From: a virus
Direction: 5' to 3' (one strand)
Virus record (IMG/VR): IMGVR_UViG_3300027749_000411
Span: 1 to 27,976 of that record
Length of the DNA: 27,976 nucleotides
Position numbers and translations under genes: made by a program. Below, in pieces: positions 1 through 27,976 of this stretch (its first letter is position 1; every line of letters begins with the position of its first letter). The notes beneath the pieces were generated by a model. That model was not told the origin of the DNA, ran no database searches, and saw nothing but the letters and a program-made list of their open reading frames with translations.

Positions 1-21
1 AGCGCCCTCTTAGCCGATGGC

Positions 22-237
22 TTAATGCAAGACAAGGCTCTTAACATTTCCCGCTTCAGCTTCATACGAGAAACGTATAAAGCCATCTGTGTATCCTTGC
101 TCGTATCCATGAGCTACCGCCTCATTCATTTGACTAGCCAATACCTGTACCACTAACTCTGTCTGGCAAAGACGAGTCATCAAAGCCCTACAGACCTCAC
201 GCAACTCATCCTCTTCCATCCACAGTAGTTCCGTCAC
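22..237 (-). CDS. Hypothetical small phage protein
   Basis: 71 residues, acidic, probably all helical; I do not recognise a family. It starts with GTG, which overlaps the TGA of the upstream gene (GTGA), so the two leftward genes are probably translated together. No signal peptide or membrane segment is visible. Residues around 43-55 (HGYEQGYTDGF) look like a conserved aromatic/glycine patch of the kind seen in small phage early proteins, but no function follows from that. Confidence 0.6.
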   Translation of the reverse strand: MTELLWMEEDELREVCRALMTRLCQTELVVQVLASQMNEAVAHGYEQGYTDGFIRFSYEAEAGNVKSLVLH

Positions 238-458
238 CTTGTCCTCCAGACTCTTACAACAAGTCCCTCTGTCTTAGCCGTCAACCCTATCCCTAACCTT
301 CTGCTGGCCCTGTAGTTGGCATTCAACACCTTCTGCCTGGCCCCTACAGGCACACAGAAGCTGTCTCCAACATCCATCTCCTCATACGGGTAGGCATACA
401 CCACCCGTGCTACAGGTACAGGCCTACCAGTCTCCAGTTCAATAGCAGTAATCATCAC
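234..458 (-). CDS. Small phage protein resembling DUF7303 family
   Basis: 74 residues. The pattern YPYEEMDVGDSFCVP followed by a basic stretch with RQKVLNANYRASRR and a C-terminal VVRVWRT matches, from memory, a small phage family (DUF7303-like) with a conserved YPF-x-M-x-VGDSF-x-VP motif and a GxxVWR end. Function is unknown; a small nucleic-acid-binding fold is possible. It is the first gene of the leftward pair. The leader reads GAGGGTTAGGTG just before the ATG, so the ribosome site is weak or unusual. Upstream lie a candidate promoter and an insulating terminator. Confidence 0.65.
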   Translation of the reverse strand: MMITAIELETGRPVPVARVVYAYPYEEMDVGDSFCVPVGARQKVLNANYRASRRLGIGLTAKTEGLVVRVWRTR

Positions 459-465
459 CTAACCC

Positions 466-495
466 TCTATACAGATAACGCTATGTTACAGACAA
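466..495 (-). promoter_or_regulatory. Weak sigma70-like promoter for the leftward pair
   Basis: On the minus strand TTGTCT (490-495) and TATAGA (466-471) are separated by 18 bases, each matching four of six consensus positions. It sits directly downstream of a leftward terminator and just before the ATG at 458. The transcription start would lie almost on the start codon, so the mRNA would be nearly leaderless, which lowers confidence. Confidence 0.3.
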
Positions 496-522
496 AAAAA
501 GAGCTACGCAAGTGGTAGCTCT
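494..522 (-). terminator. Intrinsic terminator, leftward
   Basis: A perfect 8-bp stem AGAGCTAC (500-507) / GTAGCTCT (515-522) with a 7-base loop is followed on the minus strand by seven T residues (A-run at 494-500). This is a textbook rho-independent terminator for RNA made leftward from somewhere right of 522. It means a separate leftward transcript exists in the 523-1000 region, distinct from the gene pair at 22-458. Confidence 0.75.
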
Positions 523-707
523 AAACCTTCTCTAGGGAACATGACAAACACGGAAGCTGGTGAGGATTTACCAGAGGCGGCGCAAGACCTAAGTCGGCAA
601 CCACATGAACCAGTCAACTCCCGTAAACCAAGAATATACCAGAAACCTATTTTTTTCTGGGGGGAGCGAGATGTGGGGTGCTCACCATACAGCATCCTGT
701 TACCCAT
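504..707 (-). CDS. Doubtful small ORF or non-coding RNA region ending in the terminator
   Basis: A 67-codon leftward frame from ATG at 707 ends with TAG inside the stem of the terminator at 494-522. The ribosome site is poor (only AGG very close to the ATG), and the protein is basic, with two Cys in CGCRLRSC and no family I can name. The terminator shows this strand is transcribed, but whether the product is a peptide or a small regulatory RNA cannot be told from sequence alone. Confidence 0.25.
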   Translation of the reverse strand: MGNRMLYGEHPTSRSPQKKIGFWYILGLRELTGSCGCRLRSCAASGKSSPASVFVMFPREGLELPLA

Positions 708-1026
708 CGCCTAGGCCACTGCCGCTGCTGCGCTGGTGCTTGCGAGCGTCAACCCCGACCCGACCCGACAATCAAGCTCATGGATGCAGTGTAAGCGCAC
801 TAGAGCAGTAATGCGGTAACCCGACCAAACCCCATATGTAAATATGTGTGAGTGGTAAGTGAGAATAACTCTCATCCTCATTACACTGTACTGGTGAATA
901 CAGTAACACACATATAAGACAATTATCAGTAATGGAATAATAGTTATTCTATATATTATATACCTATACACCATACACCGGGTGCAGTAACTTTCATACT
1001 AAGGGTAAGCACCTATAAAATAGTTG
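708..1026. other. Non-coding divergent control region
   Basis: I see no convincing gene here on either strand. The left part (708-790) is GC-rich and the right part (835-1026) strongly AT-rich, with many short palindromes. It separates the leftward genes from the rightward early operon, so it is the natural place for operators and early promoters. No tRNA-like cloverleaf and no CRISPR repeats were found in it. Confidence 0.6.
842..950. repeat. Cluster of inverted repeats in AT-rich control region
   Basis: Several arms can be read directly. ATATGTGTG (842-850) pairs with CACACATAT (907-915). Within that, TTACACTGTA (881-890) pairs with TACAGTAA (899-906), with one bulged base. AGAATAACT (862-870) is the exact reverse complement of AGTTATTCT (942-950). 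GAATAA-TAG-TTATTC (935-949) is a further local palindrome. The nested arms could form a cruciform or be operator half-sites. Confidence 0.55.
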
Positions 1027-1054
1027 TTGACAAGGTGTTTATATATAGTAAACT
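1027..1054 (+). promoter_or_regulatory. Sigma70-like promoter for the rightward early block
   Basis: A perfect -35 box TTGACA (1027-1032) is followed after 16 bases by TAAACT (1049-1054), a four-of-six match to TATAAT. The sequence around it is A/T-rich. It lies about 60 bases upstream of the first rightward gene, in the expected orientation, and is the best host-type promoter in the control region. Confidence 0.6.
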
Positions 1055-1085
1055 ATATTCACTGAACGGATAAAACCATTCAGTA

Positions 1086-1107
1086 AACCTAACCTAACCT
1101 TGAAAGG
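1086..1107 (+). promoter_or_regulatory. Repeated early leader motif, copy 1
   Basis: AACCTAACCTAACCTTGAAAGG immediately precedes the first early ATG (1115). The CTAACC-repeat plus purine ribosome site recurs upstream of several other rightward genes (near 1950, 2295, 2825, 5281, 6680 and 8600). Here GAAAGG (1102-1107) is the ribosome site. Confidence 0.55.
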
Positions 1108-1114
1108 CAGTGCC

Positions 1115-1318
1115 ATGTTAAACGCTAAAACATTCACTCTCAACATTGAGAACACTACATATCATGCTTGGACTATCGAGCAAAACGGTGAACATTTAGC
1201 ATCTATTGACGACTTTACAAATGAGCATGATTGTGTTCAATCAGTGTTGCGTCATTTGAAGATGTGGGAGACTGACATTTGTAGCAGTCTTAACAGTTTG
1301 TTGATTACTGTTGAGTGA
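1115..1318 (+). CDS. Hypothetical early protein
   Basis: 67 residues; family not recognised. The ATG at 1115 has GAAAGG six or seven bases upstream and is preferred over an in-frame TTG at 1100 that lies inside the leader motif. It is the first gene after the early promoter. The TGA overlaps the GAGG ribosome site of the next gene, so expression is probably coupled. The composition is mixed polar, without membrane segments. Confidence 0.6.
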   Translation: MLNAKTFTLNIENTTYHAWTIEQNGEHLASIDDFTNEHDCVQSVLRHLKMWETDICSSLNSLLITVE

Positions 1319-1326
1319 GGTTCACA

Positions 1327-1893
1327 ATGACAAGAGAAGAATGGTTATCAGATGCAACCGCAGAACTGCGTGTACTGTTTAAACAGCATGGCGTGACGGT
1401 TCCCGATATGGTGCGCTCAAGCTGTGGCTTTCCATCTAAATCAGCACTGAGCAACAAGAACCGCAGAATTGGTGAGTGTTGGTCAGCAAAGGCAAGCGCA
1501 GATAAACACGCCGAGATATTCATTTCTCCAACTATCAGCGACAGCATGAGAGTGCTGGACATATTGGCGCATGAGCTGATTCACGCTTGCCACCCCGGTG
1601 ATGGACATGGCAAGTTGTTTAAACGCACTGCCACTGCTATCGGCTTAGAAGGCAAGATGACCGCAACCGTAGCGGGTGACAAATTCAAAGCATGGGCCGC
1701 ACCAGTGCTAGAACGTTTAAACACATATCCTCACGCTGACTTAATCCCCTCTAATGCTCAGAAAAAACAATCAACCAGAATGCTCAAATGCTATTGCACA
1801 GAGTGCGGCTACACGGTGAGGGTTGCGGGTAAGTGGCTTGAAGATATGGGCGCGCCACATTGTCCTAACCATGGCGAGATGCAAAGCGTTTAA
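1327..1893 (+). CDS. SprT-like zinc metalloprotease
   Basis: 188 residues from ATG 1327, with TGAGG eight bases upstream (chosen over a GTG at 1315). The catalytic HExxH is HELIH at residues 82-86, and H94 in the following GHG is the likely third zinc ligand, as in the SprT/Spartan family. The C-terminus carries a zinc ribbon with C157-x2-C160 and C179-x2-H182. SprT-like proteins in cellular organisms degrade DNA-protein crosslinks; in phages the target is not established. Here it stands second in the early operon, so it may help host take-over or clear proteins from DNA. Family call strong, role inferred. Confidence 0.88.
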   Translation: MTREEWLSDATAELRVLFKQHGVTVPDMVRSSCGFPSKSALSNKNRRIGECWSAKASADKHAEIFISPTISDSMRVLDILAHELIHACHPGDGHGKLFKRTATAIGLEGKMTATVAGDKFKAWAAPVLERLNTYPHADLIPSNAQKKQSTRMLKCYCTECGYTVRVAGKWLEDMGAPHCPNHGEMQSV

Positions 1894-1906
1894 ACAGTCC
1901 AACCTA

Positions 1907-1925
1907 TTGCATCCACTGGGTGCAA
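1907..1925 (+). other. Intergenic hairpin after the SprT-like gene
   Basis: TTGCATCC (1907-1914) and GGGTGCAA (1918-1925) form an eight-base stem with one G-U pair and a tight 3-base loop. No T-run follows, so it is more likely an mRNA-stability or translation element than a terminator. Confidence 0.35.
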
Positions 1926-1943
1926 TGGGGTGAGTTGTTCACC

Positions 1944-1962
1944 ACCTAACCTAACCCTGGAG
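1944..1962 (+). promoter_or_regulatory. Repeated early leader motif, copy 2
   Basis: ACCTAACCTAACCCTGGAG ends in a GGAG ribosome site seven bases before the ATG at 1969. It is nearly identical to the copy at 2821-2838. Confidence 0.6.
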
Positions 1963-1968
1963 TAAATC

Positions 1969-2250
1969 ATGAGCGAAAAATACAATGGCTGGACAAATTA
2001 CGCCACTTGGCGGGTCAATCTGGAAATCTTTGATGGTTTCGACCCCGCCGAATATTTTGATGAAGTTAACACCGACAATGTTTACCACATTGCACAAGTC
2101 CTTCAAGACCATGCCGAACAAGTCATTTTTGAGTGTGGCGAATGCAACCCACAAACCCTCGCCGGTTCTTATGCCCTGGCCTTCTTATCTGATGTGAATT
2201 GGCATGAAATAGCCGAGCATTTGATATCAGACTACGCCGAGCAAGATTAA
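1969..2250 (+). CDS. DUF7249-like small phage protein
   Basis: 93 residues. The N-terminus NGWTNYATWRVNLEIFDG is a signature I associate with a widespread phage family (DUF7249-like) of unknown function. The protein is acidic and soluble, with aromatic residues concentrated in the first 20 positions. The start is fixed by the GGAG at the end of the leader motif. A short GC-rich hairpin follows the stop codon, so this gene may close a sub-operon. Confidence 0.8.
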   Translation: MSEKYNGWTNYATWRVNLEIFDGFDPAEYFDEVNTDNVYHIAQVLQDHAEQVIFECGECNPQTLAGSYALAFLSDVNWHEIAEHLISDYAEQD

Positions 2251-2259
2251 GCCCCTTCT

Positions 2260-2278
2260 AGCCCCTTCTGGGGGCTTT
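2260..2278 (+). terminator. Weak intrinsic terminator or attenuator
   Basis: AGCCCC (2260-2265) and GGGGCT (2271-2276) form a strong six-base stem with loop TTCTG, followed by only three T residues and then CC. This is a partial terminator at best. It sits ten bases after the preceding stop. Confidence 0.45.
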
Positions 2279-2289
2279 CCTGACCCCTT

Positions 2290-2302
2290 CCTAACCTTGG
2301 AG
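2290..2302 (+). promoter_or_regulatory. Repeated early leader motif, copy 3 (short)
   Basis: CCTAACCTTGGAG, a one-unit version of the CTAACC leader, supplies the GGAG ribosome site for the ATG at 2310. Confidence 0.5.
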
Positions 2303-2309
2303 AATCATT

Positions 2310-2507
2310 ATGATTCAACTTTCATTCACAAAAGACTTGCAAACGCCCAACGCCATTTATTTTGATGACGAAAAGCCAGAAGAATACTTTTGGCATTTTT
2401 ACAATTATCAATACTTGTCAGATGATGAAGCCCTGGCTTTGTTGAATGACGATTGTGTTAGCCCCACTGTCAAACAGGCGGTTTCGGAAGCGTTAAGCTC
2501 CCACTAA
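2310..2507 (+). CDS. Hypothetical small acidic protein
   Basis: 65 residues, very acidic (DDEKPEEYF, SDDEALALLNDD) with an aromatic cluster WHFYNYQY at about residues 28-35. No family recognised. Small acidic early phage proteins can be inhibitors or DNA mimics, but nothing here proves that. The GGAG seven bases upstream fixes the start. Confidence 0.6.
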   Translation: MIQLSFTKDLQTPNAIYFDDEKPEEYFWHFYNYQYLSDDEALALLNDDCVSPTVKQAVSEALSSH

Positions 2508-2574
2508 ACCCCCAACCCTAACCCTTGCCCTTATCCTCCGCATTCTAACCCGCAAAAAATGAAAGGTTTTAATT

Positions 2575-2793
2575 ATGCTTTATCACATTGATATAACAAA
2601 CGGCGTTATTACTTATGAATTTAATAATGCTGAAGATGCAAATATAAAAAAATATTTTGCAAATGTTGGCAAAACAAAGCCCAAGCCCATACGGGTGCGG
2701 GGCTGGCCCTTTAACAATATCTATTTGACGCATGGCACCCCTGAAAATGGATTGGCAGTTGCAGTTAGACCAGATAAATCAACTTATTATTAA
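2575..2793 (+). CDS. Hypothetical small protein
   Basis: 72 residues, alternating hydrophobic and polar in the first 15 positions (YHIDITNGVITYEF), suggesting a beta-strand start, then a basic, proline-rich middle (KTKPKPIRVRGWPF). An AAAGG sits upstream of the ATG. The gene is noticeably A/T-richer than its neighbours at its 5' half. Not recognised. Confidence 0.55.
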   Translation: MLYHIDITNGVITYEFNNAEDANIKKYFANVGKTKPKPIRVRGWPFNNIYLTHGTPENGLAVAVRPDKSTYY

Positions 2794-2820
2794 GTCAGCA
2801 ACCACTAACCTAGACCCTTT

Positions 2821-2838
2821 CCTAACCTAACCCTGGAG
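2821..2838 (+). promoter_or_regulatory. Repeated early leader motif, copy 4
   Basis: CCTAACCTAACCCTGGAG precedes the ATG at 2844 with five bases between GGAG and ATG. A further CACTAACCTAGACC lies just upstream (2802-2815). Confidence 0.6.
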
Positions 2839-2843
2839 ATAAC

Positions 2844-3161
2844 ATGAAAACATCTTTTTATGACCTGCCCCATGAAACCCGCTTTCAAGTGTATGGTGCG
2901 CTCAAAGCCTTAGACTGCGACACGGGCCAAAGCGGATACTCTGGTCAATTGTGCGTTGCCGTTGCCCGTGGCAAGTTCGGTGATGTGGTGCAAGCTCTGG
3001 AAAAACTAGGCTTTGACCTTGTGACCAGCTACTATTTCCCCCTGGGCACTGATAAGCCCCCAATGCACCTGCGGCATGATTCCGCACGGTATGGCAGCCA
3101 AAATTGCAATTGGTTTTATGCTTGTTTTGAAGTCAAAGAGGTGGAAACATGCAACACATAA
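2844..3161 (+). CDS. Hypothetical early protein
   Basis: 105 residues, soluble, with no motif I can assign. A repeated pattern of small hydrophobic segments (FQVYGALKAL, VVQALEKLGFDLV) suggests an alpha/beta fold. The last 13 bases overlap the next gene. The start is fixed by the GGAG of the leader motif. Confidence 0.6.
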   Translation: MKTSFYDLPHETRFQVYGALKALDCDTGQSGYSGQLCVAVARGKFGDVVQALEKLGFDLVTSYYFPLGTDKPPMHLRHDSARYGSQNCNWFYACFEVKEVETCNT

Positions 3162-3343
3162 AATTGCCCGACTTGAATCCCACTACCAGGGTGTACCCCC
3201 GCACACTAGAAGAAGCATTCCCCCAAGATGCGTGGGAATCTGTGGATAAGACTGTGGATAAGGTAAACCCTGATGATGTGCTTTACCTAGTAGCCCTTTT
3301 CAGTCTAGGGTTTTTGCTTGGCTTGCTAGTGGGCGAGCTGTAA
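3149..3343 (+). CDS. Small single-pass membrane protein with a YPRTLEEAF motif
   Basis: 64 residues. The N-terminal TTRVYPRTLEEAFPQDA is a motif I recall from many small phage proteins of unknown role. Residues about 43-62 (DVLYLVALFSLGFLLGLLV) form one hydrophobic helix ending four residues before the C-terminus. It is probably an inner-membrane protein with most of its chain in the cytoplasm. A GAGG stands seven to ten bases upstream of the ATG. The codons for residues 31-38 (SVDKTVDK) are also two consensus DnaA boxes in tandem. Confidence 0.7.
   Translation: MQHIKLPDLNPTTRVYPRTLEEAFPQDAWESVDKTVDKVNPDDVLYLVALFSLGFLLGLLVGEL
3241..3261. promoter_or_regulatory. Tandem pair of consensus DnaA boxes
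   Basis: TGTGGATAA occurs at 3241-3249 and again at 3253-3261, both the exact reverse complement of the DnaA box TTATCCACA, 12 bases apart. They lie inside the coding sequence of the small membrane protein. Together with the inverted pair at 3634-3652 they form a cluster far denser than chance for a nine-base word. Confidence 0.55.
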
Positions 3344-3348
3344 CATTA

Positions 3349-3456
3349 GCCCCGTTGTCGTTGCGGACAGCACATGAAAGCCATTTACACATGCCTCGCC
3401 CCGTCTTCGGGGTTCCGCAACGGGGCAGTTGTAAGTGGCTTTTTTATTGTCCGCAG
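3349..3456 (+). terminator. Large nested hairpin with an intrinsic terminator and a competing arm
   Basis: Three stems nest. TGCGGACA (3362-3369) pairs with TGTCCGCA (3448-3455). AAAGCCATTTACA (3377-3389) pairs with TGTAAGTGGCTTT (3430-3442), with one G-U pair and six T residues at 3440-3445. Inside, CCCCG (3399-3403) pairs with CGGGG (3408-3412). The middle stem plus T-run is a rightward terminator. The upstream strand GCCCCGTTGTCGTTGCGG (3349-3366) can instead pair with CCGCAACGGGGC (3415-3426), opening the terminator, so attenuation is possible. Confidence 0.65.
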
Positions 3457-3688
3457 CAAAGCACGGGGGCATCACCCACCCCTTGTAAATGTTGATGCGA
3501 CAGATACAGATAAGCGTGACGAACTGGCCTTGTGTCTCCTGGGTGAGCATCCCTCGGGGCAGCGACAAGTCGGGTTTAGCAAGGGGGCTGCCCCCAAGCT
3601 GAATAGTCTAGATAAACGAGAGCATCTATCCCTTGTGGATAACTTACCCACAGGTTCCCCCTCGGGTGGATGCCCCATGCGTGATTGA
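3374..3688 (+). CDS. Possible Ash/Icd-like ORF overlapping the hairpin
   Basis: A 104-codon frame fills the gap between the membrane protein and the HNH gene exactly, in the same direction. Its style (GFFIVRSKARGHHPP, then LLGEHPSGQRQVGF) reminds me of Ash/Icd-like phage ORFs, which have an FFCVVR segment and an AGQPSGWP-type segment and lie over regulatory RNA regions in P4-like elements. Against it: no good ribosome site, and the ATG lies inside the terminator stem region. The match is from memory only. It could equally be non-coding sequence. Confidence 0.35.
   Translation: MKAIYTCLAPSSGFRNGAVVSGFFIVRSKARGHHPPLVNVDATDTDKRDELALCLLGEHPSGQRQVGFSKGAAPKLNSLDKREHLSLVDNLPTGSPSGGCPMRD
3583..3595. 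other. GC-rich hairpin in candidate origin region
   Basis: GGGGG-CTG-CCCCC, extended on both sides by AGC-AA and AA-GCT (3578-3600), forms a compact stem. No T-run follows, so it is not a terminator. It lies about 40 bases before the inverted DnaA-box pair. Confidence 0.35.
3634..3652. promoter_or_regulatory. Inverted pair of DnaA boxes
   Basis: TGTGGATAA (3634-3642, exact consensus on the minus strand) and TTACCCACA (3644-3652, one mismatch from TTATCCACA on the plus strand) face each other across a single C. This palindromic arrangement, 370 bases after a tandem pair, suggests a site where host DnaA binds, either for replication or for control of the following gene. Confidence 0.5.
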
Positions 3689-3698
3689 AAGGTTAAAA

Positions 3699-4091
3699 GT
3701 GAATAAAAAAAATACAAGGTTAGCCCTAAAGATTAGAAAGAAGGCGATGGTCAGAGCTTGGCAGGACAAGGCTGACCAGTTAAGCCCAGAAGAAATTGTC
3801 ACCAATGTGTATGTGGTGAGCAGAAAGTTTATTCAAAGCCCCGAATGGAAAGCACTAAGGCTTGAAGCAATCAAGAGGTATGGCAGTGTTTGCTGTAAAT
3901 GTGGAAGAAAACCTAGCAGAAGATACCCAGTGAACATTGACCATATAAAGCCCCGCAGGTACTACCCAGAGTTGGCATTGGACATAAACAATTTACAGCC
4001 CCTATGCCCCCCATGCAACAAGAAGAAGGGCAACAAGCCCCCAACGGACTACCGTAGCCCTTGTATGCCTGAAAGGAAAGTAGCCACATGA
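3699..4091 (+). CDS. HNH endonuclease
   Basis: 130 residues from GTG 3699, with GAAAGG six bases upstream; the in-frame TTG at 3633 lies inside the DnaA-box region and lacks a ribosome site. The HNH/zinc finger is complete: C65-x2-C68, the DHI core (D81-H82), NNLQ at 97-100 and C103-x2-C106 followed by NKKKGNK. The N-terminal 30 residues are strongly basic. It probably cuts DNA. Being outside the packaging module it is more likely an early nuclease (host DNA attack or a free-standing homing enzyme) than a terminase partner. The ATGA overlap with the next gene implies coupling. Confidence 0.85.
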   Translation: MNKKNTRLALKIRKKAMVRAWQDKADQLSPEEIVTNVYVVSRKFIQSPEWKALRLEAIKRYGSVCCKCGRKPSRRYPVNIDHIKPRRYYPELALDINNLQPLCPPCNKKKGNKPPTDYRSPCMPERKVAT

Positions 4092-4282
4092 ACGTCCAGC
4101 AAGCACAGAGAATACTAGCCCGACACAAAGAGGGTGATGTTTATCCAGCATGGGTAATCAACACAGCCCTTTATATAACAGGAGACATAGATGAAATGCC
4201 CCTTATGCCAAGCCCCCACAGAGGTGGTGACGAGCAGGACGAGACAAGCAAACTACATCTACCGCCGGAGGATATGTTTTAA
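4088..4282 (+). CDS. Small phage protein with an extended, overprinted C-terminus
   Basis: 64 residues; the ATG overlaps the HNH stop (ATGA). The first 34 residues, with the pattern QQAQRILARHKEGDVYPAWV then INTALYITGDI, look like a very common phage mini-protein that normally stops right after TGD(L/I). Here the frame runs on for 30 more codons through the start of the zinc-finger gene at 4191 in another frame. The tail (PSPHRGGDEQDETSK) has low information and is probably a by-product of a lost stop codon. Function unknown. Confidence 0.6.
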   Translation: MNVQQAQRILARHKEGDVYPAWVINTALYITGDIDEMPLMPSPHRGGDEQDETSKLHLPPEDMF

Positions 4283-4370
4283 CGAACATTACTTCAGCAC
4301 ACAAGAGCAAGCAGTAACCGCCCCTAGCCCCAAACTAAAGAGAGGAAGACCCCGCAATGAAAGACCCTAA
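4191..4370 (+). CDS. NrdR-like zinc-finger mini-protein
   Basis: 59 residues. It begins MKCPLCQAPTEVVTSR and has RRRICFNEHYFSTQE, giving C3-x2-C6 and C29-x3-H33, the layout of the NrdR-type N-terminal zinc ribbon (CPxC, RRRxC, then a GHxFxTxE-like end). Its C-terminus is basic (KLKRGRPRNERP). It probably binds nucleic acid and may act as a transcription regulator. AGGAG stands seven bases before the ATG. It lacks the ATP-cone of true NrdR and is much shorter. It overlaps the preceding frame by 92 bases and the next by 14. Confidence 0.75.
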   Translation: MKCPLCQAPTEVVTSRTRQANYIYRRRICFNEHYFSTQEQAVTAPSPKLKRGRPRNERP

Positions 4371-4548
4371 CGATTGCACCTGGCCCCATACAAATCTCTG
4401 TCTGCATGATTGTGTAGAGGGTTGCGCCAAGCGTAGCCCCCAGCGCAGCGGCTGGCGCAAGGTACAGATAGATGATGCAGAAGAAGAAGCATGGCGAGAG
4501 ATGACCAACAAACAGGGAATGCCCCCTATTTACGGAGAACAAACATGA
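4357..4548 (+). CDS. Cys-rich small hypothetical protein
   Basis: 63 residues. Cysteines at 7, 15, 19 and 23 with H11 and H17 (CTWPHTNLCLHDCVEGC) could hold one zinc ion. The rest is charged and likely helical. AGAGGAAG lies about eight bases upstream of the ATG; the start overlaps the zinc-finger gene and the stop overlaps the next ATG (ATGA). Family not recognised. Confidence 0.6.
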   Translation: MKDPNDCTWPHTNLCLHDCVEGCAKRSPQRSGWRKVQIDDAEEEAWREMTNKQGMPPIYGEQT

Positions 4549-4784
4549 CACAAGATGAAATTATTGAGATGGCTAGACAAGCTGGTTTTGATTGTTATGG
4601 CAAACATATAACTTGGGATGATGTTATTTGCACAGACGAAATCAAAGCCTATACCAAACTGGTAGCCGCCAAAGAACGATTGGCACAGCGCACAGAGCAG
4701 AACTTCTGCTCAAGATGCGGCAAACGCACACAAGACTTAATCACCATTCACACTTGCACACCACCAAAGGAGAAGAACACATGA
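4545..4784 (+). CDS. Small zinc-ribbon phage protein
   Basis: 79 residues from ATG 4545 (ATGA overlap with the preceding stop; an earlier in-frame ATG at 4491 is inside that gene). The start MTQDEIIEMARQAGF and the later KLVAAKERLA form the helical head seen in a large group of phage early proteins. A C-terminal ribbon has C55-x2-C58 and H69-x-C71 (CSRCGKRT, IHTCTPP). Role unknown; nucleic-acid or protein binding is possible. Confidence 0.75.
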   Translation: MTQDEIIEMARQAGFDCYGKHITWDDVICTDEIKAYTKLVAAKERLAQRTEQNFCSRCGKRTQDLITIHTCTPPKEKNT

Positions 4785-4852
4785 ATTACAGGTTACCCAC
4801 GCTACCTGTTTTAAAGTGTGGGACAAATGGAGATAAAACCCATGAAAAATGA
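4781..4852 (+). CDS. Possible 23-residue leader peptide
   Basis: A 23-codon frame starts at the ATG overlapping the preceding stop, with the strong AAGGAG cassette, and ends 11 bases inside the next gene. It begins MNYRLPTLPVL. It contains a hairpin with T-run (4788-4812), so its translation could control read-through into the following gene. No homology is claimed; it may simply be a remnant. Confidence 0.35.
   Translation: MNYRLPTLPVLKCGTNGDKTHEK
4788..4812 (+). terminator. Attenuator-like hairpin
   Basis: ACAGGT (4788-4793) and ACCTGT (4804-4809) form a six-base stem with a ten-base loop, running into TTTT (4809-4812). The stem is short, so it is a weak terminator. Its position inside a translated mini-ORF is typical of attenuation. 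Confidence 0.4.
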
Positions 4853-4985
4853 AATTGAAACTGCAATCAAGTTACTGTCTGAAAAGATAGACAAGTCTGT
4901 AAAAAGTGAAGACGCATTGCGCTTTACTCAAGCGGCCTTAAATCTTGCCCATGTTCTTGCAACATTAAACAACATGAAAAACTAA
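4842..4985 (+). CDS. Small helical phage protein
   Basis: 47 residues, easily missed because of its length. The core IDKSVKSEDALRFTQAALNL followed by AHVLATL is a pattern I recall from many phage genomes of related type. It is entirely helical and amphipathic, with no Cys or membrane segment. GGAG stands nine to twelve bases before the ATG. Function unknown; a small helical bundle or a partner of another early protein is plausible. Confidence 0.7.
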   Translation: MKNEIETAIKLLSEKIDKSVKSEDALRFTQAALNLAHVLATLNNMKN

Positions 4986-4992
4986 AAACAAT

Positions 4993-5006
4993 GCCCCCTC
5001 GGGGGC
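4993..5006. other. GC-rich intercistronic hairpin
   Basis: GCCCCCTCGGGGGC can fold into a very stable short stem directly before the second ribosome-site cassette. No T-run follows on the plus strand; on the minus strand a T-rich stretch lies a few bases after it. It probably protects or separates messages. Confidence 0.35.
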
Positions 5007-5023
5007 GTTAAGGAGAAGAACAC

Positions 5024-5176
5024 ATGAGAGCACGACAAGTATTCATTGCCATGATGGTGGGCAAAGGCTACAGCCCTGAAGAGCTGGCCTGGGATGGTAA
5101 GAAGTTCACCAACTCAGCTATCACTACCCGCTGGAATTACTTTCTGATGGGATGGGAAATGCGGGGGGTGATGTGA
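5024..5176 (+). CDS. Small hypothetical phage protein
   Basis: 50 residues, below the usual gene-finder cut-off. AAGGAG sits eight bases upstream. The sequence has MRARQVFIAMMVGKGYSPEE and ends in a W-rich segment (TTRWNYFLMGWEMRGVM). I have seen similar small phage proteins with a conserved RW-x(4)-GW end, but no function is known. Probably soluble and helical. Confidence 0.65.
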   Translation: MRARQVFIAMMVGKGYSPEELAWDGKKFTNSAITTRWNYFLMGWEMRGVM

Positions 5177-5241
5177 ACCTACGCAAACTGAGGCTACGCC
5201 ACCACAAATTGTTTGAACACAGAGACAGGAGGGTAAACACC

Positions 5242-5270
5242 TACACGCACTAATCTAATCCATGTATAAT
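5242..5270 (+). promoter_or_regulatory. Candidate promoter for the recombination operon
   Basis: A perfect -10 box TATAAT is at 5265-5270. The best -35 at 17-base spacing is TACACG (5242-5247), a three-of-six match. The region 5177-5306 is a 130-base gap, unusually long for this block, and the start site would fall about 30 bases before the ATG at 5307. Confidence 0.45.
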
Positions 5271-5280
5271 CAAGTCTCAC

Positions 5281-5298
5281 CCTAACCTAAACAAAGGA
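5281..5298 (+). promoter_or_regulatory. Repeated early leader motif, copy 5
   Basis: CCTAACCTAAACAAAGGA precedes the ATG at 5307. The CTAACC units are the same as in the copies near 1950 and 2825, while the ribosome site here is AAAGGA. Confidence 0.45.
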
Positions 5299-5306
5299 AG
5301 TTCCAC

Positions 5307-5522
5307 ATGAAACTCTGTATTGATTGCAAACATTTTGCGATGGAGAAGCACTCCATCAACCCTGAGCTTGGCAGATGCACCGTCATACGGGCCACAAGCC
5401 TTGTAACGGGCCTTATAGTGCCTCTTGATACCTTGCCCTTCTGCGCCATACAACGCTGCTCTAACAAGCCCTGCGGACATGATGCTGTGCTGTTTGAACA
5501 GAAGGAGGCCAGCAATGTCTGA
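5307..5522 (+). CDS. Cys-rich small protein, putative zinc binder
   Basis: 71 residues with C4-x2-C7, C24, C46, C51 and C56 (CIDCKHF, GRC, PFCAIQRC, CGHDAVLFE). This layout matches a common phage mini-protein with an N-terminal CxxC and a C-terminal CGxxxxxFE; zinc binding is inferred. AAAGGA stands nine to fourteen bases upstream. It precedes the exonuclease and overlaps it by eight bases, so it is co-expressed with the recombination genes. Confidence 0.75.
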   Translation: MKLCIDCKHFAMEKHSINPELGRCTVIRATSLVTGLIVPLDTLPFCAIQRCSNKPCGHDAVLFEQKEASNV

Positions 5523-6408
5523 CTTCAGCCCAGAAACCCGAAACAGTGCATGGTGGTCAGGAGACTCTCGCCGTGCTGCCAGTGGCAAAGCCAACGAAGT
5601 CATCCTCACCAAGCAAGGCAAGATGGAGATTCCAGACCTGTCCAACATCGAAGCTGTCCAGATGGGTCATGTGATGGAGCCAGTGATAGGTAGGCTGGTG
5701 CAGGACAAGCTCAAGATTGAGTTGACCAAGATAGAGGAGGCCTACACCCACCCCAAGCATTCCTGGATGCGCTCACACTTTGATTTCGGAGGCAGGGAGA
5801 ATGGTCAAAAGATTCTTGTGGAATGTAAGAACTACACGATGGCGGTTCGCAGTAAGTTTGACGATTCTGGCCTCGCACCTGCTGCTGATGTTGCTCAAGT
5901 CATCCACGAAGCAGCCGTCATGGGTGTGGAGAAAGTCTATCTGGCTATCCTATTTGGGGGCCAGGAGCTTGTCATCATTCCTTACCAAGTCACCGACTCC
6001 CAAAAAGAGGAGCTGGTTCAGCAGATGGCTGTCTATTGGGGCCATGTTGCCGCCGGAACAACGCTTCCCCCCGAGACTCCGGAACAGGCACGACTGATAT
6101 ACCCGACAGGGTTGGACAACACCAAAATGGCCTCCAGGAGCGTAGAAGAGGCTTGCCGCACCCTACAGGTGGTCAAGGGCCAGATAAAGGCTCTAGAGGC
6201 CCAGGAAGCGGCTTTGATGACCCTTGTGCAAGGTTACATGCAGGACTGCAACCAACTCGCTACCTTTGACGGTTCTGTGCTGGCTACGTGGAAGAACGCT
6301 AAACACAGTGAGAGGTTTGACAGCAAGCTGTTTCAGTCTGCCATGCCGGATGTGTACGAGAAGTTTGTTGTCAACGTCCCAGGTTCACGGAGGTTCTTAG
6401 TCAAATGA
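5515..6408 (+). CDS. YqaJ-type viral exonuclease (lambda Exo fold)
   Basis: 297 residues from ATG 5515, chosen because GAAGGAGG lies six bases upstream. The SAWWSGDSRRAASG start is typical of this family. Catalytic residues of the PD-(D/E)XK nuclease fold are visible: E55 in MGHVMEP, D90 in SHFDFGG, and E103-x-K105 in LVECKN. These enzymes chew one strand of double-stranded DNA from an end and load an annealing protein. Residues 205-260 form a helical C-terminal part. It is paired here with a RecT-type protein two small genes downstream, making a two-component recombinase for strand annealing, repair and concatemer formation. Confidence 0.9.
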   Translation: MSDFSPETRNSAWWSGDSRRAASGKANEVILTKQGKMEIPDLSNIEAVQMGHVMEPVIGRLVQDKLKIELTKIEEAYTHPKHSWMRSHFDFGGRENGQKILVECKNYTMAVRSKFDDSGLAPAADVAQVIHEAAVMGVEKVYLAILFGGQELVIIPYQVTDSQKEELVQQMAVYWGHVAAGTTLPPETPEQARLIYPTGLDNTKMASRSVEEACRTLQVVKGQIKALEAQEAALMTLVQGYMQDCNQLATFDGSVLATWKNAKHSERFDSKLFQSAMPDVYEKFVVNVPGSRRFLVK

Positions 6409-6644
6409 AAGCCTATCCCTTTATTCACAAACACCCCACCACTGGCAACACCAAGCTGGAGGAGGGCATGGATTTGCGTGACTGGTTTGCTGGTCTTGCC
6501 ATGCAAGGTTTGCTAGCTAATCCCAAGTTAGCAGAAGAGATAAGAAAACAAGGCGGTGCTTATTCAGGTTGGATTGAAGATTCAGCCTACTCATGGGCAG
6601 ACGCAATGATGAAACAACGGGAGGTCAAGCATGACCAACCTTAG
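6405..6644 (+). CDS. Small phage protein with a GMDLRDWFAG motif
   Basis: 79 residues. GMDLRDWFAGLAMQGLLANP followed by a C-terminal AYSWADAMMKQR is a widespread phage signature of unknown function. The protein is probably helical and soluble. The ATG overlaps the exonuclease stop (ATGA). Its place between exonuclease and RecT suggests expression with them, not necessarily a recombination role. Confidence 0.8.
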   Translation: MKAYPFIHKHPTTGNTKLEEGMDLRDWFAGLAMQGLLANPKLAEEIRKQGGAYSGWIEDSAYSWADAMMKQREVKHDQP

Positions 6645-6711
6645 CATTTACATCATGGCCTTTTGTTCCCTGATTGACCTAACCATAACCATTTTGGAGA
6701 AACTCTTATGA
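6631..6711 (+). CDS. 26-residue hydrophobic peptide coupled to recT
   Basis: A 26-codon frame from ATG 6631 with GGGAGG six bases upstream, better than many annotated starts here. The peptide is almost wholly hydrophobic after residue 3 (YIMAFCSLIDLTITILEKLL), so it could be one membrane helix. Its TGA overlaps the recT ATG (ATGA), so translation of the peptide could drive RecT translation. It also contains the CTAACC leader motif within its codons. Confidence 0.5.
   Translation: MTNLSIYIMAFCSLIDLTITILEKLL
6677..6698 (+). promoter_or_regulatory. Repeated early leader motif, copy 6 (degenerate)
   Basis: ACCTAACCATAACC followed by ATTTTGGAG gives the recT ribosome site, with GGAG about nine bases before the ATG at 6708. 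The CTAACC unit is shared with the copies further left. Confidence 0.45.
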
Positions 6712-7565
6712 GCAACATTGTTCCACTCGCAGACATTCAGAAGATGGCAGAAGTTGCTGCCACTAGCAAGATGTTTGGGTTTAAGAACCCACAGGAGGCG
6801 ATGGCAATCATGTTGCTGTGCCAAGCTGAGAACCTACACCCGGCAATAGCCATGCGGGATTTTCATGTCATCGAGGGCCGTCCAGCTCTGAAAGCAGATG
6901 CAATGCTGGCAAGGTTCCAGCAAGCTGGTGGAAAAGTTGAATGGAAGGTATACACAGATGCAGAAGTTACAGGCGTATTTAGCCACCCTCAAGGGAGTTC
7001 GCTTGAAGTCACTTGGACGCTCGCCCAGGCGAAATCCATTGGTATCGCAGGTAAAAACAACTGGAAAAACTATCCACGTGCAATGCTTAGGGCCAGGTGT
7101 TTATCAGAGGGTATCCGTGCGGTCTATCCGGGTTGCGTGGTTGGGGTATACACACCCGAAGAGGTACAAGACTTTGAACCCCGCAAGACGGTGGATATGG
7201 GAACAGTCGAACGTGTTGATGAAGTCCCGCAAGATGTGGGAGTGGAAGTGGCAGATGGGGCATATCACCTCTTTGTCCCAGGCAACAACAATCCCTACTC
7301 CAGCTATCACACCACAGAAGAATGGATAGATGGTTACTGCTCACTGGTTCACCGCATCTCTGTGTCACCCAAGTTTACTGAAGCAGAGAAAGCTGAGAAG
7401 CTAGACTTGTTAAAGCAGTCAAACATACCCATCACCGCTGAGTTTGACGCATACACAAACATCAAGCTGAAAGGCGAGATTGTCAAAGCTGGAGGGACTA
7501 TCAACCCCCCAAAGCCGGAACCCCTGCCACCAACAGGTTCGGAACTCAACGAGCCAATATTTTGA
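6708..7565 (+). CDS. RecT-family single-strand annealing protein
   Basis: 285 residues. The core at about 20-165 has the RecT pattern: FGFKNPQEAMAIMLLCQAEN, the HVIEGRPALKADAMLARF block, and W-KNYPRAMLRARCLSEG followed by AVYPGCVVGVYTPEE. RecT proteins bind single-stranded DNA made by the partner exonuclease and anneal it to a complementary strand. Residues after 165 are less conserved, charged and proline-rich at the end (NPPKPEPLPPTGSE), as is common for the variable C-terminus. The start is fixed by TTGGAG and the ATGA overlap. The exonuclease encoded from 5515 is the obvious partner. Confidence 0.88.
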   Translation: MSNIVPLADIQKMAEVAATSKMFGFKNPQEAMAIMLLCQAENLHPAIAMRDFHVIEGRPALKADAMLARFQQAGGKVEWKVYTDAEVTGVFSHPQGSSLEVTWTLAQAKSIGIAGKNNWKNYPRAMLRARCLSEGIRAVYPGCVVGVYTPEEVQDFEPRKTVDMGTVERVDEVPQDVGVEVADGAYHLFVPGNNNPYSSYHTTEEWIDGYCSLVHRISVSPKFTEAEKAEKLDLLKQSNIPITAEFDAYTNIKLKGEIVKAGGTINPPKPEPLPPTGSELNEPIF

Positions 7566-7750
7566 ATCACCTGGAAAACATTGGGCCGCTAACACCCAGA
7601 GAGGCACTAGACAACTATGGCAGCTTCAGGTTGGCGGCACATATCGAATATCTCAGGCGGCAGGGATACCCAATCCACACTTCAATGGTTTCTCAAGGTG
7701 GCAAAGACTTTGCCAGTTACTCACTACGAAAGGAAAGAAATGGCCTCTAA
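7562..7750 (+). CDS. Small winged-helix/helix-turn-helix protein
   Basis: 62 residues starting with TTG that overlaps the recT stop (TTGA). The pattern GPLTPREALDNYGSFRLAAH followed by IEYLRRQGYPI and a C-terminal YSLRKE matches the small phage HTH family with a consensus of ITPLEAL-x-x-YG-x-xRLAARI-x-x-LR-x-xG. Two helices form the HTH and the G-K-x-F/Y-A-x-Y segment the wing. It probably binds DNA, either as a regulator or with the recombination proteins. The start codon choice is the weak point because no strong ribosome site is seen. Confidence 0.75.
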   Translation: MNHLENIGPLTPREALDNYGSFRLAAHIEYLRRQGYPIHTSMVSQGGKDFASYSLRKERNGL

Positions 7751-8039
7751 TCCACACCAAGAACAACCCGGCATGGGTGTTTGCTATTGGGAGGAAGAAT
7801 CCCAGCGCAAGTCACCCAAAGGGCCGGACTACAAAGGCTTTGTGGTTCTGGAAATGGATTACAAAGCAGGAGAGAAAATCAAGCTGGCTATCTGGCAAAA
7901 GCCTACCAGCCGTGGCTACAACTTGCTGGCAGTCAAGGAAGACAACTGGCTTAAGAAGAAGAAGCTGGAAGAGGGCAGACCCACAGAGGTTGCGCCTCGC
8001 TACAGTGTCAGAAAAGACGATAACGACATTCCCTTCTGA
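7740..8039 (+). CDS. Putative DNA-binding protein with an SSB-like acidic tail
   Basis: 99 residues from ATG 7740 with AAAGGAAA upstream. The last residues KDDNDIPF closely match the conserved acidic tip of bacterial SSB (DDDIPF), which recruits repair and replication proteins. The body (GFVVLEMDYKAGEKIKLAIW and a basic KKKKLEEGR segment) looks like a small beta-rich domain; no OB-fold signature can be proved by eye. Directly after recT and an HTH gene, a single-strand-binding role is reasonable. Alternatively it may mimic the SSB tail to bind host SSB partners. Confidence 0.65.
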   Translation: MASNPHQEQPGMGVCYWEEESQRKSPKGPDYKGFVVLEMDYKAGEKIKLAIWQKPTSRGYNLLAVKEDNWLKKKKLEEGRPTEVAPRYSVRKDDNDIPF

Positions 8040-8362
8040 TGGCTAACAAAGTCACACCTACTCAGAGAAGTCTTGCGTACCTACGGGAGCAAGGATACTT
8101 AGTTGCCATTGTTGAACACTGGAATCCGTTTGCCAGGATACGACAAGACCTCTGGGGATGGTGTGACCTCTTGTGCATCCGCAAGGGGGAAATCCTGGCT
8201 GTGCAAGTCACTGCAAGTGCTGTGTCTACCAGGATAAAGAAGATACAGGATTCAGATACCGTGCAGCATGTGCGGGATGCTGGCATCCGTATAGAAGTGC
8301 ATGGCTGGCGCAAGTCAGCTAAGACCAACAAGTATGTATTAAGAATTGAGGATATATCGTGA
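8039..8362 (+). CDS. Putative PD-(D/E)XK/VRR-NUC-like protein
   Basis: 107 residues; the ATG shares a base with the preceding stop (TGATG). The order TPTQRSLAYLREQGYLV, then DLWGWCDLL, then GEILAVQVTA resembles small restriction-fold or resolvase-like phage proteins with a D followed by a strand and (E/Q)xK. Here the second motif is QVT rather than ExK, so catalysis is uncertain and it may be a degenerate or binding-only version. It lies in the recombination cluster, which fits DNA processing. Confidence 0.55.
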   Translation: MANKVTPTQRSLAYLREQGYLVAIVEHWNPFARIRQDLWGWCDLLCIRKGEILAVQVTASAVSTRIKKIQDSDTVQHVRDAGIRIEVHGWRKSAKTNKYVLRIEDIS

Positions 8363-8550
8363 GCCAGCAACAAATTCAACCATCTCAGAAGTCTTTGGAA
8401 AAAGGGCGTAATGCCGTTGAGTACACTCAAAAGTTTCTGAACATGTCTCTCCAGGAAATCTGGAACATTGCATACACATCTGGGTATGAAGATGCGATGG
8501 AGATTATGAAAACAGACTTGCAGCCGGGAGCAACTTCAGCGCAAAGCTGA
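8359..8550 (+). CDS. Hypothetical small protein
   Basis: 63 residues starting at a GTG that overlaps the preceding stop (GTGA). The N-terminus is Q/S-rich and the middle is helical with aromatic positions (LQEIWNIAYTSGYEDAMEIM). I recognise no family. It is the last gene before the hairpin and the glycosyltransferase. Confidence 0.6.
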   Translation: MSQQQIQPSQKSLEKGRNAVEYTQKFLNMSLQEIWNIAYTSGYEDAMEIMKTDLQPGATSAQS

Positions 8551-8551
8551 G

Positions 8552-8604
8552 GGTTAGGCCTCTGCTGGCAGACCAGAGTCATCCCGACAGTCTGCCACCT
8601 AACC
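8552..8604 (+). repeat. Two-part inverted repeat before the glycosyltransferase
   Basis: TGGCAGAC (8566-8573) pairs with GTCTGCCA (8590-8597), and the outer GGTTAGG (8552-8558) pairs with CCTAACC (8598-8604), with seven unpaired bases on one side. The right outer arm is the CTAACC leader motif itself, so the fold could hide or expose the region just upstream of the AAGGA ribosome site of the gene at 8618. No T-run follows. Confidence 0.5.
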
Positions 8605-8617
8605 AACAAGGAACACC

Positions 8618-9364
8618 ATGAGCAAAGCACACGTATTTATCGCCACACCTATGTATGGCGGCATGTGTACCGGGTACTTCACCCAGTCACTGCTGACAGC
8701 CGCAGGTGTACTGCGCCAGAATGACATTGACATGAGTTTTAGCTGCATGTTTAACGAGAGCCTTATCCAGCGGGGCAGGAATGCACTTGCACACGGGTTC
8801 ATGCAAAAGAAGGATGCAACCCACTTAATGTTCATAGATGCAGATATTCGCTTCAACCCAGCAGACATTGTGAAGATGCTGGAAGCTGATGTTGATGTTA
8901 TCTGTGGCATGTATCCCAAGAAAGAAATCAACTGGGCAGGTGTTGAGCAAGCCGTGAAAGAGGGAGTACCGCAAGACCAGCTCAAAACCCGCACAGGCTC
9001 TCTAGTTGTCAATCTGGTGGACTACAAGGGTGCAGTCACTGTACCTGCTGACAAGCCTGTAGAGATATGGAATGGCGGTACAGGGTTCATGCTCATCAAG
9101 CGTGAGGCAATGGAGAAGCTCTCCACCCTCATGCCAAGCTATGTCAATGACGTAACTTTTCTGGACGGCACTATCAAGCAAGACCGCATTGTTGAATACT
9201 TTGCTTGCGGCATTGAGCCTGGCACAGAGCGGTTGTTGTCAGAGGACTACTATTTCTGCATCAAGTGCCGGGAGCATGGCATCAAAGTGTATGCCGCACC
9301 CTGGGCAGTTCTGGGCCACTTTGGGACGTACTTGTTTGAGGGCGGCTTGCTGCCAGCGCCATGA
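8618..9364 (+). CDS. GT-A-fold glycosyltransferase
   Basis: 248 residues. Visible features are a FIATPMYGG start, the metal-binding DxD in MFIDADIRF (D74, D76), GGTGFMLIKRE at about 153-163, SEDYYFC at 208-214, and H233 in LGHFGTY. This order is typical of family-2-like phage glycosyltransferases that move a sugar from a nucleotide donor. The acceptor (phage DNA, virion protein or host surface) cannot be told. AAGGA is upstream. The stop overlaps the methyltransferase start (ATGA), so the two enzymes act as a pair or at least are made together. Confidence 0.85.
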   Translation: MSKAHVFIATPMYGGMCTGYFTQSLLTAAGVLRQNDIDMSFSCMFNESLIQRGRNALAHGFMQKKDATHLMFIDADIRFNPADIVKMLEADVDVICGMYPKKEINWAGVEQAVKEGVPQDQLKTRTGSLVVNLVDYKGAVTVPADKPVEIWNGGTGFMLIKREAMEKLSTLMPSYVNDVTFLDGTIKQDRIVEYFACGIEPGTERLLSEDYYFCIKCREHGIKVYAAPWAVLGHFGTYLFEGGLLPAP

Positions 9365-9843
9365 CGATAGCTCTGGACTTGGGATGCGGTAGCAGATACC
9401 GCAACCACTACAACGCTGATACTCTGATAGGCCTAGACCAGTTCCCTGTGGCTGACTTGCAAGCTGACCTGGTGTGGGAGCCTATTCCCTGCCTGGACAA
9501 CTCCTATGACTACATCACTGCGTTTGATTTCATAGAACACATGCCACGGGTTATCTATGTAGATAAACAAGCCAAGTACCCGTTCATAGACCTGATGAAC
9601 GAGATATGGAGAGTGCTTGTGCCGGGTGGGTTGTTCTACTCATCCACCCCGGCATTCCCACATGCAGCCGCTTTCCAAGACCCGACTCATGTCAACATCA
9701 TCACGCCAGATACCTGGGGTGAATACTTTGATGACAAGAAGCGGTGGGCCAGCCGCTATGGGTTTGTCGGTGCATTTCAGATTGAAAGCATAGGCTATCA
9801 CGGCCCACACTTGCAGTGTGAGATGCGTAAGGTCAGCGTTTAG
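9361..9843 (+). CDS. Class I SAM-dependent methyltransferase
   Basis: 160 residues. Motif I is LDLGCG (5-10), the acidic loop is IGLD (23-26), the middle motif is YITAFDFIEHM (51-61), and EIWRVLVPGG (81-90) is the post-motif helix typical of small-molecule or sugar methyltransferases. No DNA-methylase catalytic (D/N)PPY motif is visible, so it is more likely a sugar or small-molecule enzyme than a restriction-type one. Coupled to the upstream glycosyltransferase, it may methylate the transferred sugar. Its end overlaps a convergent leftward gene by 11 bases. Confidence 0.85.
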   Translation: MTIALDLGCGSRYRNHYNADTLIGLDQFPVADLQADLVWEPIPCLDNSYDYITAFDFIEHMPRVIYVDKQAKYPFIDLMNEIWRVLVPGGLFYSSTPAFPHAAAFQDPTHVNIITPDTWGEYFDDKKRWASRYGFVGAFQIESIGYHGPHLQCEMRKVSV

Positions 9844-9979
9844 CAGTCTGAGCAGAGCGCCGGAAGGCTTCCTTAGTTGGATAGCCTTTCTGACCTCGCT
9901 TCTTTGCTGGCAGACCAGCAGCCCTGCGTTGGTTGATGTTGTAGTACAAGCCACGTTTGGCTTTAGGTGTGTATGCCAT
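9833..9979 (-). CDS. Very basic 48-residue phage protein
   Basis: 48 residues, 13 of them Lys or Arg. It begins MAYTPKAKRGLYYNINQRR and has a KKRGQKGYPTKEAFRRS block, a pattern I recall in small basic proteins next to lysis genes in related phages. Its ATG shares one base with the TAA of the upstream gene (TAATG), so it is coupled. It overlaps the end of the convergent methyltransferase gene. A nucleic-acid-binding or packaging role is possible but unproven. Confidence 0.7.
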   Translation of the reverse strand: MAYTPKAKRGLYYNINQRRAAGLPAKKRGQKGYPTKEAFRRSAQTAKR

Positions 9980-10209
9980 TATCTGCATCCCCAGCGTTTA
10001 CGAGCAGCTTTACCACGCTCACCAGTCCAGCTCTTGCTTCTAGCGCAGAACGACTTGTGGCGTGGGCCTGATTTGGTGGGAGCCTTCAGCTTGCTACCTG
10101 TAGCTCTGTTGGCCTTGGCTCTGCCTTTTGCAGTCAGACCACCACCCTTTTTGACAGACAGCTTCTCGCCTCTGCCAACACTTAAATTGGGAAACTTCTT
10201 TCTAGGCAT
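9979..10209 (-). CDS. Basic protein resembling DUF6321
   Basis: 76 residues from ATG 10209, preceded by AGGG; an in-frame TTG at 10233 is less likely. The block KGGGLTAKGRAKANRATGSK followed by LKAP and RHKSFCARSKSWTGERGKAARKRW matches the DUF6321-like family of small basic phage proteins (GGLTxKGRxKxNRxTGSxLKxP and a KSFCARMxGM-type motif). Strongly basic, probably nucleic-acid binding. It overlaps the endolysin gene by eight bases and is coupled to the next gene. Confidence 0.78.
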   Translation of the reverse strand: MPRKKFPNLSVGRGEKLSVKKGGGLTAKGRAKANRATGSKLKAPTKSGPRHKSFCARSKSWTGERGKAARKRWGCR

Positions 10210-10630
10210 AAACCCTAGTCCCTTCTTTGTCAATGATGAGAGCTTGCAGTCTGGGTTTGTCAGCAGTGTGGTTAGGGATGCTCACATGCGTCCACCTGTC
10301 AAACTCACGTATCACTTGGTCATGGCCTAAGTTAGCGGCGATGATGGCCTTCACCACTTCATCTGGGGTCATGCCGGGAACACGTATGTCGGCAGCGCAA
10401 CCTGTGCGGTGCTGGCTGGTGTCTTTTGAATTTACCGCATCATTAACCGCTTTAGAGCGGAAAGCACTGTTGACCATGATTGGCTTACCGCCAAGTACGG
10501 TTTTGACTGCCTCAAGAAACTCAGCCAAGCGTTTAAGGTTGGAAAGCTCTGCTTCATTGGGAGTGTTATCCAGGGTGCGGTGGTCTGTGTGCGTCAGCTC
10601 TTCCAGGGTGAAATGTTCACTGAGGTTCAT
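10202..10630 (-). CDS. M15-family peptidase, endolysin
   Basis: 142 residues. The zinc site is visible: H74 and D81 in SQHRTGCAADI and H115 in RWTHVSI. The N-terminal FTLEELTHTDHRTLDNTP and SAFRSKAVNDAV are typical of M15 D-alanyl-D-alanine or L-Ala-D-Glu peptidases of phages (Peptidase_M15-type). It cuts peptidoglycan cross-bridges at lysis. No signal peptide is seen, so it needs the holin to cross the inner membrane, and the holin gene lies just upstream with an ATGA overlap. Confidence 0.88.
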   Translation of the reverse strand: MNLSEHFTLEELTHTDHRTLDNTPNEAELSNLKRLAEFLEAVKTVLGGKPIMVNSAFRSKAVNDAVNSKDTSQHRTGCAADIRVPGMTPDEVVKAIIAANLGHDQVIREFDRWTHVSIPNHTADKPRLQALIIDKEGTRVYA

Positions 10631-11121
10631 TTGATGCCTTTCACAAGTGCGTCAGTCTTGTCTTTGCTTCCCTTGGATGACCCAAAGAAGAAGTTGAAGA
10701 ACCCGGTCAATACCGTGCCGATAAGCACACCAATGATGGTATCCACAATCCGGGTGTTAGCGTCTGGTATAGAGTAAAACGATGCCATCGCAAAGAACAC
10801 CATCGCAAACACTGACCACACAGAAGTGAACATGTACAAGAAGTTTTTGGCAAACCAGCTATCTTGTTGCAGGGCCACCTCTTGCATGTGACGGGCACTG
10901 GCTCTGTCTTCATTCTCTAGCTGGAATTGCTTAAGGTCTATTTCTGCCAACTTCTGTGCGGCTTCTGGGTCAGCTTGCAAGGCCTCTGTCACAGCGGCAA
11001 CAGTGTCAGACACACCCAACTTACTGGCAATGGCAGACACGGCTGCACCACCCAGGGGGCCAGCAACAATGGTTGCCAGTGCTGGCGCTGCGCCTTTAAG
11101 GAGATTGAGTAAGGTTTCCAT
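10627..11121 (-). CDS. Three-TM holin
   Basis: 164 residues with hydrophobic stretches at about 10-33 (small-residue rich), 93-116 and 125-147, the layout of the holin family with three TM segments. A helical soluble linker (residues 36-88) lies between TM1 and TM2, and the tail is basic (KGSKDKTDALVKGIK). It forms or triggers pores that let the endolysin reach the cell wall. It overlaps the upstream gene by 26 bases and the endolysin by four. Confidence 0.82.
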   Translation of the reverse strand: METLLNLLKGAAPALATIVAGPLGGAAVSAIASKLGVSDTVAAVTEALQADPEAAQKLAEIDLKQFQLENEDRASARHMQEVALQQDSWFAKNFLYMFTSVWSVFAMVFFAMASFYSIPDANTRIVDTIIGVLIGTVLTGFFNFFFGSSKGSKDKTDALVKGIK

Positions 11122-11803
11122 TCGGTTTCCCCATGAACTTCATACAAAAATCAGAAATCAGTCCTGTTGCTTGGTATGCCACCCAGCAGTCCTGTACATC
11201 CCGATTTTGCCACTGCTTCTCAAAAAACTTACGATTGAAGGTATCTTCCTTCTTTCTGTCTTGGTAGTCAAGATGTATGCCGTAGAAGAGGCCTGTCATG
11301 GCTATCACAAAGAACAGGATGCCTATAAACGCAGCGGCTCTTAGTTCCCACTTTTCCCAGAACTCCCGGCTGGCTCTGGCTCTCTTTCGTTCTTGTGCCT
11401 CTACAAGCATTTCAGCGTCTAGTCGCTCCTGTAAGAGACGTTTATGCTCGTCCACAATCTCACGCCAGAGGTCAGGCATACCCAGCTCCCAACGCACCAT
11501 ACGCTCCAGGTCTGTGTAGAACTGCTTTGTTTGCCTGACACGTATTACATTGTCTATGGCCTCCTGCACCAGATTGGACTTCTTACCCTTTTTCTGGTCT
11601 TGCTTCTTTTGTTTCTCTAGCTTTTCTTGATGTTCTTCCAGCTTGGATTGACCGTGGAAGAAGTTGGACAGTGCGCCACCTATTTCGGTGGTCATGTCAG
11701 ACAGGTCTGAGCCTGTGCGTTTTAGGTCTTTATAAACGTCAATAGCACCTTTGATGGTGCTATAGGCGGTCTTGCAGAGGGCAAAAGCGGTAACCGGGTC
11801 AAT
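11096..11803 (-). CDS. Lysis-cassette membrane protein, probable ATT start
   Basis: About 235 residues. From the first ATG (11695) it is 199 residues, but the frame stays open for 37 codons upstream (to the in-frame TAG) and reads like coding sequence (IDPVTAFALCKTAYSTIKGA, then VYKDLKRTGSDLSD), recalling the IDPxTA-type start of phage proteins of this kind. There is no ATG, GTG or TTG in that stretch; ATT at 11801-11803 has AGGGG six bases upstream. The rest has a long charged helical region with MPDLWREIVDEHKRL and one membrane helix (about 156-176). It could regulate or anchor the lysis machinery, or act as a spanin-like part; the exact role is unknown. Confidence 0.65.
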   Translation of the reverse strand: MDPVTAFALCKTAYSTIKGAIDVYKDLKRTGSDLSDMTTEIGGALSNFFHGQSKLEEHQEKLEKQKKQDQKKGKKSNLVQEAIDNVIRVRQTKQFYTDLERMVRWELGMPDLWREIVDEHKRLLQERLDAEMLVEAQERKRARASREFWEKWELRAAAFIGILFFVIAMTGLFYGIHLDYQDRKKEDTFNRKFFEKQWQNRDVQDCWVAYQATGLISDFCMKFMGKPNGNLTQSP

Positions 11804-11816
11804 GACCTACCCCTTA

Positions 11817-12164
11817 TTACAATCCCTCGCCAGGAGTCACATAAACAGTTGCCGTTCCAGTTGCAATAATTGCAGATACAAACAAGGTAGTAGACGCACT
11901 GTTGGTTGCCTGTTTAGGCGCAGTGAAGATAACAGTTTGATTGTTGTGCAATATAGTTCCATACGCAGGAGTACCCGCAACAGGAATGACTGCATCATCT
12001 GTGCTTGCTGTGCCTATCCTGATAAACACCTCGGCAACAGTTCCGTTGTGGATACGCAACTGGTTAGCAGGGCTGTCTGACAGGATTGCAACCGTGTTAG
12101 CCGCAGTGGTGACGTTGATGCGAGTTGTCTTTCCCTGCACCTGAAAGGCAATGTTATTAGCCAT
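11817..12164 (-). CDS. Small beta-rich structural protein, paralogue of the one at 20352
   Basis: 115 residues, mainly beta-rich with many Thr, Ala and Val. The segment ANQLRIHNGTVAEVFIRIGT and the C-terminal VYVTPGEG recur in the protein encoded at 20352-20687 (NQYRILNSGTVTVFLGVG, VYITPGSG), so the two are paralogues. This type occurs next to tail genes in related phages and may be a virion decoration or tail-tip protein. The TAA of this gene is a few bases before the ATT start region of the next. Confidence 0.65.
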   Translation of the reverse strand: MANNIAFQVQGKTTRINVTTAANTVAILSDSPANQLRIHNGTVAEVFIRIGTASTDDAVIPVAGTPAYGTILHNNQTVIFTAPKQATNSASTTLFVSAIIATGTATVYVTPGEGL

Positions 12165-12400
12165 CAGTACACCTTCTTGCCACCGCCTGAAGTGGGTGAG
12201 TGCTTGGTGTCGTAGGGGGTCTTCTCAGAGAAGTCAAAGACAGCACGGTAACCACCAACAGGCAATTGTCCAGGCTCCCACCGCTGCATTCCCATACTGC
12301 CGTCACGGGGCAACTGAGGGCGTGTAGATTTTGCAACCTGCTGGTTTAAGCTGTGGTCACGCTGGTGAGGACGCAAACTCTTAGTTTTGGGATGTTCCAT
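12164..12400 (-). CDS. Hypothetical small protein
   Basis: 78 residues, basic, rich in Gln, Arg and Pro, with a GSMGMQRWEPGQLPVGGYRA segment and a C-terminal GGGKKVY. No family recognised. AAGGAG lies upstream. It shares one base with the next gene. It may be a minor virion protein, since the C-terminal style (GGGKKVY) is common in small late phage proteins. Confidence 0.6.
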   Translation of the reverse strand: MEHPKTKSLRPHQRDHSLNQQVAKSTRPQLPRDGSMGMQRWEPGQLPVGGYRAVFDFSEKTPYDTKHSPTSGGGKKVY

Positions 12401-12590
12401 TACTTCTCTCCTTGATGTTTACCAATAGGAAACTGAATACTACGAATATAGCCAGTGTCGCAACTCTTGTCCACTCTGGCTCTGTCATTGTCCAACACCC
12501 CAGGGCAAACGAAGTCAGCAACGCCAAGATGCTTATAAGCCTGTCTGTGATGATTGCAAGTGCAACTTTGATGATTTGGATTCCGTCCAT
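12381..12590 (-). CDS. Small two-TM membrane protein
   Basis: 69 residues with hydrophobic helices at about 5-34 (interrupted by TDR at 15-17) and 43-58, followed by a polar tail KERSNGTSQN. AAGGAG lies upstream of the ATG. Small two-TM proteins near lysis genes can be class II holins or antiholins, but a three-TM holin is already present, so this may be an accessory or unrelated membrane protein. Overlaps the next gene by 20 bases. Confidence 0.6.
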   Translation of the reverse strand: MDGIQIIKVALAIITDRLISILALLTSFALGCWTMTEPEWTRVATLAIFVVFSFLLVNIKERSNGTSQN

Positions 12591-12609
12591 GATTTCTCCT
12601 TAATGTCGG

Positions 12610-12624
12610 GATAATCATATTATC
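12610..12624. other. Perfect short palindrome upstream of the two-TM gene
   Basis: GATAAT-CAT-ATTATC at 12610-12624 overlaps the stop of the upstream leftward gene and lies 20 bases before the ATG at 12590. It could be an operator or a weak hairpin; no T-run makes it a terminator. Confidence 0.3.
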
Positions 12625-12832
12625 ACTTATCCTCATCATCATCTACATCCATAAACCCTGCACCCCACTCGGCATCAGAGTCTTTGAGCTTCAAGGCTTC
12701 CAGCTTCAGGGCACGGTCAGCCACCCGCATCTTGTCGGTGATGGTGGCATTCGGGTCAGCCATGACCTGCCGCAAAAGCTCGTTTAAGGCCTTCTCCAGC
12801 TCTGGATTGATGCCCTTGGCCTTCTTGCTCAT
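12623..12832 (-). CDS. Conserved small phage protein
   Basis: 69 residues. The pattern DPNATITDKMRVADRALKLE followed by a DAEWGAGFMDVDD-type acidic end is one I recall from many phage genomes, usually near virion or lysis genes. It is helical with a very acidic tail. Function unknown. It is coupled to the upstream gene by an ATGA overlap. Confidence 0.7.
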   Translation of the reverse strand: MSKKAKGINPELEKALNELLRQVMADPNATITDKMRVADRALKLEALKLKDSDAEWGAGFMDVDDDEDK

Positions 12833-12981
12833 TTCTGTAGCTTACGGCCTACCGCACGTTTTGCTGGCTTAAAAGGCCTGTTCTGTGTTTTTTTCTGAAT
12901 GCGCTGGTGATACTCTTCTCCAGCACGGGCTTCATTCTCACCACCCTCACGGGCCATTCTTTGTTCTGCGCTTTCTGCCAT
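12829..12981 (-). CDS. 50-residue charged protein
   Basis: 50 residues. It begins MAESAEQRMAREGGENEARA and ends with a basic FKPAKRAVGRKLQK. The acidic front and basic back make it a polar, probably disordered or helical mini-protein. Its TGA overlaps the next ATG (ATGA), and its own ATG lies three bases from the preceding stop, so it belongs to the late operon. No family known. Confidence 0.65.
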   Translation of the reverse strand: MAESAEQRMAREGGENEARAGEEYHQRIQKKTQNRPFKPAKRAVGRKLQK

Positions 12982-12983
12982 GA

Positions 12984-14993
12984 TTATTTCCTTTTTTGAG
13001 AATCTGGTGTTACACCAGCTAAAACACCGCCAGCAGTTTTAGCTGGTTGTAGTGCATTGAAAACTTCTTCTTTCATTGGCTGCGGCAATTGACCTAGCAA
13101 CTCGTCTAGATTTCTTGCAGATTTTGCGGCATTGGTCAACACCCGCATTGTTTCTTTGCTTACTTTGCCTTCTAAAACATCAAGCAATGTATTTGCAGTT
13201 GTTATTTTTGTATTGAACAAAGAGGGCAATCTTGGCAAACCAAGATTGGTTTTCAACACATCAGCCAATCTTGTTGTACCAGCAGCGGCTTGCTCTTTTA
13301 TAACATCTTCACGCTTAACCTCACCTGCAATCTTTCCCAGTTGTTGCTGAGTGCTTGCGCTTATCTGTTTGAATATGTTGTAGCTTCCAGGCCCAAAAAC
13401 TTTTTCAACTTCATCCAGTGAATTTCCTTCTATTAATTTTACAAATTCTTTTGGACTGCTTTGATACAAAGCCAACACATCTGCACCAAGTTTTGATTGT
13501 GAAATGAGTTGTTCTCCAAGAGAATAATTCTTTAAATATTCTCTGTATCCCGTTCCACCAGCACGTTCTACTGCATCAATGATGACTGGTTTGACAGATT
13601 CCAAAACACTTGCGGCAAATTGTTTTTGTGCTTTCTTGTCATCTTTAAACAATTCTTTTGCAACTGCATTGATAGAATTTTTACGAATGCTGTCTAAGGC
13701 AAAAGCATCTATAACACCCCCGGCGTTTTCCCACTTGGATATGTCTTGTCCAACTCTTACCAAAGCTGTTTCTAAATCTTTATTTCCAGCAATAGACGGG
13801 TCACGTAATTTGTTGTTTAACGCATTAACAACAGGTTGCGCTTTCAGAGGCCTTAGTCCATGTGCTTCCAAACTTTGTGCGGCGGCCTCTGCAAATCTTC
13901 TTGCATCGCCAAAACGCAAAGAACCTTCCGCTGCTTGTGTAGCCACATCTTCAGCTCGTTTACCCAGTTCACCCATATATGTGTATTTGCCAAATTGTGT
14001 GGGCAATTCACGATAAGGTGTTGGATATTGTTCTCTTGTGCTTGGCCTTCTCTCTAATGGCTGACGAGGTGCTTGACCTCCGATATAACTTGGAGCAGCC
14101 ATTGGCGCACGGCCTTCTGCACGACCTCCTGCCGCAGTAAATCGGCGAACATCTTCTACTTTTTGTTTTGCCGCCTCACCCATCCTAGCGGCTTCACCTT
14201 GATATTTGGGTAGCTTTTGACCAGCAATATTTGCGGCCTCTAGCTCTGTTTTCAAAACAGGAATGAGTCTTTCATTCAAGTCTCTTTTCATCTGGTCACG
14301 TGCTTCTTTTGCTGCCGTTTGATTTGCACCACCAGCAATTTGCGACAACCTATTAAATCTACTTGCCTCTTGTTGACCAAACAATTTTGTAAAAAATTCA
14401 GGGTCACGTTTTTCTGCTCTTTGTAACAACGCCTGTGCGGTGGGCGCATCAAGCACTGCACGACCAGTCTTGGGGTCAAGAACAGCTAATGCTTGTGAAG
14501 CAGTCAAGTCGTCCGATGATTGTTTCAACACTTGACGTGCCTGAGTTAAATTTGGCCCAAGAGATTCTGTGGCAATCTTTGCGGCCTTGGTAGTTGGAGA
14601 ACTTTTCAAAAGGTCACCAATGCTTGCACCAACTTTTCCAGCACCTTTTAATATTTCGGGCAATGCTCTGCCACCAGCTTCAAATGTAGCTCCTGTCAAA
14701 ACATTCTTGACAGGCTCGGTCACCATCTGTTGTGTTGTTCTAGGTGGCTCGTATCCAGCACCTCTTTTGAGGGCTTGCAACGCTTCTTTTGTTATGCCAT
14801 AACCAAGACCAGCTCCACCAACAGTTCCTGCTGGGCCAAGAAAAGAACCTAAACCAGCACCAGCAGCAGTACCCAACATCTCCACTGTTGGTTCAACAAA
14901 CTCCATTGCTTGTTGACCAAAAGGTTTTTCAGCGGTTACCTGTGATAATTTTTGTGGTTTTGGTTTGTCTTCACTGACATCAGATAACTTCAT
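12984..14993 (-). CDS. Large virion protein, ejection-type candidate
   Basis: 669 residues. Residues 24-80 are hydrophobic and rich in Gly and Ala (TVEMLGTAAGAGLGSFLGPA then GGAGLGYGITKEAL), like the membrane-inserting segments of phage internal or ejection proteins. The rest is long, helical and charged with Gln and Lys runs, with no enzyme motif seen (no transglycosylase signature). In podoviruses such proteins form the internal core that passes through the tail into the host envelope. The protein starts with short SQVTAEKP-like polar repeats. Function inferred from place and composition. Confidence 0.6.
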   Translation of the reverse strand: MKLSDVSEDKPKPQKLSQVTAEKPFGQQAMEFVEPTVEMLGTAAGAGLGSFLGPAGTVGGAGLGYGITKEALQALKRGAGYEPPRTTQQMVTEPVKNVLTGATFEAGGRALPEILKGAGKVGASIGDLLKSSPTTKAAKIATESLGPNLTQARQVLKQSSDDLTASQALAVLDPKTGRAVLDAPTAQALLQRAEKRDPEFFTKLFGQQEASRFNRLSQIAGGANQTAAKEARDQMKRDLNERLIPVLKTELEAANIAGQKLPKYQGEAARMGEAAKQKVEDVRRFTAAGGRAEGRAPMAAPSYIGGQAPRQPLERRPSTREQYPTPYRELPTQFGKYTYMGELGKRAEDVATQAAEGSLRFGDARRFAEAAAQSLEAHGLRPLKAQPVVNALNNKLRDPSIAGNKDLETALVRVGQDISKWENAGGVIDAFALDSIRKNSINAVAKELFKDDKKAQKQFAASVLESVKPVIIDAVERAGGTGYREYLKNYSLGEQLISQSKLGADVLALYQSSPKEFVKLIEGNSLDEVEKVFGPGSYNIFKQISASTQQQLGKIAGEVKREDVIKEQAAAGTTRLADVLKTNLGLPRLPSLFNTKITTANTLLDVLEGKVSKETMRVLTNAAKSARNLDELLGQLPQPMKEEVFNALQPAKTAGGVLAGVTPDSQKRK

Positions 14994-16384
14994 TTAACCT
15001 CCTCGACATCAGGGTCATCAGGGTTACTGAGTCCTGTAACTCTATACTTTTTCCCTTTGATTTCAAGAACTTGGTTTATTGAATATTTACCAGTAGATTT
15101 TTCTGCGGATTGCGGAGTAACACCACCACCATAGGTATCTACAAAACTTCTTGGTTTTGCAATTTCAGGTACTTTGTATCCTGCTGATTCGTAAGCAAAT
15201 TTTCTGTTATCTGCTGTACCTTTGGTGTAGTCGATTTGGTCTTGCACCATATCTCTAACCACACTTGGGTCATCTGATTTTTTGGCGGTAAAAGATTGAT
15301 AGTTTTTCAATTCGTTACCTGTCAATGTTGCCCCAAACAAAGCGTGTCGGTTTGGTGCTTGCAGGCGTTCATACTTAGACCACCATTGAACAGCTTTTCT
15401 ACCCTCTTCATCTCCAAGCCTACGCTTTGCTTCATAAGACAAATCCGCACCAAAACCTAAAAGACCCAAAGAAGCATATTCATCTTTGAATTCTGACTTT
15501 AGTTTTTGCAGGTCTGTTGACAATGACTGCAATCCTTCAATTTTTGACAACTCTGATTCTTTAAGAGGCTTTCCATCTTTGCCACCACCTCTGGCTTTAT
15601 CTTCAGACATTTGCAATCTGCGTTCTTGCATTGCAAGAGAACGCTCTCGATAGCTACGTTGTTCAGCCTGTGCTTCCAGACGATTTTTTTCTGAAAACAA
15701 TTTGTTAGCCGCATCGTAGGCTTGCTTGTGATATTCATACAAGCCAGCCAGACCAATCTTGTCAGCCATTTGCTTGTAAAAATTTGCGCCAGTTTGAGCA
15801 AACAAAACATCTGCCGCTTGCCTTGAGGCCTCACGGTCAGTCTGCGCCAGCGTCATCACATCCTTGAGCTGTTTGTCCAGCATGTCGTATCTGGACTTCA
15901 GATTCTTCATGTTTACATCAAACTTGTCTTTTTCTTTCTTGTACAAGTCTTGTCTACCCTTTTGGTAGCCTTCCAACATGCCGTTCATAGCGTGCATGGC
16001 TTGCATAGAGTTCTGCTTGCCACCAGCACCCATAGCCATACCTACGACATTGACCAAAGAATACAAAGCAGCAATATCTTTTACGTCATCTTTAGTAGGT
16101 ATAAAAGGCTCGCTGGTTTTTTTATACACCTCTTCTTTTTCTGTAAACACAGGAGAAGTCTTTACCGCTTGTGCAGCGGTTTCACCAGATTGCTGATAAG
16201 TTTTCTGCCTATCCGCTTCTGCCTGGGTGAGCATTGCTTTTTCAGCGCCAGCAACCTCTGCCTTTGCTTTTGTTGACTCAGCCAGCTTTTCTTGGGCAGG
16301 TTTGACTATTTGCTCATAAGATGGAGAAATAGACGGCGTAATGCTTGCTAAATCTTTGAGTGGTTTGGTGACTTCTGCCATCAT
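14990..16384 (-). CDS. Large helical virion protein, ejection-type candidate
   Basis: 464 residues. Residues about 30-330 are almost entirely charged, Ala-, Gln- and Lys-rich helix with coiled-coil heptads, interrupted by a short hydrophobic patch (ALYSLVNVVGMAMGAGG) near residues 105-121. The C-terminus is a small domain (SINQVLEIKGKKYRVTGLSN). Two ATGs in a row start the gene; the second, MAEV, has the better spacing to AAGGAG. Probably a core or ejection protein together with its neighbours on both sides. Confidence 0.6.
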   Translation of the reverse strand: MMAEVTKPLKDLASITPSISPSYEQIVKPAQEKLAESTKAKAEVAGAEKAMLTQAEADRQKTYQQSGETAAQAVKTSPVFTEKEEVYKKTSEPFIPTKDDVKDIAALYSLVNVVGMAMGAGGKQNSMQAMHAMNGMLEGYQKGRQDLYKKEKDKFDVNMKNLKSRYDMLDKQLKDVMTLAQTDREASRQAADVLFAQTGANFYKQMADKIGLAGLYEYHKQAYDAANKLFSEKNRLEAQAEQRSYRERSLAMQERRLQMSEDKARGGGKDGKPLKESELSKIEGLQSLSTDLQKLKSEFKDEYASLGLLGFGADLSYEAKRRLGDEEGRKAVQWWSKYERLQAPNRHALFGATLTGNELKNYQSFTAKKSDDPSVVRDMVQDQIDYTKGTADNRKFAYESAGYKVPEIAKPRSFVDTYGGGVTPQSAEKSTGKYSINQVLEIKGKKYRVTGLSNPDDPDVEEVK

Positions 16385-17397
16385 TCACTCCTTGGTTTTT
16401 CAGCGGGTTGACCATAAATTGTTCTAGTCATATTGCTGAAGTAACTGGCTGTCAACTGGTTAGCGTACTGGTCAGCTTGCATACCCGTGCGGATAGCACC
16501 CAGAGCCATCTGGTCACCTATACCCGACAACTTCAGGCCATAGTCGTACTGTTGTTGCAACAACTGATTACGCAGAGCCTGTACCTGCGCTTCTGTCTGC
16601 TGTGCGCCCACACCGCCTCTGGCTTGTGCGCCCTGTGCAGCCTGTGCCCGTGCAGCTTGAATAGCTTGCTGGCCTGTAGGAGTTAGTTCTCCCCGCTGTG
16701 CAGCCGCTTGCAGTTCCTGACCTTTAGCTTGGTAGGGTGCAGCCACAGCTTGTATCTCTTGTTTACCAGCCTGACCAGCTTCCCGTGCCTGTGTAGCTTG
16801 TTTGCCACCCAGCAAACCCTGAATGCCAGCAACACCCAGTTTGCCCAAGTCACCCTTGCTGATTCCTAGAGCTTCTGACAACTTGTCAGCGTATCCTTTT
16901 TGTGGGCCTTCTTGGTCAGGCAATGCAGTAGCCCGTCCAGCGCCTATGTCCATGTACTGCTGAATATCTGCTGGGCTAGCCACAGGCAAACCAGGAGCTA
17001 CCGGGGTGGGTGCTGGTTCATATTTGCCACCAAATTCAGCTTGGTAATTTACAGGCTGGTTTCCAAAAATGGAAATTTCTGGGGGCGGGGGAGCCGAAAT
17101 TTGTTGCGAAAATTGAGGCTCTGACCCAACAGATGTGTCTACAGGCATAGATGAACCAGCATCAGAGGGCGTTTGTTCAGCGCCCATATCCTGTTCTGTC
17201 ATCTCTAGTGGCTGAAAAGAAGGCACTCCAGTGTCCGCATGAGGCTTACCAGAGCCTCCTTCTGCCTTCAGCAGGGCTGCTTCCTGGGGGGTAATGTAGG
17301 CCAGCATGTGCCCTTTCGGGGCTTTTGCTTGCAAAAGTGCGGCTATCTGGCGCACATCTGCGCCTATACCAGTCATTTTCCTGAGTGCTGAAGCCAT
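16381..17397 (-). CDS. Virion protein with a P-EA-LK-GGSG module
   Basis: 338 residues. Residues 30-61 (AYITPQEAALLKAEGGSG, then DTGVPSF) match the start of the next protein, at 17398, and a motif I recall from podovirus structural proteins. The middle is proline-rich and polar; residues 180-300 are an Ala/Gln-rich helix (QAIQAARAQAAQGAQARGG). It has no membrane helix. With its neighbours it probably forms part of the internal core or ejection complex. The ATGA overlap with the next gene implies coupling. Confidence 0.62.
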   Translation of the reverse strand: MASALRKMTGIGADVRQIAALLQAKAPKGHMLAYITPQEAALLKAEGGSGKPHADTGVPSFQPLEMTEQDMGAEQTPSDAGSSMPVDTSVGSEPQFSQQISAPPPPEISIFGNQPVNYQAEFGGKYEPAPTPVAPGLPVASPADIQQYMDIGAGRATALPDQEGPQKGYADKLSEALGISKGDLGKLGVAGIQGLLGGKQATQAREAGQAGKQEIQAVAAPYQAKGQELQAAAQRGELTPTGQQAIQAARAQAAQGAQARGGVGAQQTEAQVQALRNQLLQQQYDYGLKLSGIGDQMALGAIRTGMQADQYANQLTASYFSNMTRTIYGQPAEKPRSE

Positions 17398-19092
17398 TTA
17401 CAGTCCTAACGCATCTTTGAGACGCAGTGATTCCTCGTTCCACACATTCTTGCGAGGCTTACCCGTTTTCTTACCCTCAATTTCACCCGCTCCACGGTAT
17501 CCTGTCAATGCCTGTCCCAGAGTGCTGGTAGGGTAAAACGGAGCCTGTAGTGTAGTCCCCAAGTTGGTTGTTTGTCGCCCAGGAGTAGTAGGCGCTTTTG
17601 GGGTCTTTCCCCCATAAACAAACAAGTCAGGCTTGTAGGTTGTGTCTTCAGTTGTAATGTCTGTTTCAGTGTCGCTTAAGTCTTCACCTGTATCTCCCAG
17701 GTCAACACCGCCAGTGTCAATGATGTCACCTGTATCACCCAAATCTACTCCACCAGTAAACGTGTCTGTTTGTTCTTCTGGGCCAGTGTCTCCTAAGTCA
17801 ACACCACCCGTGAAGGTTTCTGGTTGTGTTACGGCTCCTGTTTCCCCAAGGTCAACGGCTCCTGTAAATGTATCTGTAGCAGCAGGGCCAGTCTGACCTA
17901 AATCTACAGCACCAGTAAAAGTATCCGTTTGAGTGGTAGGCCCAGTTTGACCTAAATCAACAGCTCCGGTAAATGTGTCTGTCGCACCGGGAGTGGTTAC
18001 TTGTTCAGTGGTGACTGCGGCATTACCAGCACCAATACCTGTCAAGTCAATAACGGCTTGGTCAGTTGTAACTGGTGCAGTAGTTGCCGTTTCAGTCGTT
18101 GTGGTTGTTGTTGGTTCAGCAGTCTTGGTTGGTTCTTCTGCTTTTGTTACCGAAACAGTTTCTGTTGTTTTTTCTGGTTGAGCCGCAGTAGCGCTAGTAG
18201 TCGTATCTGGTTTTGCTGCGCTTGACCCAAGTGCTCCAGCAGCGCCAACAAGCGCACCTGCAACACCACCAGTAACCGCACCGCCAGCAGCTCGTCCAAC
18301 AATGTTGCTTCCAGTAGCAGAAGAAACACCAGAACCAACAAGAGCTGCTCTAGCATTGTTTAACACATCTTGTTCATTACCACCAGCCGCAGCAGTTTGA
18401 ACAATTGATGCTCCTGTAGATGCAATAAGATTTGTTACTACTGGATTTTGTACAACATCATTTATTTGTTTTGCAACACCAGGAACTTGCGAGCTTATTA
18501 CAGCCGCAGATGCTGCATCTGCTACTGCGTTCGCTACAGGTGAGCCATTTGCAACCAGGCGAGTGGCATTTGCAATAGCCGTACCCACAGTTGTAGCTGT
18601 GGATGTAGCAGCCGCCCCCGCAGCCGCCGCCTGTGCTGCGGTTGCTCCAGATGCTGTTGCGGCAGCAGATGCTTGCGCTGCGCTTGTCATCACACCCGAC
18701 TCCATAAGTGCAGCACCAATTTCTACGCCAATCATGGGAACAGCAACTGCCAGCCAAACATTTGTTGCTTGTTTAATTCCCTCGGCTGTAAAGCCACCAA
18801 AAAAACCGCCACCAACGGCTGATTGACCCCAAGGCCTTGCTTGAATTCTCGCCACATCTGAAGCTGGCAATATTTCCGGTGGTAATGTGCCACCAGTTGC
18901 AACAACAGTTCCTGAGTCATCACTTATGTCCAAAAACTCAGGCAATCCAGTATCAGGATTTTTTGTGCCAGAACCGCCCATCATCTTTAACATGGCTGCT
19001 TCATGTGGGTTGATGTGGGCAAGAATAGAGTCACCACCACGTCCTTTAGAGCGTAGTTCTTCTGCTGACTTCTTTAACTTTTGGTCTGCCAT
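17398..19092 (-). CDS. Repeat-rich virion protein with the same N-terminal module
   Basis: 564 residues. Residues 20-53 (LAHINPHEAAMLKMMGGSG, then PDTGLPEF) are the shared module. Residues 95-290 are a long Ala/Thr/Val/Gly-rich region with hydrophobic helices that could enter a membrane. A Thr-rich linker (TTTTTTETATT) follows, then about six copies of a TFTGAVDLGQTG-type repeat (residues about 370-468) and a proline-rich tail. It may be an internal or fibre-associated protein; the repeats could be a flexible spacer or binding region. Confidence 0.6.
   Translation of the reverse strand: MADQKLKKSAEELRSKGRGGDSILAHINPHEAAMLKMMGGSGTKNPDTGLPEFLDISDDSGTVVATGGTLPPEILPASDVARIQARPWGQSAVGGGFFGGFTAEGIKQATNVWLAVAVPMIGVEIGAALMESGVMTSAAQASAAATASGATAAQAAAAGAAATSTATTVGTAIANATRLVANGSPVANAVADAASAAVISSQVPGVAKQINDVVQNPVVTNLIASTGASIVQTAAAGGNEQDVLNNARAALVGSGVSSATGSNIVGRAAGGAVTGGVAGALVGAAGALGSSAAKPDTTTSATAAQPEKTTETVSVTKAEEPTKTAEPTTTTTTETATTAPVTTDQAVIDLTGIGAGNAAVTTEQVTTPGATDTFTGAVDLGQTGPTTQTDTFTGAVDLGQTGPAATDTFTGAVDLGETGAVTQPETFTGGVDLGDTGPEEQTDTFTGGVDLGDTGDIIDTGGVDLGDTGEDLSDTETDITTEDTTYKPDLFVYGGKTPKAPTTPGRQTTNLGTTLQAPFYPTSTLGQALTGYRGAGEIEGKKTGKPRKNVWNEESLRLKDALGL
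17690..17985 (-). repeat. Tandem coding repeats in the 564-residue protein
   Basis: About six degenerate units of TFTGAVDLGQTGP (the later ones VDLGDTG) are encoded here, 15-20 codons each, with short variable linkers. Copy number could change by slipped or homologous recombination, which would alter the spacer length. Confidence 0.7.
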
Positions 19093-19093
19093 C

Positions 19094-19432
19094 TCACACT
19101 CCCAAAGACGATGCTATCTGTTGATGAATAGATTGATGCACACCAACCCAGTCGTAAAAATCATCTTCTACATTCCAATCACTGTCTAGCAATTGAAACG
19201 GGTTATCCAAGTTCAAGATAACAGCTAACTGCTGATGCTCTTGGTTATGTACAAACAACCAGTCATCTAGGTTTGCAGGGTCAGCATCTGTGATGGGGTA
19301 CTTCTGCACAAGTATTCCTCTGTCTGCCAGAATCTCGTAGAAGAGCTGGTGTTGCACACCGTTCTCAAACAGGAACTCCCCGAGGCCATCCTTGTCCCCA
19401 AACTTGACGTAGGACAATGTTTCCATGTTCAT
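19094..19432 (-). CDS. Conserved phage protein with two similar halves
   Basis: 112 residues. The first half has DDWLFVHNQEHQQLAVIL and the second has YDWVGVHQSIHQQIASSLGV, so an internal repeat of the form DW-x-x-VH-x-x-x-H-QQ-(L/I)A is visible. I recall this protein next to tail fibre genes in related phages, with a conserved DWN and H-x-x-x-H. The His pattern could bind a metal. Function unknown. Confidence 0.7.
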   Translation of the reverse strand: MNMETLSYVKFGDKDGLGEFLFENGVQHQLFYEILADRGILVQKYPITDADPANLDDWLFVHNQEHQQLAVILNLDNPFQLLDSDWNVEDDFYDWVGVHQSIHQQIASSLGV

Positions 19433-20352
19433 TGGGCATAGTACGGCACAAGTACAACCGTTCCATTCAAATTAACTTTGATATACCCGGCAGGTACAAG
19501 CGGCAAGCTGGATGTGGCAAACGTAGCACTTGCGTTTGTTGCGTTTGTCATCGACACATTTGCTGTGACATTGCCACTACTCACAGTCACGTTAGCCAGC
19601 GTGAGGTTCCCCACAGAGCTGGTAGTACCACCCAGCGTGATGGTTGCATTTCCCAGAGTTGCAGTGCTGTTTTGCAGGAGAGTGTTTGTGATTGTGCCGT
19701 TAGGGATAGCACCTACGATATTACCTATGATGCTAGTGATGTTGCCACCAGTGATGGCTACGTTGTTAGCATTCTGGATGGACATAGTGCCCAACCCTGA
19801 CACAGCAGAGTTAGCAATAGCAATAGTGACATTACCAGCACTGGTGATGCGCCCCTGTGCGTCTACAGTTATCTGCGAGACAGCAGTGGCATTGCCGTAA
19901 GTGCCAGCAGTTACAGCGGTGTTGGCAAGGTTAAGTGTGACGTTGCCTGTGAGCGCACCGCCACCAGACATGCCTGTGCCAGCAATGATGTTGACGGTGT
20001 TAGGCACAGCGCCTGTGATGTTGGCAACAGGAATGGTTGTAGATGCGGTTACAGGTGTAGTGTTGTTGGCATACATGTAGCCTGTCAGACCAGTGACTGT
20101 CAGGCTTGTAACCAGGCTGGTGTCCCCACCATCTGCTTTTTGCCAGATGCTACCGTTGAAGATAGCCATATCCCCGACACCCCACAAGGTAGTGCCGTTG
20201 AGGTTTGTAGAACCAGCTACAGAAACAACATAGTAATCACCCTGCGTACCAACACTAGACACAAGAGTCGGGTTGTTGGTAGACGCATCCCACGTGCCCT
20301 TGTAATTAAGAGCGCCTATGGCATTGGTGATTGAACTAACTGTTTTTAACAT
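19429..20352 (-). CDS. Tail-fibre-like protein 1
   Basis: 307 residues. Residues about 10-75 (ALNYKGTWDASTNNPTLVSS and GDYYVVSVAGS, then MAIFNGSIWQKADGG) form a module seen at the front of many phage tail fibres and appendages. The rest is a low-complexity, beta-rich Asn/Thr/Val/Gly sequence (GNLTLANVTVSSGNVTANVS), typical of a trimeric shaft, ending in VPYYAQ. It probably takes part in host binding. It overlaps both neighbours by 1-4 bases. Confidence 0.72.
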   Translation of the reverse strand: MLKTVSSITNAIGALNYKGTWDASTNNPTLVSSVGTQGDYYVVSVAGSTNLNGTTLWGVGDMAIFNGSIWQKADGGDTSLVTSLTVTGLTGYMYANNTTPVTASTTIPVANITGAVPNTVNIIAGTGMSGGGALTGNVTLNLANTAVTAGTYGNATAVSQITVDAQGRITSAGNVTIAIANSAVSGLGTMSIQNANNVAITGGNITSIIGNIVGAIPNGTITNTLLQNSTATLGNATITLGGTTSSVGNLTLANVTVSSGNVTANVSMTNATNASATFATSSLPLVPAGYIKVNLNGTVVLVPYYAQ

Positions 20353-20687
20353 TACGAACCGCTACCAGGAGTAATGTAGACAATGGCAGAGCTAGAGCCT
20401 GTGATACCTGTGAAATATGCGTTTGGTAAGAACGACAAGATTTCATCTGTACCCGCAAGCAACGGGATAGCAGCCGCATTGTTGGTCACTACAGTTGCAT
20501 TTGCAGTAGCACCAGCAGCAGTGCTACCAACACCCAGAAAGACAGTAACCGTACCAGAATTAAGGATGCGGTACTGGTTAGAGCCTAGCGAGTAGCTGTT
20601 AGCTTGCACAGGCGTAGGAGGCGTGGTTATCACGCCTGTGAACGTGACAGTGTTGCCTGTAGGTGTGAAGGGTGAGTTAATGCTCAT
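20352..20687 (-). CDS. Small beta-rich structural protein, paralogue of the one at 11817
   Basis: 111 residues. NQYRILNSGTVTVFLGVG and the ending VYITPGSG mirror the protein at 11817-12164. This type is frequent between fibre genes in related phages; its role may be decoration or a fibre-associated cap. The protein is beta-rich without Cys. It shares bases with both neighbours (TAATG and ATGA overlaps). Confidence 0.68.
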   Translation of the reverse strand: MSINSPFTPTGNTVTFTGVITTPPTPVQANSYSLGSNQYRILNSGTVTVFLGVGSTAAGATANATVVTNNAAAIPLLAGTDEILSFLPNAYFTGITGSSSAIVYITPGSGS

Positions 20688-21019
20688 TGTGAACTCCAGG
20701 GAAGCGGAGGTGTGACCACAGGGGGGTTGATAGCTTGTGCAATCTGCTGGTTAACAGCCGCCTCTGTAGCGTCTTTATCCACGCCGGATGCCCATATCCA
20801 GCCAAGCACTTGGTCTTGTGTAAGGTCAGCATACGGGGTGTAGGGTGAGCCAGCGGTGTAGGTCACGCCACAAGTACTGTAGACAGACCCGTTGTAGGTC
20901 TTGCCGTCTTGTACTTGTGTGCCGTTGCACTGCCAGTGAACGGTGAATACAACATCTGTTTCCCCTTCGGCTTGCGGGTAACAGTTCATCTGACTGATGT
21001 TCCAAACGATTGTTGACAT
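20684..21019 (-). CDS. DUF7936-like phage protein
   Basis: 111 residues. The pattern WNISQMNCYPQAEGETDVVF, then HWQCNGT, GSVYSTCGV, TPYADLTQDQVLGWIWASGV and the ending NPPVVTPPLPW closely follow a phage family I know as DUF7936. The family lies near tail fibres; the function is not known. Three Cys (13, 31, 50) may form a disulphide. The start is fixed by the gap to the preceding fibre gene. Confidence 0.85.
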   Translation of the reverse strand: MSTIVWNISQMNCYPQAEGETDVVFTVHWQCNGTQVQDGKTYNGSVYSTCGVTYTAGSPYTPYADLTQDQVLGWIWASGVDKDATEAAVNQQIAQAINPPVVTPPLPWSSQ

Positions 21020-21037
21020 GGTTTATGCTCCGTTAAG

Positions 21038-22156
21038 TTAGATTGAAGTAATTGTCTGCCAAGCAGAACCGCTATAAACACAGAGTTTTGCAAGAGTGGT
21101 ATCAAATACCATCAAACCAGCAACAGGCGATGAAATTGCATTCTTTTGGGTTGTGGTCATGTTGGGCATACGAACGCCCTTGGTGGTGCTTTGAACATCA
21201 AGAATGGCTGAAGCAGCAGGCGAACTTGTCCCAATACCCACATTGCCACCTTGGGTCTGCATACCAATATCTTTGAATGCTCCACTACCAAGATAAGTTG
21301 TTTCAATAACGGCATAAGTGTCAGTGTGATACAACGCCAATGTATTTTGCGTTGTTGCATTACTTGAAAGAATACGAAGGCCATTAGTCCCAGTAGTTTG
21401 GTTAATTTGTAATTTGACTGTAGGCGAACTTGTCCCGATACCCACATTGCCAAGCACAGCAAGCCCGTTGTCACCAACGCTTGTCAGTGATGTGTAGCCT
21501 ATACCTACTGCGCCTACGCCGCCTGTGGCAGAGGCGATACGCATTTTTTCTGCACTATTGATATACCAAATATGAGGTTTTGTTTGCAATGCGTCATATT
21601 GCAAGCCACCATTGTCAACATAAATATATGCAGAATCAGTTGCGGCTTTTCTTAATACAAACCCACTTCCTGTCGTACCATTTGTGGTAAAAGATGAGAA
21701 ATTTGCACCAAGTGAAACTGCGACACCACCAAGCGCTAAATTTGTACCATCAAACACCAACGCACTACCCGTAGTCAGCACCTTTGTTGTGTTTAGGTAA
21801 GCAACACCGTTAGCAGTGCCACCTGACAGCACAAGGTTGGTGGTCACGTTTGCATTTGCAACAGTGATGTTTCCCGTGATGGTGGTATTTCCACCCACAG
21901 TTTCGTTACCTACAACTACCAGCGTAGAGATGTTTGCAGTGCCACTCACGTTAGCGGTGGTCACAGCTACGTTTGTGATAGTTACAGTACCGCTACTGAT
22001 AGTGACGTTAGCCAACGTCATGTTGTTGAGCGTAGTGACAGTATTGCCTAACTGCACTGCCGTGTTACCGATAGTGATTGCAGTAGCAAAATTGCTGTCC
22101 AACTGGGACAGCGGGATAGCAGCGGTTGCAGTGCCAAAAGTATATGGGACAGCCAT
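21038..22156 (-). CDS. Tail-fibre-like protein 2
   Basis: 372 residues. Residues 1-130 are low-complexity Asn/Thr/Val beta sequence (VTTANVSGTANISTLVVVGN). The middle has GIGTSSP motifs twice (GNVGIGTSSP), a pattern common before fibre tips. The last 50 residues (GVRMPNMTTTQKNAISSP, then GLMVFDTTLAKLCVYSGSAW) are a conserved C-terminal block of many phage fibres. Host recognition is the likely role. Confidence 0.78.
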   Translation of the reverse strand: MAVPYTFGTATAAIPLSQLDSNFATAITIGNTAVQLGNTVTTLNNMTLANVTISSGTVTITNVAVTTANVSGTANISTLVVVGNETVGGNTTITGNITVANANVTTNLVLSGGTANGVAYLNTTKVLTTGSALVFDGTNLALGGVAVSLGANFSSFTTNGTTGSGFVLRKAATDSAYIYVDNGGLQYDALQTKPHIWYINSAEKMRIASATGGVGAVGIGYTSLTSVGDNGLAVLGNVGIGTSSPTVKLQINQTTGTNGLRILSSNATTQNTLALYHTDTYAVIETTYLGSGAFKDIGMQTQGGNVGIGTSSPAASAILDVQSTTKGVRMPNMTTTQKNAISSPVAGLMVFDTTLAKLCVYSGSAWQTITSI

Positions 22157-22157
22157 G

Positions 22158-24377
22158 TTAGAACCTCACTCGTAGTTCATGTTCAAATTCAAACGTGTTT
22201 ACTACAAACCCTGGGTCTGTAGAAGTCATTGTCAGACCCAAATACTTACCGTATTGCTGGGCATCTGATTTGTAAAGAGCATAACCGTTACTTGTCAACC
22301 AGCCAATAGTTGCGCTGGAATTATTTAACCAAGTAATAGTCGTACCCAAATTGTTGTACCAAGTGACAGAGTTGTTTAGCACGTAGGTAGGACTAGAACC
22401 ACTCTCGCTATCCACCGTCACGTTAAATGTGCCACCAGTGGTAAGCGTTGCCTCTATACCAAACTTCAGAGCTTGCTTGGTACGGATGGGGTCTTTCATG
22501 GGCGACAAAGCCGTCTGTATCTTGCTAGACACGTTGGCTGTAGAACTGGCATATAGCTTGTACAACGACTTGTCTGCAACACCGTACAGGTTGATAACAC
22601 CGCTGACAGGCGCAGAAGTTGTGTACGTCAGCGCACCCTGGCTGGTGATAAACCATTTCTTCTCAAAGAACACTGCTTGTATATACCGACCACCTGTGGC
22701 ATACGGGTAAGTGGACTTCAGGTAGAAGTTAAAGGCAGCGCAGAGAATGTTGTTGAGCAACACCTGACCACCCGTGACAGGCAAGGTGAAGTCTATGTAC
22801 GGGAACATGCCGTCTAACGGGTCAGACAGCTTGCTGGTGGTAGAACCAACCAGGGCGTATATACCGTAGTTGTTCATAAACAGAACACTGCGAAAGTATG
22901 GGAATACCGCATACCGCAAGTTACTGCCTACGCTGGCGCTGACGTTGGTGTTTGTGAACAGGGTTGAGCCTGTAGTAGAAACACGTAGGTCAGAGAAGAC
23001 GTTGATGCTGTCTTCACCAAAGATGTAGAGAAAGTTGTTTGCGGACAGCAGAGACTTAATGTTTCCGTGCAAAGTTGAGTCTGTTATCGGGAAGTTCCCG
23101 GCAGACACAGAGGTGAAGTCACTGTAACTTCCGGCAGCAGAGTAATAGACGGTACGCCCTGCTGCCACCCAAGTGCGTCCTGAGAAAGTGGCAACAGAGG
23201 CAATCTCATCGCTGTTGAGGATAACCGTGCCAGTAGCATTTACACCTGTACCGCTAATGGTGACGTTTCCAGCGGCGGTGTAACCACTACCAGGGTTATT
23301 CATAATCACTTGCGTGACTGCACCACCGCTTACGATGGCTGTGGCATTTGCGCCTGTGCCACCAGTGCCTGTAACTGATACATAAAACGAACCGCTGGCA
23401 GCGTAATTAGAACCACCGTTGGTCACCAGCACAGACAAAGTGCCAGTCTTAAACGTGACAAGCTGGCAGATAGCGGCTGCATTTACACCACCACCCCCTG
23501 AAATAGTAATGATAGGTGGGGAAGTGTAGCCTGTACCAGCGTTTGTCAGGGTGATGGAGTTGACCGTACCCTTTGTCAGTACCGCAGTAGCTGCGGCTGC
23601 GCCAGAGGAAAAGCTGACTGTAGGCACATTCAAATAGCCTGAGCCTGGGACAGTAACAACAACAGAAGTAACTGCACCAGAAGTAACTACTGCTACAGCT
23701 TGGGCTTGTGTACCTCCCTGCACATCTGGGGCCGTGATGATGACACCAGGCACACTTGTATATGAAGAGCCTGGAGAAGTTACGTTAATGCCAGTAAGTC
23801 CACCTGCGCCTGTAGTAATTGTTGCTTCTGCGGTAGCCTGGACTCCACCAGTATCGTTAGGAGAGCCGATAACCACTGAGGGTGCAGCCAAGTACCCTGA
23901 CCCTGGATTTGTAATACCTATAGAGCCTACAGACCCCATAGAGACTAGGTTTGTGCCATCCCAGTTATACAAGCCTTTTGCCGGGTCACCAATGATGATG
24001 CGCTCGTTCTTGTACTGGGCGGTAGACACGTTGGCACTGGAAAACGTGCCTGTCACAGCCACATTGCCTTTTGTAGAGTTGGTCAGGTTGAAATATTCAG
24101 CCCGTCCGTTATCTTCAAAAGACAAAAGGTAATCACTAACATTGATGTTGGCAGACTCTAGAGAAGTAGTCGTGTTTGCAAAGACAACAGCGTTAGCACC
24201 AGAATCCAGTACAGCAGACTGAGCCTGAACAATTTTGATGTTGCCAAACCCGATAGGCTGGGCATTCTCTATCCAGGAGAACTCTTCTTCATCAATTGCC
24301 GTTCGGTTGGCCTTTGTGTTTAGGCCTTTGAAGTTCTTGATGACAGCATAGGACTTTTTTTGCTCTGCTGCTGCCAT
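22158..24377 (-). CDS. Tail-nozzle (stabilisation-type) protein with inserted repeats
   Basis: 739 residues. The start FKGLNTKANRTAIDEEEFSW and NAQPIGFGNIKIVQ match tail-tube-B/nozzle proteins of short-tailed phages, as does the C-terminal half (TWVAAGRTVYYSAAGSYSDF, FGEDSINVFSD, DPLDGMFPY). Between residues about 151 and 388 lie six copies of a roughly 40-residue unit with the form P-G-S-G-Y-x-x-x-P-x-V, which interrupt the nozzle fold. The insert may be a lateral adhesion domain on the tail. The protein would form the distal part of the short tail. Confidence 0.78.
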   Translation of the reverse strand: MAAAEQKKSYAVIKNFKGLNTKANRTAIDEEEFSWIENAQPIGFGNIKIVQAQSAVLDSGANAVVFANTTTSLESANINVSDYLLSFEDNGRAEYFNLTNSTKGNVAVTGTFSSANVSTAQYKNERIIIGDPAKGLYNWDGTNLVSMGSVGSIGITNPGSGYLAAPSVVIGSPNDTGGVQATAEATITTGAGGLTGINVTSPGSSYTSVPGVIITAPDVQGGTQAQAVAVVTSGAVTSVVVTVPGSGYLNVPTVSFSSGAAAATAVLTKGTVNSITLTNAGTGYTSPPIITISGGGGVNAAAICQLVTFKTGTLSVLVTNGGSNYAASGSFYVSVTGTGGTGANATAIVSGGAVTQVIMNNPGSGYTAAGNVTISGTGVNATGTVILNSDEIASVATFSGRTWVAAGRTVYYSAAGSYSDFTSVSAGNFPITDSTLHGNIKSLLSANNFLYIFGEDSINVFSDLRVSTTGSTLFTNTNVSASVGSNLRYAVFPYFRSVLFMNNYGIYALVGSTTSKLSDPLDGMFPYIDFTLPVTGGQVLLNNILCAAFNFYLKSTYPYATGGRYIQAVFFEKKWFITSQGALTYTTSAPVSGVINLYGVADKSLYKLYASSTANVSSKIQTALSPMKDPIRTKQALKFGIEATLTTGGTFNVTVDSESGSSPTYVLNNSVTWYNNLGTTITWLNNSSATIGWLTSNGYALYKSDAQQYGKYLGLTMTSTDPGFVVNTFEFEHELRVRF
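23214..23927 (-). repeat. Six PGSGY-type units inside the nozzle gene
   Basis: Units start near NPGSGYLAAPSV, SPGSSYTSVPGV, VPGSGYLNVPTV, NAGTGYTSPPII, NGGSNYAASGSF and NPGSGYTAAGNV, each followed by a Gly/Ala/Thr strand region. They are diverged at the DNA level, so the array is old rather than recently expanded. Confidence 0.7.
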
Positions 24378-24379
24378 GA

Positions 24380-25222
24380 TTAGTACGGATTTGAGTAGGG
24401 GTCTGGAATACGCCGTGTGAAGGTGCTGTTAAGCACGGCATTCACATGCTTCAGATATTCTTGCTTGTAAATCTCCGCTTCACCATAGCTCTGCTCTTTG
24501 TACTTGGCTTTGTAAGCCGCATAGAAAGCTACAGGAGATGTGTAGGGGTCATTGATAGGGTCAGTGACAGACGGGTCTGTCGAAACCAAAGGTGTTGGCA
24601 GAATGGTGCTGTCAATCTCTATGGCATACGACTGGTCAGGCACAGGCCCAATATAAATCTGAGATTGTCCATAGACTGAAAAACACACAGGTCTGCCAAC
24701 ATAGTTTTGCCAATACCGCAACTGGGCATTGAAGTTTGACCAGGGCAAATAGCGCAGGGGGATGCGACTGTTGCCCCAGTAAAGCGTGATGTTCAGAATG
24801 TCTAGCGTTGTTCCAGCACTCAAAATTGCATAAGGAATAATCTCAGCAGGGCCGGAGTATTGCAAGGTTGCCGTTCCATCTGTGAACGGGGTGCTGGGGG
24901 GAAATGTGTAGTTAGCGGCAGGGTAGGGAGGCGCAGTTGTACCCAGTACGCCACCAGTAACTACTTTATAGATGAAGATGTTGCTGAATACAAAGTCGTT
25001 TGTAGCGACAGTTGCTCCAGCAGTCCAGACAGTCGCAGGTACACCCGTACTAGATATGGGTGTGCTAGAAATTTGAAGTGTGCGTAAACAGCCGGTATCT
25101 CTCGCTACTCTCTCACGGGCGCTGTTAATATCGTCCGTTAGTTCAGCGTCTGACCAGAAGACACCATTGGCATCATGCAAGAGCCGCCGGACTTCCGAGA
25201 TGTAGGAAGTGAGAGTTGCCAT
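24380..25222 (-). CDS. Head-tail adaptor protein (SU10-adaptor-like)
   Basis: 280 residues. The start SYISEVRRLLHDANGVFWSD and LTDDINSARERVARDTG, the central WGNSRIPLRYLPWSNFNAQL and GRPVCFSVYGQSQIYIGPVP, and the ending helix KYKEQSYGEAEIYKQEYLKH fit the podovirus adaptor type that sits between portal and nozzle. It probably forms a ring at the vertex. It lies between the capsid genes and the nozzle gene, as expected. Confidence 0.75.
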   Translation of the reverse strand: MATLTSYISEVRRLLHDANGVFWSDAELTDDINSARERVARDTGCLRTLQISSTPISSTGVPATVWTAGATVATNDFVFSNIFIYKVVTGGVLGTTAPPYPAANYTFPPSTPFTDGTATLQYSGPAEIIPYAILSAGTTLDILNITLYWGNSRIPLRYLPWSNFNAQLRYWQNYVGRPVCFSVYGQSQIYIGPVPDQSYAIEIDSTILPTPLVSTDPSVTDPINDPYTSPVAFYAAYKAKYKEQSYGEAEIYKQEYLKHVNAVLNSTFTRRIPDPYSNPY

Positions 25223-25234
25223 TTGGCTTCCATT

Positions 25235-25573
25235 TTAAGCTGCCCTTTGGGTGACCTTTCCCCCGGCAGCTTTCTCAAGCCGCAGAGGTACTACGCCAAC
25301 CGCCGAGGGTAACGAGCGGTTCTGTTGGGGAGCCTCTGTCTCAATATAAAATTTAGACAGCTTCTCCATTCCTTGTTCCAATTCGGAGTGAAGGCGTATC
25401 CAGCCCAGATGGGCCAGACACGACTCCTTATCGTCTTTACCGTAACCAAAAATGTGTTGAGCAGCCTCTAAAGGTATTTCAACAGTCTTCCCTACTGGGA
25501 ATTCCAACTCAGAATAAGCATACATTACTGCAAGCCTATCAGGAGAACGATTGGTTACGTAGACAACACTCAT
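25235..25573 (-). CDS. Conserved small head-region protein
   Basis: 112 residues. The pattern VVYVTNRSPDRLAVMYAYSE followed by FPVGKTVEIPLEAAQHIFGY and LGWIRLHSELEQGMEKL is one I recall from related phages between capsid and adaptor genes. It has a beta start and a helical middle; function unknown (head completion or decoration). The basic, disordered end (EKAAGGKVTQRAA) follows. Overlaps the next gene upstream by four bases. Confidence 0.68.
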   Translation of the reverse strand: MSVVYVTNRSPDRLAVMYAYSELEFPVGKTVEIPLEAAQHIFGYGKDDKESCLAHLGWIRLHSELEQGMEKLSKFYIETEAPQQNRSLPSAVGVVPLRLEKAAGGKVTQRAA

Positions 25574-25980
25574 AGCGTCACAATGTCGCCGTAAACGGAA
25601 ATGTCAACCGTGTTGTTAGCAGCGGCTGCCGTGTTCACACAAACAAACAAAGAACCAGTGTAGACCGTAGTGGCGGTGTTAGCCGTCAAGTTCAGGTCTT
25701 GGTACTTGGTTGTGCCTGTGATGTTTCCCAACACAACAGCGTTAGACACCGCATTTGCGAGAGCACCATCAGAGCTATTGATGATGGTCACGTTTGCGAG
25801 GGCTACGCTGCCGTTGGCTTGTGCCACGGTGATACGGCGAACAATGTAGTTTGTCCCGATAGTCGGAATAGTCGCAACAGCATTACCCGTGTTTCCCAGT
25901 CCGACTGGTACAGTGGTAGAGCCAATGACAATGTTTCCAAACTGGTCAGGGTATAGGGAGCCTACATGGTTCGAGTTCAT
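25570..25980 (-). CDS. Beta-rich head or tail structural protein
   Basis: 136 residues, rich in Val, Asn, Thr and Ala without Cys or Trp. The start SNHVGSLYPDQFGNIVIGST is followed by beta-strand patterns and an SVYGDIV end. Its position next to the capsid gene and its composition suggest a decoration or head-completion protein. The family was not recognised with certainty. Confidence 0.6.
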   Translation of the reverse strand: MNSNHVGSLYPDQFGNIVIGSTTVPVGLGNTGNAVATIPTIGTNYIVRRITVAQANGSVALANVTIINSSDGALANAVSNAVVLGNITGTTKYQDLNLTANTATTVYTGSLFVCVNTAAAANNTVDISVYGDIVTL

Positions 25981-25989
25981 GCCGATTCC

Positions 25990-26313
25990 TTATGATGCGT
26001 AGGTGCTGCTGACGTTGATACCACCATTGGTAGCCAACAGAGTAACAGTACCGTTACCAGCAATCGTAGACTGGGCAAACACGTTTACACCATCAGACAG
26101 AATCACGCCACCAGTGTTGTTGGCGAGAACTGTTGCGATGGTAGAACCGTTGTTTGCAGTAACAATCACGTTAGCGGCTGGGAACATCACATACACACCA
26201 GCAGGAATCACTGCGCCAGCATTGGTTGCTGTAACAGTGGCATTGCTGAAATATGCACCAGCGGAGTTGGTGGTTGCACCAGCCAGGATGATTTTGTTAG
26301 TTGATAGAGACAT
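25990..26313 (-). CDS. Small beta-rich capsid-associated protein
   Basis: 107 residues, Ala/Thr/Asn/Val-rich with regular strand patterns and no charged clusters. It lies nine bases downstream of the major capsid gene, where decoration proteins are usual. The sequence of alternating short hydrophobic runs (VYVMFPAANVIVTANNGST) fits a small jelly-roll or trimeric cap. No enzymatic motif. Confidence 0.6.
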   Translation of the reverse strand: MSLSTNKIILAGATTNSAGAYFSNATVTATNAGAVIPAGVYVMFPAANVIVTANNGSTIATVLANNTGGVILSDGVNVFAQSTIAGNGTVTLLATNGGINVSSTYAS

Positions 26314-26322
26314 GATGACTCC

Positions 26323-27324
26323 TTACAGTGAGAGGTAGTTGTAACCCGACACCACGGTCATCGACTTGGGTTTGACGTTTACCAATTCGGCAATCATCAA
26401 AACCGCACCAACGTAACCAATCTGCCAGTTCGGGAGGGTGGATTCAAATCCGGTAAACACAAACGAACCTTGCTCATGGATGTAGAGCGACAGGTAGTTG
26501 GTGTTCAGGAAGTAAACCGTACCTTCTGGGCAGTAGGGGTCAGGATAAATGGGAACACCAGCAACCATCAGGGCACGGAATGCTGCCTGGGGGCCGTTGT
26601 TGTCGCCATCAAAGCCAGAACCGGGGGTAATGACATACTGTTCTTGACCAACATAGTCTTGAGCCAGCAAAGTCCAAGTGCCAAAACCGCAAACACCAAA
26701 GCTAGGCATTTCAGCGCCGTTTTTCACAGTGCCGGAAATGTATTGCAGGATGTTTTGACGGGTTGGGTTCACAGAACCCGCAGCGTAGGCTTTGGACTGC
26801 CACCAGCTATAAGTCGAGCGGTTGATGTTGCCATACGTGCCAGTGGCGCTAACGGCAGCAGGAAGACCGATAAACTGCTGAGTGTTGGTGGTGTTGTTGT
26901 ACAACGCCGTTGCCATTGCATCCATCATCACGTTGGTTGCATCGTTCATACGAGCTTCAATCAACGGAATAATAGCTGCGTCTTGCTGAACAGCGCCTTC
27001 CATACCAAGGAACGGCACGGGAGAAATCATCAGCTTGAGGTCAAACTCAGCGTTGTAAGCACCCTGCTGAACTGACGGCTGGGCAAAAGAGCCAGAGTAG
27101 TCAGACCACTGAGCATTCACAAACTGAGCGCCCTGCACGGGCACGGTTACGGAAGACACACCGCCGGAGGCTTGCTGACTGTTGGCAATCAGAGCCGCCA
27201 TTAGGGGTGTCGAGTTGTAAAGCTGGACAACCAGCTTGGGGATAAAGGCTCTACGAGTAACGTAGGTCAGTTCAGTGAATTGACTTGACCCTGTTGCTGG
27301 TAGGATGCCGCCGCCAATAGCCAT
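26323..27324 (-). CDS. Major capsid protein (HK97-fold type)
   Basis: 333 residues. It has the length, the position (directly after the scaffold gene), a very strong ribosome site, and the patterns of HK97-type capsid proteins: an early VTRRAFIPKLVVQLYNSTPL, a strand-rich middle with QFVNAQWSDYSGSF, a helix with PLIEARMNDATNVMMDAMAT, and a late FLNTNYLSLYIHEQGSFVFT. It assembles the procapsid with the scaffold. No large insertion or protease region is seen. Confidence 0.85.
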   Translation of the reverse strand: MAIGGGILPATGSSQFTELTYVTRRAFIPKLVVQLYNSTPLMAALIANSQQASGGVSSVTVPVQGAQFVNAQWSDYSGSFAQPSVQQGAYNAEFDLKLMISPVPFLGMEGAVQQDAAIIPLIEARMNDATNVMMDAMATALYNNTTNTQQFIGLPAAVSATGTYGNINRSTYSWWQSKAYAAGSVNPTRQNILQYISGTVKNGAEMPSFGVCGFGTWTLLAQDYVGQEQYVITPGSGFDGDNNGPQAAFRALMVAGVPIYPDPYCPEGTVYFLNTNYLSLYIHEQGSFVFTGFESTLPNWQIGYVGAVLMIAELVNVKPKSMTVVSGYNYLSL

Positions 27325-27328
27325 AAGG

Positions 27329-27335
27329 CCTCCTT
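27329..27335 (-). promoter_or_regulatory. Perfect ribosome site for the capsid gene
   Basis: The minus strand reads AAGGAGG four bases before the ATG at 27324. A seven-base match to the anti-Shine-Dalgarno is the strongest in the window and fits very high capsid output. Confidence 0.8.
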
Positions 27336-27352
27336 AGAAAAAAATACCCTCT

Positions 27353-27883
27353 TTACAACCCAATGGGCCGCTGCGGTTTCCGCAGGTCATTGAGTGCTTT
27401 CATTGCTTCAGAACGGGCGGCAGAAGTCGGATTCTTCCAGTATCCCTTCAGGTCAAACTGTTGAATGACCTGGGGGTTGTAACCAGAAGAAGTCGGCACG
27501 GCTGCCTGTTTCATCCACGCATGATACTGTGCTGCTGTCTCATGGTTGGTGATACCTTGCTCCAGCATGATTTTTTCCACATCGCTTACTTCATCTTCAG
27601 AAGCAATCAATCCTTTTTTCATCAAGGACTGACGGCGCTTTTGCAATTCATCCATCGCATCCCGCTCACGCCACTTGGCTTCCAACTGTTGCACACGTTC
27701 TTCAGACTTGGTTACAACTCTGTTCGTGTAGTCTTCAATGTCAAGTTCGGGAATGGGGAGGTCTGGTTTGACCTTTTTGGTCATACGCAGAAACTCTTTG
27801 CGAGTGGCGGGATTCTCAGCGAGTTGTTGGGCCAAGGCCGCTAACTCATCCCGAGCATCTGATGTGATGTTTTCAAGTGACAT
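27353..27883 (-). CDS. Scaffolding protein candidate
   Basis: 176 residues, highly charged and helical with coiled-coil character (residues 55-105, VVTKSEERVQQLEAKWRERD). It is immediately upstream of the major capsid gene in the transcription direction, where scaffold genes lie in short-tailed phages. The C-terminus is basic (KALNDLRKPQRPIGL), as in scaffolds that bind the capsid protein. No protease motif is seen. Confidence 0.75.
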   Translation of the reverse strand: MSLENITSDARDELAALAQQLAENPATRKEFLRMTKKVKPDLPIPELDIEDYTNRVVTKSEERVQQLEAKWRERDAMDELQKRRQSLMKKGLIASEDEVSDVEKIMLEQGITNHETAAQYHAWMKQAAVPTSSGYNPQVIQQFDLKGYWKNPTSAARSEAMKALNDLRKPQRPIGL

Positions 27884-27903
27884 GGTTTACCCTCTTTATA
27901 CGT

Positions 27904-27976
27904 TTAGATGACTTTTTTGCCATCAGCAGGTTTCTGCACAGCCATGCCAGCTTTGCCGACTTTGTTCGGAGCGGAC
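27904..27976 (-). CDS. C-terminal end of a late gene cut by the window
   Basis: The last 23 full codons read SAPNKVGKAGMAVQKPADGK then KVI and a TAA. It is in the late operon, directly before the scaffold gene. By phage gene order it may belong to the portal protein or a small gene between portal and scaffold; this fragment cannot decide it. Confidence 0.6.
   Translation of the reverse strand, partial: SAPNKVGKAGMAVQKPADGKKVI

Follow-up and report, generated by a model that had tools for sequence, protein, structure and literature searches.

Gene content and DnaA boxes of the locus

The window analysed here, the whole 27,976-base stretch of viral DNA, is a linear record in which end repeats are absent, and it is probably a fragment of a genome. 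Its rightward early genes encode a SprT-like protein, an HNH endonuclease, a YqaJ/RecE-type exonuclease and RecT, and its leftward late genes include that for the major head protein at the right and, near 10.2 kb, an open reading frame judged by eye to be endolysin-like. Neither terminase nor portal genes were found within the 27,976 bases. At the convergence of early and late genes, a glycosyltransferase-like protein (PHROG 1574) is encoded at 8618-9364 and is adjoined by a methyltransferase-like reading frame at 9361-9843. The features of the locus are as follows.

3149-3343, plus strand: small open reading frame of 64 codons (MQHIKLPDL...ESVDKTVDK...) with a hydrophobic C-terminus, holding the tandem boxes; encoded at 11 viral loci
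3241-3249, minus strand: exact DnaA box TTATCCACA, kept in all aligned relatives
3253-3261, minus strand: exact DnaA box TTATCCACA, mostly TTATACACA in relatives, still TTATNCACA despite a D to Y change
3318-3346, plus strand: candidate sigma-70 promoter TTGGCT-17-TAACAT; other freshwater loci have TTGACA-17/18-TANNNT at this position
3354-3446, plus strand: 5' domain, a small hairpin and then a long stem ending TTTTTT (terminator-like); fold z -5.8, common to relatives
3463-3623, plus strand: R1 core, helices PA, PB, PX, P0, P1 and P2, with GATAAACG-type blocks at 3509 and 3611; from covariation and covariance-model match
3473-3477, plus strand: pseudoknot 5' strand CACCC in the loop of hairpin PA; from covariation
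3608-3623, plus strand: conserved block CTAGATAAACGAGAGC; from sequence conservation
3634-3642, minus strand: exact DnaA box TTATCCACA at the R1 3' end; sequence match
3644-3652, plus strand: facing box TTACCCACA with one mismatch, giving with box 3634 a predicted hairpin at 3632-3654
3664-3668, plus strand: pseudoknot 3' strand GGGTG, 3' of the DnaA boxes; from covariation
3699-4091, plus strand: HNH endonuclease gene directly 3' of the R1 locus; GTG start inferred
5425-7565, plus strand: genes for a YqaJ/RecE-type exonuclease and the annealing protein RecT, 3' of R1 and co-directional with it

The initial annotation described three exact boxes and one near box within 412 bases, and their positions were borne out: the window holds no fourth exact copy, dinucleotide shuffles of it contain on average 0.19 exact boxes, and none of 100 shuffles reached three. 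Several TTATNCACA boxes thus lie close together, as at an oriC-type origin. The one-mismatch word is common in the window (33 observed against 30 expected), so the fourth box is weightless by itself and counts only through its position facing box 3634, with which it forms the predicted hairpin (fold z -3.0). The boxes occupy two settings. Those at 3241 and 3253 fall, as had been annotated, within the coding sequence SVDKTVDK of the small reading frame, and those at 3634 and 3644 lie in non-coding DNA at the 3' end of R1, so that two of the four belong to a predicted structured RNA that the annotation had missed.

A predicted structured RNA beside the boxes

At least 119 virus contigs contain an exact copy of the block CTAGATAAACGAGAGC that directly precedes box 3634, with conserved flanks, and upstream extension of its alignment delimits a single element that begins at ACGGGG. 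Judged from covariation, this element, R1, is a non-coding, strongly conserved and previously uncatalogued structured phage RNA, with six helices and a long-range pseudoknot that extends to position 3668, and with strong covariation throughout.

In a sequence-only alignment of 26 freshwater copies, pairing holds in 92.8% of cells across the 29 proposed pairs. The covariation score is 0.664, while shuffles give 0.21 and slid partners no more than 0.17; the helices were first noticed in some of the same sequences, which biases the slid controls somewhat toward them, but the double changes are independent of this bias. RNAalifold recovered the same helices independently and added PX, which pairs in 100% of cells (score 0.879 against 0.273). 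Marine copies pair in 90.3% of cells, with covariation of 0.296 against 0.106. For the pseudoknot, whose 3' strands were taken from a sequence-only alignment, an all-against-all permutation test gave a weak result and a column-based count was used instead, by which 93.8% of cells pair and the score is 0.345 against 0.124; its double changes convert ACCC/GGGU to GCCC/GGGC, AUCC/GGAU, ACCU/AGGU or AACCA/UGGUU. It is covariation that carries the case for an RNA, because the truncated R1 core, folded as a single sequence, is as stable as its shuffles (z 0.04). Protein coding was rejected as the cause of conservation, since no frame is free of stops in most relatives, and for the same reason the reading frame at 3374-3688 of the window is attributed to chance.

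Occurrence of R1

A covariance model built from freshwater copies alone gives marine copies 57-87 bits, and marine and other copies together 57-103 bits, whereas sequences that contain the 16-mer by chance score no higher than about 20 bits; the R1 of the window, which is one of the model's own sequences, scores 162.5 bits. When an independent sample was drawn by a 5' pattern without use of the 3' motif, 92 of its 93 new loci matched the model at 50 bits or more. R1 is present in about 200 uncultivated phage contigs, and a blastn comparison with 50,697 annotated phage records placed it in one alone, MW202825.1 (ctah5458).

Several other identities were considered and rejected. An element of host genomes is not indicated by the 20 exact motif matches in 257 Gb, only one of which is R1 (80.7 bits, on a phage-like contig), the others scoring about 20 bits or less. 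This one contig (L217, CAKZOO010000124.1), assigned to a Flavobacteriaceae MAG, has a marine-type R1 together with phage-like genes and is probably a mis-binned phage. Origin from a plasmid was rejected because a convincing match is absent among 72,556 plasmids, and a known RNA family was rejected on comparison with Rfam 15, which gave neither a family above the gathering threshold nor a significant sub-threshold match in the window or 20 relatives. A literature search, with subscription papers and supplements outside its reach, returned no description of R1. Whatever its role, R1 provides an RNA core of about 160 positions with much covariation, and a family that current libraries miss.

DnaA boxes in relatives

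Of the 20 non-redundant freshwater types, 10 have exact boxes at the 3' end of R1, a density of 8.7 per kb, and the freshwater flanks contain one exact box in about 113 kb once the window's own reading-frame pair is excluded; sharing within a clade in part reflects common descent, and most of the records are fragments. Among 26 marine contigs with enough sequence, nine have oriC-like box arrays 286-458 bases downstream of R1. These nine hold two to five TTATNCACA at 85-520 bases downstream, with further near boxes, and the arrays are the best box clusters of their contigs. In L171, L178, L185, L203, L129, L165 and L167 the arrays, of exact and near boxes, lie at roughly +280 to +460 from the R1 motif; they come after a homopolymer tract of G or C and are mostly followed by AAAGGT. 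AT excess beside the boxes amounts to 8% and is confined to +80 to +120.

Boxes near R1 therefore recur at varying distances and orientations. They are kept in the 10 of 20 freshwater types and in the clade sharing the small reading frame, but not in the independent sample, in which boxes accompany one of 16 non-redundant R1 loci and are absent from the other 15. It follows that R1 does not need DnaA boxes, and that any claim for DnaA is limited to certain clades.

Relatives of the small reading frame retain box 1, and their box 2 is mostly TGTGTATAA, which encodes VYK through the change of D to Y and still conforms to TTATNCACA. Synonymous change is absent at codons 32, 33, 35 and 36, and at codon 37 there is none within the majority residue; invariant degenerate codons across the frame number 18 of 60. 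The initial annotation held that the word had been kept in codons. Survival of the boxes through an amino-acid change, taken with the codon evidence, is suggestive of this, though not decisive.

Replication genes and GC skew

The window has no recognisable gene for an initiator, a primase or a polymerase, as had been annotated, although this absence proves little by itself because the record is a fragment in which terminase and portal genes are also missing. Across R1 carriers Pol A was found in none of 46 records and DnaB (helicase) in four, leaving 42 of 46 without a phage helicase, and SF2 Helicase_C, IstB/DnaC, D5 and phage O were each found in none of 30; these counts cover R1 carriers alone, and the records are possibly incomplete. 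Exonuclease and annealing genes are present in the R1 phage clades examined. In marine phages a winged-HTH (HTH_36-like) protein adjoins R1 on the opposite strand (L106:6698-7297, L155:2164-2838 and similar), and it might be a private initiator or a repressor.

The GC-skew minimum that an origin at the locus would predict was not found there, the minimum of the fragment lying at 19.5 kb. In ctah5458, the one complete relative, the skew minimum is within about 1-2 kb of R1 and coincides with the divergent gene boundary.

Promoters, genomic position and alternative roles

R1 is carried on a conserved predicted sigma-70 promoter cassette and would be transcribed by host RNA polymerase. Of 26 distinct marine upstream sequences, 24 have TTGNNN-16/17-TANNNT at 6-8 bases before ACGGGG. 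The freshwater promoter, often TTGACA-17/18-TANNNT, is found about 110 bases upstream, with a hairpin and then a long stem ending in a run of T between it and R1. The promoter match in the window, which would place the transcription start near 3354, is weak and is missed by a stricter promoter scan. The terminator-like 5' domain at 3354-3446 is very stable and is conserved among the freshwater clades; it could act as an attenuator or be a small RNA in its own right.

One reading of this arrangement, unlikely in our estimate, gives R1 the part of a leader RNA: it would modify RNA polymerase, through processive antitermination like HK022 put, or control the early operon in another way, and the boxes would be separate or incidental. 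In its favour, marine R1 sits at +1 of a strong promoter in those 24 of 26 upstreams, the early genes downstream, including those for exonuclease and annealing protein, have the orientation of R1, and freshwater phages have a terminator-like stem ahead of R1. The put RNAs of HK022 are about 70 nt long, form two stem-loops, occur in both early operons and act near early promoters (PMC9378689). Marine R1 resembles them as a phage RNA immediately 3' of an early promoter, but R1 is far larger, with six helices and a pseudoknot, has one copy per locus, and is near terminase genes in some phages, including L262, where it lies between terminase and portal genes. Moreover, the freshwater terminator precedes R1 rather than following it, and a leader function leaves both the boxes and the missing replication genes unexplained.

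R1 could also be a phage RNA that acts in trans, for instance by binding RNA polymerase or a host protein or by counteracting a defence system, with the boxes as a clade-specific addition. Its occurrence as a free-standing promoter cassette across varied gene contexts and the lack of boxes in most of the independent sample are in keeping with this, as is an exchange of modules: in three close relatives (L088, L012 and L091) the promoter, 5' domain and reading-frame boxes are common but R1 is replaced by an unrelated-looking module, in the manner of a specificity or arms-race exchange. We nevertheless think a role in trans improbable, since it does not explain why DnaA boxes recur in two clades at different distances. 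The replacement module lies about 30-400 bases after the T run, with one GATAAACG retained in L088, and may represent a second exchangeable RNA family.

The genomic position of R1 bears on a third possibility, that it marks a packaging or terminus region, either as a pRNA-like RNA or as the neighbourhood of cos or pac. Terminase genes adjoin R1 in L262 and in L279, where it lies between TerL and, respectively, a portal gene and a TerS-like gene (the genes of both contigs named by eye), and are about 2.6-4.2 kb away in marine phages; in addition, R1 is no more than about 1.1 kb from a contig end in 11 of 24 long contigs, where 1.5 would be expected. However, the contig ends fall at no single position, R1 matches no Rfam family, and it occupies the early region in the window and in ctah5458 (in marine phages, the early/late divergence), all of which make a packaging role very unlikely. 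The contigs concerned, of 27-59 kb, are L140, L146, L172, L173, L199, L203, L242, L253, L261, L289 and L123, and their ends may reflect a recombination hot spot, an assembly break or a genome end.

Finally, the boxes could be by-products of a GUGGAUAAC RNA hairpin motif and a VDKTVDK protein motif, with DnaA uninvolved, as paired changes in hairpins around box 1 at some freshwater loci, the folding of the box pair as a hairpin and the presence of boxes at some loci only would allow, but this is highly improbable given an exact TTATCCACA with no evident hairpin partner in L074, good boxes in the opposite orientation in L032 and L097, marine arrays outside the RNA, and the preservation of TTATNCACA by TGTGTATAA (VYK).

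A possible origin of replication

The reading we tentatively favour, while rating it somewhat below an even chance, is that a compact origin of phage replication lies here, making use of the host and helped by R1, and that in the clade of the window it depends on DnaA. The original proposal of a phage origin served by host DnaA is borne out in part: the recurrence of boxes and the mostly missing helicase and polymerase genes speak for it, and the single box-bearing locus among 16 and the absence of a skew minimum speak against it. The reading draws on the high density of boxes at the 3' end of R1 (8.7 per kb, compared with roughly one per 113 kb of flank), the oriC-like arrays in nine of 26 marine contigs, the reading-frame boxes kept despite amino-acid change, the scarcity of helicase and polymerase genes among carriers, the covariation, promoters and covariance-model specificity of R1, the skew minimum near R1 in ctah5458, and the precedents of ColE1 and the ABC primosome (PMC5043065, PMC6127211).

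According to this model, host RNA polymerase would make R1, and the folded RNA would help to open the duplex or prime synthesis, roughly like RNA II of ColE1. Host DnaA would bind the boxes, those at 3634 and 3644 as a hairpin or palindrome and those at 3241 and 3253 upstream, and would load host DnaB. The exonuclease and annealing protein could then support later, recombination-dependent replication.

It should be noted that several observations sit uneasily with an origin. Boxes accompany only one of the 16 independent R1 loci, the skew minimum is absent at the window locus, and in L262 and L279 R1 lies beside terminase genes, which is not the expected early-origin place. The freshwater order of promoter, terminator and then R1 leaves the transcription of R1 unexplained, and the winged-HTH protein beside marine R1 could be a private initiator.

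A broader proposal, which we consider doubtful, is that R1 represents a new class of replication-starting phage RNA. Pseudoknotted, promoter-driven and situated at the origin, it would recruit the host replisome or prime it in phages that lack replication proteins of their own, and DnaA boxes would be an optional aid. How small phages without polymerase, helicase or initiator genes begin replication is poorly known, and R1 is a precise, widespread and testable element with which to approach this question.

Comparison with known systems

Like the GOLLD-type orphan RNAs, R1 is large and conserved and has no assigned role (PMC12286853); it differs in matching no Rfam family. Clustered TTATNCACA boxes are shared with bacterial oriC and with plasmid DnaA-box origins, and some marine relatives have arrays of several boxes, but the locus studied here has two plus two boxes and ties them to a predicted structured RNA. 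A DnaA box is also found near the ColE1 origin. There, host RNA polymerase transcribes RNA II, which is non-coding and structured, at an origin without an encoded initiator (PMC5043065). R1 is shorter than RNA II (about 210-340 nt against 550), is phage-borne and matches no known RNA family; it is likewise structured and promoter-driven, and its locus would likewise be an origin. At the A site of the ABC primosome a DnaA box lies in a hairpin stem of single-stranded DNA (PMC6127211). DnaA binding at 3632-3654 is putative and the A site differs in being single-stranded, but by analogy the predicted hairpin formed there by the two facing boxes could load DnaB.
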